Shown here: positions 1-64,000 of the stretch, piece by piece
Numbering within the stretch: position 1 is the stretch's first letter
How the letters are laid out: each line of letters opens with the position of its first letter
Assembly: GCF_003285545.1 (NCBI RefSeq)
Contig: NZ_QLNV01000006.1
Location: 186,001 to 250,000 of the forward strand
From: Sinomicrobium soli
GTDB lineage: Bacteria > Bacteroidota > Bacteroidia > Flavobacteriales > Flavobacteriaceae
Direction of reading: 5' to 3'
DNA: 64,000 nt
Notes under the pieces: model-generated
The model's input: the letters and a program-made list of their open reading frames with translations, nothing else
Databases searched by the model: none
What the model was told of the DNA's origin: nothing
Made by a program: the position numbers and the translations under genes

Positions 1-1
1 A

Positions 2-742
2 TCCGAAGATGAGCTCCGTTATATCCGGCAGGACAATGACCAGGCCACCGAAGAGAAAGACATCGGGAAGGAGCATAAGAAGACTACCATATTAAGGTAT
101 TTCGGATACAGACAAACCTGGGTTTTTGTGGTGGGTAAGTTGATGACCGATGGAGTGTGGTGGTTTTTCCTGTTCTGGACACCGGCCTATCTCAGTGCTA
201 TATACCAAATGGATACCACAGAAGCTGCGGTTCCTCTTTTCGTATTGTACAGTATAACACTATTATCCATAATAGGAGGATGGCTACCCGGCTATTTTGT
301 TTCCACAGGGATACATCCTTATAAGGCGCGTCTGAAGTCCATGTTTATATTTGCGCTGTTTCCTCTACTCACTTTGTTTGCACAGCCACTCGGGCACATC
401 AGTTACTGGATTCCGGTGGTGATCATAGGAATTGCCGGTGCTGCACATCAGTCCTGGTCCGCAAATATATTTTCCATTGTCGGTGATCTGTTTCCCAGAA
501 AAGCTATTGCTACGGTAACGGGGATCGGAGGCATGGCCGGTGGAGTCGGTTCTTTTCTGATCAATAAGGGGTCCGGGGTCCTTTTCGATTATTCCAGGAC
601 AACGCAACTTGGGCTTATGGGATTTAAAGGAGAGGAAGCCGGGTATTTTATCGTGTTTGCCATATGTGCTGTTGCTTACCTGCTGGCCTGGACAATGATG
701 AAAATGATCTTGCCACGGTACAAAGAAGTGACAGTGATATGA
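2..742 (+). CDS. MFS transporter, C-terminal part (cut by window edge)
   Basis: The reading frame is open from the first bases of the window, so the gene begins upstream and only about 246 C-terminal residues are seen. The visible part has a charged cytoplasmic loop, then six hydrophobic segments beginning near the motif WWFFLFWTPAYL. That layout is typical of the second half of anion:cation symporter (ACS) family MFS proteins such as hexuronate or sugar-acid transporters. Family membership rests on this pattern; the substrate cannot be told. The internal GTG at 128 is not a credible start, because it would cut off the first membrane segment of the second half. The next gene follows after 32 bases. 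Confidence 0.8.
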   Translation, partial: SEDELRYIRQDNDQATEEKDIGKEHKKTTILRYFGYRQTWVFVVGKLMTDGVWWFFLFWTPAYLSAIYQMDTTEAAVPLFVLYSITLLSIIGGWLPGYFVSTGIHPYKARLKSMFIFALFPLLTLFAQPLGHISYWIPVVIIGIAGAAHQSWSANIFSIVGDLFPRKAIATVTGIGGMAGGVGSFLINKGSGVLFDYSRTTQLGLMGFKGEEAGYFIVFAICAVAYLLAWTMMKMILPRYKEVTVI

Positions 743-774
743 ATGTATTCGTAATCCAATAATTATTTTTTCAA

Positions 775-2241
775 ATGTCTATCACTATAGAAAATATTTT
801 ACTGATCGGATCTCTTCTGCTATTTATCAGTATTCTTGTAGGTAAAACATCGTACCGTTTCGGGGTTCCGACCCTGGTGCTTTTTTTGTCGGTAGGAATG
901 CTTGCCGGTAGCGAGGGTTTCGGAAAAATTGAGTTCGAAAACAGTCAGGTCGCTCAGTTCGTGGGGATTATCGCCCTGAATTTTATTCTGTTTTCAGGAG
1001 GACTGGACACGCGCTGGAGTACGATTAAACCTATTTTGGGACAGGGCATAATGTTATCTACATTCGGTGTGCTTATTACTTGTGTAACCACAGGAGTCAT
1101 TGTGTATATATTTACAGATTTCGGTTTGTACGAAGGCTTGTTATTAGGAGCCATAGTATCCTCAACCGATGCCGCTGCGGTCTTCTCGATATTGCGTTCC
1201 AAAAATCTCGCTTTGAAAAGCAATTTAAGACCCACCCTGGAGCTGGAGAGCGGTAGTAATGATCCGATGGCTTACTTTCTCACCGTGGCCATGCTGGGAA
1301 TGGTACAGGAACCTTCGGGAAGCCTGTGGAACATTGTACCGATGTTTTTCCAGCAAATAGCTCTTGGCGTGCTCCTGGGGTTTGTCTTCGGATATATCAG
1401 TCGAATTACCATTAATAAAATTAGGCTTGATTTCGAAGGGCTTTATCCTGTCCTGGTCATTGCTTTGGTGTTTATAACCTTCTCTGCTACTGATTTTTTG
1501 GGAGGTAACGGTTTTCTGGCTGTATATCTTTGCGGCTTGTATCTCGGTAACCGGAACCTGATTCACAAAAAGACTATTGTGAGTATGTTTGACGGATTGG
1601 CCTGGTTAATGCAAATAGCCATGTTTCTTACCTTGGGACTCTTGGTTACTCCATCGAAGATGATTCCGGTTATGGGCATCGGAATTCTGGTGTCCTTGTT
1701 TTTGATCTTTATCGCACGCCCTGTTGGGGTTTTTATCAGCTTGGCTTTTTTTAAGATGAAGCTTAGAAGGCGGTTGTATATTTCTTGGGTAGGCTTACGG
1801 GGGGCAGTTCCTATTGTATTTGCCACCTATCCCTTGCTGGCAGGCATAGAAAAGGCAGACCTCATTTTTAATATTGTTTTTTTTGTTTCCCTGATCTCGG
1901 TATTAATGCAGGGAACCACATTATCCATAGTGGCACATTGGTTAGGCGTATCCAGGCAACAGAACGAAACAGAACGTTTGTCTGTCCAGGAATTGATGGA
2001 CGAACATATGAAATCTATTATGAAAGAGATCGAAATTAAATCCGGTAATCCTTTTGCAGAACACGCTATTGTAGATATAGGTTTTCCTAAAGGAACCATT
2101 ATAGCCATGATTATGAGAAAGGATAAATTCTTCACTCCCGATGGCAGTACCATCCTTAAAGTTGGGGATATCCTTGTTGTATTGGCCGAAAATAAGACGT
2201 CGTTGAATACGGTATCCGATTTGTTTCAGGATAAACATTAA
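775..2241 (+). CDS. CPA1-family potassium/proton antiporter with TrkA-C domain
   Basis: This 488-residue integral membrane protein has about twelve hydrophobic segments up to residue 390. Ion-transport signatures include FSGGLDTRW (about 73-82), SSTDAAAVFSIL (about 128-140) and ELESGSNDPMAYFL (about 155-168), as in NhaP2/CvrA antiporters. Residues from about 400 on form a cytoplasmic TrkA-C-like domain (FPKGTIIAMIMRKD, VGDILVVLAE), which in this family senses nucleotides or ions. The expected role is exchange of K+ (possibly Na+) for H+ at the inner membrane. Length matches the family. The following 248 bases are AT-rich with nothing recognised, so the next gene probably has its own promoter. 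Confidence 0.88.
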   Translation: MSITIENILLIGSLLLFISILVGKTSYRFGVPTLVLFLSVGMLAGSEGFGKIEFENSQVAQFVGIIALNFILFSGGLDTRWSTIKPILGQGIMLSTFGVLITCVTTGVIVYIFTDFGLYEGLLLGAIVSSTDAAAVFSILRSKNLALKSNLRPTLELESGSNDPMAYFLTVAMLGMVQEPSGSLWNIVPMFFQQIALGVLLGFVFGYISRITINKIRLDFEGLYPVLVIALVFITFSATDFLGGNGFLAVYLCGLYLGNRNLIHKKTIVSMFDGLAWLMQIAMFLTLGLLVTPSKMIPVMGIGILVSLFLIFIARPVGVFISLAFFKMKLRRRLYISWVGLRGAVPIVFATYPLLAGIEKADLIFNIVFFVSLISVLMQGTTLSIVAHWLGVSRQQNETERLSVQELMDEHMKSIMKEIEIKSGNPFAEHAIVDIGFPKGTIIAMIMRKDKFFTPDGSTILKVGDILVVLAENKTSLNTVSDLFQDKH

Positions 2242-2489
2242 TAAAGGAATGCAGTTCTCGTGGTAAGATGATAAATAGATTCATTAGTTATTGAAAATTT
2301 CAGCAAAGGTAGTGTGTTAAATACGGTGTTTTTATGATGAAAATTGCTTTTAAATTACCAGGAAAAACAAAGAGTATATTGTGAAATATTTGGGTTTGAC
2401 AATAATATTTAAAGACAGTCTCCCCTCAATTAAATGGTGACCTTACCCTATTATTTGCTAAATTTACTCTATAATACTAATAACCTCTC

Positions 2490-3566
2490 ATGGGATTATT
2501 GATCATTTATGGATTGGGTGCCCTCCTGTTGTCATTTGTATGCTCTGTACTCGAAGCGGTTTTACTTAGTGTTTCTCCTACCTATATAAACCTTAAGAAA
2601 CAAGAAAAAAAGAGTTTTGCATACCGGCTGGAAGAACTGAAAAGCGATATTGACAAACCTCTTATCACCATCCTGACGCTTAACACCATAGCTCATACGG
2701 TAGGGGCTATCCTGGTTGGGGTCCAGGCCGAAAAGATATACGGAAGCGGCAATAATGCAGTGGGTATCGTTTCGGCAGTAATGACTGCCCTGATACTTAT
2801 TCTTTCAGAGATCATCCCGAAGACCATAGGGGCCACCTATTGGAAACAGCTGACGGGTATTACTACCGGAATGCTTAGAGTCATGATATTTCCACTGCAC
2901 TACACTGGCATGTTATGGCTGCTTCGCCTGACCACCAGGCTCATCGGCGGATCACAGTCTCACGGATCAGTGTTCAGCCGTGAAGACTTTACCGCCATGG
3001 CTGATATTGCCGAGCAGGAAGGGGTATTTGACCAAGGTGAGAGCAAGTTGATCAAAAACCTGCTCCAGTTCGGAGAAATACACGCCAAGGATATCATGAC
3101 CCCGCGGGTGGTCATAAAAACGGCCTCGGAAGACCTGACTATAGAGGAATTCTTTAAGAGCAACCCTAAACTGCGTTTTTCCCGGATTCCGGTTTATAAG
3201 GGTAATCCTGACAATGTTACGGGGTTTATACTCAAGGATGAGGTGATGGAGGAGATCATAGACGGCAATGGAGATCATAGGCTTTCTGACATTCGACGTA
3301 ACATTAGGGTCATTCAGAGAGGTATGCCCATGCCCGACCTTTTCGAGAGTTTTATTGTACAAAAAGAACACATCGCTCTGGTGGTGGACGAATACGGGGC
3401 GGTAAGCGGGGTAGTGACCATGGAAGATGTTATCGAAACCCTGCTGGGACTGGAGATCGTAGACGAAAGCGACAGTGTGGAAGACCTGCAGGTGCTGGCA
3501 CGGCGCAACTGGCAGTTGCGTGCCAAAAGGCTGGGCATCATTAATGACAATACCGACGAACTGTGA
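2490..3566 (+). CDS. CNNM (DUF21) and CBS-domain membrane protein, HlyC/CorC type
   Basis: Residues 1 to about 150 carry the CNNM/DUF21 transmembrane domain, with the typical NTIAHTVGA stretch and LSEIIPKTIGATYW. A CBS pair follows: DIMTPRVVIKTA begins the first CBS domain and VVDEYGAVSGVVTMEDVIETLLG ends the second (written here only as landmarks VVDEYGAVSG and VTMEDVIE). Proteins of this class are linked to Mg2+/Co2+ efflux or membrane ion homeostasis in other bacteria. At 358 residues it lacks the extra CorC_HlyC C-terminal domain of longer relatives. It stands alone, with no operon partner visible. Confidence 0.85.
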   Translation: MGLLIIYGLGALLLSFVCSVLEAVLLSVSPTYINLKKQEKKSFAYRLEELKSDIDKPLITILTLNTIAHTVGAILVGVQAEKIYGSGNNAVGIVSAVMTALILILSEIIPKTIGATYWKQLTGITTGMLRVMIFPLHYTGMLWLLRLTTRLIGGSQSHGSVFSREDFTAMADIAEQEGVFDQGESKLIKNLLQFGEIHAKDIMTPRVVIKTASEDLTIEEFFKSNPKLRFSRIPVYKGNPDNVTGFILKDEVMEEIIDGNGDHRLSDIRRNIRVIQRGMPMPDLFESFIVQKEHIALVVDEYGAVSGVVTMEDVIETLLGLEIVDESDSVEDLQVLARRNWQLRAKRLGIINDNTDEL

Positions 3567-4047
3567 AAACCGCCATCGTGACAATTCCGCTGGGTTCAAC
3601 CCGGATATCAGGAAATGACAACCGTATCTCGCCTCGCATGTTCATGTCTTAAAAGAGGAATGGTTCCGACAATCACTTCCGAGAAGCACTTTTTGCAGTT
3701 GCTCCTTTTTGGCATCCGGTTTGGAATAGTATTCCATTAACTGTTGTAGGTACTGGATTTTTTCCGTCAGATACTTAAAGGTATTGACGAATTCGTATAG
3801 ATGTACTTATAATCCCGGATTACGGTAAATATCTGCTATATTTATTTTCACTTCCTCTAATATTCTCACTATTAAATGTAAGTAAAGAATGATGAATGTA
3901 TTCGATTTTATTTCTCCATTTGAGAAGAAAAACATTTTCTTAATATTCAAAATTTTGCATATAATGGTGAGATTTAATATCTTGCATGCTATATATAAAT
4001 CAATTTTTAGTAGGTATTTTATTTGTTAACCTTAAATTTTAAGTATT
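3567..4047. other. Intergenic stretch before the T6SS island
   Basis: These 481 bases lack a convincing gene. The first half holds an open frame on the minus strand without a start codon (listed separately). The second half is very AT-rich and probably contains the promoter of the first TssD gene, but no exact TTG-N19-TANNTTTG match was found. Confidence 0.4.
3642..3806 (-). pseudogene. Possible remnant of a coding region without start codon
   Basis: Read on the minus strand, this gives about 54 codons bounded by two stops, with residues such as EFVNTFKYLTEKIQYLQ and a basic end, but no ATG, GTG or TTG start at its head. The composition is protein-like (amphipathic, Lys/Gln-rich). It could be the tail of a gene whose front was lost when the T6SS island arrived. 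I do not recognise the family, and chance remains possible. Confidence 0.2.
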
Positions 4048-4434
4048 ATGTCATTTAAAGCAACATTAATCGTTGGCGGGAAGAAAGTGAATATTCTGAA
4101 CGCAAATTACGACCTGGCCCAGGAAGTCGATGCCACTGGGCGTCCTTCTTCGGTAACACGTGGAGGTAGAATTTACCTTACTGTAGAATCCACCGGAGAC
4201 TCTTTCTTTTTTGAGTGGATGACCAACAATTTCGAGCGCAAAAACGGAACCATCACCTATCTGAAGCGCGATACCGATGCGAAACTTAAAGAAGTCAATT
4301 TCACCGAAGGGTATTTGGTGAAGTACAAGGAGAATTTTGATGCCTCCGGCAATAATCCCCTTACGGAGACCTTTACCATATCTTGCCGTGTACTCAACAC
4401 CGGCGGAGGTGAACATTTAAATGAATGGGTATAA
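4048..4434 (+). CDS. tssD: T6SS tube protein TssD (Hcp), copy 1
   Basis: This 128-residue beta-rich protein begins MSFKATLIVGGKK and contains RPSSVTRGGRIYLTVES, the layout of Bacteroidota TssD (Hcp-like) tube proteins of the subtype iii T6SS. TssD hexamers stack to form the inner tube that is expelled with VgrG. Length fits the family (about 125-135). The gene is upstream of a second TssD, a protease candidate and VgrG, but no sheath, baseplate or ClpV genes are in the window. It is therefore likely a cargo-dedicated tube subunit rather than part of a complete cluster. The long AT-rich leader suggests its own promoter. Confidence 0.9.
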   Translation: MSFKATLIVGGKKVNILNANYDLAQEVDATGRPSSVTRGGRIYLTVESTGDSFFFEWMTNNFERKNGTITYLKRDTDAKLKEVNFTEGYLVKYKENFDASGNNPLTETFTISCRVLNTGGGEHLNEWV

Positions 4435-4778
4435 TATAACCCAACATTAAAATGAGATTGCTATAATCCTTCGGGATATAAATTTATAACAGTGCAGGGG
4501 ATATCTGTATTTCCTGTACTGTTCTCCCCTATAAGCCTAAACCTATCCTGAGTATCCCTGACCGAGATTTAACGGGGAAATGATAGATACTACATATTTA
4601 TATAGTGCTCTTACGTTGCGTTCAGCGATTGGGAGCATTAGTTGTGTATTTAAATGTTTCACTGATTCTAATTGATGTCAGGTCCATGTATGGATTAACA
4701 ATTTTGTTTAATAGTCAGTTATTCAGTATGGTGTGGAATAATCAAGAGAAAGTATGATATTTTAATAGTTATAAGCCT
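4435..4778. other. Intergenic stretch between the two TssD genes
   Basis: These 344 bases hold no open frame I would defend. The only structure seen is a stable hairpin at 4489-4522, listed separately. The last 150 bases are AT-rich and may contain the promoter of the second TssD gene. Confidence 0.4.
4489..4522 (+). terminator. Hairpin after TssD copy 1
   Basis: Arms 4489-4500 and 4511-4522 can pair over 12 positions, counting three G-U pairs, around a 10-base loop. It lies 55 bases after the TssD stop. The following sequence is pyrimidine-rich but has no clear T run, so it may be a weak terminator or an mRNA-stabilising end. Confidence 0.35.
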
Positions 4779-5174
4779 ATGAGTTTCCTGGCGAAGTTAG
4801 AAATTGACAATATGTCCTATACTATTCTGGAATATGATATTCTAGTAGAAAAAGGGACTGACCACAACAGCAAACCGGCTACTAATGCCAAAGGTGGGGA
4901 AATCCGTGTGGTGGTAGAGACCGACATGAAAGACCACTTTTCCGATTGGGCTATCAGCAGTACCCAGGTCAAGGATGGCAAACTGACCTTTTATAAACGG
5001 GACGGATTGAGCAGGATGAAATCTATAGGTTTTACCAAGGGCTATTGTATTCGTTATAAAGAGAGGTTTCGTGCCAATGGAGACGAGCCCATGACCACGG
5101 AAATTGTAATCTCTGCCCAGGAGATACAGATCGGGAACACCCCCTATAAAAAGAAATGGCCTGCAACGCTATAG
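4779..5174 (+). CDS. tssD: T6SS tube protein TssD (Hcp), copy 2
   Basis: This 131-residue protein is clearly related to the gene at 4048. It keeps the order MSFLAKLEIDN, KGGEIRVVVETD, a WAISSTQVKDGKLTFYKRDG segment and FTKGYCIRYKE, but is strongly diverged from it. Two unlike TssD proteins side by side suggest that each may carry or partner different cargo, which is inference. Its stop codon is 24 bases before the favoured start of the protease candidate, so the two are probably co-transcribed. Confidence 0.88.
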   Translation: MSFLAKLEIDNMSYTILEYDILVEKGTDHNSKPATNAKGGEIRVVVETDMKDHFSDWAISSTQVKDGKLTFYKRDGLSRMKSIGFTKGYCIRYKERFRANGDEPMTTEIVISAQEIQIGNTPYKKKWPATL

Positions 5175-5197
5175 TCACTCACAGAAACCCTGTTAAT

Positions 5198-5833
5198 ATG
5201 GATTACACCAGGAAGACAGACCGTATGGATATCATCATAGAGCCTTACCGGCAAACCATATTGGTACAGCAACGCTGGATGTATCAGTGGAATACAGATA
5301 CTTCCTGGAGTTATGATGAAAAAAGAACTTTCCACAATAAGGCCGACCAATTGATCTGGCAAAATTGGAGCGGCCATTTTAAGGTCAGGGTAGAAGGAAA
5401 ATCTGATTTTGCCCAAAGCTACACTCACAAAGACTTTACCGTTAATTTTGATATCAAATGGGTACTGTCCAATCCGCATTGGGAAGTTTTCGTGCGTAAA
5501 ATTCCTCCTGGCGATTTTCATACCAGTAGTGTGCGATGGGGAGCCCGGCAAATTCAATTGGATACGGAAGACCTGGTAGTGGTAGCGCGGACAAAAAACG
5601 GGAATAGTTATCATCAATATCCTGTAGCCCATGAATTCGGACATGCAGCAGGCAATTCAATTTATGCTACTACTCACGGAGATGAATACGGAAGTAGTAG
5701 CCCATATTATGAGGACAGATCGAGTATAATGAACGTAGGTAGTGAGTTAAGAAAAAGGCATGCTGACTATTTGATACAGGAACTGGACAAAATGGTTCCG
5801 GAAACCTCTTTTAGTATTTACAATGTACACTGA
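5198..5833 (+). CDS. Putative zinc metalloprotease, candidate T6SS effector
   Basis: The protein has a HEFGHAAGN zinc-binding motif, followed by HGDEYG and SIMNVGSELRKRH. This resembles metzincin-like proteases that read HEFGHxxG...DEY...SIMS.G..vr.RH, where His/His/Asp or His bind zinc and SIM forms a Met-turn. Here eight extra residues separate HEFGHAAGN from DEYG, so the third ligand (His of TTHG or Asp of DEYG) is uncertain. There is no signal peptide, as expected for cargo loaded from the cytoplasm. I chose the ATG at 5198 because the upstream ATG at 5156 lies inside tssD; both are in frame. Its place between TssD and VgrG supports an effector role, which is inference. The following lipoprotein gene may be its immunity gene. 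Confidence 0.6.
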   Translation: MDYTRKTDRMDIIIEPYRQTILVQQRWMYQWNTDTSWSYDEKRTFHNKADQLIWQNWSGHFKVRVEGKSDFAQSYTHKDFTVNFDIKWVLSNPHWEVFVRKIPPGDFHTSSVRWGARQIQLDTEDLVVVARTKNGNSYHQYPVAHEFGHAAGNSIYATTHGDEYGSSSPYYEDRSSIMNVGSELRKRHADYLIQELDKMVPETSFSIYNVH

Positions 5834-5834
5834 A

Positions 5835-6242
5835 ATGAAAAATATAGGTCTTATTATAGGGTGTTGTGTTTTATTAGCATGTAAGGAACCTGTGGTACAG
5901 AAAGCTGCCCAAAGTGAAACTATTCAAAACCAGGAGAAACCCATGAAGTATTTGCCGGTAACTATAGAAGCATTAAAAAGGAAGAGCCTTAAGGTGGCAA
6001 TGGACGAATACGGAGCGCCGTTGCATGTTGAAACCTTTATACTGGATGATGCCCTTCCGGAATCCAGAATAGAGCTCCTTAATCATTTCTCCAAAGAGGA
6101 GCGACAAAAGGCATCCATTACGCTGAAAGAAACGGTTTGGGAAAAAGACAATAAGACCAATATTACAGCCTGGTACCGGGAGAAAGACCGTCAATGGGTT
6201 TTGGTGCATGCCATGGAATGGAAAAAAGGTTCTGAATTCTAA
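5835..6242 (+). CDS. Small lipoprotein, possible immunity partner of the protease
   Basis: Starting at the ATG at 5835 gives 135 residues. A short signal peptide ends in a lipobox (CVLLAC), so the mature protein would be lipid-anchored in the periplasm or outer membrane. The rest is a soluble, charged domain with no family I recognise. It starts one base after the protease stop and 26 bases before vgrG. A periplasmic lipoprotein placed directly behind a secreted toxin candidate is a common form for immunity proteins, but that role is inferred from position only. Confidence 0.55.
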   Translation: MKNIGLIIGCCVLLACKEPVVQKAAQSETIQNQEKPMKYLPVTIEALKRKSLKVAMDEYGAPLHVETFILDDALPESRIELLNHFSKEERQKASITLKETVWEKDNKTNITAWYREKDRQWVLVHAMEWKKGSEF

Positions 6243-6267
6243 GTAAAGAAAGGTAAAAATACGTGTT

Positions 6268-8025
6268 ATGACACTACAAACAGATGTTAGGGTAAAGATC
6301 GGAGGGCTGGATATCACCACTTTTGTCGATTTTGAATTAAGCCAGGGCATAGACCGTCACCACGAGCTGACCATTGAATGCCGGGAAGAGGAAGTATACC
6401 TGCGCAATCCGGGATTAAAGGGCAATTACCACCAGCTTATCGGGGAAACCATCCTGGTCTCCATGCAGAGTACCGGAGGCATGTTCTCTTCCGATACAGG
6501 ATATTTTAAAGGAATAGTAACCCGGATAAAGACCCGTAATATCAACGACAGCACTGGCCGGCTGTTACAATTCAGGGCCTATAGCCCCACCATACTGATG
6601 GACAACGGTCCGGAATCCATGTCCTTTCTGCAAAAAAGTTTAAGCGATGTGGTGCATGAAAGCACCCGCGAATACGATACCCAATTATTGAAAATCAGGA
6701 CCCAACCCTTAAAAGATACCCCTTATCCTTATGTGGTACAGTATAACGAAAGTGATTTCCACTTTCTGAAACGCCTTTGCTCCCGGCAGGGGGAGTGGTT
6801 TTACTACAACGGGACAGAAGTGATTATAGGGCAGGAAAATATCGGAGAGGAGATAGCCCTGCATTACGGGTTTAACCTGAGCCGGTTCGACTTCGAAATG
6901 AGCCTACGCCCCACACGGTTCAAGTACAATGGTAATGATCTTTCCGAGGGAGAGCGCTTGAAAAGTACAACCCGGGATTATGAAAGTACGGCTAATGGAA
7001 TAGCTGCCGAACTGGTCAAATCCTCAGGAAGGGTATTTTCCAAAGAGACCACCGTGCAGCACAACCAGCTCGTTAACGAAGGTACCGGCAAGGCCGATAT
7101 GGATGCTTTTGCCGAGATGAGCTTTAAGCGTCATGTGGCCAATATGGTCTTTTTGAATGCCAGCAGTGAAAACCCGGCCTTGCGCCCGGGAGTAACAGTG
7201 CGTATTCTGGATGAAGACGGCAGCTCGCAGGGATTGTATAAAGTGATTGATGTGGTACACCGTTGTATGGATACCGGCGATTACAACAACACCTTCCGCG
7301 CCGTTCCGGCCTCGGTGCAGGTATCCCCCTATAGCATTCCTGGCGAATACCCCCGCTGCGAAAGCCAGGCTGCCATAGTCAAGGAAAATAATGATCCGAA
7401 GGGATTGGGCAGGGTAAAAGTACAAATGGCCTGGCAGCAGGAAAACGCACTCACCACAGACTGGATCCCCCTTTCCACACCAAACGGAGGTTCGGGCAAG
7501 GGTTTTCACTTTATCCCGGAGATCGGGGAAAGCGTGATGGTCGATTTCCAAAGTGGTAATGCCGAGATGCCCTATGTAACCGGTAGTGTACAGCACAACC
7601 AGGCCAAGAGTGGCTATGCCGACTCCGACAATAATCTCAAAGCCATACAAAGTAAAAGCGGGAATAAAATTATTATGAATGACAAGGATGGTAGTATAAC
7701 CATTACGGATAAAGGAGCTGCCCTGTTGGTTATGGATGGAGCCGGTAATATTAATATTAATGGGAGTACTTCCAAGAATATAAATATTGGTGAAGGTGCG
7801 AGTACTTTGAATATGGATAAGAATGGCGTTATTAATTTTTCTGGTAACGAACAGTTTGCCATTACGGTAGGAGAGAGCTCTCTCATTCTTAAAAAAGATG
7901 GAGTTATTGAGATTAATGGCAAAGATATTAAGGTAACAGGAACGGCCAATACTTTAATAACTGCAAAGAATAACCACATCGCAGGGCAAACCAAGATGGA
8001 TGGAGGAGAGGTATTTATAAATTAA
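6268..8025 (+). CDS. vgrG: T6SS spike protein VgrG (TssI)
   Basis: This 585-residue protein has the VgrG layout. Residues 1 to about 360 match the gp27/phage-D-like base (ELSQGIDRHHELTIECRE, FLKRLCSRQGEWFYYNG). About 365-450 is the gp5 OB-fold (PKGLGRVKVQMAW, DWIPLSTPNGG, IGESVMVDF). A repetitive beta-helix-like tail rich in Gly, Asn and Ile follows (SGNKIIMNDKDGSITITDK). The trimer forms the spike tip that carries PAAR proteins and effectors. No extra enzymatic domain follows the needle, so cargo must bind separately. It is followed by two unknown genes and the PAAR-like toxin, the usual order of a VgrG island. Confidence 0.93.
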   Translation: MTLQTDVRVKIGGLDITTFVDFELSQGIDRHHELTIECREEEVYLRNPGLKGNYHQLIGETILVSMQSTGGMFSSDTGYFKGIVTRIKTRNINDSTGRLLQFRAYSPTILMDNGPESMSFLQKSLSDVVHESTREYDTQLLKIRTQPLKDTPYPYVVQYNESDFHFLKRLCSRQGEWFYYNGTEVIIGQENIGEEIALHYGFNLSRFDFEMSLRPTRFKYNGNDLSEGERLKSTTRDYESTANGIAAELVKSSGRVFSKETTVQHNQLVNEGTGKADMDAFAEMSFKRHVANMVFLNASSENPALRPGVTVRILDEDGSSQGLYKVIDVVHRCMDTGDYNNTFRAVPASVQVSPYSIPGEYPRCESQAAIVKENNDPKGLGRVKVQMAWQQENALTTDWIPLSTPNGGSGKGFHFIPEIGESVMVDFQSGNAEMPYVTGSVQHNQAKSGYADSDNNLKAIQSKSGNKIIMNDKDGSITITDKGAALLVMDGAGNININGSTSKNINIGEGASTLNMDKNGVINFSGNEQFAITVGESSLILKKDGVIEINGKDIKVTGTANTLITAKNNHIAGQTKMDGGEVFIN

Positions 8026-8035
8026 TGTATTCGGG

Positions 8036-8938
8036 ATGGATTACCGTATAGTAATAAAAGAACCCTTTCAGGAAAAATATACATTAACCATTGATTCTGA
8101 TATGCTTGGAGTGAGTGTTCACATGGTGTCTAAGATACAGATACGCTGGGATTTCAGGGTTATCCGTATAGATGAAGTACAGGACCAAATGGAAATCGAA
8201 TTGATCCAGTTGGATAACGTTCTGCTGGAAGCCAATAATCCATTGATAAAAGAAATGGCTGCCGTGAGCCGGGTGTTCGGCAAAATGTACAGTGAATTAC
8301 ATTTAATCATAGACCGTAAAGGAAAGATTCTGGAGGTTTTAAACATGGACTTGATCCTGGGCAAATGGAAGCATACAAAGGCAGAAATGAAGGAAGCAAT
8401 GGGAAGTTCCCCGGATATTCAGAATGCTATAAGTTTAAATGACAGTATCTTTCAGGATACCGATAAGCTTAAGGCCGGTATTCAGGCCAGTGAATTTTTC
8501 AGTATTTATTTTGGCGAAGTCTACGGTGAATATCTTCCCAGCACACAAAAAAAAGTGGCCAAAACGAATTTTTTCAATACTGCGAATATACACTGGGCCT
8601 ATTCCATATTTGGAGAGAAGAATATGAAATATGATGGTAATACGATTAAAGTATACTCCAAAGCGGAACCTTCGTCATTAACCCCGGGTTTTAATAACCG
8701 GGCGTATAACCAGTTTGCCAATCAGTTGGATATAGCTACCCTGGACCCCATTTTGAAGGAAGAAAGCACGTATTTGATCCAGCCTCGTACCGGGAAATTA
8801 ATGGATGCGATTCTGTCCAAAGAAGAAATTGCCAATCACGATTTATTATACACCAAAATGCACTATCGATTCATTAGTGATACCTCCTTAGCCGAAAAAA
8901 ATAACCTGCGAAATAAACCCGTATTCCAGACAGTTTAA
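8036..8938 (+). CDS. Unknown protein of the VgrG island, possible effector adaptor
   Basis: This 300-residue soluble protein has no signal peptide or membrane segment. I recognise no family. The N-terminal third is strand-rich (YRIVIKEPFQEKYTLTID) and the rest is mixed helix and strand. It starts 11 bases after vgrG and precedes a 92-residue protein and the PAAR-like toxin. Proteins between VgrG and a PAAR effector are often chaperones or adaptors that load the effector on the spike. That is the most economical guess, and a structural tip protein is an alternative. Confidence 0.5.
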   Translation: MDYRIVIKEPFQEKYTLTIDSDMLGVSVHMVSKIQIRWDFRVIRIDEVQDQMEIELIQLDNVLLEANNPLIKEMAAVSRVFGKMYSELHLIIDRKGKILEVLNMDLILGKWKHTKAEMKEAMGSSPDIQNAISLNDSIFQDTDKLKAGIQASEFFSIYFGEVYGEYLPSTQKKVAKTNFFNTANIHWAYSIFGEKNMKYDGNTIKVYSKAEPSSLTPGFNNRAYNQFANQLDIATLDPILKEESTYLIQPRTGKLMDAILSKEEIANHDLLYTKMHYRFISDTSLAEKNNLRNKPVFQTV

Positions 8939-8958
8939 GAAAACATGTTACCAAAGCC

Positions 8959-9237
8959 ATGATGTATAAGGAACTTAAAAAATATAAGTATGCTCCCAAA
9001 GATGTAGATGTCAGGGTCATTCGTCTTGGAAAGAAAAGCATCGCTTTTGGTTTGGAGAAACATTCGCCGGAAAACGGTACCCGCATAACGAATTTGATTG
9101 TCCGTATCCAGGAAGGGCTTCCGTTTACGGCGGGGCAAAAGATAAAAATATGGAGTTTCGGTTTACAAGCGATCCGCAGCCCTTTGGGGACAAAGATTGG
9201 TTACATAAAACGTAAGCAAATCTTGCAAAAGGTATAG
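8959..9237 (+). CDS. Unknown small basic protein between VgrG and PAAR toxin
   Basis: This 92-residue, Lys-rich protein contains VDVRVIRLGKKSIAFGLEK and FTAGQKIKIWSFG. There is no signal peptide. ATG codons at 8959 and 8962 are both possible starts. The gene ends 5 bases before the PAAR-like gene, so the two are surely transcribed together. I recognise no family. A small tip-binding or chaperone protein is plausible from context only. Confidence 0.5.
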   Translation: MMYKELKKYKYAPKDVDVRVIRLGKKSIAFGLEKHSPENGTRITNLIVRIQEGLPFTAGQKIKIWSFGLQAIRSPLGTKIGYIKRKQILQKV

Positions 9238-9241
9238 AGCT

Positions 9242-10777
9242 ATGGGGAACAAGATCATTACCGAAAAGGATTTCTGGATGTGTTCCATGGGGAATGTCCC
9301 CGCTCAAATGCAGGGTACCCGAAAAGGAACCAAAAAGGCGAGTGGAGAGATTTACATTACCGTGGAGGATACCTCTACGAGCAGTTGGATAGATTTCGGA
9401 TGTAAAAAATTAATGTTATTAATGGCTTTGGCAGCCGCGGCAGCTGTTGTAGCTTTGGCAGTAATAGGTGTACTCACCGTAGCCACCGGAGGAGCCGCTT
9501 TAATTGCTTTAGGAGCTGTAGCTGGCCTTGTTGGAGCCGCTATTGGGGCTGTTGCGGGCGGATTGATGTGTGGTCAGAAGATAGCTTCTAAAAGGGAATG
9601 GTCCGGGAGTAAATCAAATTTTATTTCCCAGGGTTCTGCTACCATTACCGGAGATCATACCATGGTTTGTGCTGCCGGAGGAACAGTTTCGTTTGCTCCA
9701 CAGATTAAAAACTGGGGACAGGCTATAGCTCTGGGAAGTGCCAATTACATTGGCGGACTTATGGAGGGGATGATGGCTGGAGCGGCTGTTGGAATGGGAG
9801 GAGCCGCTTTAAGCGGTGGTGCCAGCGCCCTTGCAGGAGGCGGTATCAGAGGTTTGGGGCAGGTCAGCCTTAATTTCGTGAAAAGTATGCCCCGTAACTT
9901 TGCGGTTAATGCGATAGAAAGTGTAAGTAAGGTAGGTTTGGCAATTCGTGGAGTCCTGGGCGCTCAGAATGCTGCGGCTACTTACGGAGAAACCGGATCG
10001 ACAAGTATTGGAGATGTGGGGAAGGGAATTTTTGGAATGGAGATAGGAGTCTACGAATCTGCAGGTAATATCTTATCGGGGCACGGAACCTGGCAGGACT
10101 ATGTTGGAATGGCCATGATGGTGGCCCCGGTAGGACAGGGGAAACGTGATCTTTTGGATCAGAAAAACAAACCTAAGGAAGACGGCGGTGCCGGAAATAA
10201 GGCGGATGATGCAGATGCCCATAAGGCTGATGAAGACACCACAATAAAAACAAAGGATTTAGATGTTGAAAATACGAAGAAAGATGGGGAGCATGATGCT
10301 TTTGAGGCAAAAGATAAAAATCCTAAACCCAAACCAGGAACACCAGAGCACAAAGCCGCCAGATGGGAAGCATATAAAAAGAAAAAGCCCGATAGTGAGA
10401 TGTCTTATGAAGAGTGGAGTAATCGATATGAAGCTAATATGAAAAATGCCAAGCGTGGTAATAGGGCAGCTGATGAATATCAGAAGGAAATAGGATGGGG
10501 AGAAAGAGAAGTACCGATGAAAGATGAAAATGGTAACGTTGTAAGAAAACTTGATATTGCAGATACTGAGGCAAAAAAAGCAGTAGAAGTAAAGGATTAT
10601 TCAAGACAAAACGTACCTTTAAATAAAGAAATTAAGGCGGAAATGAATTTCGATAAAAAATTGGCTGAAGAAGGATGGGATGTTGAATGGGTATTTAAGG
10701 ATAAAGGCCCTTCCAAGCCTTTGGAAGACGCATTAAATGACCCGCCGCCAATTAAAATCAAACGTTTAAATAAATAG
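9242..10777 (+). CDS. PAAR-like protein with C-terminal nuclease-like toxin domain
   Basis: The N-terminal part holds a split PAAR-like region: MCSMGNVPAQ near residue 13 and GSATITGDHTMVCAAGG near 130. Between them lies a hydrophobic Ala/Gly-rich stretch (about 55-115) that could insert in a membrane. A Gly-rich linker and a Lys/Asp-rich segment follow (about 295-370). The last 110 residues contain KLDIAD, then AVEVKDY and GWDVEWVF. This looks like a PD-(D/E)xK restriction-nuclease-fold toxin with Asp and Glu-x-Lys as likely active residues. The 3-prime end is visibly more AT-rich than vgrG, as often seen when toxin tips are exchanged. A candidate immunity gene follows after 3 bases. Confidence 0.75.
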   Translation: MGNKIITEKDFWMCSMGNVPAQMQGTRKGTKKASGEIYITVEDTSTSSWIDFGCKKLMLLMALAAAAAVVALAVIGVLTVATGGAALIALGAVAGLVGAAIGAVAGGLMCGQKIASKREWSGSKSNFISQGSATITGDHTMVCAAGGTVSFAPQIKNWGQAIALGSANYIGGLMEGMMAGAAVGMGGAALSGGASALAGGGIRGLGQVSLNFVKSMPRNFAVNAIESVSKVGLAIRGVLGAQNAAATYGETGSTSIGDVGKGIFGMEIGVYESAGNILSGHGTWQDYVGMAMMVAPVGQGKRDLLDQKNKPKEDGGAGNKADDADAHKADEDTTIKTKDLDVENTKKDGEHDAFEAKDKNPKPKPGTPEHKAARWEAYKKKKPDSEMSYEEWSNRYEANMKNAKRGNRAADEYQKEIGWGEREVPMKDENGNVVRKLDIADTEAKKAVEVKDYSRQNVPLNKEIKAEMNFDKKLAEEGWDVEWVFKDKGPSKPLEDALNDPPPIKIKRLNK

Positions 10778-10780
10778 TAT

Positions 10781-11176
10781 ATGGAATATACAAATCTAGA
10801 CAAAAGACTGCAATTGGTTATTGAACAGGCAGAGGAATTGGCCATCGAGAGTATCCAGAGTGGTTCGGAATTTTCTCCCTATATTTTTTATGATGAAAAG
10901 AAAATAAAAAGAATCGTTTCAAACAATTTGGAGGAAGCAATTGATATTGCGGAAGATGAGATTGAAAATATGAATAGTAAAACAGTTGTATTAGTTTTTC
11001 ATGATATAGTAAAACTTAACGATGGTAGTTTTAAAGCCATAATTTCTCAATTGTATGATGAAGATGAAGATTCAGGTTACTCTTATGGATTGTTGTACAA
11101 AATAGAGAATAGTAGGATAAAGTTTCTTAATAAAAGAGTGTTTTTGGGAGAAGTTAGAAATTGTCTTATTTTCTAA
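10781..11176 (+). CDS. Candidate immunity protein for the PAAR-linked toxin
   Basis: This 131-residue acidic protein has many Glu and Asp residues (EEAIDIAEDEIENMN, YDEDEDSGYS) and no signal peptide or membrane segment. It starts 3 bases after the toxin stop. An acidic cytoplasmic protein directly behind a nuclease toxin fits an immunity protein that covers the basic active site. No immunity family is recognised, so the call depends on position, charge and size. Composition is AT-rich like the toxin tip, suggesting the two arrived together. Confidence 0.6.
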   Translation: MEYTNLDKRLQLVIEQAEELAIESIQSGSEFSPYIFYDEKKIKRIVSNNLEEAIDIAEDEIENMNSKTVVLVFHDIVKLNDGSFKAIISQLYDEDEDSGYSYGLLYKIENSRIKFLNKRVFLGEVRNCLIF

Positions 11177-11191
11177 ATTTTTGACGTAAAA

Positions 11192-11683
11192 CTATAGTGA
11201 TTTCGTTTGATATTGATTATTTCTACCAGATTTCGTGATACGTAGTAGTTGTTGTTCTTCAAGTGCAATTCTTCTTAAAATCGATGATACTGTGGAGGAG
11301 TCAGTTTTCAGGCCAAAGTCATCTGCTAATTTTTCTACTACGTCCCGCGCTGTTCTCGGCTGGTTAAAGTAACCTTTATCCATATATTCCATGATTCGTG
11401 GGGTAAGCCGGGATTTTTCCCTCCGGGTAGGGGAAAGTTTAAATCGGGGTTGGTCTCCTATATCAAATTTTAATAGGTCACAGGGATGTATCCTGATGGC
11501 CAAACATACCTGAATGAAATAGGATAGTGAGGTTTCATGGCCATTTTCCATATCTGATATTTTCTTATAGGTGAATCCAGTCATTTCGATCACATCTTCG
11601 ATATTAAGATTCTCCTTAAGTCTTTTTGCTTTGAGACGCTTACCTATTTCTTTTAGTGCTCTGGTGTCTTTATATCTGGCCAT
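11192..11683 (-). CDS. XRE-family helix-turn-helix regulator
   Basis: Residues about 10-70 form a Cro/CI-type HTH (LKAKRLKENLNIEDVIEMTG, then KKISDMENGHETSLSYFIQV). The C-terminal half (LTPRIMEYMDKGYF, ARDVVEKLADDF, STVSSILRRIALEEQ) looks like a second, winged-helix module. It is convergent with the immunity gene, 15 bases away. It may control the T6SS cargo island or simply mark its edge; its target is unknown. The start ATG at 11683 is followed by the expected HTH spacing. Confidence 0.75.
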   Translation of the reverse strand: MARYKDTRALKEIGKRLKAKRLKENLNIEDVIEMTGFTYKKISDMENGHETSLSYFIQVCLAIRIHPCDLLKFDIGDQPRFKLSPTRREKSRLTPRIMEYMDKGYFNQPRTARDVVEKLADDFGLKTDSSTVSSILRRIALEEQQLLRITKSGRNNQYQTKSL

Positions 11684-12405
11684 AAGCCAAAGTGAATAAT
11701 AAGATTAAGAACAATAAATAACCTATAATACATATTTTGTCATTTAAAAGTTGTTTGTATATTTGATATATGGTATTTTAATTAAAATTTCACATCCCTA
11801 AAACCGGTATTATTTACATTGGTTTAAAAAAATCCAACTTCCTGAAAAACCCTTATTATACTTTTTACGTAAATACTTTAGTTTCCAAAGAACCAAAGCT
11901 TTAGCGCTACATTTGTAATTATGACATAGTATGTATTCAATAGTTAATTGTAAATTATATTAAATTTTTATGTGAAAAAGAAGGAAATAACTTGGTTTTT
12001 AATGGTATATTGTTAGATATTTTTATATTTGAAAATTCAATCCAACTTCCCTAAAGTAAATTCTTAGTTAAGAATTTAGACGTTCTTACGGTAACCCCAC
12101 CGTAATCTGCCCCCACAAATCATTTATAGCTTTTTAACATAGAATGATCTAACGAGTAAGCATTATAAGGTGTGTAGGTTTGCACACTATATTTACGGCT
12201 GGTTAGAGCGGGGTAACTCGCTGCGCTGTGAACATTTTTTATACATGATTACAAATGGCATTGTTTGAGACAGACAGATAATGCATCATTTATTGAAGAA
12301 ACCTAAACCGTTTGATTCCATTAGCTAATCCATGGAAGCGATGGGCTATGTTTCATGATTAGTGCTGATGTCGATAGTCATTGTAATTATTACTTAAGAA
12401 TGTTT
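11684..12405. other. Long AT-rich intergenic stretch before locus A
   Basis: About 720 bases lie between the divergently read XRE regulator and the ECF sigma gene. No gene, tRNA, terminator or repeat was recognised. Both promoters must lie here. A TATATTTG sequence near 12022-12029 resembles the Bacteroidota -7 element, but without a TTG at the right distance. Confidence 0.4.
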
Positions 12406-12966
12406 ATGGAGGAGAATTTTATTCTTACCGAGATCCGGAAGCGCAACCAGATAGTCTTTAAGAAACTTTTTTCTGATCATTATCGAGAACTGGTAGTGTA
12501 TGCAGAAACGATTATCAGCAATTTTCCTGAGAGTGAAGATATTGTACAAAACGTCTTTATAACGATCTGGAATGATGCGGAAAAGATTAATATAAAATCC
12601 TCCATGAGAGCATACCTGTATGCAATGGTACGCTATCGCTGTTTGGACTACTGGCGCAAGCAAAAAAAGACAAACATGGCCAGCTGGACAGAATTTTATG
12701 GTATTTATCATGTTCATGAGGATACCGGTGCAGACGTATCACTTCAAAAGGAACAATATAAACTGTATTTGCACATCATGGAAATTATCAAAGATTTCCC
12801 TCCACAGATGCAAATGGTATTTCAGTTAAAGTTTATTCAAAACTATGGATATCAGCAAATTGCCGATGAACTCGGAATTTCCTTAAATACGGTTAAAGGA
12901 TATCTCAAAAGGGGAAAGGAGAAGATAATTCGGTCTACACCCCCAAATAATTTCAGAAATAATTGA
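12406..12966 (+). CDS. ECF sigma factor of locus A (FecI-like)
   Basis: The sigma-70 region 2 helix is at IVFKKLFSDHYRELVVYAETI through SEDIVQNVFITIW. Region 4 is at FPPQMQMVFQLKFIQNYGYQQIADELGISLNTVKGYLKRGKEKI, seen here as the landmarks YGYQQIADELG and LNTVKGYLK. I favour the ATG at 12406, since relatives start close before region 2; in-frame ATGs at 12355 and 12400 would add 15-17 residues. In Bacteroidota such factors are held by an FecR protein and released on a signal from an STN-bearing SusC. FecR and SusC follow in the same order here. Confidence 0.88.
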   Translation: MEENFILTEIRKRNQIVFKKLFSDHYRELVVYAETIISNFPESEDIVQNVFITIWNDAEKINIKSSMRAYLYAMVRYRCLDYWRKQKKTNMASWTEFYGIYHVHEDTGADVSLQKEQYKLYLHIMEIIKDFPPQMQMVFQLKFIQNYGYQQIADELGISLNTVKGYLKRGKEKIIRSTPPNNFRNN

Positions 12967-13172
12967 TTTTTTATGACACCCGATGTTAAAGTATGTACGT
13001 CTTACTATTAAGAAAACATTAATAAAAGCGGTATCTGTTAAGCTTATGTTTTCATTCTCAGGGCAATGTTTGTAATCATGTATAAAAATCCTTTGTTAGT
13101 ATTACTGTTGATCTGTGGTAAGCTCCTGTACATAATAGCGTGATGGTATAAAAAGATTAATGCATAGTTAGA

Positions 13173-14273
13173 ATGATCAATTTTCAACTTTTAATAAAAA
13201 AAATACGAGGACTTCTGGCTTCCGACGAAGAACAGAAGTTTAAACAATGGCTCCAGGAAGATCCTGAACATGAGGTATACTTTGAGAGGCGAAAAGAAAT
13301 ATATAACCGTGCAGATGAGGATTTGGCGTGGAATCAGGTGCATCAGCTTATTTCACCACCTGAAAAGAAACTTAGACATAGGTACTGGAGCTATGGCGTT
13401 GCGGCCGGTGTTGTAGTGCTGCTTGGTATCGCAGGGGTATGGTATGCGGACCAAAGGAAGAGTGATCTTGAAGAGGATATTATTTTTGCCGGAAGCAGTA
13501 AAGCTATCCTTACGTTGGAAGACGGGTCTCAAGTTCCACTTGCTGAAGGAAATGAGTATAATTCAAATCATGCGCACAGTAACGGATCTCAAATTGTGTA
13601 TACTTCGGAGGCTCCTACCGATGGTGCAATACCTTATAATGAACTCAGTGTGCCACGAGGTGGCGAGTATTTTCTTCAATTGGCAGACGGTACCAAAGTC
13701 TGGCTTAATAATGAGACTAAAATAAAATATCCTGAAAAGTTTGCAAAAGGTCTTCCTCGTCAAGTAGAGTTAGTCTATGGAGAAGCCTATTTCGAAGTAT
13801 CACCGGCTGCTAAGTATGGAGGCAGTACTTTTCATGTGATAACTAAAGATCAGGAAATCGAGGTTTTGGGAACACAGTTTAATATTTCGGCATTTCAGGA
13901 TACCGAACACATTACAACCACCTTAGTGGAGGGCGCCATAGCCATCACCAACGAAAGTATTCGTGAGAAGCTCGCCCCCGGAGATCAGGCCATTGTAACC
14001 CCGGGTAAACCAATAGCCATACACCAGGTAAGTCCTTTTTCATATACCGCTTGGAAAAAGGGGCTGTTTGCCTTCAGGAGTACACCGCTCCGGGATGTGA
14101 TGAAAGACCTGGCACGGTGGTATGATATCGATGTGATATATAAAACCGAAAAGAGCCCAAAAACCCGGTTTAGTGGTGTTGTAGACCGAAATCAAAGTAT
14201 AGATGAAGTGCTTAGCATGATTTCAAGCTCTATTCAATTTAGAAAACAAGGAAAGACCGTGATTATAGAATAG
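13173..14273 (+). CDS. FecR-family anti-sigma factor of locus A
   Basis: This 366-residue protein has an N-terminal cytoplasmic part (about 1-70), one membrane segment (YGVAAGVVVLLGIAGVW, about 74-92), then the periplasmic FecR domain. The domain carries the hallmark LPRQVELVYGEAYFEV, GTQFNISAF and LVEGAIAI segments. A C-terminal STN-contact-like domain (about 290-366, TPLRDVMKDLARWYDIDV) follows. It should pass the state of the SusC receptor to the sigma factor. It lies 206 bases after the sigma gene and 179 before susC, so separate promoters are possible. Confidence 0.9.
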   Translation: MINFQLLIKKIRGLLASDEEQKFKQWLQEDPEHEVYFERRKEIYNRADEDLAWNQVHQLISPPEKKLRHRYWSYGVAAGVVVLLGIAGVWYADQRKSDLEEDIIFAGSSKAILTLEDGSQVPLAEGNEYNSNHAHSNGSQIVYTSEAPTDGAIPYNELSVPRGGEYFLQLADGTKVWLNNETKIKYPEKFAKGLPRQVELVYGEAYFEVSPAAKYGGSTFHVITKDQEIEVLGTQFNISAFQDTEHITTTLVEGAIAITNESIREKLAPGDQAIVTPGKPIAIHQVSPFSYTAWKKGLFAFRSTPLRDVMKDLARWYDIDVIYKTEKSPKTRFSGVVDRNQSIDEVLSMISSSIQFRKQGKTVIIE

Positions 14274-14452
14274 AATAGAAAACTAACCATAAAAAACGTA
14301 CAATATATGAAGCACCTGTAACAGTATAAAACTTCACATGAGCCCCATCATGGATTAAAGAAGAAAAGGAAAAGTTTCCATCTCTCACAATATCAACTCT
14401 TCCTTTTACAAGATCGAATAGCTAAAAACATAACTAATCTGACTTCAAATTT

Positions 14453-17400
14453 ATGAATTTTCTAAGTATAAAAGGCCTGTTCCCTTGTGGAAAATGGCTA
14501 ATACGATATCTTATGAGGGGGCTAATAGGCTTATTCTGCATAGTATCCATGGGGATGACTCCAAAAAGCGGACTTTCCCAGAGTACTATTATTATCGAGA
14601 ACGATACAACAATGACGGTGCATCAGGTTTTTGACCTGATAATGGTCCAGAGTGACTATTTTTTTCTATTTGAAGATGATATTATTAAAGGATTACCCCA
14701 AGTAACATTAAAAAAAGGAAAAACTAACGCCAAATTACTGTTAGATAAGAGTTTGTCCCCAGGACAAATAAGGTATGAGATTAAAGAGAATAATCAGATA
14801 CTATTGTTTAAAGATCCTTCAAATCCCGATATTAAAACTTCGGGCGACTTAAAGCCACAACAATTTCAGGTAAACGGTACAATTACTGGTTCCAAAGGAG
14901 AAGTCTTAGTTGGAGTAACCGTAATGATTAAGAATTCTCAGAGAGGAACCTTATCGGATATTGATGGTTATTATCAGTTAAAGGTAAATCCCCAGGACGT
15001 ATTGGTTTTTTCTTATGTAGGATTCAGAAAAATTGAAATTACTTTTAGTGGTCAGGATATACTGGATGTACAAATGGAAGAAGAAATTACTTCTTTAGAT
15101 GAAGTTGTTGTAAATGCCGGATATTATAAAATATCTGAAAGAAACAGAACCGGCAGTATTTCGCGGGTTACCTCAAAAGAAATACAGGACCAACCGGTAA
15201 CCAATCCATTAATGGCATTACAGGGCAGGGTAACCGGGTTAGAGATTTCACCATCCAGCGGAACACCGGGAATAGCTGCAAAAATCAGGGTTAGGGGTGA
15301 AAATAGCTTAAGAGTACCTGGAAAACTCATGGCCGGGCTCTCTGAGGGAGGACGACCTATGTATATTATTGACGGTGTACCTGTAAGTTCCGAATCAATA
15401 TCCAGCGTTGGAGGTACGGCTTTTATAGGAGGCATAGATCCTCTGGCGACTATTAATCCGGAGAACATAGAAAGTATTGAAGTATTAAAAGATGCCGATG
15501 CTACCTCCATATATGGCTCCAGGGGGGCAAATGGGGTGATCCTTATTACAACAAAGAGAGGCCAATTGGGCGGGCGTGAAGGGACGGATTTTCAACTGAG
15601 TATGTACAAGGGGCTTGGAAAATATACAACCCGGGCCAATTTATTGAATACCGAACAGTATTTAGCAATGCGGCGTGAAGCCCTGGCCAATGATGAAATT
15701 GATTTGAATATCCCTATTGAGGATCTTAGGCGAAGAGATCCCGACCTCTATTTCTGGGACCAGGACAGGTATACCGATTGGCAGAAGGTACTTTTAGGAG
15801 GAACCGCGGACATTACGGATATTCAAGGTAATATCTCCGGAGGAAACGGTTATACTTATTACCGCTTTGGAGGGGCATATCACAAGGAAAGTTTGATAAC
15901 CCCCGGAAAATCTAATTACAACAGAGCTTCCGGCAATATTAATATAAACCACCGATCTAAAGATAATCGTTTTACGGCTAATGTCTCGGCAACCTATGGT
16001 ATTGGTATGCATGATATTTCAGGTGGTTCCTCGGTGTCAAATGCTTTGGAATTACCTCCGAATGCGCCGGATCTCTTTGATGAGAATGGTGAACTGAATT
16101 GGGCTATTGATCCGTTAACAGGTGTATCGAGTTGGGTCAATCCATTGGCGGGTACAAAGGTGACTACAGAAACGGATAGTAGGAACCTGGTTGGTAATCT
16201 AGGACTGAGTTACGAGATTTTTAGCCAGTTCCGTATCAAGTTAAATGCGGGATATACTGAGTTAAAAGTAGATGAAATTAGAAAAAGTCCATTAACCTCC
16301 ATAGCCCCGGAACGACGATTTAATATAGAAACGGGTAGGGGGGAAAAAGCATCCGCAAACTTCCACACCAATATGAGAAGATCTACGTTGATAGAGCCGC
16401 AGTTGGAATGGTCTTATGATATTGCGGATCATCATTTTGACGTATTGATAGGAGCTACCTATCAAAAGGAAAATAATCAACGAACTTTGATTGAGGGAGA
16501 GGAATATGACCAAGATGCTTTTTTGGGGTCTTTACAGGGCGCTACTATAATAAATATCCCAATAGACCGAGAAGAGATCTATAAGTATGCAGCTCTTTTC
16601 GGAAGGGTAGGGTATACCTTTAAAAATAAGTATCTTTTAAATTTAACCGGTAGACGAGATGGTTCGTCACGTTTTGGCCCGGGAAAACGGTTTGGTAATT
16701 TTGGGGCCATTGGGGCAGCCTATATCTTTTCTGATGAAACTTTTATTCGAGAAAAACTCTCCTTTATAAGTTTTGGTAAGCTAAGAGGAAGTTATGGCAC
16801 TACAGGGAACGACCAGATTGGAAATTATAAATATCTTGATCTATACACCTTGAGTATCCCTTTTATGGGAAATATGACCTTAATCCCCAATGGATTATAT
16901 AACCCTGATTTCCGCTGGGAAAAAACCGACAAGTTAGAACTGGCTTTAGAATTATCCTTTCTTAAAGATAGGGTTTCTATACAGACCAATTGGTATCAGA
17001 ATCGGTCGAAAAACCAGTTGATCGCCCGGGTTTTGCCCTATTCTACTGGTTTTACTTCTATCACCGATAATTTTTCTGAAGCACTAATACAAAACTCCGG
17101 GTGGGAATTTTTACTAAGGGGTACCCTCATTCAAAATCCTGATTTTACCTGGTCCATGTCCTTTAATTTATCTGTCAACCGAAATAAGCTGGTTTCTTTT
17201 GAAGGGATAGAGGACTCACCCTATAGCACCATTTTTAAAGTAGGAGAATCACTCTCTATACAACGGTTGTATGTGTGGGAAGGGGTAGATCCCGAAACTG
17301 GGGAACACCAGTTCCTGGATAAAGACGATAACGGGATTATTAATGACGAAGACAAAGTGTTTAATAATGCTTTAGACCGCGACTTTTATGGGGGCATTAC

Positions 17401-17839
17401 TCAGGAATTAAGTTATAAAGGCTTAGGGCTTTCTTTCCTTTTCCAGTTTTCGAGACAGAATGCACGATTTATTGAGAGTAGAACTCCTGGCTATAACTTT
17501 AACCAACCGGATTACGTTCTTGATCGTTGGCAGGAGCCTGGTGATATGACCAATGTACAACGGTATTCTACGCAGGGTACCATGGGAACTAGCTTTTCAC
17601 AATTCAGGTCAAGTACTGGCAACCTGGAAGATGCTTCTTTTATACGGTTAAAATCCTTGAACTTATCCTATACCTTTTCCAAAGGCTTGATAAATAAATT
17701 TAATCTTAAAAATTTAAGACTTTTTGTTCAGGGGCAAAATCTTTTGACGTTTACCGGTTACAGCGGTCCTGACCCGGAAACCAGGTATGGATTGCCTCCG
17801 TTGCGAATGATTACCACTGGGTTTCATATCACTTTCTAA
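14453..17839 (+). CDS. SusC/RagA TonB-dependent transporter of locus A, with STN domain
   Basis: This 1128-residue outer-membrane receptor contains, in order: a signal peptide (about 10-43), an STN signalling domain (about 50-125), a carboxypeptidase-regulatory-like beta domain (QVNGTITGSKGEVLVGVTV, about 137-215), and the SusC signature EEITSLDEVVVNAGYY. The plug follows (LQGRVTGLEI, MYIIDGVPV, IEVLKDADATSIYGSRGANG), then the 22-strand barrel ending in an aromatic residue (HITF). The STN domain links the receptor to the FecR/ECF pair upstream. SusD starts 10 bases later. The substrate is unknown; no glycan enzyme is nearby. Confidence 0.93.
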   Translation: MNFLSIKGLFPCGKWLIRYLMRGLIGLFCIVSMGMTPKSGLSQSTIIIENDTTMTVHQVFDLIMVQSDYFFLFEDDIIKGLPQVTLKKGKTNAKLLLDKSLSPGQIRYEIKENNQILLFKDPSNPDIKTSGDLKPQQFQVNGTITGSKGEVLVGVTVMIKNSQRGTLSDIDGYYQLKVNPQDVLVFSYVGFRKIEITFSGQDILDVQMEEEITSLDEVVVNAGYYKISERNRTGSISRVTSKEIQDQPVTNPLMALQGRVTGLEISPSSGTPGIAAKIRVRGENSLRVPGKLMAGLSEGGRPMYIIDGVPVSSESISSVGGTAFIGGIDPLATINPENIESIEVLKDADATSIYGSRGANGVILITTKRGQLGGREGTDFQLSMYKGLGKYTTRANLLNTEQYLAMRREALANDEIDLNIPIEDLRRRDPDLYFWDQDRYTDWQKVLLGGTADITDIQGNISGGNGYTYYRFGGAYHKESLITPGKSNYNRASGNININHRSKDNRFTANVSATYGIGMHDISGGSSVSNALELPPNAPDLFDENGELNWAIDPLTGVSSWVNPLAGTKVTTETDSRNLVGNLGLSYEIFSQFRIKLNAGYTELKVDEIRKSPLTSIAPERRFNIETGRGEKASANFHTNMRRSTLIEPQLEWSYDIADHHFDVLIGATYQKENNQRTLIEGEEYDQDAFLGSLQGATIINIPIDREEIYKYAALFGRVGYTFKNKYLLNLTGRRDGSSRFGPGKRFGNFGAIGAAYIFSDETFIREKLSFISFGKLRGSYGTTGNDQIGNYKYLDLYTLSIPFMGNMTLIPNGLYNPDFRWEKTDKLELALELSFLKDRVSIQTNWYQNRSKNQLIARVLPYSTGFTSITDNFSEALIQNSGWEFLLRGTLIQNPDFTWSMSFNLSVNRNKLVSFEGIEDSPYSTIFKVGESLSIQRLYVWEGVDPETGEHQFLDKDDNGIINDEDKVFNNALDRDFYGGITQELSYKGLGLSFLFQFSRQNARFIESRTPGYNFNQPDYVLDRWQEPGDMTNVQRYSTQGTMGTSFSQFRSSTGNLEDASFIRLKSLNLSYTFSKGLINKFNLKNLRLFVQGQNLLTFTGYSGPDPETRYGLPPLRMITTGFHITF

Positions 17840-17849
17840 ATACGATATT

Positions 17850-19268
17850 ATGATTTACAATATATATAATACTACTAAAAAACTATTATGGGGTTTTAGT
17901 ATAGCATTCTTATCCCTCTCTTGTGAAGATCTTGTTGATGTGGATATGCCTTCAACCACATTTATGGATAGAGCAACAGTTTATGAAGATGCAGGGACAG
18001 CTGAGGCTGCATTGAGAGGGGTATATGAGAGTATGCAACGCACGTCCAATTTATTCTACGAAGGTGGGTTTAACGGATCTCAAGCCGCACTGGGGTTGGC
18101 TTCTGGGGAATTATACCATCCGCAGGCTAATAATGCCATTCTACTTCAATATGAAGAAAACAATATTCTTGCGGATAATAGTTACGTCCAAGGGATATGG
18201 CAGAGTTTATACTCTTTGATTTATCAAGCGAATGTTTTAATGGAAAACACAGAAAATTCAAATACCCTCTCCAATGATTTAAAAAATCAATTGGTAGGCG
18301 AAGCCCTTTTTATCAGGGCTAAATCACATTTTGATTTGTTGAATTTATTTGGGGCTGTTCCCCTGGTAACTACATCAGACTATACCCTAAATGCCAATAT
18401 ACCCCGGACACCTGTGGAAGACATATATATCCAGGTCGAGACCGACCTTATCAAATCCCTGGATCTACTACCGAATGTCTATCCCGGGAATGGGCAACGA
18501 ATACGAGCAAATAATAGTGTAGTCAAAGCTCTATTGGCAAGAGTATACCTGTATCAGGAAAAATGGGAAAAAGGAGTCGTAATGGCCAATGAGGTCATTA
18601 GCGATGAGTTATATGAATTAGTTGAACTGAATAATATTACGGTTGCCAACAATAGGGAATCCATCTGGCAATTACCCCCTTGGTTATCAAGAAGTGGAAA
18701 TAATTTAGCTACTGGTGAAGGTATCTTTTTTGGGACTTCTTTTTACTTGAACTATTTCAGCACACTGAAAAGTGATTTTCTCAACAATTTTGAACCCGGA
18801 GATTTAAGAGAGAGTGAATGGATAAGACTTGATCCTTCGGGGCTGTATGCCCCTTATAAGTATAAAGTTAATAATACGGGAAACAGCAGAATTGAATACC
18901 AAACCATATTCCGCTTAGCGGAACAATATTTAATACGAGCGGAATGCCATACTCATTTGGGAGAATTAGCACTGGCTATTGACGATGTAGATGTTATTCG
19001 GTCGCGGGCCAATTTACCCATGATTTCAGAGACAAACCCCACTATATCACAAACTGACCTCTTGGAAATTATTATGCATGAAAGACAGGTAGAGCTATTT
19101 ACTGAATGGGGACATCGCTGGCATGATCTTAAACGTACGGGGAGGGCTGTGGAGGTCTTAAGCTCCATTAAACCTGAAATTATGCAGGATGATTTGTTAT
19201 GGCCTATTCCTCAACAGGAGATCAACAATAACCCTGCTTTAAGGGGACATCAAAATCCAGGTTATTAG
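17850..19268 (+). CDS. SusD/RagB lipoprotein of locus A
   Basis: This 472-residue lipoprotein has a signal peptide ending in FLSLSC (Cys25), followed by EDLVDVDMPSTT. The TPR-like helical core and the C-terminal part with RLAEQYLIRAECHTHLG and ELFTEWGHRWHDLKR are classic SusD/RagB landmarks. It forms the lid over the SusC barrel and captures substrate at the cell surface. It is translationally close to susC, and the M16 protease gene follows 37 bases later. Confidence 0.93.
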   Translation: MIYNIYNTTKKLLWGFSIAFLSLSCEDLVDVDMPSTTFMDRATVYEDAGTAEAALRGVYESMQRTSNLFYEGGFNGSQAALGLASGELYHPQANNAILLQYEENNILADNSYVQGIWQSLYSLIYQANVLMENTENSNTLSNDLKNQLVGEALFIRAKSHFDLLNLFGAVPLVTTSDYTLNANIPRTPVEDIYIQVETDLIKSLDLLPNVYPGNGQRIRANNSVVKALLARVYLYQEKWEKGVVMANEVISDELYELVELNNITVANNRESIWQLPPWLSRSGNNLATGEGIFFGTSFYLNYFSTLKSDFLNNFEPGDLRESEWIRLDPSGLYAPYKYKVNNTGNSRIEYQTIFRLAEQYLIRAECHTHLGELALAIDDVDVIRSRANLPMISETNPTISQTDLLEIIMHERQVELFTEWGHRWHDLKRTGRAVEVLSSIKPEIMQDDLLWPIPQQEINNNPALRGHQNPGY

Positions 19269-19305
19269 GTGTGTCACAGGCAAATTTGCCAAACAAAATA
19301 TTCAG

Positions 19306-22182
19306 ATGATGAAAATAAGCCTATTATTATATACGGTTTTAATATTTACATGGGGGGTGTCAGTTCTTAATGGACAAAACCATGACCTGGATACCCTTCC
19401 CATGGACCCCCATTTAAGAAGGGGGAAGTTAGAAAATGGTTTCACCTATTACATACGGCATTTTGAGGATATCTCAATGGGTGAAAAGCCAGGTATCCAG
19501 TTCCAGTTAATAGGACCTGGATCACGATTAGAAGATTCGGATCAGCTCGGTCTTGCGCATCTTATAGAACACATGCTGGTTTTGATGGAAATTTCGGAAA
19601 TTGGAGACATGGCTCAGTATTATTCAGATAATCAATTATCAGGTTGGATAATGAATACAGGAGATTATCGCGTAAAATATCAATGGTGTATACCCGAAGG
19701 GCATTCGGAATTATTTGAGCAAAGCCTGAAACGACTTCGGATATATGCCCGATATGATCAAATTGAACGGGCTCTGATGGATTCTGCTTTGGTCGCAAAA
19801 CTTGGACGGACCACAGTTCTTGAGGAATTAGAAACGAAGGGTATAACGGGAGCACTTACGAAAAAAAAACGTTTTATCCTGTTAAATCGACCAAAGGGAC
19901 ATCGAAACATAGATCCCCAAGCAAAACAGTTAGAGATCCAAAATATCCGTTCATTCGAACTAGAATCCCTTGTTAAGTTTTACCGGGATTGGTACCGTCC
20001 GGATCAAGAGGCGTTAATTATTGTTGGGAATGTTGATGTAGATAGTGTAGAAAAGCAGGTTCGAGCCTATTTTAGTGACCTTCCTATGAAAAATATACCA
20101 AAGGAAAAGTCTCTCCCAAAATTTCAAAAACAACGACGGATTTCACTTCCTGGCAGCAGCCAGGTAGTTGTTTTACCCTCAAAAAATCAGGATGTGGAGG
20201 TTGAACTTTACTACAAACGCAATACGGATAGAATAAATGATCGTATTGCCGATAAGGAACAATACCGGGAAAAACTATTGGCATCGCTCTATGAAACCAT
20301 GATAAAACCCCGGTTAGCACACCTTCATGAACAGTATAATGCACCCATCACCGGTAATGTATTTCAATATGAAGAGCCATTTCCCCGCACAATACAAATT
20401 GAAGCCTTGAAAACAAGCTGGAGGCTTCAAGATATCACTTTATTTAAGCCGGCATTTGACCAAATCATGACAGAACTTCAACGGGTATATCAACATGGCT
20501 TTAGCCCGGAAGAATTGCAAAAAGCGAAAAAATTGGTGATAAAACATTTGAAGGTCGAATTAAAAACCCATAGACGATTATCTCAGCAATACATCAATCA
20601 TTTTCTTTTTGGGGGAATACCATTGGACCCGGAAGATGAACAGCGTGTGGCAATTCAATTATTGAATACTATCACAGCTAAGGATGTACAACAGTACGCC
20701 CAGCATTGGTTGGATGCCCCGGACCGGGACGTGGTTATTTTGCTGCCTGAAGGCATTGATGCGTCAACCCTACCCAATGATAAACAAATTTCAGACTGGA
20801 TTGCTGCAATAAAAGAATCTGATCTTGCTTCTTATACCGAAGGCAAAACAAGAGGACTATCCAATTTATTATCCGATAAGGAACTTGCCGCACTTAATGA
20901 AGTTTCGTATACATCGTCTGGTATCAAGAGTACTGGTATTACCCAATTACTACTCAATAATGGTATTTCGGTATTGTTATACCCTGTGGCCAACCCTAAA
21001 AATCTGGGAGTCACCTTATATGGAAAGGGGTGGGGAGGAGCTGACTTATTTTATGGGGAGGATAAAACGACAGCGTTGCAGGCTGGAAGCATTGTAGCCC
21101 ATGGAGGTGTAGGCGGTTGGGATAAATTTGATCTGGCCCGGTACGAAAAAAACACCGGGGTACAGGTATCTACCAAAGTTTTAGAAGATGGTATTTCGAT
21201 TAACGGAAAGACGGGTGCTTCTCATATAGAGGGCATGTTGCAACTGGTCTATTTATATGCTACAGCCCCGAATCGAAATAAAATGGCGTTTGTTGATTGG
21301 GTGAACCGTGCTAAAAAACGAGTGAAAACAGACCACATGGAAAAATCTTCTTCAATTTATACCGTGGTTAAAAGTGAAATTATGGGGCAGACACCTCAAA
21401 AAAAAGATAACCTTAGTATGGCAGATATCGAGGCTATGTCTTTAGAAAAGACATTAGAGTTTTATATGGAAATATTTAGGCGTGCAAAAGATCTGACGTT
21501 TGTAATCAGTGGTGATTTTGATGTAGATGTTATTGAACCCTTGGTTAGTCGCTACTTGGGGAACTTGCCGGTTAAAGGTGAAAGACCGGAGGCGCAGACA
21601 GCCGATCCGAAATCCGGAATTTTTAAATCTTTTGCGGACCCTGGAAATCAATATAAGATTGCACTAATTTATGCGGGGGTTTTTTCGGATACTCCAACAA
21701 ACCGTGTGAGAATAAAAGTCCTGGGAAAACTGATTGATAGAATAATCTACTTAAGATCAAGAAATGAGGGTAGTTATTGGGGGCTCAATACGCGACTTAC
21801 CTTAGACCCATCTACTTTTTGTATCAGTATCACCAATGGGCGGTCAGGAGGAATGACCAGTGTAGCTGATCTGGATGTAGTGGAACAGTTGGTTAAAGAG
21901 GAAGTTAAGGCTGTTCTGGATGGAAATATTGAGGATGTGATTTTTCGGAACGCAGTTGACACTGTTCGTATGCAGTTGACGAGATTACTTAACGAGCCCA
22001 AGTTAATGAGTGATTACTTGTTGAGTCAGAGCCAAACTAACCTCCCTCTGGATATGCTCTGGAAAGAACTGGAAGTACTTGATACTATTACCCCCGCAGA
22101 TATCCAACAGGCGGCACGGAGATATCTGGCCGATCATTGTGCGAGTATACTAAGGCTAATACCCGAACATGAAATTAAGTAA
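19306..22182 (+). CDS. Secreted M16-family zinc metalloprotease of locus A
   Basis: This 958-residue protein has a signal peptide (about 1-23) and the inverted zinc motif HLIEH (His85, Glu88, His89). Glu173/174 in VLEELETKG probably provides the third ligand. Two pairs of M16 lobes follow: SLVKFYRDWYRPDQEALIIVG marks the end of lobe 1 and EFYMEIFRRAKDLTFVISGDFD-like sequence the later half (landmark LTFVISGDFD). Length fits pitrilysin/insulinase enzymes that act on small folded or unfolded peptides inside a closed chamber. Two ATGs (19306, 19309) are in tandem. Its link to a TonB-dependent pair recalls the FusA/FusC import system of Pectobacterium, in which an M16 protease cuts imported ferredoxin. 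Confidence 0.88.
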   Translation: MMKISLLLYTVLIFTWGVSVLNGQNHDLDTLPMDPHLRRGKLENGFTYYIRHFEDISMGEKPGIQFQLIGPGSRLEDSDQLGLAHLIEHMLVLMEISEIGDMAQYYSDNQLSGWIMNTGDYRVKYQWCIPEGHSELFEQSLKRLRIYARYDQIERALMDSALVAKLGRTTVLEELETKGITGALTKKKRFILLNRPKGHRNIDPQAKQLEIQNIRSFELESLVKFYRDWYRPDQEALIIVGNVDVDSVEKQVRAYFSDLPMKNIPKEKSLPKFQKQRRISLPGSSQVVVLPSKNQDVEVELYYKRNTDRINDRIADKEQYREKLLASLYETMIKPRLAHLHEQYNAPITGNVFQYEEPFPRTIQIEALKTSWRLQDITLFKPAFDQIMTELQRVYQHGFSPEELQKAKKLVIKHLKVELKTHRRLSQQYINHFLFGGIPLDPEDEQRVAIQLLNTITAKDVQQYAQHWLDAPDRDVVILLPEGIDASTLPNDKQISDWIAAIKESDLASYTEGKTRGLSNLLSDKELAALNEVSYTSSGIKSTGITQLLLNNGISVLLYPVANPKNLGVTLYGKGWGGADLFYGEDKTTALQAGSIVAHGGVGGWDKFDLARYEKNTGVQVSTKVLEDGISINGKTGASHIEGMLQLVYLYATAPNRNKMAFVDWVNRAKKRVKTDHMEKSSSIYTVVKSEIMGQTPQKKDNLSMADIEAMSLEKTLEFYMEIFRRAKDLTFVISGDFDVDVIEPLVSRYLGNLPVKGERPEAQTADPKSGIFKSFADPGNQYKIALIYAGVFSDTPTNRVRIKVLGKLIDRIIYLRSRNEGSYWGLNTRLTLDPSTFCISITNGRSGGMTSVADLDVVEQLVKEEVKAVLDGNIEDVIFRNAVDTVRMQLTRLLNEPKLMSDYLLSQSQTNLPLDMLWKELEVLDTITPADIQQAARRYLADHCASILRLIPEHEIK

Positions 22183-22266
22183 AATATGTTGGGATGATAT
22201 AAGGTATAAGGGAGATTGTTGTGTTAATGATGGGACTTTATTATAAGGTTTCACCTATGTTAATTA

Positions 22267-22302
22267 AATAAGGGCTGTCGAAATGTTTCGACAACCCTTA
22301 TT
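22267..22302. terminator. Terminator between convergent halves of locus A
   Basis: Arms 22267-22283 and 22286-22302 pair over 17 positions with one imperfect pair. They are flanked by A/T-rich runs on both sides. The hairpin lies between the M16 gene and the oppositely read small-protein gene, so it can serve both strands. Confidence 0.7.
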
Positions 22303-22310
22303 AAATAAAA

Positions 22311-22643
22311 TTAATTGGGTTCAACCAGCTGATAGACGGATACTCCGCTATCAAAAGGTATTGCATTATCGTTCATCAAAGACTGTGTACAGTTGTTATC
22401 CTGATAAGCTGCAGAGGTTGTATTATTCCCTTCCTCAACATCAAGAATAACAGTACACGGTTGGTCACCAGTACTTTCACATGTAGTGTTTACTGGCTGA
22501 CAAGTAACAATATTATTGTCTGCATCCGACTCTGTTTGATAAACCTTAACACGTACGAGTTCTGGTGCAAAAGCAGAAGCTACTGCGCTTCCAATAGCAA
22601 AAACAGCTATCAGCATTCCGAAAAAAACTTTTTTTGTTTTCAT
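22311..22643 (-). CDS. Small secreted four-cysteine protein A1 (DUF6520-like)
   Basis: This 110-residue protein has an N-terminal signal peptide (MKTKKVFFGMLIAVFAIGSA, cleavage near residue 25). The mature part has four cysteines with spacing C-x6-C-x7-C-x21-C, including CESTGDQPC. It ends VYQLVEPN. The gene at 22754 shares the spacing and the end motif, and locus B has a third relative. The general look (short, secreted, Cys-rich, in Bacteroidota, next to MauE/DoxX genes) recalls DUF6520 proteins, but I am not certain of that match. It is the last gene of the minus-strand operon of locus A. Function is unknown; a disulfide-bonded secreted peptide or substrate of the locus is an inference. 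Confidence 0.7.
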   Translation of the reverse strand: MKTKKVFFGMLIAVFAIGSAVASAFAPELVRVKVYQTESDADNNIVTCQPVNTTCESTGDQPCTVILDVEEGNNTTSAAYQDNNCTQSLMNDNAIPFDSGVSVYQLVEPN

Positions 22644-22753
22644 GATAATTTGGTTTAATGATTAATATTAGGGCCAACTTTGGTTTACCAGGCATGGCTT
22701 CTTCCCGGCCTTATATTACCGGTAATAAGGGTATTGTCTTAAGAGTTTATTTT

Positions 22754-23083
22754 CTATTCAGGTTCCACCAATTTATAAACCGGCATATTTGAAACAATAG
22801 CCGTTTGATTGGAATGATTTGATTGGAGGGTGCAATTAATATCCCGGTATACCCTATTAGTAATATCATTTCCTTCTGATACATTTAATTTGGCAGAACA
22901 GACATAATCTCCTGCACTTTCGCAAGTCACCGTTAGGGGCAAACAGTAAAGGACATTTTCGAAATAATCATTTTCGGTGATATATGCCTTTACATGAGTA
23001 TATTCGGGGATCAATTCTTTAGTTGTGGAATAGGTGATACCAACCAGGAATACTATTCCAAACAGCATTCTTCTTCTTTTCAT
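22754..23083 (-). CDS. Small secreted four-cysteine protein A2 (DUF6520-like)
   Basis: This 109-residue protein has a basic start (MKRRRMLFG) and a hydrophobic signal segment. It has four cysteines spaced C-x6-C-x7-C-x21-C, exactly as in the gene at 22311, including CESAGDYVC. It ends VYKLVEPE. Outside the cysteine frame the two proteins are quite different, which suggests an old duplication. It lies 110 bases upstream of A1 and 38 bases after the propeller-like gene, on the same strand. Function is unknown. Confidence 0.7.
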   Translation of the reverse strand: MKRRRMLFGIVFLVGITYSTTKELIPEYTHVKAYITENDYFENVLYCLPLTVTCESAGDYVCSAKLNVSEGNDITNRVYRDINCTLQSNHSNQTAIVSNMPVYKLVEPE

Positions 23084-23121
23084 CTTTTAAGTAATTTATG
23101 GTTCAACTATTTTTTTAAAAT

Positions 23122-24240
23122 TTATTTTTGCCCCAACTGGTTGTTATGGTATGAGGTATTAGATAAACTTTTCTCAGGTTTGGGGATGTGATAACTTACC
23201 AGATATTGTTCTTGTATCCCTACCAGATAATCCCCGAGTACTTTAAATTTTATCATTCTATGCTCTTTGTAGGCTGGGATGTAAAAACTATACAAATAAT
23301 TACCATTGGTTATATTATAAACATCTACGACAGAGTTTGCTGCAAAGTTGTCTTCATTTTCATTTTTGGACATAATACCTGAAATGTTATATAAATATTG
23401 CCCATCAAGTGCACTGGAGCGCTGAGTAACGGAGGGTTGTGAGGTTAGGGTAAAAGAGTTGTCAGATTCAATTCGCGCCGTTTCAAAACGTGCCCAGCTT
23501 ATAGTGTCCAGAGTGTTAAACCTGTTGACGAGATTAAGGTCTTGATCTATAACATTATATTGATTCCTGTAACGATAGATATAAACAAGCCTTTGTAGTT
23601 CTTTACTGTAATGCATAATTCCGTCTACAGAAAACAAACCGTCCTTTTGCTTTTCCAAGATATTGTAGTTGGGTTTGAAATAGGGTTCATAACTCGTCTC
23701 CAGAGCAAGTTGGTAAGCTTGTTGAATTTTGCTGTGAAATTTGATTGCAAATTTGGTCGTATCAATAGGGATGGCATCCACAAAATAAGCGCTATCCTGC
23801 ATAAATTGTCGTGCAACTCTTTCTTTTAGGTTCGCACGTAAAATAGCGGGTTTTATGCCATGAAAAAGATAAATATATGGTGGTTGTACCCTGGCCCTGA
23901 ACTGTCTTGGATTATCTACTTTTTCCAATTGAATATTGATGGGTAGCACCGCAGTATCTTTAAGTTCATGATCTGCCCGCATTAAATAGGCCGGAGCGGT
24001 GTAATTACTCACATAAATGGCATCGTCAGTAATTCCTGATAAGTAGAATGAATTAAGGCCTAAATCTAAGACAGCGGTACGCTCCACGCTGCCCTCAGGT
24101 AAAAATTTACGATCAAAACTGCCTCTGTAAATTTCATAACTGCTAAGAGGTGAAAGTGCATATAATCCCGCCAGTACGGCTATCATTGCGACGGCGCAAA
24201 GCCCTATGAGGAGGAGTGATTTTTTGTCGGTTCTTTTCAT
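23122..24240 (-). CDS. Membrane-anchored propeller-like protein of locus A
   Basis: This 372-residue protein has an N-terminal membrane anchor (about 9-29, SLLLIGLCAVAMIAVLAGLY) and a large periplasmic region. The region has repeating strand-rich blocks (DDAIYVSNYTAPAYLM, PPYIYLFHG, LQRLVYIYRYRNQYNVID, YLYSFYIPAYKEHRM, YLVGIQEQYLVSYHI). The pattern suggests a six- or seven-bladed beta-propeller. The protein at 41083 in locus B keeps the same blocks (VVYLSNYTAPLHLV, VYVYYYRNQYIVTD, FYLPPYREQRVSRF). I know no named family for it. It lies between the MauE-like gene and the four-cysteine genes, so a role in their maturation or sensing is possible. Confidence 0.6.
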   Translation of the reverse strand: MKRTDKKSLLLIGLCAVAMIAVLAGLYALSPLSSYEIYRGSFDRKFLPEGSVERTAVLDLGLNSFYLSGITDDAIYVSNYTAPAYLMRADHELKDTAVLPINIQLEKVDNPRQFRARVQPPYIYLFHGIKPAILRANLKERVARQFMQDSAYFVDAIPIDTTKFAIKFHSKIQQAYQLALETSYEPYFKPNYNILEKQKDGLFSVDGIMHYSKELQRLVYIYRYRNQYNVIDQDLNLVNRFNTLDTISWARFETARIESDNSFTLTSQPSVTQRSSALDGQYLYNISGIMSKNENEDNFAANSVVDVYNITNGNYLYSFYIPAYKEHRMIKFKVLGDYLVGIQEQYLVSYHIPKPEKSLSNTSYHNNQLGQK

Positions 24241-24277
24241 GGTTGGGGTGGTTAAGGTATATAGATATTTTTTTTGG

Positions 24278-24754
24278 TTAAGCTATAACATAAGCCTGTG
24301 TTTTGGTTTGAGGTCTGTTATTTATTAATATTCCAAAAATGGCCAGTAATGTAAAAGCGCTATTAAATACGAGGTGCTCTCCCCAACCCATACTACTTAA
24401 TATCCCCCCGCAGGAGCAGGGTACATAGGGGCTATAATTTAGGATAATAAAAATGTATCCGGTAAACACGAACATGAGGGAGAATGCTGCATATAAACCG
24501 TAAATACGTAACCGTGGCATAAAAAGAAAAAAGGCTAAAATAATTTCCAGGATAGGAACACCCCAGGCTAAAAGTGGTGCAAAACTGGTAATTAATGGAC
24601 TTTTCGTCATCTGGACCTGAAATTTCTGTACGTCCATCAGTTTACTGAATGCAGCATAAAGGAACAGGAAAATAAAGAGGTAACAGATAATTTCCAAAAT
24701 GATATTTCGATGCCTGAGCACAAAACGAGGTAGGGTTAATACAACATTTTTCAT
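24278..24754 (-). CDS. MauE/DoxX-like redox membrane protein of locus A
   Basis: This 158-residue protein has four membrane segments, with FLFLYAAFSKLMDV after the first and VPCSCGGILSSMGWGEH in a loop before the last. Family relatives (MauE, DoxX) support disulfide formation or electron transfer at the membrane. The CSCGG cysteines are the obvious redox pair. The copy in locus B at 42143 keeps VPCSCGGILEKMGWEEHLVFNS, so this loop is the conserved heart. As first larger gene of an operon that encodes four-cysteine secreted proteins, it may oxidise their thiols; that is inference. Confidence 0.78.
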   Translation of the reverse strand: MKNVVLTLPRFVLRHRNIILEIICYLFIFLFLYAAFSKLMDVQKFQVQMTKSPLITSFAPLLAWGVPILEIILAFFLFMPRLRIYGLYAAFSLMFVFTGYIFIILNYSPYVPCSCGGILSSMGWGEHLVFNSAFTLLAIFGILINNRPQTKTQAYVIA

Positions 24755-24914
24755 CTTTGGGGTAGATTTAGGTTGTTTACATTATTAATTCTTGTCAGGA
24801 CTGAGGGAGCTAAGGAGTAGTAGAAATTATGACGTGTTCCGACCAGGTTCTTAAAACTACACATAACTCCCTAAGCCTAACATTATATAGGTGTTGGTTA
24901 ATTAGTTTAAATTT

Positions 24915-24983
24915 TTAAAGCCCGGAGCAGCAGGTTTTCTTTTTACCGGTCTGCACGTTCACTTTGCCCCGGGCTTCTGACAT
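24915..24983 (-). CDS. Possible 22-residue leader peptide with a Cys-Cys pair
   Basis: An ATG at 24981-24983 opens a 22-codon frame ending in TAA. The product starts MSEARGKVNV and ends in KKKTCCSGL, with adjacent cysteines at 18 and 19. The ATG lies about 34 bases after a TAAATTTG promoter element on the same strand, so it would be the first frame in the transcript. The DNA also forms a hairpin: 24918-24929 pairs with 24966-24977 over 12 positions, one of them G-U. It may be a translated leader, a tiny peptide, or chance within an RNA structure. No counterpart was found in locus B. Confidence 0.25.
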   Translation of the reverse strand: MSEARGKVNVQTGKKKTCCSGL

Positions 24984-25016
24984 GTTTAAACGAAAAATTT
25001 AAAAATCATGATAGTT

Positions 25017-25024
25017 CAAATTTA
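25017..25024 (-). promoter_or_regulatory. Bacteroidota-type -7 element for the locus A minus operon
   Basis: On the minus strand this reads TAAATTTG, a full match to the TANNTTTG consensus. There is no TTG at 19 bases upstream, which fits a promoter that needs an activator. The phased repeats at 25076-25130 lie 52 bases further upstream. Confidence 0.45.
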
Positions 25025-25075
25025 TTTTAGGTTTTTCGCTGATGTAAAGTTCTGTAAATAAATAAACTAATCTTT

Positions 25076-25130
25076 CCTAATTCCGTACTATTTTATTCGC
25101 AATTCCGTACTTTTTCTTCCTAATTCCGGG
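25076..25130 (-). promoter_or_regulatory. Three direct repeats spaced 22 and 21 bp, likely activator sites
   Basis: The sequence AATTCCGTACT occurs at 25079-25089 and 25101-25111, and AATTCCG again at 25122-25128. The 14-base blocks begin at 25076, 25098 and 25119, i.e. two helical turns apart, so a protein would bind on one face of the DNA. AraC-type proteins bind direct repeats in this way, and an AraC gene ends 75 bases away. The position upstream of the TAAATTTG element fits activation of the mauE/propeller/four-cysteine operon. Confidence 0.5.
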
Positions 25131-25203
25131 AACCTTCCAGTCGTTTTTGCAAATAGTAACGACCAGCAGGCTATATAATGTGTGAAATTGCTCACTTGGT
25201 CGC

Positions 25204-26121
25204 TTAGCGGTTTTTCCTGATGCTTCCCGGGCTGCAACCAAAGTATTGTTTAAAGGAGCGGTAGAAACTCGATAGCACCTTATACCCGGTGCTATCGGCG
25301 ATTTGCACTATAGACTGGTCTGTGGTTTTAAGCAGGTGTAGTGCCTGTTCCATTCTTATATTGGTATAATAATGATAAACGGAGGTTTCGTAATACGTAT
25401 GAAATCCCGATTTCAGTTTTTTCTCGTTGATCCCAAACTTCGTAGCAAGTCCTTTTACGGTAAGCCAGGGCTCCTGTATATGTTCTCGTATATAGGCCGC
25501 GATGTTATGGATAAGCTCTTCTTCACTATTTTGTGGTTGTGGTGTACCAGGTGAGGAGGGCATATGATGTTCTATGTCTTTCATGGCCCGGGATAATTTT
25601 TGATCGAGTTCCTGTTCTGTAAAGGAATGTCGCTGTGAGGTAAGGTATAAGGTTCCGTCATCGGGGGCCCGAAATAGAAAGGAGAAGGTAGGGTACTCGC
25701 CGTGATGGGTTTTGTAGATTAAATTGGTAAAAAAGTGACGGGTACGGGTAGTGAGCTGTAGTACGGCATATTCCCAGTTATCCAGGTTGCCTTCGGAAAG
25801 TAGTGAGGAAAAGTCGGTTCCAGTTAATGTGCCTGGAGAGGTACCTAAACACAACTCGGCAAACCGGTTAAATTTTTGTATACGAAATGCATGATCAAGC
25901 GTGAAAGCGAGTGTGTCTCCTGGAGTGTCGGCAAGTATATCGCCTTCGCGGCCAGTTAATTTCTGCTCCATAAGCTCAGACATGTGGTTAATATTCCGGA
26001 TTACGGTATTAAATATGGGATCATCTGTAGAGAGGTTGAGCCGGTAACTGAAATTCCCGGTAAAGATCAAACTCAATATTTGCATCAGATAGTAGGTTTG
26101 GGTTTGGTTGGGTAAGTACAT
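25204..26121 (-). CDS. AraC-family regulator of locus A
   Basis: The last 100 of 305 residues form an AraC DNA-binding domain with two HTH units: LTVKGLATKFGINEKKLKSGF and QSIVQIADSTGYKVLSSFYRSFKQYFGCSP (cited as landmarks IADSTGYKVLSSFYRSFK). The N-terminal 200 residues look like a PAS-type sensor (FTLDHAFRIQKFNRFAELC), so the ligand is probably small and cytoplasmic. It lies directly upstream of the minus operon and its phased repeats, the likely target. A different pair of direct repeats sits upstream of its own start (26302-26339). Confidence 0.85.
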   Translation of the reverse strand: MYLPNQTQTYYLMQILSLIFTGNFSYRLNLSTDDPIFNTVIRNINHMSELMEQKLTGREGDILADTPGDTLAFTLDHAFRIQKFNRFAELCLGTSPGTLTGTDFSSLLSEGNLDNWEYAVLQLTTRTRHFFTNLIYKTHHGEYPTFSFLFRAPDDGTLYLTSQRHSFTEQELDQKLSRAMKDIEHHMPSSPGTPQPQNSEEELIHNIAAYIREHIQEPWLTVKGLATKFGINEKKLKSGFHTYYETSVYHYYTNIRMEQALHLLKTTDQSIVQIADSTGYKVLSSFYRSFKQYFGCSPGSIRKNR

Positions 26122-26301
26122 TTTGAGGTGGTTTAAATTAAGGGTGAGTTGTTTGTCAATCTACTCAACTGGGGTGTTGCATACTCCCTGTAACATATAG
26201 TTTGGGGGATCGGTGCGATGTTGAGGGGTGTTTCATCTTGAGGGTTATAAAATGAACGCATTTCTTTAAAGTAGGAAATTACGTATTATGAAGCAATAGA
26301 A

Positions 26302-26339
26302 CTTATCTAAGAGGGATTAATTCTTATCTAAGAGGGATT
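26302..26339 (-). promoter_or_regulatory. Pair of 17-bp direct repeats at 21-bp spacing
   Basis: CTTATCTAAGAGGGATT is present without a mismatch at 26302-26318 and 26323-26339. The 21-base period puts both copies on one face of the helix. They lie about 180 bases upstream of the AraC gene and just behind the terminator of the sigma gene. They differ in sequence from the AATTCCG repeats, so a second regulator or a duplication is possible. Confidence 0.45.
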
Positions 26340-26356
26340 TTTTAGAATATAGAAAT

Positions 26357-26391
26357 AAAAAACTCCCTTCTGATCTGATATCAAAAGGGAG
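26357..26391 (-). terminator. Rho-independent terminator of the second sigma gene
   Basis: On the minus strand CTCCCTT (26391-26385) pairs with AAGGGAG (26369-26363), followed by TTTTTT at 26362-26357. It lies 94 bases after the stop of the sigma gene at 26485. Confidence 0.75.
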
Positions 26392-26484
26392 CTACATGGT
26401 ACAATAGGATTAAAAAAAAACACTTTAATCTGGTTACATTAGGGGAAATTCCAAATCCTGGTTTAGCGTCGTACCATGTCGTTG

Positions 26485-27150
26485 TTACAAGGATAGAAAG
26501 GGTTTGAAAAAATACATGGTGAGCTTTATGATATCTTCTTTCGCTCTGTACAACTGCTTTTTCACAGAACCTACAGATATGGCCAGGGCTTCTGCAATTT
26601 CTTCATATTTCATTTGCTCAAAATAGCGCATAATGAATATCTTTTTTTTCTGATCTGAAAAGCGCTCCATGGCGCTATGTATTTGATGAATAAGCCGATT
26701 ATGATGTTCTGCATGTGCCACATAGTCATCCTTATCGGCAAGGAATAAGGCCGCTTGTAAGGAAGAGATATCGCGTATATCCTCGATGTTTACCTTCTTT
26801 AGCGCAAGGAGACAACCGTTTTTGACCATCATGTACAAATAAGATTTGAGTGAGGATTTTATTACTATTTTATCGCTTTTCTCCCATAATTGAATGAAGG
26901 CTTCCTGAACGATATCTTCACTCCGTGCTGTATCTGCCATAAACGTGCGCGCAAAATATACCAAAGGGGTATAGTATTTAACAAACAGTTTTTCCACCAC
27001 CTCACTGGTGATTTTTTGCGATTTTTCCAAGGCTATGAGATATTGATGGCACACTTTTAAAAGAGATAAAAAAATGTAGGAATTGTTGACAATAATTGAG
27101 GGTGAAATTGAAGACAGACTTATCTGATAACACTTTTTAGAATATTTCAA
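26485..27150 (-). CDS. ECF sigma factor, second one in locus A
   Basis: Region 2 is at VEKLFVKYYTPLVYFARTF with SEDIVQEAFIQLWEKSD. Region 4 is at RFSDQKKKIFIMRYFEQMKYEEIAEALAISVGSVKKQLYRAKEDI (landmarks KYEEIAEALA and VGSVKKQLYRAK). The frame from 27150 gives 221 residues; the first 32 are unusual for the family and contain no other ATG, so a GTG at 27054 (VCHQYLIALEK) may be the true start. No FecR neighbours it. It may be an orphan or serve the minus operon of locus A. Confidence 0.85.
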   Translation of the reverse strand: MKYSKKCYQISLSSISPSIIVNNSYIFLSLLKVCHQYLIALEKSQKITSEVVEKLFVKYYTPLVYFARTFMADTARSEDIVQEAFIQLWEKSDKIVIKSSLKSYLYMMVKNGCLLALKKVNIEDIRDISSLQAALFLADKDDYVAHAEHHNRLIHQIHSAMERFSDQKKKIFIMRYFEQMKYEEIAEALAISVGSVKKQLYRAKEDIIKLTMYFFKPFLSL

Positions 27151-27455
27151 ATGCCTTGCTAATTTTTAAAATTATTGTTTTATGCTGCTTGGGGGCTCAA
27201 GCAGTTTTTCAGAAATTCGATGGTCCTTATCAGGTCTGTACGCGATTTGTAAACCTTTTGAGGCTTGCCGTAATAAAGTGTAGAAAAAGGGAAAACACCG
27301 GTCACTTTCCCCTAAAAAATGAATATTTTTCGAAGTGCGGAACTCTCATCCGGATGCCGGTGTTCTTAGAATAGGTAGTTAGATTAGCAAAGACAAAGAT
27401 ATCCAAATACGGTTCTTACCGGAAAGAATATGAGTACTTTAACAAAAACCAATGT
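27151..27455. other. Intergenic stretch upstream of the second sigma gene
   Basis: These 305 bases contain only one clear structure: a hairpin with a T run readable on the plus strand (27185-27209). No gene is supported. The sigma promoter should lie near 27160-27250. Confidence 0.4.
27185..27209 (+). terminator. Terminator-like hairpin facing the plus strand
   Basis: CTGCTTG (27185-27191) pairs with CAAGCAG (27198-27204) around a 6-base loop, followed by TTTTT. No plus-strand gene ends upstream, so it would stop an antisense transcript, or simply fold in the leader of the sigma mRNA. Confidence 0.35.
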
Positions 27456-27665
27456 TTATATCTTGATATGGCCCTTTCGGGCCAGTAGCACGAACAGGTG
27501 TATGATGGTCTGTGCCTTAAACTCTTTTTTGAGTTTACTGAGCTCCTTTTCTATAGTGCTTAAACTACACGGGCGAATGTCCCGGTTTTTGAGATAGCCA
27601 GACACCTCGGCCTGTGTATAGCCCTGGGCCATTTTCCGGATGATCATTTTTTGTATTCGGGTCAT
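27456..27665 (-). CDS. Stand-alone LuxR-like helix-turn-helix protein
   Basis: This 69-residue protein starts MTRIQKMIIRKMAQGYTQAEV and continues with SLSTIEKELSKLKKEF and VLLARKGHI. The order is that of a response-regulator output domain. It resembles the C-terminal parts of the two response regulators of locus B, which end with ATDRTLVIAARKKGII and DDKALLKVAREKGFI. No receiver domain is encoded upstream. It may be an independent regulator of locus A or the surviving half of a response regulator. Confidence 0.6.
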   Translation of the reverse strand: MTRIQKMIIRKMAQGYTQAEVSGYLKNRDIRPCSLSTIEKELSKLKKEFKAQTIIHLFVLLARKGHIKI

Positions 27666-27876
27666 TGTGATTTAAATTGTAATAGCTATGAGAATCTAAC
27701 CCCAAACAGCTTAATTCTCAGAAAAGCCAATTGACGAACAGCTTAATAAATGTCTAATGAATATTATCGCAGTAACGTTTACTTAAAGATATTATTTTTT
27801 TATTAACGTTAGTTTACAACGATGTTTCGTTTATTTCGTTTATTTTTGTAAAACTGGAAAGCAATTCACAACCATC

Positions 27877-28332
27877 ATGGAACCAATAAAAAAAATAAAC
27901 AGACCTTCAAAGGACGAACAAAAGTTAGCCATAGAGTCCTATGAAGCGTTAGCCGCTGTTATAGAACAATTAAAGTCGGAAAATCCGGAAATTGAAATTG
28001 AAGAGACCCATGAAAGCATCAGAATCCCGTTGCGTGCATTAAAACTTCTGGGCGAAATTTTAAAGGCTATGAGCCAGGGTAAGCCGTTTTCTCTTGTTCC
28101 GGTGGCTACAGAAGTAACGACCCAAAAAGCTGCCGAAATTTTGGGATGTTCAAGACCTCATTTAGTTAAACTACTCGAAGACGGTGCGATTGAGTACACC
28201 AAAGTCGGTAAGCACAGGAGAGTCAGGTTTGAGGATGTTATGCGCTACAAAAGAAAAATGAAAAAGAGTCAGAAACAACATATCATTGACATGATGAAGG
28301 CTGACGAAGAATTGGGATTATATGATTCATAG
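27877..28332 (+). CDS. HTH antitoxin of a PIN toxin-antitoxin pair
   Basis: This 151-residue protein ends in an excisionase/MerR-like HTH: VTTQKAAEILGCSRPHLVKLLEDGAI followed by VGKHRRVRFEDVMRYK (landmarks AEILGCSRPHLVKLLE and GKHRRVRFED). The N-terminal half is a helical dimerisation-type region. The gene overlaps the PIN gene by 11 bases, the classic antitoxin-first order. The upstream region contains a TATTTTTG (27841-27848) -7-like element and two GTTTCGTTTATTTC-like repeats where the protein may bind to repress itself. Confidence 0.8.
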   Translation: MEPIKKINRPSKDEQKLAIESYEALAAVIEQLKSENPEIEIEETHESIRIPLRALKLLGEILKAMSQGKPFSLVPVATEVTTQKAAEILGCSRPHLVKLLEDGAIEYTKVGKHRRVRFEDVMRYKRKMKKSQKQHIIDMMKADEELGLYDS

Positions 28333-28885
28333 TGTAAGATTCAAATGTGTTCTGGACACCAACGTTATTTATCCTATAGAGACAAGAGATCTGCTTTTTT
28401 GGTTTGCATACTATGAAATGTATACCCCAAAATGGAGTCAGCATATCTTTGATGAATGGAAAGATGTGATGCAGCGCAAAGGCGTAAGTGAACAAGAGGC
28501 TTTAAAAAGAGTAGAAAAAGCGAATCTGGCTTTTCCTGATGCTTTGGTCACGAATTATACGGGACTGATTACTCATTTAAGGTTACCAGATCCAAAAGAC
28601 TGCCATGTTTTAGCAGCCGCCATAAAGACCAATGCTAATGTAATTGTCACTAATAATACTAAAGATTTCCCCCAGGATTACCTGGCATCCTTTGGTTTAA
28701 CGGCTAAAACGGCTGATGATTTTTTAACTGATATTATTGATTTAAATACAGATCAAGCCGTTAAGGCTTTCAAACAATTAGTTTTGAATCGGCGAAATCC
28801 GGATTTAAACGAATTTGAAGTTCTTGATATTTTAAGGAAACAAGGGTTGAATGATACTGCTGATTTTCTACACTCGCAGTTGTAA
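28322..28885 (+). CDS. PIN-domain ribonuclease toxin
   Basis: This 187-residue PIN protein has the acidic active-site residues at the expected places: CVLDTNVIYP near residue 10, FDEWKDV near 45, LPDPKDCHVLAAA near 90, and VTNNTKDFP near 110. PIN toxins cut RNA. Overlap with the upstream HTH gene marks it as the toxin of a type II pair. It lies in the gap between locus A and locus B. Confidence 0.82.
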   Translation: MIHSVRFKCVLDTNVIYPIETRDLLFWFAYYEMYTPKWSQHIFDEWKDVMQRKGVSEQEALKRVEKANLAFPDALVTNYTGLITHLRLPDPKDCHVLAAAIKTNANVIVTNNTKDFPQDYLASFGLTAKTADDFLTDIIDLNTDQAVKAFKQLVLNRRNPDLNEFEVLDILRKQGLNDTADFLHSQL

Positions 28886-29272
28886 TTTTTCAAAGACGAT
28901 TATACCCCATTGGTTGTAAAGCGTATTAATAAGAAGAACATCTACGGAATTCTTTAATCTTAGGCACACTGGTAGGCTACTATAAAACAGCCTTTCCGGC
29001 CTTCGTACTATAACGAATTTTAATGAATAATTGTTGTTTTATAAAAATAATTCATAATTTAGCCCTAAGCTGTTACGGTATGTAACAGCCATCCCATCCC
29101 CTTAAAAAGCCCAAATCCCGGAAACCAAGTTCCCGGCTGCCCGGTAAGGTGCGGCCTACAGAGAAGCGTTATAGTGATCTTATTATTCGGATCATGTATA
29201 AACAAAAAGAACCTTATGTAGCTATCTTTTCCATCCCTGGTAGCTAATGTTGGCCCGGTATATTCATACCCG
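28886..29272. other. Intergenic stretch upstream of the locus B sigma gene
   Basis: These 387 bases hold no supported gene, terminator or clear repeat. The promoter of the sigma gene must lie within it; no exact TTG-N19-TANNTTTG was found. Confidence 0.4.
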
Positions 29273-29911
29273 GTGATTTACACAAAACAGTATGACATGA
29301 AAGCCGATTTTATTTTGAGGCAGCATGTGTCGGATACCAACCGGAACGGGGATCGTATAACCAGGGACCAATTCACCGATGACATGCAATTATGGCAGCG
29401 TTTCCAGGCCGGGGACCGGGAGGCTTTTTGTGCCATGTATGCCCGGCATTTTTCCGTGCTTTATCATTACGGATTACAAATGGTACGCGATCGTGAATTA
29501 GTGAAAGATGCCATTCAGAATTTTTTTATCTACCTGTGGGAGCACCGGGAAGGGCTTGGTAAAGTTCAAGTATTAAAAGCCTATCTATTGGTGGGTTTGC
29601 GAAGAACGATGATCCGACAAGCCCGGGAAGCGGGAAAGCTGCTTCACACCATAGATGAAGACGATAAATGGCCTGAGATAGCCACCGAAGAGCCTAATGT
29701 ACACCTGGCATGGGAGACCCGGGAAACCCACCGGGAACTACAAGCAGCATTATCCCAACTTAGCCAGCGGCAACAGGAAGTATTGCACCTTAAATTTCAT
29801 GCCGGGCTATCCTATAGCCAGATTGCCGAGGTATTGAACCTTAAAAAAGATAACGTGTCTTACCATATTCGGCAGGCTTTTGAAAAGCTTAGGGAGGTGA
29901 TGGGAACGTAA
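29273..29911 (+). CDS. ECF sigma factor of locus B (FecI-like)
   Basis: Region 2 is at AGDREAFCAMYARHFSVLYHYG with VKDAIQNFFIYLWEHRE. Region 4 is at LSQRQQEVLHLKFHAGLSYSQIAEVLNLKKDNVSYHIRQAFEKL (landmarks LSYSQIAEVLNLKKDNV and YHIRQAFEKLREVMG). ATG codons at 29273 and 29297 are both possible. It should pair with the FecR at 31612, but three small genes and a second copy of its own region 4 now lie between them. The last 156 coding bases recur at 30584-30739. Confidence 0.88.
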   Translation: MIYTKQYDMKADFILRQHVSDTNRNGDRITRDQFTDDMQLWQRFQAGDREAFCAMYARHFSVLYHYGLQMVRDRELVKDAIQNFFIYLWEHREGLGKVQVLKAYLLVGLRRTMIRQAREAGKLLHTIDEDDKWPEIATEEPNVHLAWETRETHRELQAALSQLSQRQQEVLHLKFHAGLSYSQIAEVLNLKKDNVSYHIRQAFEKLREVMGT

Positions 29912-29917
29912 TAACCC
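29756..29917 (+). repeat. Direct repeat, copy 1: 3-prime end of the sigma gene
   Basis: These 162 bases covering sigma region 4, the stop codon and six more bases recur at 30584-30745. I count 9 mismatches and no gaps, about 94% identity. Several changes are silent in the coding frame. The two copies flank the ParE/antitoxin pair. Confidence 0.9.
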
Positions 29918-29965
29918 TGCCCGGGAGAGGTAATGCTACCGAAAAGAAGCATCTTAAGCATCCCT

Positions 29966-30271
29966 TCAAAGAGTTTCATTCATTTTGGCAGGGTTTTGAC
30001 GGGTGTCGAACACGTTGGCTACTTCGATCCGGTTATATGGATAATTTATCCAATACAAAATTTTATAGTTTTTACAGACCAGGTAACGAAAATCTTTTTC
30101 TTTGTGCTTGAGGATATGCTCTATCTGGCCTATTTCAGGCTGTTTTTCGATACCAATGGTAGCATCCACAATTTCATTTACCAATTTCCTGGCGACACGT
30201 TTTCCCGCTCTTACACTGTAATAATTAAGTTTATCTTCGGCAAGTTGCAACCAGTAAACTTCTAACCCCAT
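29966..30271 (-). CDS. RelE/ParE-superfamily toxin
   Basis: This 101-residue protein has the ParE/RelE fold pattern: VYWLQLAEDKLNYY at the start, a helical hairpin (ARKLVNEIVDATIGIEKQPEIGQ), then strands FRYLVCKNYKILYWINY and RIEVANVFDTRQNP. Such toxins act on gyrase or on ribosome-bound mRNA; which one cannot be told. Its start overlaps the antitoxin stop by 10 bases. It lies antisense to the flanking sigma copies. Confidence 0.82.
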   Translation of the reverse strand: MGLEVYWLQLAEDKLNYYSVRAGKRVARKLVNEIVDATIGIEKQPEIGQIEHILKHKEKDFRYLVCKNYKILYWINYPYNRIEVANVFDTRQNPAKMNETL

Positions 30272-30504
30272 TTGTTGATTTTAGCTTTAAGATCGGTGGC
30301 CTTAATCATTCTTCCGTTTTTAGAATCATCCATAGCCTGGTCTATTTCAGCCTCATACTGTTCCTGAGTCATAGGAGCCATATTATTTTCTATGAGTTCC
30401 GCTTTTCTTTTGCGCAACAGTTTTTCAAGTCCGCTAACAATGTCTTCATTTTGCAGTCTTAAAAATTCCTGTACAAAAGATATTTTACGTGCTTCCAGAT
30501 CCAT
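30262..30504 (-). CDS. Antitoxin partner of the RelE/ParE toxin
   Basis: This 80-residue, helical, acidic protein (LRLQNEDIVSGLEKLLRKRK, YEAEIDQAMDDSKNGRMIKA) ends with KAKINKWG, which overlaps the toxin start. The size, order and charge fit a short antitoxin that wraps around a ParE-type toxin; it lacks an obvious DNA-binding domain. A TATCTTTG -7-like element lies just upstream on the minus strand (30521-30528). Confidence 0.75.
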   Translation of the reverse strand: MDLEARKISFVQEFLRLQNEDIVSGLEKLLRKRKAELIENNMAPMTQEQYEAEIDQAMDDSKNGRMIKATDLKAKINKWG

Positions 30505-30520
30505 AATAGTAACCTTTTTT

Positions 30521-30528
30521 CAAAGATA
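30521..30528 (-). promoter_or_regulatory. -7-like element of the ParE/antitoxin pair
   Basis: On the minus strand the sequence is TATCTTTG, matching TANNTTTG, 17 bases upstream of the antitoxin ATG. No TTG lies at exactly 19 bases further up. Confidence 0.35.
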
Positions 30529-30583
30529 CAAAATTAATACATTGGTATATAATGGATATGATCGGTTTTCAAAGACGGGAGCA

Positions 30584-30739
30584 CAACTTAGCCAACGGCA
30601 ACAGGAAGTATTACACCTTAAATTTTATGCCGGGCTATCCTATAGCCAGATTGCCGAAGTATTGAACCTTAAAAAGGATAATGTCTCTTACCATATTCGG
30701 CAGGCTTTTGAAAAGCTTAGGCAGGTGATGGGAAGGTAA
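30584..30739 (+). pseudogene. Detached second copy of sigma region 4
   Basis: Read in frame, this gives QLSQRQQEVLHLKFYAGLS and onward to the same end as the intact sigma factor (LRQVMGR), then a stop. Only the C-terminal 52 residues are present; region 2 is absent. A longer open frame from 30392 exists only because the antisense of the antitoxin is open. It is best seen as the displaced 3-prime end of the sigma gene after a cassette was inserted. Confidence 0.8.
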
Positions 30740-30745
30740 TAACCC
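30584..30745 (+). repeat. Direct repeat, copy 2: displaced sigma gene end
   Basis: This is the second copy of the 162-base repeat at 29756-29917 (9 mismatches, no gaps). The unique sequence between the copies is 666 bases and carries the ParE/antitoxin pair on the opposite strand. Confidence 0.9.
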
Positions 30746-30791
30746 AAAACCAGTAGATGCCATGATCTTGTTTTAATTTGTATACCGTTCC

Positions 30792-30828
30792 TTGTTTTGT
30801 AACAAATATTTGCTAAATTTGTTACAAA
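30792..30828 (+). promoter_or_regulatory. Promoter with overlapping inverted repeat for the AbiEi-like gene
   Basis: TTG at 30792-30794, exactly 19 bases, then TAAATTTG at 30814-30821 is a full match to the Bacteroidota promoter consensus. The inverted repeat TTTGTAACAAA (30796-30806) / TTTGTTACAAA (30818-30828) covers the space between and beyond. A protein bound there would block the promoter. AbiEi antitoxins repress their own operon through inverted repeats, so self-regulation by the next gene is likely. Confidence 0.65.
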
Positions 30829-30844
30829 TAAAGAAGTGTTAATA

Positions 30845-31447
30845 ATGGAAAGTATAGCATTCAAAATGAAAAAACATATATCCGGAAAGGGTCGGGGGGT
30901 ATTACTATTTCCCGATGATTTCAGGCAATTCGGGTCGTCAGATGCCGTACGATTGGCATTGCATCGTATGGAAAAAGAAGGATACATACGACGAATAGCG
31001 CAAGGTATATATGTTCGTCCCAAAATAAGCAAATATGTGGGCGAAGTAATACCAACGGCAGAAGAAATCGCTAAAGCCATTGCTAAGCGGGACAAAATCA
31101 GGTTAGTACCTACTGGGGTATATGCCATGAGTGCACTGGGGCTTAGTACGCAAGTACCCATGAAATTGGTTTTTCTAACTGATGGGGCTCCTCGTGAAAT
31201 AAAATTGGGAAAGCGAACCATTAAGCTAAAAAAAACCACGCCAAAAAACCTGTCTGCTAAAGGCGAAATAAGTGGGTTGGTTATCCAGGCCCTCCGCGAG
31301 ATAGGACAACAACAATTAACAGCAAAGGAAGAGAGAAAGATTATAGCCCTGCTCAAAGAAGAAAATAAAAAACATCTTCTTTACGATATAGCCTTGGCCC
31401 CGGTATGGATTCAGAAGGTTATGAAAAAGGCTCTGGACCATGAATAA
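30845..31447 (+). CDS. AbiEi-like (DUF6088) antitoxin, partner missing
   Basis: Starting at the ATG at 30845 gives 200 residues beginning MESIAFKMKKHISGKGRG. An N-terminal winged helix (LHRMEKEGYIRRIAQGIYV) is followed by an AbiEi-like domain (PTGVYAMSALGLSTQVP, VFLTDGAPREIKLG). Such proteins are antitoxins and autorepressors of type IV AbiE systems, whose toxin is the nucleotidyltransferase AbiEii. Here the toxin gene begins in the right place but stops after 23 codons (31440-31511). The gene is therefore probably an orphan. Confidence 0.75.
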   Translation: MESIAFKMKKHISGKGRGVLLFPDDFRQFGSSDAVRLALHRMEKEGYIRRIAQGIYVRPKISKYVGEVIPTAEEIAKAIAKRDKIRLVPTGVYAMSALGLSTQVPMKLVFLTDGAPREIKLGKRTIKLKKTTPKNLSAKGEISGLVIQALREIGQQQLTAKEERKIIALLKEENKKHLLYDIALAPVWIQKVMKKALDHE

Positions 31448-31511
31448 AATAGGATTTTACACACTCCCTGATGAAGATAAACACATTGAAAAACAGTGTT
31501 TTATGTGTTAA
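31440..31511 (+). pseudogene. Stub of an AbiEii-like nucleotidyltransferase gene
   Basis: An ATG overlapping the end of the antitoxin gene opens a frame of 23 codons (MNKIGFYTLPDEDKHIE...) and then stops. The start resembles the first residues of AbiEii proteins that follow DUF6088 genes, which then continue for about 250-300 residues. The remainder is absent: after a poly-T stretch the FecR leader begins. The toxin was probably lost by deletion. Identification from so few residues is tentative. Confidence 0.35.
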
Positions 31512-31611
31512 TTTCATTTTTTTTTTTCATATTTTACCCTACACGAACCGCCATTTTCTTCCTCTCTTATCATAGAGACCCATAAAAAGGGTTCTTCAAT
31601 TTCCGGTTCGT

Positions 31612-32853
31612 ATGAAATACAAGCATTACAAAACGGTAGATTTTTGCCAGGACGAGTACTTCCAGCAATGGGTGCTACACCCCGATGAAGACTCACAGCA
31701 ATTTTGGGAAGCTTTCCTGGGAGAGCATCCCTGGCAGAAAGAGACGGTAGCCGAAGCCGCCGAAATGGTCCGGGGATGGAACAGGGCCATAAACGAAAAG
31801 GCTAACGCTGCAAGTAGGTACGTACACCAGGATTTTGAAGAAGTCTTCCGGAATATCAAACACGGTACGGAAGCCAAACCTGTAAGTACAAGAGCTACCC
31901 AAAAGGGATGGGAGGGTAGTACCTGGCTAAAGGTCGCTGCTGGTTTTACAGGTCTTGCCGGGCTTGCTTTATGGGGGGTATTCCAGTTTGGATTATGGCA
32001 ACGGGAGGGGACACCAACAGCACCACAAATTACCCTGCAACTGGAAGACGGCACCCTGCACGTCATTGATAATGACGCTACGGGAACCATCACCACCAAA
32101 GACGGTAAGACGGTGGGCCAACAGGACAAGCATATTTTGGTCTATAACAATAGGGTGAGCAATGCAACAACGGGGCCGGCGTATAATAAGCTTTCGGTGC
32201 CTTATGGCCGGCAATTTGAATTAGTATTGTCTGATAGTTCTCATGTATATTTGAACGCCGGCTCTACGTTGCGCTACCCGCGGCAGTTTCTGCCCGGAAA
32301 GCCCCGCGAAGTCTACCTCGATGGGGAAGCCTTCTTCGAAGTAACCCGCGATACCACCCGCACCTTTACCGTGGCTACCCGCGATATGAACACGGTAGTC
32401 TATGGCACCCGGTTTAATGTAACGAGTTACCATAACGAAGCCAGCCCGTATACCGTACTCGTAGAGGGGAGTGTAGGAGTGTACCGCAGCGGGGCGGAAG
32501 ATATCCGGAAGATCACCCCCGGACAAATGGCCACCCTGGATAAGGATAGTATGACCATAGCTGCCGTGAATGTGCATAAGTACACCGCCTGGACCAGCGG
32601 GGAGTTATATTTTATGGACGATCCTTTTGCCCTTATCCTTCGCAAACTGGAACGCCATTATAATGTGACGATAAAGAACACTTACACCGCGCTGGACACC
32701 GAACAACTAACATCTTCCTTCCACGAGGAAGATTCCCTTGAACTGGTAATGCGCATTCTCGCAAAATTAAAACCGTTCCGGTACCACCGGGAAGGGAGTA
32801 GAATAACCATACAGGCCCTGGAGACACCCCAGGAAAAACACACTGCACCGTAG
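31612..32853 (+). CDS. FecR-family anti-sigma factor of locus B
   Basis: This 413-residue protein has an N-terminal cytoplasmic domain (FQQWVLHPDEDSQQFWEAFL), one membrane segment (about 105-128, VAAGFTGLAGLALWGVFQFG) and the periplasmic FecR domain (KPREVYLDGEAFFEV, YGTRFNVTSY, LVEGSVGVY). A C-terminal STN-contact domain follows (DPFALILRKLERHYNVTI). It is the counterpart of the FecR in locus A. Its sigma factor lies 1.7 kb upstream beyond the inserted toxin-antitoxin genes, so co-transcription is no longer likely. Confidence 0.9.
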   Translation: MKYKHYKTVDFCQDEYFQQWVLHPDEDSQQFWEAFLGEHPWQKETVAEAAEMVRGWNRAINEKANAASRYVHQDFEEVFRNIKHGTEAKPVSTRATQKGWEGSTWLKVAAGFTGLAGLALWGVFQFGLWQREGTPTAPQITLQLEDGTLHVIDNDATGTITTKDGKTVGQQDKHILVYNNRVSNATTGPAYNKLSVPYGRQFELVLSDSSHVYLNAGSTLRYPRQFLPGKPREVYLDGEAFFEVTRDTTRTFTVATRDMNTVVYGTRFNVTSYHNEASPYTVLVEGSVGVYRSGAEDIRKITPGQMATLDKDSMTIAAVNVHKYTAWTSGELYFMDDPFALILRKLERHYNVTIKNTYTALDTEQLTSSFHEEDSLELVMRILAKLKPFRYHREGSRITIQALETPQEKHTAP

Positions 32854-32947
32854 TGTAACACCAAATATATAAGATTTATGAAGCAGTAATACCAGAAGCA
32901 CTGCCGGGTTGGCTGTACCGTAAAGGGAAGTACCGGGCAAAAAAAAT

Positions 32948-32978
32948 CTTCGGAGGATGCGGCAAACAAGCTCCGAAG
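32948..32978 (+). promoter_or_regulatory. Hairpin in the leader of locus B susC
   Basis: CTTCGGAG (32948-32955) and CTCCGAAG (32971-32978) form an 8-bp stem with a 15-base loop, 45 bases before the susC ATG. There is no T run. It could tune mRNA stability or translation, or be an operator. Confidence 0.35.
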
Positions 32979-33022
32979 ACAGGATCGATTTAATTACAAA
33001 CTAACTAAATCATGACAAAGTT

Positions 33023-36000
33023 ATGAAATTCACCACGAACCCGGGCGAAAGGATACCCCTTTCCCTGAAATTTGACCTGAAGATGAAACTCTTTATCCTG
33101 TTTTTCCTGGTCGCCCTTTCTACCCTGCATGCCAATGACGGCTACGCACAAGCCAAAATAACCCTGGACATGCACGGGGCTACCATATTGGAAGTCCTGG
33201 AAACCATAGAACGCACTACCGATTTCAGGTTTCATTATCAAAAACGCGAAATAGACCTGAGCCGGAAAGTAAGCATAAAGGCACGGAAAAAAGACATCCG
33301 TGAAGTCATGCAATCTTTGTTTGGAGACGATACAGTGACCTATGAAATTACGGGTAACCATATTGTGCTAAAACCCAAACCCCAGGCTACACAGAAAACA
33401 TCACCACCAGATACCACCACATCGCCCCCTGAACCCCAGCAACACATCAACGGCACCGTAAGCGACAGCAACGGCTTCCCGTTGCCGGGGGTAAATGTCC
33501 TGCTCAAAGGCAAACGACAAGGCACCTTTAGCAACGAAGAGGGCCACTACAGCATCCGCGCCACGGCCGTAGATACGCTGATGTTTACTTATGTGGGCTT
33601 TAAACGGTTGGAGCGTGCCGTAGGCAATACGCCTGTGATTAACGTTACCCTCGAAGAAGACGTTACCTCCCTCGGGGAAGTGGTGGTAAACGCAGGGTAC
33701 TACTCCGTAAAGGAACGGGAACGGACGGGGAGTATAGTGCGCGTTACCGCCAAAGACATTGAGATGCAACCGGTTTCTACACCATTACAGTCTTTACAAG
33801 GCCGTATGGCCGGGGTTGAAGTTACCCAATTAAGCGGTGTTCCGGGAGCATGGACACGGATACGGATACGTGGACAAAATAGTATGAGAGGGGATGGTAA
33901 CTACCCATTGTATATTATAGATGGTGTTCCAGTGGCTTCTACAGAATTAGGAACCCTTTCCAGCTTACCAACTCCTCTTGGGTTAGACCCGTTAAACACG
34001 CTAAACCTTAACAATATTGAAAGTATAGAAGTGCTAAAGGATGCCGATGCCACGGCTATTTACGGTTCTCGTGGGGCCAACGGGGTGGTACTTATTACCA
34101 CTAAAAAGGGAAAAGGTGCGGACGAAACAATGTATGACTTTAACCTCTATACGGGAGTTGGTAAGGTATCCAATACTATGGATATGCTCAATACGGAGCA
34201 GTACCTGGAAATGCGCAGGGAAGCCTTTGCTAATGATGGGATCGAAAATTACCCGGCAACCGCTTATGATGTCAATGGTACCTGGGATCAAAACCGGTAT
34301 ACCGATTGGCAAAAGGAACTTATAGGCGGCACGGCTAATATTACTCATCTGGATGGGAGTGTGTCCGGGGGAAGTGCCCGTACGTCCTTCCTTTTAGGAG
34401 GTTCGTACCATAAAGAAACCACCGTATTTCCCGGAGATTTTGGCTATCATAAACTTACCGGGAATTTAAACTTAAACCATAGGTCTAAGGATAATCGTTT
34501 TCGGGCTACGCTTTCTATTAATTATGGTGTCGATAAACATAAGCTGTTTAATAATTCGAAAATTATAAGTGAAGCTATTTGGTTACCTCCTAATGCTCCT
34601 TCACTTTATGACGAACATGGGGATCTACGTTGGTGGGAAAACTCTGCCTGGGCTAATCCCCTTGCAGGACAGTTAATGCCTCAAGACCTTTCTTCAAAAA
34701 ATATGGTGGTAAACACTGTTTTAAATTATAATCTGTTGAAAGATTTAGATCTAAAGGTAAGTGCTGGCTATACCGATATGAATACAGAGGATTTTATCAA
34801 AGAACCTATAGATTCATATGCCCCTATTTATAGACCTTCTCTTCAACATAGATCCCAATACCGTACAACTAAAAGAAATTCTTGGATTGTAGAGCCACAA
34901 ATCCTGTATTCTAAAAACTTAGGAAAAGGAAAACTGGATGCTTTATTGGGAACCACATTCCAAAAAAATACTTCGGAAACTTTATTACTTGTAGGAACTG
35001 GATATGTAAACAAGGATTTAATAGGAAATTTAACAGCGGCGGATTTGGTTAATGTTTCACAACAGGATAACACAGATTATGCCTATACTGCCATTTTTGG
35101 ACGAATAGGCTATAACTGGAAACAGAAGTATTTTATAAACCTTACCGGGCGGCGGGACGGATCGTCCCGTTTTGGCCCGGAAAACCGTTTCGGGAATTTT
35201 GGGGCTGTTGGTGCGGCATGGATTTTTTCTGAAGAAGATTTCTTTAAAAAATCTCTTCCCTTTATCAACTTTGGGAAATTGCGGGGAAGTTATGGAACAA
35301 CAGGTAATGACCAGATTCCTGATTATGGCTATTATGCGATTTATCAGCCTTATCGAGGGACAGGGGAATTGTATCCCTCTCAATTGGCTAACCCGGATTA
35401 TGGCTGGGAGGTGAATAAAAAACTGGAAATGGCCCTGGATATCGGGCTTCTTAACGACCGTATCCGTACCGGGGTGGGCTGGTATTACAACCGCTCTTCC
35501 AACCAGCTTATCGGCTATGCTTTACCGGGTATTACGGGCTTTAGTTCGGTACAGGCCAATATGCCCGCTACCGTACGCAATACAGGCTGGGAACTGGAAG
35601 TATATACCCAAAACATCAAGACAGCTAATTTTAGCTGGGATACTTCCTTTAATATTACCTGGCCCCAGAATACTCTCGTAAAGTATGATGGTATAGAACA
35701 ATCCTCCTATGCTAATCAATATAGGGTGGGTAAGCCGCTTAATATTGCCTTAGTGTATGAATATACAGGGATAGACCCGGAAACCGGCTTATATCAGGTT
35801 CGTGATGTGAATGAAGACGGCCGATATGATTATGACGATCGTATTTTGACCAAAACTTTAGGGCGAAAATACTACGGGGGCATAAATAACAGTATTCGCT
35901 ATAAAAATTTCCAGTTGGATGTTTTACTGGAATTTGTCAGACAAACAGGAGTAAGCAATCAATTTATCTTTAACCATACTCCCGGAAGAGCATCAATGGC

Positions 36001-36364
36001 TTCCTATGCTAATGTCTCTACCTTGGCATTAAATCGCTGGCAGGCACCCGGAGATGGCACCAAAATTCAAAAATATACAACAACAACCGCCAGCAACCGA
36101 CAATATACGTATGCCAAAAATAGTGACATAGCGTATAATAGTGATGCTTCATTTATGCGTTTAAAAACACTTTCATTATCCTATACCTTTCCTGGGGGAT
36201 GGATATCGAAAATAGGGATGAAGGCTTGTAAAGTATACCTGCATGCCCAAAATCTTTTTACGTTAACCCACTACCTTGGTTTAGATCCACAATATCCAGG
36301 TAGTGGTATCACTGCATTGCCTTCCTTACGGATGTTTACTGGTGGAATTCAACTTAAATTTTGA
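33023..36364 (+). CDS. SusC/RagA TonB-dependent transporter of locus B, with STN domain
   Basis: This 1113-residue receptor has the same order as in locus A: signal peptide (LFILFFLVALSTLHA, about 22-38), STN domain (about 45-115), CarboxypepD_reg-like domain (HINGTVSDSNGFPLPGVNV), the EEDVTSLGEVVVNAGYY signature and plug (LQGRMAGVEV, LYIIDGVPV, IEVLKDADATAIYGSRGANG). The barrel follows and ends LKF. ATGs at 33023 and 33083 are both possible; the first fits a long basic N-terminus. The two SusC proteins are similar along the whole length (for example TGRRDGSSRFGP and GKLRGSYGTTGNDQI), so they are paralogues with diverged ligand-facing loops. Confidence 0.93.
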   Translation: MKFTTNPGERIPLSLKFDLKMKLFILFFLVALSTLHANDGYAQAKITLDMHGATILEVLETIERTTDFRFHYQKREIDLSRKVSIKARKKDIREVMQSLFGDDTVTYEITGNHIVLKPKPQATQKTSPPDTTTSPPEPQQHINGTVSDSNGFPLPGVNVLLKGKRQGTFSNEEGHYSIRATAVDTLMFTYVGFKRLERAVGNTPVINVTLEEDVTSLGEVVVNAGYYSVKERERTGSIVRVTAKDIEMQPVSTPLQSLQGRMAGVEVTQLSGVPGAWTRIRIRGQNSMRGDGNYPLYIIDGVPVASTELGTLSSLPTPLGLDPLNTLNLNNIESIEVLKDADATAIYGSRGANGVVLITTKKGKGADETMYDFNLYTGVGKVSNTMDMLNTEQYLEMRREAFANDGIENYPATAYDVNGTWDQNRYTDWQKELIGGTANITHLDGSVSGGSARTSFLLGGSYHKETTVFPGDFGYHKLTGNLNLNHRSKDNRFRATLSINYGVDKHKLFNNSKIISEAIWLPPNAPSLYDEHGDLRWWENSAWANPLAGQLMPQDLSSKNMVVNTVLNYNLLKDLDLKVSAGYTDMNTEDFIKEPIDSYAPIYRPSLQHRSQYRTTKRNSWIVEPQILYSKNLGKGKLDALLGTTFQKNTSETLLLVGTGYVNKDLIGNLTAADLVNVSQQDNTDYAYTAIFGRIGYNWKQKYFINLTGRRDGSSRFGPENRFGNFGAVGAAWIFSEEDFFKKSLPFINFGKLRGSYGTTGNDQIPDYGYYAIYQPYRGTGELYPSQLANPDYGWEVNKKLEMALDIGLLNDRIRTGVGWYYNRSSNQLIGYALPGITGFSSVQANMPATVRNTGWELEVYTQNIKTANFSWDTSFNITWPQNTLVKYDGIEQSSYANQYRVGKPLNIALVYEYTGIDPETGLYQVRDVNEDGRYDYDDRILTKTLGRKYYGGINNSIRYKNFQLDVLLEFVRQTGVSNQFIFNHTPGRASMASYANVSTLALNRWQAPGDGTKIQKYTTTTASNRQYTYAKNSDIAYNSDASFMRLKTLSLSYTFPGGWISKIGMKACKVYLHAQNLFTLTHYLGLDPQYPGSGITALPSLRMFTGGIQLKF

Positions 36365-36370
36365 GCTATT

Positions 36371-37759
36371 ATGAAAGTACATTATAGACTAATAGGAGTC
36401 CTGACCCTTTGTTTTTGTTTGGCAGGGTGCCGGGAATTTGTAGATATCGATCTGCCCAGTTCCATGATTGTAGATAAAGCTGTTTTTGGAGACGACCAGA
36501 CCGCAATTTCCGCTCTAAAAGGAATGTATTACAGTATGGACAATAACAATTTTGCCAGTGGGCATATATATTCTGTAACGGCTATTGGGGGGTTGGTGGC
36601 TGATGAATTAGTTTCTCATAATATTGCTGCAACGGCGGATTTCGAATTTTACGAAAACGAGATCACCTTAAACAACTCCGGGAATGCCAGTATCTGGTCT
36701 TCAGCCTACAATACCATCTATATGGCGAATGCTATCCTGGAAGGCTTGGAAACCTCCGATGGGGTCACCAGGGAACTTAAAAAACAATTACGGGGAGAAG
36801 CACTGTTTGTCCGGGCTTTTTCGCTCTTCTACCTGGTCAATCTCTATGGTGATGTGCCCTTGGTGTTGACTACGGATTACCGAAAAAATGCCCTATTGCC
36901 GAGAGAGGCAAAAACAGAAGTATACACCCAAATTATAATCGACTTGGAAGAAGCCAGGGAATTACTTTCCATAGAATATGTCGATTCCGACAGAACCCGT
37001 CCCAATCATTATACGGCTACGGCTTTACTGGCCCGCGTTTACCTATACCAGGAAGAGTGGCAAAAGGCGGAAACTATGGCCAGTGAAGTGATTGAAGCAA
37101 CACAGACATATGAGTTATTACAGGATTTGGATCATGTGTTTCTGGCCAATAGCCGTGAAGCCTTATGGCAAATTATGCCGGATGTGGGAGGGAATACCAA
37201 TGAAGGAAATCTTTTTATCATACAAGCGACTCCACCCCGGGTAGCCCTGACAGAACAATTGTTAAGTGACTTTTCCCCGGAAGATGAAAGGACGCAGCAT
37301 TGGATAAGTTTTTTTGAGGATGAAAATGGCCGTCGATACTATTATCCGTATAAATATAAAATAAAGACTTCAACAGATCCCCCAACTGAGTATTCTATGG
37401 TGTTGCGTTATGCCGAACAATTTCTGATCCAGGCAGAAGCCCGGGCGCAACAGGATAAGCTGGGAGAGGCCATTGCCGACTTGGATAAAATACGGGGACG
37501 GGCAGCAATACCGCTTATTGCCGATGTGCAACCAGGAATTGGAAAAACGGCATTACTCGACACCATTCTTCAGGAGCGCCGAAGAGAATTATTTACCGAA
37601 TGGGGGCACCGTTGGCTGGACCTGAAACGAACCCACACCGCAGATGCCATTTTAGGGACATTAAAACCCACCTGGCAAGCTACGGATGTTTTATTCCCCA
37701 TCCCGGAAAACGAAATGATCAGAAACCCGAACCTAAAACCCAATAACGATGGTTATTAA
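36371..37759 (+). CDS. SusD/RagB lipoprotein of locus B
   Basis: This 462-residue lipoprotein has lipobox CLAGC (Cys20), then REFVDIDLPSSM, closely like the mature start in locus A. C-terminal SusD landmarks are RYAEQFLIQAEARAQQ and RRELFTEWGHRWLDLKR. It starts 6 bases after susC and overlaps the M16 gene by 11 bases, so the three proteins are tightly co-produced. It acts as the surface lid and capture protein for the SusC channel. Confidence 0.93.
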   Translation: MKVHYRLIGVLTLCFCLAGCREFVDIDLPSSMIVDKAVFGDDQTAISALKGMYYSMDNNNFASGHIYSVTAIGGLVADELVSHNIAATADFEFYENEITLNNSGNASIWSSAYNTIYMANAILEGLETSDGVTRELKKQLRGEALFVRAFSLFYLVNLYGDVPLVLTTDYRKNALLPREAKTEVYTQIIIDLEEARELLSIEYVDSDRTRPNHYTATALLARVYLYQEEWQKAETMASEVIEATQTYELLQDLDHVFLANSREALWQIMPDVGGNTNEGNLFIIQATPPRVALTEQLLSDFSPEDERTQHWISFFEDENGRRYYYPYKYKIKTSTDPPTEYSMVLRYAEQFLIQAEARAQQDKLGEAIADLDKIRGRAAIPLIADVQPGIGKTALLDTILQERRRELFTEWGHRWLDLKRTHTADAILGTLKPTWQATDVLFPIPENEMIRNPNLKPNNDGY

Positions 37760-40610
37760 ACTCAGCATACATATCAAAAAAAATGCAAGATCGCTTATCC
37801 TGGCCCTGGTGGTCGGGCTGTTTTTCCGGGTGGAAGTAGTACCCCAGGGTCCAGAAGACTTTCCCATGTTAGACTCTTTACCCTTAAACCCGGAGATCAC
37901 CTATGGAAAGCTGGATAATGGCTTTACCTATTATATCTGTAAAAGAGATACGGATGGTGACGAGGTGCTTATGGAGTTCCTTGTAAAGGGAGGAACTCGT
38001 GATGAGGATATAGATCAAAAACAAGTGGCACATGCCATTGAGCATGTTCCATTTTATAAAACAAAGCAATATCCTAAGGGAATCTGGGAGGCAGAGAACA
38101 AAAGCAAATTGGGAATTAATAAGGCTAATGTAAGTGCAAATACTCCATATGATTATACTCGGTACTATTTTAATTTCCAAAAGGAGAACACAGATTCTTT
38201 TAAGGAAGCTCTGTTATGGTTTAGGGAAATTGCCGCTAACCTAAGGTTCGATCTGGAAATTATTAATCATGTGACGGATGAAGTCTTTGAAGAAGTTCGA
38301 TACCGTACCAAAGGTAAAATGGCCCCCAGTGGGAATAGTTATAGGTCAAGAATTTTCCCTGGAGTAAAGAAATTATCCGATTTAGATAAATCTTTAAAAG
38401 AACATACCCCGGAGGTATTCCAGCGTTTTTATAACGATTGGTACCGTCCGGAGAATATGGCTGTTTTTATTGTTGGAAACATATTCATGGACAAAGATGA
38501 GATCATAAAGCAAGTTAAGTCACATTTTTCTGATTTAGAAAAGGTTTTTTCACTACGGCAAAAAAGGGATTTTGCCAGTGAATATTTGAACCAGGAAGAA
38601 AAGCGAATCTTTATAAGGAGTAGCAACATAAGCACACCAGAAGTACGGCTTTATTTTCGTCTGCCCCGATCTAATAGACTCGTAAGTAAAGCAGATTTTC
38701 AGGAAGACATGTACAAACGTGTCATTATAGAATTATTGCATAATCGCATCATGCAATTGGGAGATGGCTATATGCCTATCGCAAGGGGCATTCACACCAA
38801 ATTACATGAAGATTATCCCGTATTTGCAATAGGGATGCAAATTGATACTCAGAATATGCTGAATGTGGCTGTAAAGGAGGTGATAAAAGAGATAAAAATA
38901 GCACAGCAATACGGATTTTCACCAAAAGAATTTGAACAGGTAAAGAAGCAACTAAAGCAGGAGATCTTAGCGAAGAAGAAGGTTCACCAAGCTACCCTAA
39001 TAGAAGAATGTAAAAATCACTTTTTAACGGGGGCTGCTTTTCCGGAAGACAAAACAAGCATGCTTTTAGGTATTATAGACACAATGGATATGAGCTTTAT
39101 ACGTAAGAAGTTTGCCCAGTTATTTACACCCGCTGAGGCTCTGGATTTTGTATTTCTAAGCCCGGGCCAAGTGGATCAATATAACGGGGACATGGTAGAC
39201 GAGTGGATAGCCGAGGCCTGGCAGTCCAAAGTACATCCTTTCAAGAAACATACTGAGAAAATTAGCAGCTTGATGGGAGAGGTTAAAAAAAATAGTTTGA
39301 AGGAACAACCATACCAACTTAAAGAAGTAAAACAGGCAGGAATTACGGAAGTCACCTTTGATAATGGTGTAAAAGTTGTACTCAAAAAATTTCAGCCTAA
39401 AGGATTATATGCGGACAAGATCATGTTTCACGGTTTTAGTCCTGGAGGAGCAACCATTTATGCTAAAGGAGATTACTATTCCGCCATTAATGCAGGCGAA
39501 ATTATTAGCCACAGTGGGGTAAACGGGATGAATAAGTTTAATATAGAAGGTTTTCTCCCTTGGGAGGAAAACCGAGTACAACCTTATATTAACAATCATG
39601 AAGAAGGGATAAAAGGGCGGTGTGACAAAGAACGTTTAGAGGATGTGTTACAACTAATTCATCTCTATTTTACTACACCCAACAAAGATAAAAGAGCCTT
39701 CGAGGACTGGAAATTGAGGTATCCTGCGTATTATTCCAGGTTTCTGAATAATTATCAAAGGCTTTCAGATACTATAGCAAGCACATTCGGCAACAGCAAC
39801 CATATAAGTTTTCTAAAACGATTAAAATACCTGGATAAAACTAATTTTGAAAGGGCTTATCAAATCTATAAAGAGCGTTTTGCCAATGCTGGAGATTTTA
39901 CTTTTGTGTTTACCGGTGATTTTAAGTTGGAGGAAATACTGCCACAAATCAGTAAATATTTAGGTTCACTTCCGGATACCGAAAGGCGTGATAAGTTTAA
40001 AATGAAAGAATACGAAATGTCTAAAGGTCCCCATGAAAAAGTAATAGTTCAAAGAAAGGATTATACTGGAGCCATCGTAAAATTATGTTTTGTAGATAAT
40101 TACCCCTTATCTACACGTGGCAAGGTTATCCAATTTGTAATGGCTCGAGCTTTGAAAAATATTTTACAAAGAAGATTGCGGTATCAGGATGAAGCGAATA
40201 CTTTCATTACTACTGTTACTCCAATAGATAAAGGTCCAAATTGGCATCGTCTGGATATTAAATTTGAATGTGCTGCAGAAAACATTGACAGATTAATTGC
40301 AATGGTTTGGGAAGAACTGGTTCATTTTAGAGATAAGGGTATTTCCGAGATTGAATTTGAACAAGCCGTAGACTTAACTCAAAGTTATTTCTATATGGGT
40401 ACAGAAACGAGTAACCAGCGTGTTTTAGATGAATTGGTGCAGCAGTATAAAAATAAGGAAGCTGTGGTAAATACCTTTGCTCTGCAAAATCAATACATAA
40501 AAGAAATAAAGCCTTATGAGATAGATCAGCTGGCTAAAAGAACACTTCAAAAGAAAAATTACTTTCCTTTCGTACTAAGACAGGTTTCTGAGATTATGAA
40601 AATCAAATAA
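37749..40610 (+). CDS. Secreted M16-family zinc metalloprotease of locus B
   Basis: This 953-residue protein has a hydrophobic signal segment (about 14-30) and the HAIEH zinc motif (His95, Glu98, His99). Glu181/182 in DEVFEEVRYR is the likely third ligand, spaced like in the locus A enzyme. Other landmarks are FQRFYNDWYRPENMAVFIVG and FTFVFTGDFKLEEILP, marking the first and third lobes. The active-site helix reads AHAIEHVPF, where most relatives have a longer hydrophobic run. The 11-base overlap with susD supports a fixed functional link. It probably cleaves a peptide taken up by the SusCD pair, by analogy with FusC. Confidence 0.88.
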   Translation: MVIKLSIHIKKNARSLILALVVGLFFRVEVVPQGPEDFPMLDSLPLNPEITYGKLDNGFTYYICKRDTDGDEVLMEFLVKGGTRDEDIDQKQVAHAIEHVPFYKTKQYPKGIWEAENKSKLGINKANVSANTPYDYTRYYFNFQKENTDSFKEALLWFREIAANLRFDLEIINHVTDEVFEEVRYRTKGKMAPSGNSYRSRIFPGVKKLSDLDKSLKEHTPEVFQRFYNDWYRPENMAVFIVGNIFMDKDEIIKQVKSHFSDLEKVFSLRQKRDFASEYLNQEEKRIFIRSSNISTPEVRLYFRLPRSNRLVSKADFQEDMYKRVIIELLHNRIMQLGDGYMPIARGIHTKLHEDYPVFAIGMQIDTQNMLNVAVKEVIKEIKIAQQYGFSPKEFEQVKKQLKQEILAKKKVHQATLIEECKNHFLTGAAFPEDKTSMLLGIIDTMDMSFIRKKFAQLFTPAEALDFVFLSPGQVDQYNGDMVDEWIAEAWQSKVHPFKKHTEKISSLMGEVKKNSLKEQPYQLKEVKQAGITEVTFDNGVKVVLKKFQPKGLYADKIMFHGFSPGGATIYAKGDYYSAINAGEIISHSGVNGMNKFNIEGFLPWEENRVQPYINNHEEGIKGRCDKERLEDVLQLIHLYFTTPNKDKRAFEDWKLRYPAYYSRFLNNYQRLSDTIASTFGNSNHISFLKRLKYLDKTNFERAYQIYKERFANAGDFTFVFTGDFKLEEILPQISKYLGSLPDTERRDKFKMKEYEMSKGPHEKVIVQRKDYTGAIVKLCFVDNYPLSTRGKVIQFVMARALKNILQRRLRYQDEANTFITTVTPIDKGPNWHRLDIKFECAAENIDRLIAMVWEELVHFRDKGISEIEFEQAVDLTQSYFYMGTETSNQRVLDELVQQYKNKEAVVNTFALQNQYIKEIKPYEIDQLAKRTLQKKNYFPFVLRQVSEIMKIK

Positions 40611-40646
40611 ATATTATTTTAAATTCATTGTTTTACTCGATATTGA

Positions 40647-40677
40647 AAGGGATTGAATCTTTATGAATCAATCCCTT
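40647..40677. terminator. Terminator between convergent halves of locus B
   Basis: AAGGGATTGA (40647-40656) pairs with TCAATCCCTT (40668-40677) around an 11-base loop, flanked by T/A-rich sequence. It lies in the same place as the terminator in locus A, between the M16 gene and the convergent small-protein gene. Confidence 0.65.
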
Positions 40678-40703
40678 AATTTACTATCCCTTAAAGAAAA
40701 ATT

Positions 40704-40982
40704 TTAAGGAATCTCTATCGGCTCAGGAGTAACGTTTTTGTGAATATTTCCAGAACAGGTAGCATTTTCGTAGACATCAAAAGTCATTTCTAATGAGAGA
40801 GATTCAACTTGACAATCAAACTCGCCTGTTTCACTACATTCCGGTTCAGCAAGTTCCGGACATGATGGTGAGCCAACAAATTGACCGGATTGCACTTCTT
40901 TTTCCAGGCCAATGGAAGCAAACGAGATTCCAATAGCCATTACAAATACCATTACTGGTAAAATAAACTTAACATGTTTCAT
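40704..40982 (-). CDS. Small secreted four-cysteine protein B1
   Basis: The ATG at 40982 gives 92 residues (a longer frame from 41129 lacks a signal at its head). A signal peptide (KFILPVMVFVMAIGISFA) is followed by a mature part with four cysteines spaced C-x7-C-x7-C-x18-C, including CSETGEFDC. This matches the frame C-x6-C-x7-C-x21-C of the two proteins in locus A. It is acidic and ends PEPIEIP. Position, strand and cysteine frame make it the counterpart of A1/A2. Function is unknown. Confidence 0.65.
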   Translation of the reverse strand: MKHVKFILPVMVFVMAIGISFASIGLEKEVQSGQFVGSPSCPELAEPECSETGEFDCQVESLSLEMTFDVYENATCSGNIHKNVTPEPIEIP

Positions 40983-41082
40983 AATAATTAAGATTAAAAT
41001 TAATAAAATCAGTGAGTACAGGCAGTTATTTATACAGAGGCCTGTAACCCTGTCTTCACGCGCGCAAATATTGTTGGTTCTG

Positions 41083-42135
41083 TTATGTAAATTCGTTGTA
41101 TAGCCTATAAAGCACCAGGTGTTGTCCATGTATTGCCAGCAGGTACTCCCCGGTCACATAAAAGCGGGAGACCCGTTGCTCCCGGTAGGGCGGCAGGTAA
41201 AAGCTAAAGGCATAGCTCTGCCGTACCAGGTCATAGACATCGATAACCGTTTTATGTTCAAAGTCTTCCGGCTTTTCGTTTTTGGCCATCAGGTTAGACT
41301 GCACATATAAAAAGTTCCCGGAGGTAGCTCCGTTGTTGTTTACTACATACGGTGGGGAGGCCAGTTTTTTGGTCTTGCCGTCATTGATAGTCCCGGTCTT
41401 TATCCGTACCCGGGATATGGTGTCTATGGTATGGGCACGGTACTGTACCGCTAAAGTGGTGTCAGTAACGATATACTGGTTGCGGTAATAATACACATAT
41501 ACCATTTGGTGCAGCTCCCGGTTATACAGCATTTTTCCGTTGGTACAGAAAATCCCATCCAACTGCTTTTCCAACACTTCGGGCACCAGTCGTACATGGG
41601 ATTCGGTATCGGTCTCTATGCCCAGGCTGCGCTCTTTGGTCTTATTGCTCAGGGCATCAATAAATAGGGAAGCACTGCCAAAAGGTACGGCTGTAGAGAA
41701 ATAGGCTTCGTTATACATAAAGTCACGGGCCGTCCATTCCCCCAGTTTTCCTCTTTTAAGCATGGGTGTTACCCCGTCCATCAGATAAAAATAAGGAGGG
41801 CGTACAGCCACCTCGGTATTTTTCCGGAATCTCATGTCCGGGGTATCCACCCGAAGTTGAATTTGGGTGGTGTCCAGGTCAGGTAAACTTACCTTCACAA
41901 GGTGTAACGGAGCGGTATAATTACTCAGGTACACCACTTCTTTGTCCGTTCCGGTTACATAATAGGAATTATACTCCAAATCCATAGCCTTTAGCTTAAT
42001 AGCCGGGTGAGGTGGCAGTAGCCGGTAAAAGCCATTGTCCTTCCGGGTTTTTTGCCGCGACCAAGCAAATAGTCCGGCTACCACCAGTATACTCAGGATA
42101 AAACAGCTACTTATTTTCAGGACGGTTGTTTTCAT
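41083..42135 (-). CDS. Membrane-anchored propeller-like protein of locus B
   Basis: The ATG at 42135 gives 350 residues; upstream frame extension to 42312 would run into the MauE-like gene. It has an N-terminal anchor (LKISSCFILSILVVAGLFAW) and then strand-rich blocks matching those of the locus A protein: VVYLSNYTAPLHLV, PPYFYLMDG, MVYVYYYRNQYIVTD, YAFSFYLPPYREQR and YLLAIHGQHLVLY. The relation of the two is clear along the whole length although identity is modest. The gene is 8 bases downstream of the MauE-like gene. No named family is recognised. Confidence 0.6.
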   Translation of the reverse strand: MKTTVLKISSCFILSILVVAGLFAWSRQKTRKDNGFYRLLPPHPAIKLKAMDLEYNSYYVTGTDKEVVYLSNYTAPLHLVKVSLPDLDTTQIQLRVDTPDMRFRKNTEVAVRPPYFYLMDGVTPMLKRGKLGEWTARDFMYNEAYFSTAVPFGSASLFIDALSNKTKERSLGIETDTESHVRLVPEVLEKQLDGIFCTNGKMLYNRELHQMVYVYYYRNQYIVTDTTLAVQYRAHTIDTISRVRIKTGTINDGKTKKLASPPYVVNNNGATSGNFLYVQSNLMAKNEKPEDFEHKTVIDVYDLVRQSYAFSFYLPPYREQRVSRFYVTGEYLLAIHGQHLVLYRLYNEFT

Positions 42136-42142
42136 GGTAAAG

Positions 42143-42619
42143 TTAGTTATGGTGAGGGATGAATTGTTGGGAATGCCTGGTAACATCATCGTGTTGCTTG
42201 CGGGAAAGAAGCAATATACCGGTAAGGGCCAGCAGGACAAATACACTGTTAAACACCAGGTGTTCTTCCCAACCCATTTTTTCCAGGATGCCCCCACAGG
42301 AGCAGGGCACAAACGGGCTATAGGTAAGGATGATAAAAATATAGGCGGTAAACATGGTCATCAGGCTAAAGGCAGCGTACAATGCCATAAGCCGCAGGCG
42401 GGACACCACCAGCATCCCGGCAATGACCAGCTCTGCGGCAGGCACTGTCCAAACCAACCATGAACCGATGGACGTTAGTATAGGGGACTGCCCCAACTGT
42501 ACCTGGAACTTGTCGTATTCCATGAGTTTAGTACAGGCGGCATACACAAACAACAGAATAAACAACAAGCAGATGATCTCTACCAAAAGTTTCTTATAAC
42601 GGATTGTATATGTTTTCAT
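42143..42619 (-). CDS. MauE/DoxX-like redox membrane protein of locus B
   Basis: This 158-residue protein with four membrane segments has the same length as its locus A counterpart. Conserved landmarks are LFVYAACTKLMEYDKFQVQL, with an extra Cys, and FVPCSCGGILEKMGWEEHLVF. The CSCGG loop is the likely redox site. It is the first gene of the minus operon of locus B, ahead of the propeller-like and four-cysteine genes. Direct repeats lie upstream at 42694-42724. Confidence 0.78.
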   Translation of the reverse strand: MKTYTIRYKKLLVEIICLLFILLFVYAACTKLMEYDKFQVQLGQSPILTSIGSWLVWTVPAAELVIAGMLVVSRLRLMALYAAFSLMTMFTAYIFIILTYSPFVPCSCGGILEKMGWEEHLVFNSVFVLLALTGILLLSRKQHDDVTRHSQQFIPHHN

Positions 42620-42693
42620 AACAGGCAGCTTTTTGGTTTTACTTTTTTTGATGAATTAAAATTAGGAGTTCCAAATGTTAAATAGTGAACACG

Positions 42694-42724
42694 ATCGGTT
42701 CATCTTGCGGAACAATCGGTTCAT
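42694..42724 (-). promoter_or_regulatory. Pair of direct repeats at 21-bp spacing upstream of locus B minus operon
   Basis: ATCGGTTCAT occurs at 42694-42703 and 42715-42724, a 21-base period. A near match to the -7 element (minus strand, TAACATTTG at 42672-42680) lies 14 bases downstream, so the repeats would cover or abut the -33 region. The same phasing is found in locus A with a different core sequence. Likely readers are the response regulators encoded next door. Confidence 0.45.
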
Positions 42725-42868
42725 TTTCAGCTCATTTTGTCACAACATGACTAATCTGTAACAGGCTAAGCGGAACTGGAATTTTTTTTGTTATGACTAA
42801 GGAGTAATCAATGTATTCACAACATACTGTGAAATAGTTTTTGCAGTAAAGAACGGTGTATGTCGCGC

Positions 42869-43579
42869 TCAAATAATTCCTTTCTTCCGGGCAGCAATGA
42901 CCAGGGTGCGATCAGTGGCTTCAACGGTAAGGCCCAAATGCAGTTTCAAATTATTTCTGTGCCGTACAATGGTAGATCTTCCCATAGGAATTTCGGCCTC
43001 CAGGTCAGATAAGGTAGCCCCTTGCGAGAGTTCATACAGGATGTTACGATCCCATTTTTGCAAGGTATAGCGGTCTCTTCCACCTTCTTCTATGATCCTG
43101 GCCGCCGTAGGGCTTAGGTACGGAGGGCATAGAAGAATAGCTCTCAGTATCAATATGGACCTGTAATAGTCCATATCCTTTTTAATAAGCAGACCTTCGG
43201 GCGAAACCTCATCCAGCAGGGCATAGATATGATAGGGACTATGGTATGAGGTAGACAGGACCAGCTTGCTGTCCGGGTATTTCTGTTGGATGGTGCGGGC
43301 GAGTCTTTCCCCAGAGATTATAGTACCATCTGAAATGGAAGGCATTTGCAGGTTTAAAAATATATAGCTGACATTATGGGAACAGGAAATCTGCTCAATG
43401 AGCAGCAAAGCCATTGCTATGCTTGTGGCTTCCCGGATTTGAAAGGAAATATTTTCCCTTTTTCCGATGCGATGTAGTATCTTGCGAAGCATCCAGGTAG
43501 CCAATCGATTATCGTCAATGAGAATCACAGCATAATTGTTGCGATTGGTATCATGAGATTTAACAGTAAATGGTTTCAT
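42869..43579 (-). CDS. Response regulator with degenerate receiver (Asn at phospho site), LuxR-like output
   Basis: This 236-residue protein has a receiver domain at about 16-140 (AVILIDDNRLATWMLR) and an output HTH at about 180-236 (LYELSQGATLSDLEAEIPMGRSTI). The expected phospho-acceptor Asp is Asn76 (YIFLNLQMPS), whereas the neighbour at 43850 has Asp68 in the same motif (LVFLDIQLPP). Acidic residues Asp22/Asp23 and the Lys near 125 remain. It may therefore work without phosphorylation or as a partner of the other regulator. It is separated from it by 270 bases with paired inverted repeats. Confidence 0.82.
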   Translation of the reverse strand: MKPFTVKSHDTNRNNYAVILIDDNRLATWMLRKILHRIGKRENISFQIREATSIAMALLLIEQISCSHNVSYIFLNLQMPSISDGTIISGERLARTIQQKYPDSKLVLSTSYHSPYHIYALLDEVSPEGLLIKKDMDYYRSILILRAILLCPPYLSPTAARIIEEGGRDRYTLQKWDRNILYELSQGATLSDLEAEIPMGRSTIVRHRNNLKLHLGLTVEATDRTLVIAARKKGII

Positions 43580-43781
43580 TGCGGGGTAAGCAGGTTATTG
43601 GATTGGTCAGCGATCGTTTCTTTTTTAACTCCGGTGTTTCTACCGGCGTTACGGGGGTCAGCGTGTCGGGGATAATGGGTTACCCACACCTCTAATCTTA
43701 TGCTATACGGTTAAATGCCGGGAGGATGATCCCGTTATCCGTTTTCACGCGGTAAAGTTAACTACATTACTATAAAAAAGA

Positions 43782-43820
43782 GGGTACTAAAAGTACCCAC
43801 ATAGGGTACTTTTATAGTAC
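43782..43820. promoter_or_regulatory. Paired GGGTACT inverted repeats between the response regulators
   Basis: GGGTACTAAAAGTACCC (43782-43798) is an inverted repeat with a 3-base centre. It is followed by the related GGGTACTTTTATAGTAC (43804-43820). On the minus strand the first is followed by TCTTTTTTA, so it could be the terminator of the response regulator ending at 43850. The same GGGTACTAAAAGT arm recurs at 46983-47021, on the other side of the two-component genes, which suggests a regulator site instead or as well. Confidence 0.5.
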
Positions 43821-43849
43821 AGTTATTTCAATTTTTTTTCGTATGGGTA

Positions 43850-44530
43850 TCAGATAAACCCTTTCTCCCTGGCCACTTTCAGCAGCGCTTTATCGTCACC
43901 GTCCGGGATACCGAATTTAAATTTCAGTTTGTTTTTACGCTTAATGATGCCCGAACGTCCCAGGGGGACCACCTTTTCCACTTGTTCCAGGGTAGCGCCC
44001 TGGGAAAGCTCATAAAGCAGCCGGCGATCTACCTTGTCCAGTACGGGCCCCGAGATCACGGAGCGCAACGCCTGGCTTACCGTAGCACTGTGGTAAGGAG
44101 GGTTGCACATGATATTGCGGATAATAAAGAACATTTCGTCCCCTTCGAGATCGTTTTTCACGATAAACCCTTCGGGTTGGAGGTTTTGCAGGATACAATG
44201 TATGCGATACGGATCGTTATAAGTGGTAAGCACGGCAATCCTGGTTTGCGGTGATCGCTGCCGGATCTTAAGGCCGAGATCATCGCCTGAAATAACGGTG
44301 CCATTATCCGAAGGTGGTAACTGAATGTCGAGGAACACGAGGTCTATTTGATACACGGGCGAGATCCTTTCCAGGTGCCGCAGGGCTTCATTGCTGTTAC
44401 GGGCTTCGGTAATATCAAAAGTCCATCCCTTTTGCCTGGTGGTATAGTCCAGCGCATCGCGGTAAGCTTTAAGTACAATGGGGTGGTCGTCGATCAGCAG
44501 AATACTTAAATGTGTTTTTAGATCTTTCAT
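43850..44530 (-). CDS. LuxR-like response regulator
   Basis: This 226-residue protein has an intact receiver domain: acidic pair Asp14/Asp15 (LLIDDHPIVL), phospho-acceptor Asp68 (LVFLDIQLPP) and Lys in GFIVKNDLEG. The C-terminal HTH (LYELSQGATLEQVEKVVPLGRSGIIKRKNKL, landmarks LSQGATLEQVEKVVPLG and IIKRKNKL) binds DNA. It lies 20 bases after the histidine kinase gene on the same strand, its obvious partner. It is similar along its length to the regulator at 42869. Confidence 0.87.
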   Translation of the reverse strand: MKDLKTHLSILLIDDHPIVLKAYRDALDYTTRQKGWTFDITEARNSNEALRHLERISPVYQIDLVFLDIQLPPSDNGTVISGDDLGLKIRQRSPQTRIAVLTTYNDPYRIHCILQNLQPEGFIVKNDLEGDEMFFIIRNIMCNPPYHSATVSQALRSVISGPVLDKVDRRLLYELSQGATLEQVEKVVPLGRSGIIKRKNKLKFKFGIPDGDDKALLKVAREKGFI

Positions 44531-44550
44531 AGAATATTCATGTATTATGG

Positions 44551-46563
44551 TTAGCTGTTTAATTCGGTGATGACGGTGATCGTAGTTCCGTTTCCGGGGG
44601 AAGAATGGATTTTCAGGGAACCGTTCAATCGCCGGACCCTGTTTTTGAGCTGCTGTAACCCGATGCCTTTTTGATGTTTCCGCATGCCCTTGCCGTCATC
44701 CTTATAGGTGATGACCAGGGTGTTGTCTTCGCGGGTAAACCCAATGACTATATGCCTGGCCCTGGCATGTTTTACCGTATTCCTCAGGGCTTCCTCAAGA
44801 ATGTAGTACAGGTTGGCTTTTATTGTTGGAGTTATCATACCCCAATGTATACCCGAGGTGTCTGCAAACTGATAGTCAAGATCACCGGCCCGGCACCGGG
44901 ATATTATCATCTTTTCCAGGATATGGATAAAGTCGAGGGGATGATCTTTAAGGCTCCGGATCAAGGCATGGGAGGCATCCCGGATATTACTTTCGATCTG
45001 TCTTAATTCCCGGAGAAATTCGTGATGTTGCCGTATATCCCGGGGTTTTCCCTGTAGTTCGAGGAGCTTCCATTGCAGGCGCAGGGCATACACCTCGCCC
45101 AGGATGCCACCATGCAGGTTTTCCGAGATGCGCCATCGTTCCTGGTTTCTTGCTTTTTGGATACGTTCCTGCTGGTTTATCGAGAGGATGTAGAGCTGCT
45201 CATCGGCCTTTTGGCGTCTATTTTCCAGTCGGAGAATCCTGTTTTTGGCCTGTTGCCTGAAATACATATATAAGGAGATCAGTAGCAGGAACAGGGCGAC
45301 ACCAATAGAAAGAATCCATATTTTCTGAGAAGTGAGTTGGCGGGTTCTTTTTATGAACTGGTCGGTCTCATATTGTATCCTTGCAAATTTGTTTCGGGCA
45401 GTACGTTCCTGTTCGGCAATATATTTCTGTATGCGGATATATTCCTGCAGATAGGCACTTTTCGCAGGAATGTCGAGTTGGGAGAGCAGGAGCAGGGCCA
45501 CCAGGATGTCTTCGTTATTTCTAATTTCCCTGGCCATGTTCAGGGCGCCCCGGGCCAGTCGCAGGGCTTCGGTGGTGTCCCGGCTTACGGCCCGATATTC
45601 GGCCAGGTGGAGTTTACTGACGATGACCCCGGATTGGTTGTGCAGGCTTTCCCTGATGGCCAGCCCTTCGAGGAACTGGCGGTACAGCCCGAGGGTATCG
45701 GAGTGCAACAAACGGCTGTAGGCGATATTATCGATAAGCCGGGCATACAGGGTGGGATTATGGGCTTTTACGGTTTCAGGGGCGGCTTTACCGAAATACC
45801 GCAGGGCTTTGTCCTGGATGCCCTGTTTCTGGTACAGCACCCCGAGATTGTTGTAGACATGGGCTTTTAAACTGTTGCCGTCCTCAATCTTGTCCAGGTG
45901 TTGCAGAGCCGTTTGATAATGGGATACGGCCCGGTCGGTTTCTCCCATTTCCTCGTTGATAACTCCCAACAGGTTAAAGCAATAGTAGAGTTGTTTGTGC
46001 TTTTTAAAACGCTCCATAAGCGTGATGGCATCATACAGCAAAACTTCACAGCGGGTATAGTCTTTTAACCGGCCCTGTATAATGGCCATATTGTAGAGCA
46101 TTTTCCCGGCGTAATAACGATTGGGGATTTTTGTAAATAGCAGATGGGCTTTATTGTAATGGTAATAGGCACTATCATAAGTTTCCTTTTGCAGGTAGAA
46201 GCCCCCGTAATTCCAATGCACATCTGCCAGGGCTACAGAATCACTAAAGAACGCTGCATAATGGAGGGCCACACGGTTACTTCTGCGAAACAATACCGTA
46301 TCGTTCTTGTCATATGCAAGTTGGGCAATTTTTAAGAGACGTTTGGTTATGGCGGTATCCTGCTTGCATAGTGGCAGGGAATGGAACAGGCTGTCGGGCC
46401 TGAAATATCCTTGTTCGGGGACATCATGGTTTTGCGTGTCTATGAGCCATCGGGGTGGTGTAGGGACATGCGGTAACTGCCCAGGGCTGTAATGTTGACA
46501 GGACGTACAGAAACAGACAAGAGCGATAAGAACAATGCTATCATATTTAAACCCTAAAACCAC
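44551..46563 (-). CDS. TPR-containing sensor histidine kinase (NarL/LuxR-partner type)
   Basis: This 670-residue protein has an N-terminal signal with a lipobox-like FCTSC (Cys22) and tandem TPR repeats at about 90-390 in the periplasm (YHYNKAHLLF, VYNNLGVLYQKQGIQDKALRYFGKA landmarks VYNNLGVLYQ and DKALRYFGKA). One membrane segment at about 408-430 and a coiled coil follow. The dimerisation and phospho-acceptor domain has RWRISENLHGGILGE, with His near 483. The HATPase domain has EEALRNTVKHARARH and DDGKGMRKHQKGIGL. The HisKA_3 form is that of kinases paired with NarL/LuxR regulators, and such a regulator follows. The input is unknown; TPRs suggest a peptide or protein. Confidence 0.87.
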   Translation of the reverse strand: MVLGFKYDSIVLIALVCFCTSCQHYSPGQLPHVPTPPRWLIDTQNHDVPEQGYFRPDSLFHSLPLCKQDTAITKRLLKIAQLAYDKNDTVLFRRSNRVALHYAAFFSDSVALADVHWNYGGFYLQKETYDSAYYHYNKAHLLFTKIPNRYYAGKMLYNMAIIQGRLKDYTRCEVLLYDAITLMERFKKHKQLYYCFNLLGVINEEMGETDRAVSHYQTALQHLDKIEDGNSLKAHVYNNLGVLYQKQGIQDKALRYFGKAAPETVKAHNPTLYARLIDNIAYSRLLHSDTLGLYRQFLEGLAIRESLHNQSGVIVSKLHLAEYRAVSRDTTEALRLARGALNMAREIRNNEDILVALLLLSQLDIPAKSAYLQEYIRIQKYIAEQERTARNKFARIQYETDQFIKRTRQLTSQKIWILSIGVALFLLLISLYMYFRQQAKNRILRLENRRQKADEQLYILSINQQERIQKARNQERWRISENLHGGILGEVYALRLQWKLLELQGKPRDIRQHHEFLRELRQIESNIRDASHALIRSLKDHPLDFIHILEKMIISRCRAGDLDYQFADTSGIHWGMITPTIKANLYYILEEALRNTVKHARARHIVIGFTREDNTLVITYKDDGKGMRKHQKGIGLQQLKNRVRRLNGSLKIHSSPGNGTTITVITELNS

Positions 46564-46595
46564 GCCACCAGATGGTGTTGATGTTACACAAATTT

Positions 46596-46632
46596 AAAAA
46601 ATCCCTTAACATTTTAGGTTAAAGGATTTTTT
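46596..46632 (-). terminator. Terminator behind the small lipoprotein gene
   Basis: A-rich/T-rich arms 46596-46607 and 46621-46632 pair over 12 positions with one mismatch. On the minus strand the stem is followed by a T run. It lies 35 bases after the lipoprotein stop and 33 before the kinase start. Confidence 0.5.
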
Positions 46633-46666
46633 TATTCGGTTTTAGTGTTAAAAAATGGATTTAAAA

Positions 46667-46822
46667 TTAATCCCTTTCATTGTCGGGTGGGGTGCTCACG
46701 TTGTCCCGGGTAGCCGTTTTGGGCTTATGGATTTCCGGATTGTCGGCGAGTTCTTCCTCCAGGGTGCATGAGTGGAGCCCCAGGCAACATGCGCAGAGCC
46801 ATACCAGCATTATAATTTTCAT
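46667..46822 (-). CDS. Tiny lipoprotein
   Basis: An ATG at 46822 opens 51 codons. The product has a hydrophobic signal (MKIIMLVWLCACCLGL) with lipobox LHSC, then a polar, acidic tail (LEEELADNPEIHKPK, then TRDNVSTPPDNERD). No family is recognised. It has its own terminator downstream. It lies between the histidine kinase and RteC, so it may belong to either locus B or the conjugative element. Confidence 0.5.
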   Translation of the reverse strand: MKIIMLVWLCACCLGLHSCTLEEELADNPEIHKPKTATRDNVSTPPDNERD

Positions 46823-46982
46823 AATAACGGTTTTAGGTAATGATAAAATGTACCGAACAGGGCCAGCGGTGTGGCCTCCATGCTAATACCAGTAGTGCAC
46901 TAAGGGACATGAGCGTCGTTGTTATGCTCATGTAATAAGCAGCTTAACAGGGGTAAATGTAGTAAGGGTAACGGAAGGGGCA

Positions 46983-47021
46983 GGGTACTAAAAGTATACA
47001 AGAAGTACACTTTTAGTACCC
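46983..47021. promoter_or_regulatory. Long inverted repeat with the GGGTACTAAAAGT arm
   Basis: GGGTACTAAAAGT (46983-46995) and ACTTTTAGTACCC (47009-47021) are perfect 13-base arms around a 13-base centre. A T run follows on the plus strand, but no plus-strand gene ends upstream, which argues against a simple terminator. The same arm is present at 43782-43798. It lies 89 bases before rteC and 160 bases upstream of the tiny lipoprotein gene. Confidence 0.5.
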
Positions 47022-47110
47022 TTTTTATCCCGGAAGGCGTGTTAATTTAGAAGGCTCTCTAACATGGTCCTGCCGGATCATGAGTTTTTTAACCCACAAA
47101 ATACCAGTCC

Positions 47111-47941
47111 ATGAATACATATAAGAGGATGCTCCGGGCACTGGAAGAACAACTTAAAGACATAGAAACCCCAAAAACAGAGATCGCCCTGGTGGCCCCC
47201 CAAGGTATACGACTTGTACGGGAGGTACTCCATAAGATGCGCGAGCGGGTATGTCATGAAGGTTTTACCAGCGAGGACAGCGAGAAGCAGTTTTTTAAAC
47301 ATATCAAACCGCAGGTGACCAGCCGGCTGATCTACTACGTAAGGCTTATGGACCTGGAAAACCGTCGTCCTGTGAGCCACGACAAGGCCCAACGGAAGTA
47401 CCTTGCCGGGCATATTGAGGTGTTACAACGTTACCTGAATGCCCACAGCGATTTCTACCGGTACTACCGTCAAGGGAGTACGGCCCTGGACCATGTATAT
47501 TTTTTAAGGGACAGGGCCGATGTTTTTTTGAGTACCGAGGCGATCTACGCCCTGGAAGACAGCCAGTTTTCCACCAGCCACGACCACATGGCCGCCACCA
47601 TACTGGCCTATGAAAAATTGATCGTCTACCTGGTGCATGAACTGGACCGGCTATCTCCGGGTGCGGGGGTACGCCAGTTAAAATCGAAATTGTCATGGAC
47701 GGCATCCAAAGCCTCCCTGACGGAGTTAATCTACGCCTTGCACAGCGGGGAAGTCTTTAACCATGGGCAGGCGGATATCCGGGAGATCACCTCCATTTTT
47801 GAAAAGTTCTTTGACATTCGGCTTCCCCATGTATACCGGGCGTATGCCGCCATCAAGTCGCGCAAAGGGCAGCGGGCGCGGTTCCTGGAAGAGCTCATCT
47901 TCCGGTTTTCCCAGAAAATGGACCAGGACGACAGTATGTAA
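47111..47941 (+). CDS. rteC: RteC-family regulator of a conjugative element
   Basis: This 276-residue protein shows RteC features: a helical N-terminal domain (RLVREVLHKMRERVCHEGF) followed by FFKHIKPQVTSRLIYYVRLMDLE. A C-terminal winged-helix part follows (SKASLTELIYALHSGEVFNHGQADIREIT, landmarks LTELIYALHSGEVFN and GQADIREI, ending in FRFSQKMDQD). In CTnDOT, RteC activates excision genes. Here it is followed by an excisionase-like HTH gene, in the same direction, with two palindromes between them. It marks the start of the conjugative element in this window. Confidence 0.85.
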   Translation: MNTYKRMLRALEEQLKDIETPKTEIALVAPQGIRLVREVLHKMRERVCHEGFTSEDSEKQFFKHIKPQVTSRLIYYVRLMDLENRRPVSHDKAQRKYLAGHIEVLQRYLNAHSDFYRYYRQGSTALDHVYFLRDRADVFLSTEAIYALEDSQFSTSHDHMAATILAYEKLIVYLVHELDRLSPGAGVRQLKSKLSWTASKASLTELIYALHSGEVFNHGQADIREITSIFEKFFDIRLPHVYRAYAAIKSRKGQRARFLEELIFRFSQKMDQDDSM

Positions 47942-48222
47942 GGCGTATGTAATTACATATAGGCCCCTGGGGGATTGGCCTGATGGTACCGTCGTGAAAA
48001 ATGAAGGCTTTTGATGTTTTCGAAGCCTGAAACCCCGGGGCAAACAGTCAAAACACATCAAATTTCAGGAGTGTTAAAGTTTGATGTAATTACATACCTG
48101 CTGTATAAAACCCTTAACATTTGGAAGGGAGTTTTGCATAACGAAAGTCAAATCGCAACCTCCCGCTGCCGGGATAAAAAAAGCATAACCTTCCTGGTAG
48201 CGGGATTTTTAAAACTTCAGTT
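47942..48222 (+). promoter_or_regulatory. Control region between rteC and the HTH gene with two palindromes
   Basis: TATGTAATTACATA (47946-47959, perfect 14-base palindrome) and ATGTAATTACAT (48084-48095) lie 138 bases apart. Between them are TTTGATG and CATCAAA motifs in both orientations (about 48012, 48055 and 48079). No gene is supported. The palindromes are good candidates for RteC or excisionase binding sites. Confidence 0.5.
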
Positions 48223-48498
48223 ATGCCAGCAAACATTATTACTACAGACGATCTCCGGGTGTTTAAGGAAGAACTCCTGGAAGATCTCCGCCAGCTTTTA
48301 CAATCCCATAGTTCCGGAAGGAGCAAAAAATGGCTTCGTTCTTCGGAAGTCATGGAACTACTACACCTGAGCCCCGGTACCCTTCAGAATCTACGTGTTA
48401 CCGGCACCTTGCCCTACAGTAAGATCGGTGGGATCATCTATTATGATGCGGAGGATATCGAAAGACTTATGGAAGACTCCAGGATCGATAATCAGTAG
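48223..48498 (+). CDS. Excisionase-like helix-turn-helix protein
   Basis: This 91-residue protein has a C-terminal HTH_17-type domain: WLRSSEVMELLHLSPGTLQNLRVTGTLPYSKIGGIIYYDAEDIERLM (landmarks SSEVMELLHLSPGTLQNLR and YYDAEDIERLM). The N-terminus is a short helical region. Such proteins accompany Bacteroidota conjugative elements and act in excision or gene control. It ends 4 bases before the next gene. Confidence 0.8.
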   Translation: MPANIITTDDLRVFKEELLEDLRQLLQSHSSGRSKKWLRSSEVMELLHLSPGTLQNLRVTGTLPYSKIGGIIYYDAEDIERLMEDSRIDNQ

Positions 48499-48502
48499 GC
48501 CT

Positions 48503-49210
48503 ATGAACTATGTGCACCACCTTAATACGGTATTTGAAAAATTCCGTACCGATCCGCGACTGCATCCCGGGCATATCAGCCTGTATATGGCTTTGTTCCG
48601 GTCATGGAACCAATCCGGGTTTGCTGCCTCTTTCCGCGTGCGGCGGGCGGAATTGATGCCCCTGGCGGCCATCCGGAGCAGCTCTACCTACCATCGTTAT
48701 ATGAGCGACCTGCACCGATGGCAGTACGTGGACTATCTTCCTTCGAAAAATGCACACCTGGGAAGCCAGGTGCGTATGTGCTTTGCGGGTGGGGGAGCTG
48801 TCCCGGTCACGGGACGGCACTGTCCCACAGGTGAACCAGGTATAGGCGAAGGATGTTCAAATACGGGACAGGGTAGTTCACAGATGGGACACCACCGTCC
48901 CACTGGTGGGACCTTTATTAAAACTATAAAACAAACTAACCCTATAGGGGATCATTACAGTCCCATATCTAAACATGCTATCGAAACTTTTTTTAAAGCG
49001 CAGAACTGGCCGCTGGATGAAGCCCATAAGTTTTTTCACCACTACCAGTCTACGGGATGGAAAACCGCCGGGGGGATATCGATCACCAACTGGTCATCCG
49101 CCGCCGAGAAATGGATGCTTCGGGTAGCCGAATACCAGAAGGGCCGTAGCAGAGGACAGGAAGATCATTTAAAAACCACAAAAGCCAAAAACTATGCGCA
49201 ACCCCTCTAA
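48503..49210 (+). CDS. DnaD-like winged-helix protein of a conjugative element
   Basis: The ATG at 48503 gives 235 residues; an upstream extension to 48395 would lie within the HTH gene. The N-terminus (LHPGHISLYMALFRSWNQSGF, landmarks HISLYMALFRSWN and STYHRYMSDLHRWQYVDY) is a winged helix seen in Bacteroidota element proteins placed before a DnaC-like ATPase. The middle (about 125-160) is Gly/Pro/His-rich with repeats of CPTG and RPTGG. The C-terminus (FFHHYQSTGWKTAGG, NWSSAAEKWM) is DnaD-like. It overlaps the ATPase gene by 17 bases. A role in element replication is likely. Confidence 0.7.
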   Translation: MNYVHHLNTVFEKFRTDPRLHPGHISLYMALFRSWNQSGFAASFRVRRAELMPLAAIRSSSTYHRYMSDLHRWQYVDYLPSKNAHLGSQVRMCFAGGGAVPVTGRHCPTGEPGIGEGCSNTGQGSSQMGHHRPTGGTFIKTIKQTNPIGDHYSPISKHAIETFFKAQNWPLDEAHKFFHHYQSTGWKTAGGISITNWSSAAEKWMLRVAEYQKGRSRGQEDHLKTTKAKNYAQPL

Positions 49211-49880
49211 GATCAAGGAAGGCGCCGTAGAATTCTCCCTGGGCGACTGGGACGGAAAGGTAATGGTGTACAGCTTTGCGAAAATGTGGATCTACCTGGA
49301 GGCCAAGGGAAAGCTATTGTTCGGCAGGGGTTTTAAGCTATATGGAGAGGACCGGGAGCTACTGTTTACCCTCTGTAATTACATCATCCGGGATGAAATG
49401 AATTGCCGGAAACTGGGGATCGATCCGGACAAGGGGTTACTGCTCTCCGGGCCGGTTGGTTGCGGGAAGACCAGCCTGATAAAACTGCTGCGGTACCTGG
49501 TACCGCACCGGCGGCCTTATGAGCTTATTCCCTGCCGCAATATCGTATTCGGGTTTAACCATGTGGGGTATCCGACCATTTCAGGTTATGGCAATAGCGG
49601 ATTTTACTGTTTTGACGATCTCGGGGTAGAACCTACCGGGCGGCATTTCGGAAAGGATTGTAATGTGATGGGAGAGATCCTGCTGTCGCGTTACGAGCTG
49701 TTTAAAAACCATAGGGTGATGACCCATGCCACTACCAACCTGAACGCTGAAGAACTCGAAGATCGTTACGGCAACCGGGTACGCAGCCGGATGCGGGAAA
49801 TGTTCAACCTGGTGGCCTTTCCCAACCATACCAAAGACAAACGTAAGCAGGTGGTGCCTGCCTGTAACCAAACAAAATAG
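49194..49880 (+). CDS. DnaC/IstB-like ATPase
   Basis: This 228-residue AAA+ protein has Walker A GPVGCGKTSLIK (about 90-101), Walker B FYCFDDLG (about 137-144), a sensor-like THATTNLNAEELEDRYG and the arginine-rich VRSRMREMFN. It resembles helicase loaders (DnaC) and IstB. With the overlapping DnaD-like gene it probably loads a helicase for element replication. No IS21 transposase is near, so the IstB role is unlikely. Confidence 0.82.
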   Translation: MRNPSKIKEGAVEFSLGDWDGKVMVYSFAKMWIYLEAKGKLLFGRGFKLYGEDRELLFTLCNYIIRDEMNCRKLGIDPDKGLLLSGPVGCGKTSLIKLLRYLVPHRRPYELIPCRNIVFGFNHVGYPTISGYGNSGFYCFDDLGVEPTGRHFGKDCNVMGEILLSRYELFKNHRVMTHATTNLNAEELEDRYGNRVRSRMREMFNLVAFPNHTKDKRKQVVPACNQTK

Positions 49881-49887
49881 CAGCATT

Positions 49888-51009
49888 ATGAAAATAGCCT
49901 TTTACAACGTAGAAAATATCTTTCACAGGGACGCTGGCCTGGTGCAACCACATGTAGGGCGGGGCGTAAAAATGTGGATGGAAGAACTGGAAACCTACCT
50001 GACCAAAGACCGGCGTACGGACCGGGACTATGAGCGCATGCGGGAGCTTAGCTTTTTATTGGGATTCGAACGGGTGTCGTACGAACCCTATGTCGTGATG
50101 CGCCGGCGTTGGGGCGGACTGTATATCCGCAAAAGAGGGCATACGATGGATTATAAAGCCGACAGCCTGACCCATTGGAACGGTTGGATCAAGGTACAGA
50201 CCTTTCCGGTGGGCGAACAGGCTATAGCGAACAAAGCCAGGGTGATCCGGGAGGTGAACCCGGATATCCTGCTGTTGCAGGAAGTGGAAGACCGTACCAC
50301 TGTAGAGGATTTTAACGACCTGTTCTTTAGCCAGACCGAAGAAAGCATATATCATCATTTCCATGTCTTGTGCGGACATGATTACCGGGGATTGGAAATG
50401 GGGGTGATGTCCAATAAGAAATATCCCGTACATAGCGTTCGTAGTCTTAATGTGCTCCGGGAGGGCGTAGGATTGTTTCCACAAGATTTTCAGCATTACA
50501 CCTTTCAATGCTCCAAAAAGAAAACGGTACACGTGCTTTTTGCCCAGTTGCAATCCCCCACCGGAAAACAGGAGTGGGTAACGGGTCGTCGTAAAGCGCA
50601 GGCTCATGCTATGGGCAAAGCCTACCGGAAATTACGCGGGCAGGGTGAGGCCCATATCATTATGGCCGGGACCTTCTATATGCCCTATTATGCCGATGCG
50701 CTTTCGCCCATATTCCGGGATACGGATGTTAAGGATATTTCCAAACACCCCACCTTTCAGCCCACGCCTGATAACGGCAAAGACGGGAGTTATTTCCGGC
50801 TGGGGGCCTATCGCCTGGGGGTAAACATCCGGCAGGAAGATTTTTTATTGCTGTCCCCGGAACTTTTTGACAGGGTTACTGCCAGCGGCCTGAACCGCAA
50901 GGGGATGTGGCCCAAAAACCGGTCGCAGTGGGAGACCTATGATACCGTGCAAAATGAACAGGAAGCCGCCAGTCACCATCCGTTGTTGTGGTGTGATCTG
51001 GATATATAG
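49888..51009 (+). CDS. Endonuclease/exonuclease/phosphatase-family protein with altered active site
   Basis: This 373-residue protein starts MKIAFYNVENIF (Asn7) and has LLLQEVED (Glu132), both typical of the EEP fold. The GDFN motif, with its catalytic Asp and Asn, is replaced by AGTFYMP, and the final SDH motif reads ASHHPL, keeping the His but not the Asp. An N-terminal insertion of about 100 residues precedes the Glu motif. Activity is thus doubtful; it may bind nucleic acid or phosphate without cutting. It starts 7 bases after the ATPase gene, so it belongs to the element operon. Confidence 0.7.
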   Translation: MKIAFYNVENIFHRDAGLVQPHVGRGVKMWMEELETYLTKDRRTDRDYERMRELSFLLGFERVSYEPYVVMRRRWGGLYIRKRGHTMDYKADSLTHWNGWIKVQTFPVGEQAIANKARVIREVNPDILLLQEVEDRTTVEDFNDLFFSQTEESIYHHFHVLCGHDYRGLEMGVMSNKKYPVHSVRSLNVLREGVGLFPQDFQHYTFQCSKKKTVHVLFAQLQSPTGKQEWVTGRRKAQAHAMGKAYRKLRGQGEAHIIMAGTFYMPYYADALSPIFRDTDVKDISKHPTFQPTPDNGKDGSYFRLGAYRLGVNIRQEDFLLLSPELFDRVTASGLNRKGMWPKNRSQWETYDTVQNEQEAASHHPLLWCDLDI

Positions 51010-51025
51010 GTTTTCCCGGATGTGC

Positions 51026-51802
51026 TCAGCATCCTTCCCGGATTAAATGCCGCATCAGTATTCTCCGGACATCCTTGTTATCCTGCCTCGGGGTGATATA
51101 GCTATCCCGTTTTCCTTCAGGGGTATCGACCGGGCAGAAGCCAAAACCTTTATAGATTCCATTTTCCATGGATACCAATCCAATTTCATTTGGTGTTCTA
51201 CCGGGAACTTTGAAGAGCCTTGTAAACTTCGGGAAGCGTATGTTGCTTAAAAAAGTGGTAACCCTGGTGTTGTAACGTTCCGGTGCTTCTTCCTCCATGC
51301 AAGCCCCGTTACAAGATTTTATATGGTATTGAAAACAGTAGGACGAGCTCTTATACAGTCCGTTGATCTTTTGGCACAACTGGTATTTTTCAGTGATTTG
51401 AAAAAGGGCTTGTTTGGCCTCTCTTAAGGAAGTAAATGAGGTGATTTCTTCCTTGCCGGGAGTAATCTTTTCGATACGTAAAGCCTGGTATCCGTCCTTG
51501 TCCGTAAGATAAAGCCCATACTGAAATAGGGTACGCCTTTGAGAGCGGTTATATAGTGGTTGGTGCTTTTTAATGAGATCAGACTCATAGAGCAAGGCTA
51601 TGAGCTCACTGCCGGTTTCCTCAAAGGCAATTCTGTGTGTGAAGGTCTGTATCTTCAGTGATTTGCGGTCCTTCCCGGTAAAATGTTGTTGCACTCTTTT
51701 GCGGATATGGATACTCTTACCGATATAAATGATCCTGTCCTGGTCATCATAAAAAAAATAAACCCCTGCGGTAGCGGGCAAATCACCTATTTCCGTTAAC
51801 AT
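51026..51802 (-). CDS. GIY-YIG nuclease-domain protein (Cho/UvrC-N-like)
   Basis: The ATG at 51802 gives 258 residues starting MLTEIGDLPATAGVYFF; an in-frame ATG at 51889 would add 29 unlikely residues. The GIY-YIG landmarks are GVYFFYDDQDRIIYIGKS, KRVQQHF and SELIALLYESDLIKKHQPLYN. A Cys cluster (YCFQYHIKSCNGAC) follows, as in UvrC/Cho-type proteins and in the C-terminal half of DNA polymerase III epsilon-like proteins. The exonuclease half is absent. It is read opposite to the tra genes and may act in DNA processing of the element or its host. Confidence 0.8.
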   Translation of the reverse strand: MLTEIGDLPATAGVYFFYDDQDRIIYIGKSIHIRKRVQQHFTGKDRKSLKIQTFTHRIAFEETGSELIALLYESDLIKKHQPLYNRSQRRTLFQYGLYLTDKDGYQALRIEKITPGKEEITSFTSLREAKQALFQITEKYQLCQKINGLYKSSSYCFQYHIKSCNGACMEEEAPERYNTRVTTFLSNIRFPKFTRLFKVPGRTPNEIGLVSMENGIYKGFGFCPVDTPEGKRDSYITPRQDNKDVRRILMRHLIREGC

Positions 51803-51958
51803 AAAAATCTCCTTCCTTAGATTTTGTCGTTTTCCTGTTTCCCTTTTTTCCGGTGGAGTAGTGACGGTATCCGGGGTACAAAAATACAAAGAAATCTTAT
51901 TCCGGTTTTGAGTTCACCGTAAAGTGATTTGAACAGGGGTAGAAGAACATTCCAGGTT

Positions 51959-52594
51959 TTAAGGTATACACTTTTCATCGATTTCTTGAATTATACGGAT
52001 TATTAATTGTGCTATGCGATAGGGCGCTATACGCCGTAGATCTTCCGGGTTAGAGATAAACCCGATTTCCAGGAGTACTGCCGGGCAATGTGTGGCAGTC
52101 TGGTTAAGTACCCGGAACCCTGCAAACTTCACCCCGCGGTTTTTAAAACCGGAGGAATCTTCCATGGTGTCCAGCAGATCGATACTTAGGGCGATGGATT
52201 TCCGGGTATACATATCGACTCCTGTCCCGGGAAATGCTACAAAAGCTTCTGTGCCTCGCGCATAGGGATGGTTTGCCCAATTGCAGTGAATCGACACAAA
52301 CCAATCAGCCTTTAATATTCTGGCCAGCCGGGCGCGGGCGGACAGGGAAATCAGGGTATCGGTATACCGGGTCAGATAGAGATCCAGATTTTGATCTTCA
52401 GCGGCAAGCGCCCGGAGGTGCAGGGCGATCTTTAGGGTAATATCCTTTTCCCGAATCCCCTGAATACCGATTGCCCCGGGGTCTGTGCCCCCGTGACCCG
52501 GATCGATCACGACCACGGGTCGGGTCTGCTGTGCGACTGCCGTAAGGAGATTTCCGGAGAGGATAAGAAGGTATAATAGTCGTCCTGGTTTCAT
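51959..52594 (-). CDS. N-acetylmuramoyl-L-alanine amidase (Amidase_3)
   Basis: This 211-residue secreted enzyme has a signal peptide (LLYLLILSGNLLTAVA) and the zinc ligands of the AmiC type: VIDPGHGGTDPGAIG (His), GIREKDIT (Glu), FVSIHCNWA (His) and the catalytic Glu in AVLLEIGFISNPED. It cuts the peptide from peptidoglycan. In a conjugative element it probably opens the wall locally for the transfer channel. It is divergent from traE with a 156-base shared control region. Confidence 0.87.
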   Translation of the reverse strand: MKPGRLLYLLILSGNLLTAVAQQTRPVVVIDPGHGGTDPGAIGIQGIREKDITLKIALHLRALAAEDQNLDLYLTRYTDTLISLSARARLARILKADWFVSIHCNWANHPYARGTEAFVAFPGTGVDMYTRKSIALSIDLLDTMEDSSGFKNRGVKFAGFRVLNQTATHCPAVLLEIGFISNPEDLRRIAPYRIAQLIIRIIQEIDEKCIP

Positions 52595-52657
52595 CTTGGT
52601 GTATTTGATTATGCAAAATGCAAGGAATCTGTCCCCGGACTAAAATTTCCTTAAAAA

Positions 52658-52677
52658 TTAACGTAACCGATCGTTAA
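52658..52677. promoter_or_regulatory. Inverted repeat between amidase and traE
   Basis: TTAACG (52658-52663) and CGTTAA (52672-52677) form a short inverted repeat with an 8-base centre, in the divergent control region. It may be an operator for one or both operons. Confidence 0.35.
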
Positions 52678-52750
52678 AAATTAGGGATGTTAAGGCGATT
52701 CTTTTATATCCCTGTGAATTTTACATCAGAAACCATAAAACCGATTTCTG

Positions 52751-53035
52751 ATGAAAAAACTACATGTACTTTCTGTAATGGCGTTATTGCCCTTGTCTGG
52801 TATGGCACAGATCGGCGGTATCGAGGATAGCGTCAACAATATTTCTGAAACGATTCGTTCGGTATTTCCCCTTATCCTGGGGGTGATCTTCCTGGTCGGC
52901 TTTTTGTTTAATGCAGGCCATTTTTTCGGGGAGAATGCCGACCTGAAGAAGGGGATTACCCGGGTGCTGATCTTTGTACTTATTGCCGGAGCGGTAGTGG
53001 GTATTTTCACCTACCTGATAGGCTTAACCGTATAG
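52751..53035 (+). CDS. traE: Conjugation protein TraE (DUF4134, VirB2-like)
   Basis: This 94-residue protein has a signal segment (LHVLSVMALLPLSGMAQ) and two hydrophobic helices (VFPLILGVIFLVGFLFNAGHFF and VLIFVLIAGAVVGIFTYLIG, cited as landmarks ILGVIFLVGFLFNAG and IAGAVVGIFTYLI). This layout and the position before traF and traG match Bacteroidetes TraE, likely the pilin-like subunit. It begins the tra operon. Confidence 0.85.
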   Translation: MKKLHVLSVMALLPLSGMAQIGGIEDSVNNISETIRSVFPLILGVIFLVGFLFNAGHFFGENADLKKGITRVLIFVLIAGAVVGIFTYLIGLTV

Positions 53036-53045
53036 CCCCGAACGG

Positions 53046-53336
53046 ATGAAGCAGTTCACTCCGTACAAGGCGATCCGTAAGCGGGCTATGATTTTGGGGT
53101 TGCCCATAGGTTTTTTTGCCATACAGATGATCTCCGTGATAGGCTCCTTGCTGGCTATTATTTTCTCTTTCAGCCTGGGGATCATCTTTTTTGTGCTCCT
53201 GGTCAATTTTTCGCTCTACATGGTTCTGACCCGGCTGACCCATGATCCCGGGCTTTTGAGGTTTGGGAACGTTTTTCCGCATATCATTTCCAATAAATTA
53301 AACTCCCACCTGAATTATGAAATTGAATTTATCTGA
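53046..53336 (+). CDS. traF: Conjugation protein TraF (DUF4133, VirB3-like)
   Basis: This 96-residue protein has two membrane segments (MILGLPIGFFAIQMI and LAIIFSFSLGIIFFVLLVNF landmarks) and a soluble end (LRFGNVFPHIISNKLN). Size and position between traE and the VirB4-type ATPase match TraF. It overlaps traG by 20 bases, so the two are translated together. Confidence 0.83.
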   Translation: MKQFTPYKAIRKRAMILGLPIGFFAIQMISVIGSLLAIIFSFSLGIIFFVLLVNFSLYMVLTRLTHDPGLLRFGNVFPHIISNKLNSHLNYEIEFI

Positions 53337-55737
53337 TGTTCACCCGATAGCCGATATTCAAGGGCATGTGGTATTCGCTTCAAACGGCACTATTATCATG
53401 GCCTATAAAGTAACCCTGCCGGAGATCTATTCCTTATCGGAACCTGATTTTGACGATTTGCACGGTACCTGGTTCCAGGCGTTGAAAGGTTTGCCTGCCG
53501 GCGTGGTAGTCCACAAACAGGATGTTTATAAAAAAACAAGGTACCAGGCGCAAAACCTTCCTAATACATCCTTTTTGGAAAAGGCCACCCATAGCTATTT
53601 TAAAAACAGGTTTTATGTAGCCCACCAGAGCTACCTGTTTTTCTGCTGGCCCAAAAACAAGACCCTCAATAAAAGAGGGTATGTCAATCCCTTTAAAAAC
53701 CTTCCGAAAAATATAGTGACTTCCATGGACGCAATGGCCGGAGAGTTTGAAAACGCCGTACAGGATGCGGCAAACTTTATCAATAACAGCCGGAAGTTAC
53801 ACCTGGAGCCATTAACCCCTTCTGAGATTACGGAGCTCACTGCGCAGTTTTTTAACGGGTTCCAGGAGGATATTCAAACGGATATTATCTGGAACAGAGA
53901 CCAGATGCAGATCGGGGACCATTATTTTGATATGCTTGCTATCCATAGTGAACTGTGTTTTGGCGCGAGCCTGCAAAGCAGTACGGTCAACGACAAATTT
54001 ACCTCGGATGATTTTACCTTTCATCAGGGGTTTATCGATGGGATCGGGCTGCATCTGAATGAGAACCATGTGGTGAACCAGGTGCTTTACCTTGATGACA
54101 AACACCGCTGGCGGAAACTCCTGGAAAAACGGGTGGAGGAACTCAAGAAAAGCGCCAATTTCGGCACGCAGAACAAGGTGGTGCTGGAGAAGATACAGGA
54201 CATCCTGCATCGGATCAATCATGATGAGAGTAGCCGGGTGATCCGGGGCCACCTCAATGTGATCTCCTGGACGCGTGTACCGGAGCGGCTTCCCTTTATA
54301 GCTTCCGCAGTGAAGGCAGCGTTCAAGGAACTGGATATGACTCCTTATGTGCCACGCGGGAACGCCCGAAAACATTATTTTCTAAATAGTTATTTCGGTC
54401 ATAGTCCCAACCTGACCGATGAAGACCTGTATGTGACTGACCTTAAACACGCCCTGTGTTTATGGATTAATAACACCAATTACACGTCGGATGATACCGG
54501 GGTGATCTTTAATGACCGGCAACACAATATTCCCGTACTTAAAGATGTATGGGATGAAAGAAAGAAACGTATCAAGGCCCGGAACTTTGCCATTTTCGCC
54601 CCTACCGGTGAGGGCAAATCCTTTCTGGCCAACAATATTTTAAGGCAATACTTTGAGCAGGATGTACGCCTTGTCATTATCGACCTGGGCGGTTCCTACA
54701 CAAAATTTGCCAAGCTCTATCCCCAGGACCATGCCATATTGCGGTATGAACATGGTAAACCTCTTGGCATCAATCCATTTTATAAATCCCCCGGTGACGG
54801 TGTCACCCCGGAGCGATTGGAGGACCTTTCTACCTTTCTTCTGGAACTCAGCGCTTCCGGGCTACAGGTCGCCAAGGGGCATGAAGTAGCCATGAAAAAG
54901 GTCTTGAAACATTACTACCAGCATACTTCCGGGAGCTACTCCCTTGAGGGATTTTATCGTTTTGTAGAAGATAGGCAGGATACCTTATTACAGCATTTAC
55001 ATGTCGGGGCGGAATATTTTAATATTCCCCATTTCCTGCACATCATGTCCGAGTATATCGGGGAAGGCTTGTACCGTTTTCTGTTCGAGACCAGCGCCGA
55101 CCAGACCTATAAGATCGAGGACAAAAGACTTATTGTCTTTGAACTGGACGAAGTTCGGGATAATAAGGAGATCCTCTCGGTGATGCTCAAACTCATCAAA
55201 TCGGCCATACAGCGTACGGTATGGCAGAACAGGGCAGAGCGGGGGATCATTCTTTTTGATGAATTTGCCAAACAACTGAAGTTCGACAATGTTCTGGAGA
55301 GTGTAGAATTTTATTACCAGGCCATCCGGAAACAGAACGGGGCTATCGGGATCATCCTGCAATCCATTAATCAATTACCGGAAAACAGTACTTCGGCCAG
55401 TATCCTGGAGAACACCCAGGTGATCTACAGTTTGCGCAACGAAAAGGGTTATGATGAATTGCAAAAGCGTCTTAACCTTTCCTCACACGATCTGAACCAG
55501 CTACGATCCATGCGCAACAATTTTACGGGAGATCGTAAATACACCGAACTCTTCCTGAAGATCGGAAAGGAGAGCAATGTTTTCCGCCTGGAAGTACCCC
55601 CTGAGGTATTTGCCGCCTACCTGACCGACGGCACCGAAAACGAAGCCATAATGGCCCTTTACAAGCAATATGGCAGTATGGAAAAGGCTATACAGGAATA
55701 TGTAAAAACCACAACTCAAAAAACCACCAGGTCATGA
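53317..55737 (+). CDS. traG: Conjugation ATPase TraG (VirB4-like)
   Basis: This 806-residue ATPase has Walker A FAPTGEGKSFLANNIL (about 429-444) and Walker B RGIILFDEFAKQL (about 643-655). An N-terminal region (about 1-400) matches Bacteroidetes TraG proteins, with SWTRVPERLPFIASAVK. Further VirB4 landmarks are VIIDLGGSYTKFAKL and QSINQLPENSTSASILENT (the last cited in part). It powers assembly of the transfer channel. It overlaps traI by 4 bases. Confidence 0.92.
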   Translation: MKLNLSDVHPIADIQGHVVFASNGTIIMAYKVTLPEIYSLSEPDFDDLHGTWFQALKGLPAGVVVHKQDVYKKTRYQAQNLPNTSFLEKATHSYFKNRFYVAHQSYLFFCWPKNKTLNKRGYVNPFKNLPKNIVTSMDAMAGEFENAVQDAANFINNSRKLHLEPLTPSEITELTAQFFNGFQEDIQTDIIWNRDQMQIGDHYFDMLAIHSELCFGASLQSSTVNDKFTSDDFTFHQGFIDGIGLHLNENHVVNQVLYLDDKHRWRKLLEKRVEELKKSANFGTQNKVVLEKIQDILHRINHDESSRVIRGHLNVISWTRVPERLPFIASAVKAAFKELDMTPYVPRGNARKHYFLNSYFGHSPNLTDEDLYVTDLKHALCLWINNTNYTSDDTGVIFNDRQHNIPVLKDVWDERKKRIKARNFAIFAPTGEGKSFLANNILRQYFEQDVRLVIIDLGGSYTKFAKLYPQDHAILRYEHGKPLGINPFYKSPGDGVTPERLEDLSTFLLELSASGLQVAKGHEVAMKKVLKHYYQHTSGSYSLEGFYRFVEDRQDTLLQHLHVGAEYFNIPHFLHIMSEYIGEGLYRFLFETSADQTYKIEDKRLIVFELDEVRDNKEILSVMLKLIKSAIQRTVWQNRAERGIILFDEFAKQLKFDNVLESVEFYYQAIRKQNGAIGIILQSINQLPENSTSASILENTQVIYSLRNEKGYDELQKRLNLSSHDLNQLRSMRNNFTGDRKYTELFLKIGKESNVFRLEVPPEVFAAYLTDGTENEAIMALYKQYGSMEKAIQEYVKTTTQKTTRS

Positions 55738-56309
55738 AAACGGCAAATTATATCTGTATTTTTATTTTTCTCGTCTGTGCCACTGGCACTGCTACGGCCC
55801 AGGGGTGGCCGGTGTATGACAATACCAATTTTATCAGCCTGGGGAAACAGTTGATCGAATCGGCCAAACAGACCTCGCAACTACTGCAAACCGTGGAATT
55901 TCTAAAACAACAGAAGGAACGTATCGAAAAAGTGAACACTGTTATCAAGCAGCTTAAAGCGGTCCGGGAGATCGTGAGTAATAACCAGAAACTGTTTGAT
56001 ATGGTCCGGGATGATCTCAGGAATATTCTGGACTCTCCTTATATCCGTCCGGAAGAGATCCGCAGTATCTCGGACGCCTTTAACGACATTATCGACCGTT
56101 CCCTGGAAGACCTGGAATTTATGCAACAGCTATTGACCAGCAACAGCCTGGAAATGACTGATGCCGAACGCCTGGAGGTGCTTCGGCAGCAAAAGGAAAA
56201 CAGCCGGGTGATGATGGCAGAAGTGGAGCTGAAAAAACGGCGCTACCAGTTTGTTATTGAGCTCAGGGAAATGCAGGATGTGATCAACCACCGGGAAGCC
56301 GTCCGCTAA
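55734..56309 (+). CDS. traI: Conjugation protein TraI (DUF4141, VirB5-like)
   Basis: This 191-residue secreted protein has a signal peptide (YICIFIFLVCATGTATA) followed by long amphipathic helices (ESAKQTSQLLQTVEFLKQQ, KLFDMVRDDLRNILDSP). The layout and the place between traG and traJ match Bacteroidetes TraI/DUF4141, functionally placed with VirB5. It overlaps the traG stop by ATGA. Confidence 0.83.
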   Translation: MKTANYICIFIFLVCATGTATAQGWPVYDNTNFISLGKQLIESAKQTSQLLQTVEFLKQQKERIEKVNTVIKQLKAVREIVSNNQKLFDMVRDDLRNILDSPYIRPEEIRSISDAFNDIIDRSLEDLEFMQQLLTSNSLEMTDAERLEVLRQQKENSRVMMAEVELKKRRYQFVIELREMQDVINHREAVR

Positions 56310-56384
56310 TTCACCAGGTGCCCGCTCAGCGCCCACTAAAAAGGATATGACAACTTATCAAAAAGAGATTAAAAAAGGAAAAAT

Positions 56385-57230
56385 ATGGAAGGTATGCTGA
56401 TATTGGGAATAGGCCTGGAATATTTGGATGCGATCTACCAGACCATACAGGACAGTGATTTTTCACAATATACCATTACCGGGATGAAAACCCTGGCCGT
56501 CTTATTTTTCCTGGTTAATATTCTTAAAAAGTACAATGAAGGCGTAGCCGAGCAGGGTGGGTATACCTGGGGGCTGCATCCCAACGAACTGGCCAAAAAT
56601 TTTGCTGTCGTTCTGGTGGTGATCTTCTCTACCCAGGTCCTGGACTTTTTTGACGGGGTACTGGTGGCTATCGAAACCCAGTACCGTGATTCGGCCCCGG
56701 CGCTCTTGCCGATACAATTACATGATTTCCCGGTAGGAGAGGATGTGGGGACTATTGAAGCGGCTAAAAAAGCGATGGCCGTACTTTACGATTTTTTGAC
56801 ATCACCCTTTTACGGCATGAAGCTGCTGGCTTTTTCGGTCGGTTTCGTATTGTGGCTCACTGACCTGTTTATTTACCCGCTGTTCCTGGCTGAGCGCTTT
56901 TTCCTGTTAGGACTTATGCGGGCGTTTTTTCCGCTGGTTATAAGCATGGCCGTATTCGAAAAGTTCCGGGATATGGCCTACAACTTTTTCAAACTATACG
57001 CCGCCGTTTATATGATCGCCCCGGCCTTTTTCCTGGTCAATGTTTTTATCAATCTGGTGTACGAAGAGCTAAATACCAACTTTTGGGAAAACCTTTTCGG
57101 CACCTCTTTGGGCAGTCATTTTTTTTCCTCCTGGATCGAAGTAGGGACCCTGGGTTTTATCATTATTCTAAAGTTCAAATTATACCGCCGGGCCATATCC
57201 TTTACCATGCGACTGTTTGCAGGTGGGTAG
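56385..57230 (+). CDS. traJ: Conjugation protein TraJ (VirB6-like)
   Basis: This 281-residue membrane protein has several hydrophobic segments (LAVLFFLVNIL, LAFSVGFVLWLTDLFIYPLF, FFLLGLMRAFFPLVISMAVF) and ends in a conserved cluster (LKFKLYRRAISFTMRLF). It corresponds to the polytopic VirB6-like inner-membrane channel component. A 75-base gap precedes it, larger than the other gaps in this operon. Confidence 0.87.
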   Translation: MEGMLILGIGLEYLDAIYQTIQDSDFSQYTITGMKTLAVLFFLVNILKKYNEGVAEQGGYTWGLHPNELAKNFAVVLVVIFSTQVLDFFDGVLVAIETQYRDSAPALLPIQLHDFPVGEDVGTIEAAKKAMAVLYDFLTSPFYGMKLLAFSVGFVLWLTDLFIYPLFLAERFFLLGLMRAFFPLVISMAVFEKFRDMAYNFFKLYAAVYMIAPAFFLVNVFINLVYEELNTNFWENLFGTSLGSHFFSSWIEVGTLGFIIILKFKLYRRAISFTMRLFAGG

Positions 57231-57277
57231 GCGGGCAGTGCCTTCAAATACATAAAAAAATTAAAGTAACAGTATAT

Positions 57278-57901
57278 ATGAAAACACCTTATTCCAATAT
57301 AGCAAATGTATTACGAAGCAATCGCTTTGTGGTGATAACCGTAGTTATCATGGCCTTTACGGCGACGATAATTTGTTCCTGGTTTACCTATATCATATAC
57401 CAAAAATCTTTAAATAATGCTTTTGTGGTGAGCACCGAGGGCAGTGTGATCCCTCTGAAGCTGGCCTCCCACCGGGAGAACCTGGAGATTGAGGCCAGGG
57501 CGCATTTGGATAATTTCCACCGCTATTTTTATGACCTATCAGCATCCAATTATAAGCAACAGGTTGAAAAGGCGCTATGGCTGGGAGACAGTTCCGTAGA
57601 CCATGTGTATCGTCAGAAAAAAGCTGATGGGGTGTATAATCGCTTAATACAATACGCCTTGGTACAGAAAGTTACCCGTATACAATCGGAAGTGGATGTG
57701 TCCCGGGAGCCCTTTCCCTTTAGGGTGCGAACCATATTTGAGATCAACCGGGGGTCGGTGACCGACACCTATGAGCTTATCACTACCGGTCAGCTTATCC
57801 CGGTGGCCCGGAATTTTCCATCGAACCCACATGGCTTACTGGTCACCCAATTTTTTGAAAACAGTTTAAAAAAGATTTCAAATGAAACTACAAATCGATA
57901 A
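57278..57901 (+). CDS. traK: Conjugation protein TraK (VirB8-like)
   Basis: The ATG at 57278 gives 207 residues (MKTPYSNIANVLRSNRF). It has one membrane segment (VVITVVIMAFTATIICSWF) and then a periplasmic VirB8-like domain (LEIEARAHLDNFHRYFY, FPFRVRTIFEINRG). An extension to 57083 lies inside traJ and is not credible. It overlaps traM by 20 bases; no traL lies between them. Confidence 0.88.
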   Translation: MKTPYSNIANVLRSNRFVVITVVIMAFTATIICSWFTYIIYQKSLNNAFVVSTEGSVIPLKLASHRENLEIEARAHLDNFHRYFYDLSASNYKQQVEKALWLGDSSVDHVYRQKKADGVYNRLIQYALVQKVTRIQSEVDVSREPFPFRVRTIFEINRGSVTDTYELITTGQLIPVARNFPSNPHGLLVTQFFENSLKKISNETTNR

Positions 57902-58808
57902 AAAGAAACTCCTTTTCGGGGGTGTGATAGGGACGATACTCCTGTTTATCATAGGATATGCCGTGTTTTTTATGGGAGGAAAACAGGAAGCATCAGAGAA
58001 CATGGAGCAGACCTCGGTGCCGAAGTTAAATGCTTCGCAAGAGGAGTACCGGGATCGGCTGGAAGCCGTAGACGAACTAAAAGACAAAAAGAAGTCGGAT
58101 GCCCCGAGTATCTATGACGAGCGTTTACTGGATTCCTCAGGGGTGTATGACCCGGACCTGGAAGAAAAGAAAAAGCAGCGTATGGTAGATAGTATCTACC
58201 GCCAGGGGAGGATCGATTACCAGGCCAGGGGATACCGCAATAGCAACCAAACTACTGCTGTAGATAGCACTACCAGGGTAAATGCGCAGGATAAAACCGA
58301 TCCGGGAGATATACAAAAAGGCCAGGAAGGCTTTTTTAAGGTAGGCAAGGCGCTGTGGGATGCTGCCACTCCCAAAAGCTATACCCAGCCGGTGATCCGT
58401 GCGGTGATCCATAACACCCAAACGGTAAAGGTAAACAGCAGGCTGGAGCTGCGCCTTACCGAAGATGCCATTATCCGGGATGTCAGTGTTCCCAAAAACA
58501 CCCTGGTCTATGGCTTTGTAAAACTCAAGGCAAACCGGGCCATGATTACCATTACCAATATCAATCACCAGGCGGTGAATCTTAAAGCCTACGATTTGCA
58601 GGATGGCAATGAAGGGATCTATATCGAGAACAGTTTCCGGGAAGAGATCACTACGCAGATCACCGACGATGTGATCCAGGGGGTTAACATTGCCGGGGTA
58701 CCGCAGGTACGGGGTCTAAAGAACGTATTTCGCAGGGATAACCGTAAGATCCGCAACACCATCTATAACCATTATGCGCTTATTCTTAAAGCCGACAACG
58801 AACAATAA
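57882..58808 (+). CDS. traM: Conjugation protein TraM (VirB10-like)
   Basis: This 308-residue protein has one N-terminal membrane segment (LLFGGVIGTILLFIIGYAVFF). A charged coiled region (about 50-110) precedes a C-terminal TraM domain with PVIRAVIHNTQTVKVNSRLELRL and VYGFVKLKANRAMITITNI (cited as landmarks IHNTQTVKVNSRLELRL and FVKLKANRAMI). It is the VirB10-like bridge between membranes in Bacteroidetes elements. Confidence 0.88.
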   Translation: MKLQIDKKKLLFGGVIGTILLFIIGYAVFFMGGKQEASENMEQTSVPKLNASQEEYRDRLEAVDELKDKKKSDAPSIYDERLLDSSGVYDPDLEEKKKQRMVDSIYRQGRIDYQARGYRNSNQTTAVDSTTRVNAQDKTDPGDIQKGQEGFFKVGKALWDAATPKSYTQPVIRAVIHNTQTVKVNSRLELRLTEDAIIRDVSVPKNTLVYGFVKLKANRAMITITNINHQAVNLKAYDLQDGNEGIYIENSFREEITTQITDDVIQGVNIAGVPQVRGLKNVFRRDNRKIRNTIYNHYALILKADNEQ

Positions 58809-58816
58809 CTAATACC

Positions 58817-59632
58817 ATGCTTATGAAAACCTATATCATCCTGTTATTTGTACTGATCTATGGATCACTGAGTGCCCAAAAACCATTGGACACACTCTAT
58901 GCCAATGATAGAACTACCGTATCCCTTTTCTTCCCGGAGCCTATCCGCCAGGGGATTACCGGTGCAGACCATTTTGTATTTACTTACAACCCGGAGACCC
59001 CGCAATACCTGGGGCTACTTAAGGCCATGCCCGGTGCAGAGAGTAATCTGTTGGTGCTCACCACGGACGGCCAGGTATATAGCTATATCCTGAAATACCG
59101 GGAGAAGCTCCCGGAGCTTAATTATTTTATCGGGAAACAAAAAAGCATCGGCCATGAGAAAGGATTAAAGCCGGAGAAGGATACTTCCCTTCAGGAACAA
59201 ACGTACCGGGATACTCTACAAATAGCCCCGAACCGAAAGACGGGTATCATTCGCCTGTGCCAGTACCTCATACGTCAGGACAAACGGATCACGTCCAAAA
59301 GGCGTAAAAAACTCAAACTTACCCTGAAACAAGTGGTACACCGTCGCGGGGAGGTTTATGTATCCCTGGAACTGGAAAACAAATCGGCTATCGACTACGA
59401 GCTGGATTATATCCGGCTTTACGTGGAGAATGGGAACAATAAGAAAAATGCATCGTACCAGAAGATCTTACATGATACCGTATACACCCACCAGGTTCCG
59501 GAGGTGGTCCGTAGTAAGGAGCGGAAACGTTTTGTACTGGTGTTCCCGAAGTTCACTTTGGGGAAACAGGAAAATTTGCTGATCGAGATGGGGGAGCGGA
59601 ATGGGCATAGGGTGATGGAATTAAAGCAATGA
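58817..59632 (+). CDS. traN: Conjugation protein TraN (DUF4138, VirB9-like)
   Basis: This 271-residue secreted protein has a signal peptide (YIILLFVLIYGSLSAQ) and the TraN start PLDTLYANDRTTVSLFFPEPI. It ends with a beta-rich domain (LKQVVHRRGEVYVSLELENKS, YELDYIRLYVEN). ATGs at 58817 and 58823 are possible. It is the last tra gene in this direction; traO, traP and traQ are not found here. Confidence 0.87.
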   Translation: MLMKTYIILLFVLIYGSLSAQKPLDTLYANDRTTVSLFFPEPIRQGITGADHFVFTYNPETPQYLGLLKAMPGAESNLLVLTTDGQVYSYILKYREKLPELNYFIGKQKSIGHEKGLKPEKDTSLQEQTYRDTLQIAPNRKTGIIRLCQYLIRQDKRITSKRRKKLKLTLKQVVHRRGEVYVSLELENKSAIDYELDYIRLYVENGNNKKNASYQKILHDTVYTHQVPEVVRSKERKRFVLVFPKFTLGKQENLLIEMGERNGHRVMELKQ

Positions 59633-59653
59633 GTATATGTGGGAGGCGGGGGT

Positions 59654-59965
59654 CTAATGATTTTCTAATTCAGCTTCCAGCGAATCAATCAGATCATCGT
59701 AATAACTTTGCTCTTCTATCTTTCTATCGGTCAGAAGTGACTCGGGATAGCCCCCTCGGAGCCTGTCTAACAGCTCGCTTTTTTTTCTCTTTAAGTGACG
59801 AATGTGACCAAGCTTTAAATGTATGGCACGGTCGTCTTCCTGCACTATTAGTGGCAAGAGGATCTCAAAAACAAAAAAATTCAACTGCTGGATTTCAGTA
59901 GATTTTAGGACATTCTCTAAAAGTATAGATGTTACGATTTCATCAAGTTCTTTAATATCTTTCAT
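59654..59965 (-). CDS. Unknown small helical protein
   Basis: This 103-residue soluble, helical protein contains VTSILLENVLKSTEIQQLNFF, LKLGHIRHLKRKKSELLDRLRGG and SYYDDLIDSLEAELENH (landmarks LGHIRHLKRKKSELLDRL and LIDSLEAEL). There is no signal peptide. It is convergent with traN, 21 bases apart. I recognise no family; it is probably an accessory gene of the element. Confidence 0.5.
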   Translation of the reverse strand: MKDIKELDEIVTSILLENVLKSTEIQQLNFFVFEILLPLIVQEDDRAIHLKLGHIRHLKRKKSELLDRLRGGYPESLLTDRKIEEQSYYDDLIDSLEAELENH

Positions 59966-60141
59966 ATGACCACATTTTTTAGATTAAACACTTATTAAAA
60001 GTAGTGAATTTTCCTGAACGCATATGGGACGGTCTGAGTCCTTTCTGAGAGCAAAGTATTTAAAAATCAAAATCTTTAAGTTAACTGGCAGTTCGGCAGG
60101 GAAGGAGATTTGTGACATATAACACATCATCCGATAACACG
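59966..60141. other. Intergenic stretch between the small protein and the detached gene end
   Basis: These 176 bases hold no gene or clear signal. They are the promoter region of the 103-residue gene on the minus strand. Confidence 0.3.
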
Positions 60142-60340
60142 CTATCCGAATAGTTTCCTGACTTCCGCACGAATCCTCAAAAACCCGGCATCGATATCCA
60201 CCGGGTTTTCCGGTAGTGGGGGTAGGGCTTTATCGATATCATGCTTTTTGAATTGTACCCTTTTTTCCTTACCATCGGCAAACGCCACAAACTCTCCGGG
60301 TTTGAGCCTGAAAAACCGATCAGCTTGAATATTGACTACT
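60142..60340 (-). repeat. Direct repeat, copy A: displaced end of the coupling-protein gene
   Basis: About 199 bases repeat the 3-prime end of the coupling-protein gene at 60725-60923. Over the 189 bases from the stop codon inward I count 26 mismatches and no gaps (about 86% identity). The copies flank the DUF6922-like gene, which lies on the other strand. Confidence 0.88.
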
Positions 60341-60372
60341 AATTCCGGCATGAATTTAGTGTAATGGTCCAA
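60142..60372 (-). pseudogene. Detached C-terminal end of a coupling protein
   Basis: The open frame encodes 76 residues. The last 63 (QADRFFRLKPGEFVAFADGK... to RKLFG) match the C-terminus of the coupling protein at 60725 with about 10 differences. The first 13 residues (MDHYTKFMPELVV) are unrelated sequence from the joined cassette. No ATPase domain remains, so it is most simply a displaced gene end. Whether the short protein is made is unknown. Confidence 0.75.
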
Positions 60373-60385
60373 TATTCAGTAAATT

Positions 60386-60399
60386 TGTACTTTAGTACA
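60386..60399 (+). promoter_or_regulatory. -7 element and small inverted repeat before the DUF6922-like gene
   Basis: TAAATTTG at 60380-60387 matches the Bacteroidota -7 consensus. It runs into TGTAC (60386-60390) / GTACA (60395-60399), a short inverted repeat 3 bases before the ATG. A self-repressing antitoxin could bind there. Confidence 0.4.
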
Positions 60400-60402
60400 G
60401 TT

Positions 60403-60690
60403 ATGGAAAAGGCAATAAACATAGTGAAACATTTTCCCAAGCATCTGTTTTGGGATATGGATGCCAGTAGATTATCTGTAAAAAGGGATAAGGCTATTAT
60501 CATTCCCAGGGCTTTGTTTGCCACAACTGCATCAAGTTTTGAAAAGGATATTCAAAAGCTGGAGAAACTCTATTCCGCAAAAGAAATTGTTTCCGTATTA
60601 AAAGTGACCAAAGAGCATATCAGTAATGAAGTATGTATACTGGTTGCCCGACATTATCATACGGAGCCCTTTTTTAGATATACTTTTTAA
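60403..60690 (+). CDS. DUF6922-like antitoxin-type protein, partner missing
   Basis: The ATG at 60403 gives 95 residues: MEKAINIVKHFPKHLFWDMDASRLSVKRDKAIIIPRALF is the region (cited landmarks HFPKHLFWDMDASRLSV and IIPRALFATT), then KLYSAKEIVSVLKVTKEHIS. This resembles DUF6922 proteins, which usually precede an AbiEii-like nucleotidyltransferase toxin. No such toxin follows: 34 bases later the coupling-protein gene ends on the other strand. It is thus likely an orphan antitoxin. It lies within a cassette flanked by copies of the coupling-gene end. Confidence 0.65.
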   Translation: MEKAINIVKHFPKHLFWDMDASRLSVKRDKAIIIPRALFATTASSFEKDIQKLEKLYSAKEIVSVLKVTKEHISNEVCILVARHYHTEPFFRYTF

Positions 60691-60724
60691 TAAGGGTGTT
60701 AATCTATGACATGACTACAGAGAA

Positions 60725-60923
60725 TCATCCGAACAAATTTCTGACTTCGGTATGAATCCTCAAAAACCCAGTATCGATATCCACCGGGTTTTCCGGTAGT
60801 GGGGGCAAGTCTTTAGCGATGACATGCTTTTTGAATTGTACCCGTTTTTCCCTGCCATCGGCAAAAGCCACGAACTCTCCGGGTTTGAGCCTGAAAAACC
60901 GATCTGCCCGGATCTTGGCTACT
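60725..60923 (-). repeat. Direct repeat, copy B: end of the intact coupling-protein gene
   Basis: This is the 3-prime end of the full coupling-protein gene, repeated at 60142-60340 with about 86% identity and no gaps in the 189 bases counted. The unique segment between the copies is 384 bases. Confidence 0.88.
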
Positions 60924-62302
60924 TCTCTTTCTGACTTGGTGATTCGGGTCCGAGGGTTGGTCCATTCCCCTTTACTGACACTGGTGGCCTTCCGTTTTAC
61001 GATCTCAAAAAACTGTTCGTAATACCGGGCCGTATCCGGATCATTGGCTTTTCCGAAAAACTGGTACGAGAGGTTACTCAGGATAGCCTTGCTGGCTTTA
61101 TCCCCATAGAGCAGGTCGTTTTGTATCTTATCCTGCAAGACATACAGGGTGGTAATGTCAAAACTCCGGAGCGTTGCCGGGATACGGTGCATGTTAAGAA
61201 GCCGTATGGTGGGGGCTTCCTCCATAAGAACAAAGGAGGGTAAACGACTGCGAACACTCATCTGTTTGGTCATGGTGTGCATAATGGTGGCCAGTACCGG
61301 AGCATAAGAGGTTTCAAACAGCGGGTTATTGACCAGGGATACCACCGCAGGGTGATCCTCATGATTGATATCCAGGGGCACTTCATCCGCGGAGAGCAGG
61401 GTAAAGAGCCGCCTGGTAGCGATCTTTTTAAAAGCGTTGGCCAGGGTGCTTTTGACTGCTGCAGTCTGCCGCTCCGAATCGATACCGCTGATAAAGGCAT
61501 CGGCCATGGCGTGGGATGTCCGGTTGGAACTCAAAAAATCGGCCAGTTCCTCGGTATCCAGGTACTGGTATAGTGCGATGACATGGGGAAGGGTACAGTA
61601 TTGCGGATAATCCGTGCGCAGTTTCCAGATCATCCCGGCGATAAGCCCTTCTACGGCGTCGTTAAAGAAGCGGGAGGACCCCACGGCCGAGGAGTCCTTC
61701 ATCTCCAGGAGGTTTTCCAAGAGGACGCGGGAGACCTCGTTAACGGATTCCTCCTGTTCCAGGTATCGTGGTGCAATAGGATTGACCCGGAAATAGATCT
61801 GATCCGGGGATACGATATAAAACGGAATGTTCGCCCGTTGAAACAGGGGATAAGCGATCTCGGTGAGTTCAAAATGCTTGTAGTCGTGCATTACCCCGCA
61901 AAAGGAGTGCTCCCCGAGGTGCTGTAACAGCTTATAGACCACGCTTTCCGTTTTTCCACTCCCGGCCGCCCCGATGATCGAGACACCCCTTCGGATATTG
62001 TGCAGGGTAAGCGATCCGCCGGCATGCGGGATTTTCACCGTGTATATTTTTGGTTTCTTTGGAAGCAGTATATAACACATCCGGATATACGCCGCGGTAA
62101 GCAATAGCCATGCAGGGCCCTGGGCTATAGCTACGATTTTTAAACCGACTGTTCCCGGAATGTGCCAGTACCAGGTAAACCCGGCCAACAGGGACATGAT
62201 CCCGGTGGCCGCAAAACCCTTATGGATGCCCTGGAACCTTATGGCCGGGAAGAAGAGTAGTAGTGTAAATACGGGGAGGTAGATATAATTATAGGGAAAC
62301 AT
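60725..62302 (-). CDS. mobC: Type IV coupling protein (VirD4/TraG-like, MobC of Bacteroidetes elements)
   Basis: The ATG at 62302 gives 525 residues; an ATG at 62353 would overlap the relaxase gene. Two membrane segments at the N-terminus (about 5-75) are followed by the ATPase: Walker A GAAGSGKTESVVYKLL, Walker B FVLMEEAPTIRLL, and LANAFKKIATRRLFTLL. It brings the relaxase-DNA complex to the channel. The gene follows the relaxase with a 19-base gap. Its C-terminal end (ADRFFRLKPGEFVAFADG onward) is repeated beyond the antitoxin cassette. Confidence 0.88.
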   Translation of the reverse strand: MFPYNYIYLPVFTLLLFFPAIRFQGIHKGFAATGIMSLLAGFTWYWHIPGTVGLKIVAIAQGPAWLLLTAAYIRMCYILLPKKPKIYTVKIPHAGGSLTLHNIRRGVSIIGAAGSGKTESVVYKLLQHLGEHSFCGVMHDYKHFELTEIAYPLFQRANIPFYIVSPDQIYFRVNPIAPRYLEQEESVNEVSRVLLENLLEMKDSSAVGSSRFFNDAVEGLIAGMIWKLRTDYPQYCTLPHVIALYQYLDTEELADFLSSNRTSHAMADAFISGIDSERQTAAVKSTLANAFKKIATRRLFTLLSADEVPLDINHEDHPAVVSLVNNPLFETSYAPVLATIMHTMTKQMSVRSRLPSFVLMEEAPTIRLLNMHRIPATLRSFDITTLYVLQDKIQNDLLYGDKASKAILSNLSYQFFGKANDPDTARYYEQFFEIVKRKATSVSKGEWTNPRTRITKSEREVAKIRADRFFRLKPGEFVAFADGREKRVQFKKHVIAKDLPPLPENPVDIDTGFLRIHTEVRNLFG

Positions 62303-62321
62303 TGTTTGAAGTAATATAAGG

Positions 62322-63344
62322 TTAATAGCCGTGTTCTGCATCTTTGGTGACATTAATGGCCTTGCGCAGCGCTTTAATGGTCTTAAGGGCGAGCTGGGTT
62401 TTGGTAGTGGGGATAGCGAGTTTCGGGATACCGATGCCAGATTCCCGGAGAATCGAGAGGGCCTTTTTCCGCTCTTTTTTCGGAGCTTTTAAAAGCAGTT
62501 CAAAGTATTTTTTAGGATCGTTTACCATCAGTTTACGCGCCTGGTAGTGTTCCGCAAAATTGCGCCGGTAGCCGGTCATACGGTCAAAGGTCTTCTCGGT
62601 ACTTGAAAAAAAATGATCCCGGTCAAAGCCCCGTTTGACCGTTTTTCCGTTGAGCTCGACCTGGGAAGCCTTGTATTTACCCCCGGGAGAGAGGCTATAG
62701 GTATTGGTATCATCTTTACGGCTGACAATAAGATGAATATGGGTCTGGAGCCCCGGTTTGGGCATGCCTTGTGCAATGAGCTTCCCGTCTATTTTATGCG
62801 GGGCGGCTTCGGTAAGCTGTTTGATCCGGGTTTTCATGTCCCGGATATTGCCCTTCAGCTCCCCGCGTTCCACTTTTCGGATATTGTTGTTAAGCCGGGC
62901 AATTTTCCTGGAGTAGGGAGCATTTTCGCGGATCTCCAGGTCAAAGCCCTTGTAGGAGCGGTGATGTTCGATCTTGGCGTAGTATTTCAGGTCATTAACC
63001 GTAATTTCCCGGTCCCGGTGAAAGGATTGGGCGTAGCTTTTCATCACTTCCCGGGTATACTCCTTGAGGCTCATGGTCCCTTTTTGCAGATGCTGTAGTT
63101 CCCGTTTACTGGGATTTATGGTAATGGAGTAGAAGCGGGGTTCGGTTTTCCGGAGCTTGGCGGTATTGCTGTCAATGTCCTTAATAACCTCTTTCCGGTG
63201 AACCTTATCGTGCTCCTGGTTAAAAAAATGTTCCTTGGCCTGTGGTGCCTTATCTTCATTTTCCTTTTCGAGATAATCCACGAAATCGGACACACTATTA
63301 CTATAGGTGTCGCTCATACGCTGCGATGTGATGGTGACATACAT
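62322..63344 (-). CDS. mobB: Relaxase/mobilisation protein (MobB-type, DUF5712-like)
   Basis: This 340-residue basic protein has the HxH part of a relaxase active site (LQTHIHLIVSRKD, about 200-212) with a Tyr-rich N-terminus that includes YSNSVSDFVDYLE. PRFYSITINPSKRELQHL and the long basic C-terminus (KAPKKERKKALSIL) match DUF5712/MobB proteins of flavobacterial elements. It should nick the origin of transfer. It starts 4 bases after the BfmA-like gene. Confidence 0.8.
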   Translation of the reverse strand: MYVTITSQRMSDTYSNSVSDFVDYLEKENEDKAPQAKEHFFNQEHDKVHRKEVIKDIDSNTAKLRKTEPRFYSITINPSKRELQHLQKGTMSLKEYTREVMKSYAQSFHRDREITVNDLKYYAKIEHHRSYKGFDLEIRENAPYSRKIARLNNNIRKVERGELKGNIRDMKTRIKQLTEAAPHKIDGKLIAQGMPKPGLQTHIHLIVSRKDDTNTYSLSPGGKYKASQVELNGKTVKRGFDRDHFFSSTEKTFDRMTGYRRNFAEHYQARKLMVNDPKKYFELLLKAPKKERKKALSILRESGIGIPKLAIPTTKTQLALKTIKALRKAINVTKDAEHGY

Positions 63345-63348
63345 GATA

Positions 63349-63945
63349 TTACTGTTTAAGGTTTAACTTTCGTTTGAGGCGTTCCAGGGCTTCTACCGGT
63401 AGGTCGATACGCAGGTAGGGTTTGCCGAAATTGCTCCGGATGGGTTTTACCTTGTCCAGGAATGTTGTAATTTCTTTTTTGGTATGAGATAGTTCCTGTA
63501 CGGCCCGGTTATGTTTCTCTTTGTATAGTGAGACTTGCTCCAAGGCCTCTTCCAGGTCCAGGTTGGTGAGGGGCGATGTCTTGTCTCCCGAACCGGGGAT
63601 GTTTTTTTTCTCCTGCCGTTTTTTCTTTCCGGGAACTTTGGATTTTCCCCGGGCGGTATCCGCCTGTTCAAAGAGATTTTGGAGCATGGCTACGGTAGGT
63701 TTGGTCTGGTGTTTTTCCATGTCTTTTATGATGGCCACTACGGCATGCAACCGGCTTTTGAGTTTCTTTTCCAGGGTAACCATATTGGGGCCCAGTATCT
63801 CGTTTGGTGACAGTTTGTTGATTTCAAAGAAATCCAGCATGGAAGCCATCGCCTGGCTATGGTTGGGAGCGATCTTTTTGGAGAATACCCGGAACCGGTC
63901 TGCGATCTTTTTTTTAATCCGTATGGTGGCGAATTCATATTTCAT
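63349..63945 (-). CDS. BfmA/BtgA-family mobilisation protein
   Basis: This 198-residue basic protein has an N-terminal DNA-binding part (FATIRIKKKIADRFRVFSKK, then SQAMASMLDFFEIN), a coiled middle and a basic Lys-rich linker (GKSKVPGKKKRQEKKN). Relatives form the relaxosome with a MobB relaxase at oriT. It is the first gene of the mob operon, so oriT probably lies just beyond the right edge. Only 55 bases of its upstream region are visible. Confidence 0.78.
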   Translation of the reverse strand: MKYEFATIRIKKKIADRFRVFSKKIAPNHSQAMASMLDFFEINKLSPNEILGPNMVTLEKKLKSRLHAVVAIIKDMEKHQTKPTVAMLQNLFEQADTARGKSKVPGKKKRQEKKNIPGSGDKTSPLTNLDLEEALEQVSLYKEKHNRAVQELSHTKKEITTFLDKVKPIRSNFGKPYLRIDLPVEALERLKRKLNLKQ

Positions 63946-64000
63946 GGTATTCTTCTCTTTTGATAGGGATTTGACGCAAAAAATGACGGTTTTTCGGGCA

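Follow-up and report, generated by a model that had tools for sequence, protein, structure and literature searches.

A detached mobC 3′ end beside an orphan DUF6922 gene in a Sinomicrobium soli ICE, probably left by the joining of two related elements

Elements that integrate into the 3′ ends of genes and restore the gene are well known. Like the arrangement described here at mobC of a Sinomicrobium soli ICE, they keep the gene whole and leave the old end downstream; the mobC case differs from them in having neither an integrase nor a fixed boundary. The closest precedent is found in the displaced 3′ ends of Vibrio T6SS loci and of Rhs elements. At the Vibrio T6SS loci, for which homology-facilitated illegitimate recombination (HFIR) was proposed as the cause in 2017 (PMC5361080), a new module attaches through homology to a conserved gene and pushes the old 3′ end and its cargo downstream, and protective partner genes can end up orphaned, all of which is paralleled in the reading proposed here for mobC. 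However, the variable 3′ end at the Vibrio loci is the toxin itself, whereas the anchor at mobC is a conserved conjugation gene with a barely altered product and unrelated cargo. Rhs elements share with mobC the strings of detached 3′ ends behind an intact gene (PMC5361080; PMC3967940 on orphan Rhs toxins), but their ends code for toxins and can return to the gene by exchange, whereas no activity of its own is known for the mobC end. HFIR takes place in conjugation (PMC3240628). Additionally, a likeness to AbiE type IV toxin-antitoxin systems is given by DUF6922 genes standing beside AbiEii toxins in relatives; the locus differs from these systems in that its DUF6922 copy has no toxin and in that DUF6922 is not the characterised AbiEi family.

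The mobC repeat and the DUF6922 gene

The window analysed here is a stretch of 64,000 nt (contig NZ_QLNV01000006.1, positions 186,001 to 250,000), and the features of the mobC region are given in its coordinates:

58817-59632, plus strand: traN (DUF4138), the other border of the cargo slot; Pfam DUF4138 5.7e-25, TIGR03780 TraN 1.5e-27, the latter under cut-off
59654-59965, minus strand: 103-aa orphan gene past the detached end, put forward as older cargo that came from the other parent element; no Pfam match
60142-60340, minus strand: detached mobC 3′ end of 65 codons and a TAG stop, interpreted as a scar left by a second mobC allele; 86.8% identity and dN/dS 0.17 against the intact end
60341-60402, plus strand: promoter region of the DUF6922 gene; Joostella homology (60340-60681) stops at the junction
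60403-60690, plus strand: orphan DUF6922 gene, 95 aa if read from the ATG shared with relatives; PF21956 6.5e-12
60691-60724, no strand: 34 bp from the DUF6922 stop to the mobC stop; Joostella has AbiEii and a 228-aa gene at this place, which marks it as the site of the missing AbiEii gene
60725-62353, minus strand: mobC, intact, VirD4/TraG-type coupling protein of 542 aa; Pfam TraG-D_C 1.8e-10, TrwB_AAD_bind 1.9e-9
60727-60923, minus strand: mobC 3′ end, copy still attached, 197 nt direct repeat
62322-63344, minus strand: mobB relaxase, upstream of mobC; NCBIfam MobB_relaxase 6.5e-115, above cut-off

The original prediction of a mobC end repeated around an antisense DUF6922 gene was confirmed: a gap-free direct repeat of 197 nt (60144-60340 and 60727-60923; 86.8% identity, 26 mismatches over 195 coding bases) flanks a unique segment of 386 nt (60341-60726) with a single gene on the plus strand, which matches DUF6922. 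This is the sole direct repeat of at least 100 nt within the last 7 kb of the window. The homology between the two ends extends as far as their stop codons, TGA in the intact and TAG in the detached copy, and the detached end lies within a 76-codon frame (60142-60372, minus strand) that is free of stops and frameshifts. At about 60340/60341 the junction is abrupt, the DUF6922 promoter region abutting detached mobC sequence with no extended homology. By its Pfam matches the window MobC is a coupling protein of the wider family, short of the NF041326 level: its top NCBIfam match is Bacteroid_MobC (NF041326; 3.8e-43), with 147.8 bits under a cut-off of 900. It shares 75% amino acid identity with the Joostella MobC. 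For the 103-aa gene, zero relatives were found in 399 family genomes.

The DUF6922 frame runs from 60364 to 60690 on the plus strand, the first ATG in agreement with relatives being that at 60403, and a PF21956 match of 45.2 bits against a gathering cut-off of 27 places its product in the family. Among 19 fetched DUF6922 loci (L112-L130), an AbiEii gene was found next to DUF6922 in 16 at E<1e-3 and in 18 at E<0.01, and DUF6922 was occasionally fused to a helix-turn-helix. Judged by this neighbourhood, the family probably represents the antitoxin of an AbiEii-type pair. No mention of DUF6922 was found in the literature searched, and no DUF6922 gene was found in viral contigs. The window gene has no adjacent AbiEii nucleotidyltransferase gene and does not form an AbiE-type pair. 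The original proposal of a small antitoxin cassette needs correction here, since the DUF6922 gene is an orphan that lacks the AbiEii toxin gene normally found next to it.

In Joostella atrarenae (L003) the order is mobC, a 228-aa gene, AbiEii and DUF6922; the DUF6922 gene overlaps the AbiEii start, the pair is antisense and downstream of mobC, and a detached mobC end is absent, so that the place of the module at mobC is independent of the detached end. The Joostella DUF6922 protein is 86% identical to that of the window with a dN/dS of 0.11, showing past constraint on the window gene. The nucleotide match between the two (60340-60681, 82%) ends at the detached-end junction on one side and just short of the DUF6922 stop on the other, and the window thus holds the antitoxin-type half only. 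From this comparison the window gene is the probable antitoxin half of an AbiEii-type pair without its toxin gene. Elsewhere in the same genome lies a broken DUF6922-AbiEii remnant (G000 contig C42 ~32041-32359; L069 4042-4359).

Detached gene ends and the mobC-traN cargo slot

The same arrangement had been reported for a sigma-factor gene of the window, and this was found as described, with a 162-nt repeat of 94% identity that encloses, on the minus strand, a gene for a ParE-like toxin and one for its presumed antitoxin:

29756-29917, plus strand: sigma-factor gene 3′ end, attached copy, comparator; direct repeat
30584-30745, plus strand: detached sigma gene 3′ end, comparator; 94% identity, dN/dS 0.12

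Right after the detached sigma end, a DUF6088/AbiEi-type antitoxin gene (30836-31447; Pfam 3.3e-72) is followed by a short frame alone; this seems to be another case of an orphan antitoxin next to a gene-end scar. Scanning of 350 kb of the window's contig (C40) and of four short pieces recognised only these two pairs of intact gene and detached 3′ end, both in the window. A 350-base direct repeat (80%) around a 180-aa gene lies just beyond the window near the end of the mob region (G000 contig C40 252360-254031).

Among 108 family genomes matching the mobC C-terminus, at least three, the window's included, carry intact and detached mobC ends on the same strand within 10 kb, and most mobC loci have no detached end. 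In the Flavobacteriaceae locus L045 a 315-nt repeat (94%) surrounds a 9,152 bp insert with an IS110 element and other genes; in L046 a 408-nt repeat (93%) surrounds a non-coding 427 bp insert with tandem repeats, and the detached end lies directly against a restriction-modification pair, as would be expected of a former mobC border. Isolated detached mobC ends, with the intact partner not nearby, are present in G377, G049, G271 and G213. Moreover, the homologue of the window core gene at 49888-51009 in a same-genus ICE (G399) shows a 199-nt repeat of its 3′ end at 78% identity; the two copies enclose 2.7 kb of cargo, which includes a 672-aa gene in the sense direction, and the detached copy contains stops and frameshifts:

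G399 contig C1, ~4224054-4227138 (joined locus 27055-30139): core-gene scar, decayed detached 3′ end, 2.7 kb downstream

Site-specific integration, in which a mobilizable element attached at the mobC 3′ end, gave a replacement end and shrank to the DUF6922 cassette, would account for a 32-base identical stretch at the 5′ edge of the window repeat. However, the repeat starts vary among the three mobC loci (197, 315 and 408 nt), which indicates that there is no fixed attachment site; no integrase was found among the ORFs of the L045 and L046 inserts or in the 386-base window insert, and the mismatches elsewhere in the repeat have an allelic look. With varying boundaries and no integrase found, this highly improbable explanation was rejected.

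mobC and traN converge in this Flavobacteriaceae ICE family, and the interval between their 3′ ends serves as a cargo slot. In L075 the two stops are separated by 10 bp, while the slot of L072 holds 3.1 kb of cargo, that of L003 5.8 kb, and those of other loci at least 6 kb. Its contents include the AbiEii/DUF6922 pair in L003, a DUF6922-AbiEii pair with a Cas9 gene in L112, a DUF6922-AbiEii pair in L113, and an MvaI/BcnI-type restriction enzyme with a C5 methylase in L046. A CRISPR-like repeat array accompanies the Cas9 gene inside the slot of G017 (L112 1-5122).

Orientation was counted over 28 mobC loci with simple ORF calls of at least 90 aa. Of 27 first cargo genes, 13 were antisense to mobC and 14 sense, the latter counting the L046 detached end itself, and all cargo genes together gave 60 antisense versus 51 sense; antisense orientation of the cargo is a coin toss. 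Cargo antisense to mobC as a continuation of the tra operon was likewise rejected on these counts. The shared geometry of the mobC and sigma cases, put forward originally as a sign of a common mechanism, does not serve as such: a gene-sparing 3′-end duplication can only yield the intact copy first, and finding intact gene, cassette and detached end in this order twice is therefore uninformative on mechanism, while antisense cargo occurs in about half of the cases. A shared route as such fared better, since the arrangement recurs (L045, L046, G399) and cargo stacks at gene ends, but the route is not specific for antitoxins. Inserts at the other loci comprise a 9.15 kb stretch containing IS110, a non-coding stretch with tandem repeats and a 672-aa sense gene other than a toxin, so antitoxin cassettes are not required; conversely, the DUF6922/AbiEii module sits at mobC without a detached end in L003, and a mobC-end repeat sought at the L112 and L113 loci was not found.

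Divergence between attached and detached ends

Between the intact and the detached mobC end of the window, dS is 0.45 and dN 0.077 (ratio 0.17). The corresponding dN/dS ratios are 0.12 for the sigma case, 0.08 for L045 and 0.21 for L046, and the baseline from intact mobC ends of different ICEs is 0.05-0.09 in the informative pairs; one pair outside this set, with just four changes, gives 0.3. Simulations were run with settings chosen by the analyst, namely a dN/dS of 0.1 on constrained branches and equal transition and transversion totals. Under duplication followed by free decay, the observed silent share was reached with P = 0.019 for the window, 0.047 for sigma, 0.001 for L045 and 0.092 for L046. 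A purely allelic simulation fitted sigma and L045 well, the window marginally (P 0.041) and L046 poorly (P 0.009). As the ratios of the window and L046 are somewhat over the allelic baseline and their allelic fit is marginal or poor, some change probably took place after detachment. The simplest reading of these substitution patterns is that most of the divergence would have arisen while both ends sat in working genes of separate elements, which were later juxtaposed by recombination.

A local tandem duplication of the mobC end, whose copies were later parted by an insertion or by loss of the duplicated downstream part, is a simple explanation that agrees with a detached copy without stop or indel and with the tandem repeats in the L046 insert. 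It is nevertheless improbable, given the silent-site excess in four of four cases (weak in L046), the exact abutment of the DUF6922 promoter on the detached end, and the fact that the repeat search of the window found no duplicated downstream sequence next to the detached copy. The open, stop-free frame and the low ratio could also be explained if the detached end had been retained as a functional mini-gene, for example a free MobC tail modulating transfer. This idea is barely credible: such an end would be stop-free with P ~0.66 even if neutral, the comparable detached end of G399 is decayed, and most mobC loci do without one. In the reading given below, the detached mobC end has no required function.

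A search of 399 family and 396 order genomes and of plasmids for the parental allele of the detached end yielded none closer than the intact copy. A parent in which a mobC with the detached allele is directly followed by the 103-aa gene was not found either, which may reflect sampling; the mechanism given below is accordingly proposed and not proven. Comparison with Joostella and G399 gave no independent sign of separate histories of the tra and mob halves, adjacent Tra proteins being 60-82% and MobC/MobB 74-75% identical.

Proposed joining of two related ICEs

The detached end is best explained, with a probability of roughly 0.68, as the scar left when the mobC end of one ICE, together with its cargo, was stacked onto the mobC region of another. 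This reading takes up the slot, the repeat, the allelic-type divergence, the recurrence and the missing toxin, all observed directly; two parents, an order of events and a kind of crossover are what we infer from them. Two related ICEs would have met, and donor DNA consisting of its mobC 3′ end with an AbiEii/DUF6922 module in antisense behind it would have been joined to the mobC region of the recipient. On one side, homologous recombination in the mob region would have taken place, at a crossover point in mobC that was not located; on the other side, the join would be the abrupt junction at about 60340/60341, presumably inside the recipient mobC. The product would be one working mobC with the donor end, the donor cargo, and the old mobC end of the recipient as a scar next to the 103-aa gene, which would be the recipient's own cargo. 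The toxin gene, which is absent, would subsequently have been lost, leaving DUF6922 as an orphan. Joining of this kind would also account for the sigma case and for the scars found at other core genes.

A fragment with a homology anchor on one side and a non-homologous join on the other gives exactly the observed structure. The detached end shows the allele-like divergence, and one of its junctions the lack of extended homology, by which an HFIR scar is recognised; the arrangement fits a known type of recombination scar, and no new mechanism is needed. An alternative origin of the same final order, with two allelic versions of the end, is a small circle of DUF6922 and a mobC end, excised between two mobC-end repeats of another ICE and returned to mobC by a single Campbell-type crossover. 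During conjugation in E. coli, incoming DNA that has been linearised is circularised and then integrated by a single crossover more often than it is joined by HFIR (PMC3240628). This route is rather unlikely here, since it requires a prior event that made the first junction of mobC end and DUF6922, and the Joostella DUF6922 gene has no flanking mobC end.

The joining of two related ICEs would make the detached end a concrete mark of the way in which defence and toxin-antitoxin cargo enters and leaves Flavobacteriaceae ICEs, namely through recombination with related elements at core-gene ends, no integrase or transposase being seen at the junctions. More tentatively, and with the odds rather against it, the 3′ ends of core conjugation genes in Bacteroidota ICEs might be reusable anchors for the stacking of cargo, each round leaving a diverged scar and the slots forming a readable stratigraphy of exchanges. 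Moreover, the locus offers an example of how an antitoxin-type gene can become orphaned, and it connects DUF6922, a family with no assigned function, with AbiEii toxins.
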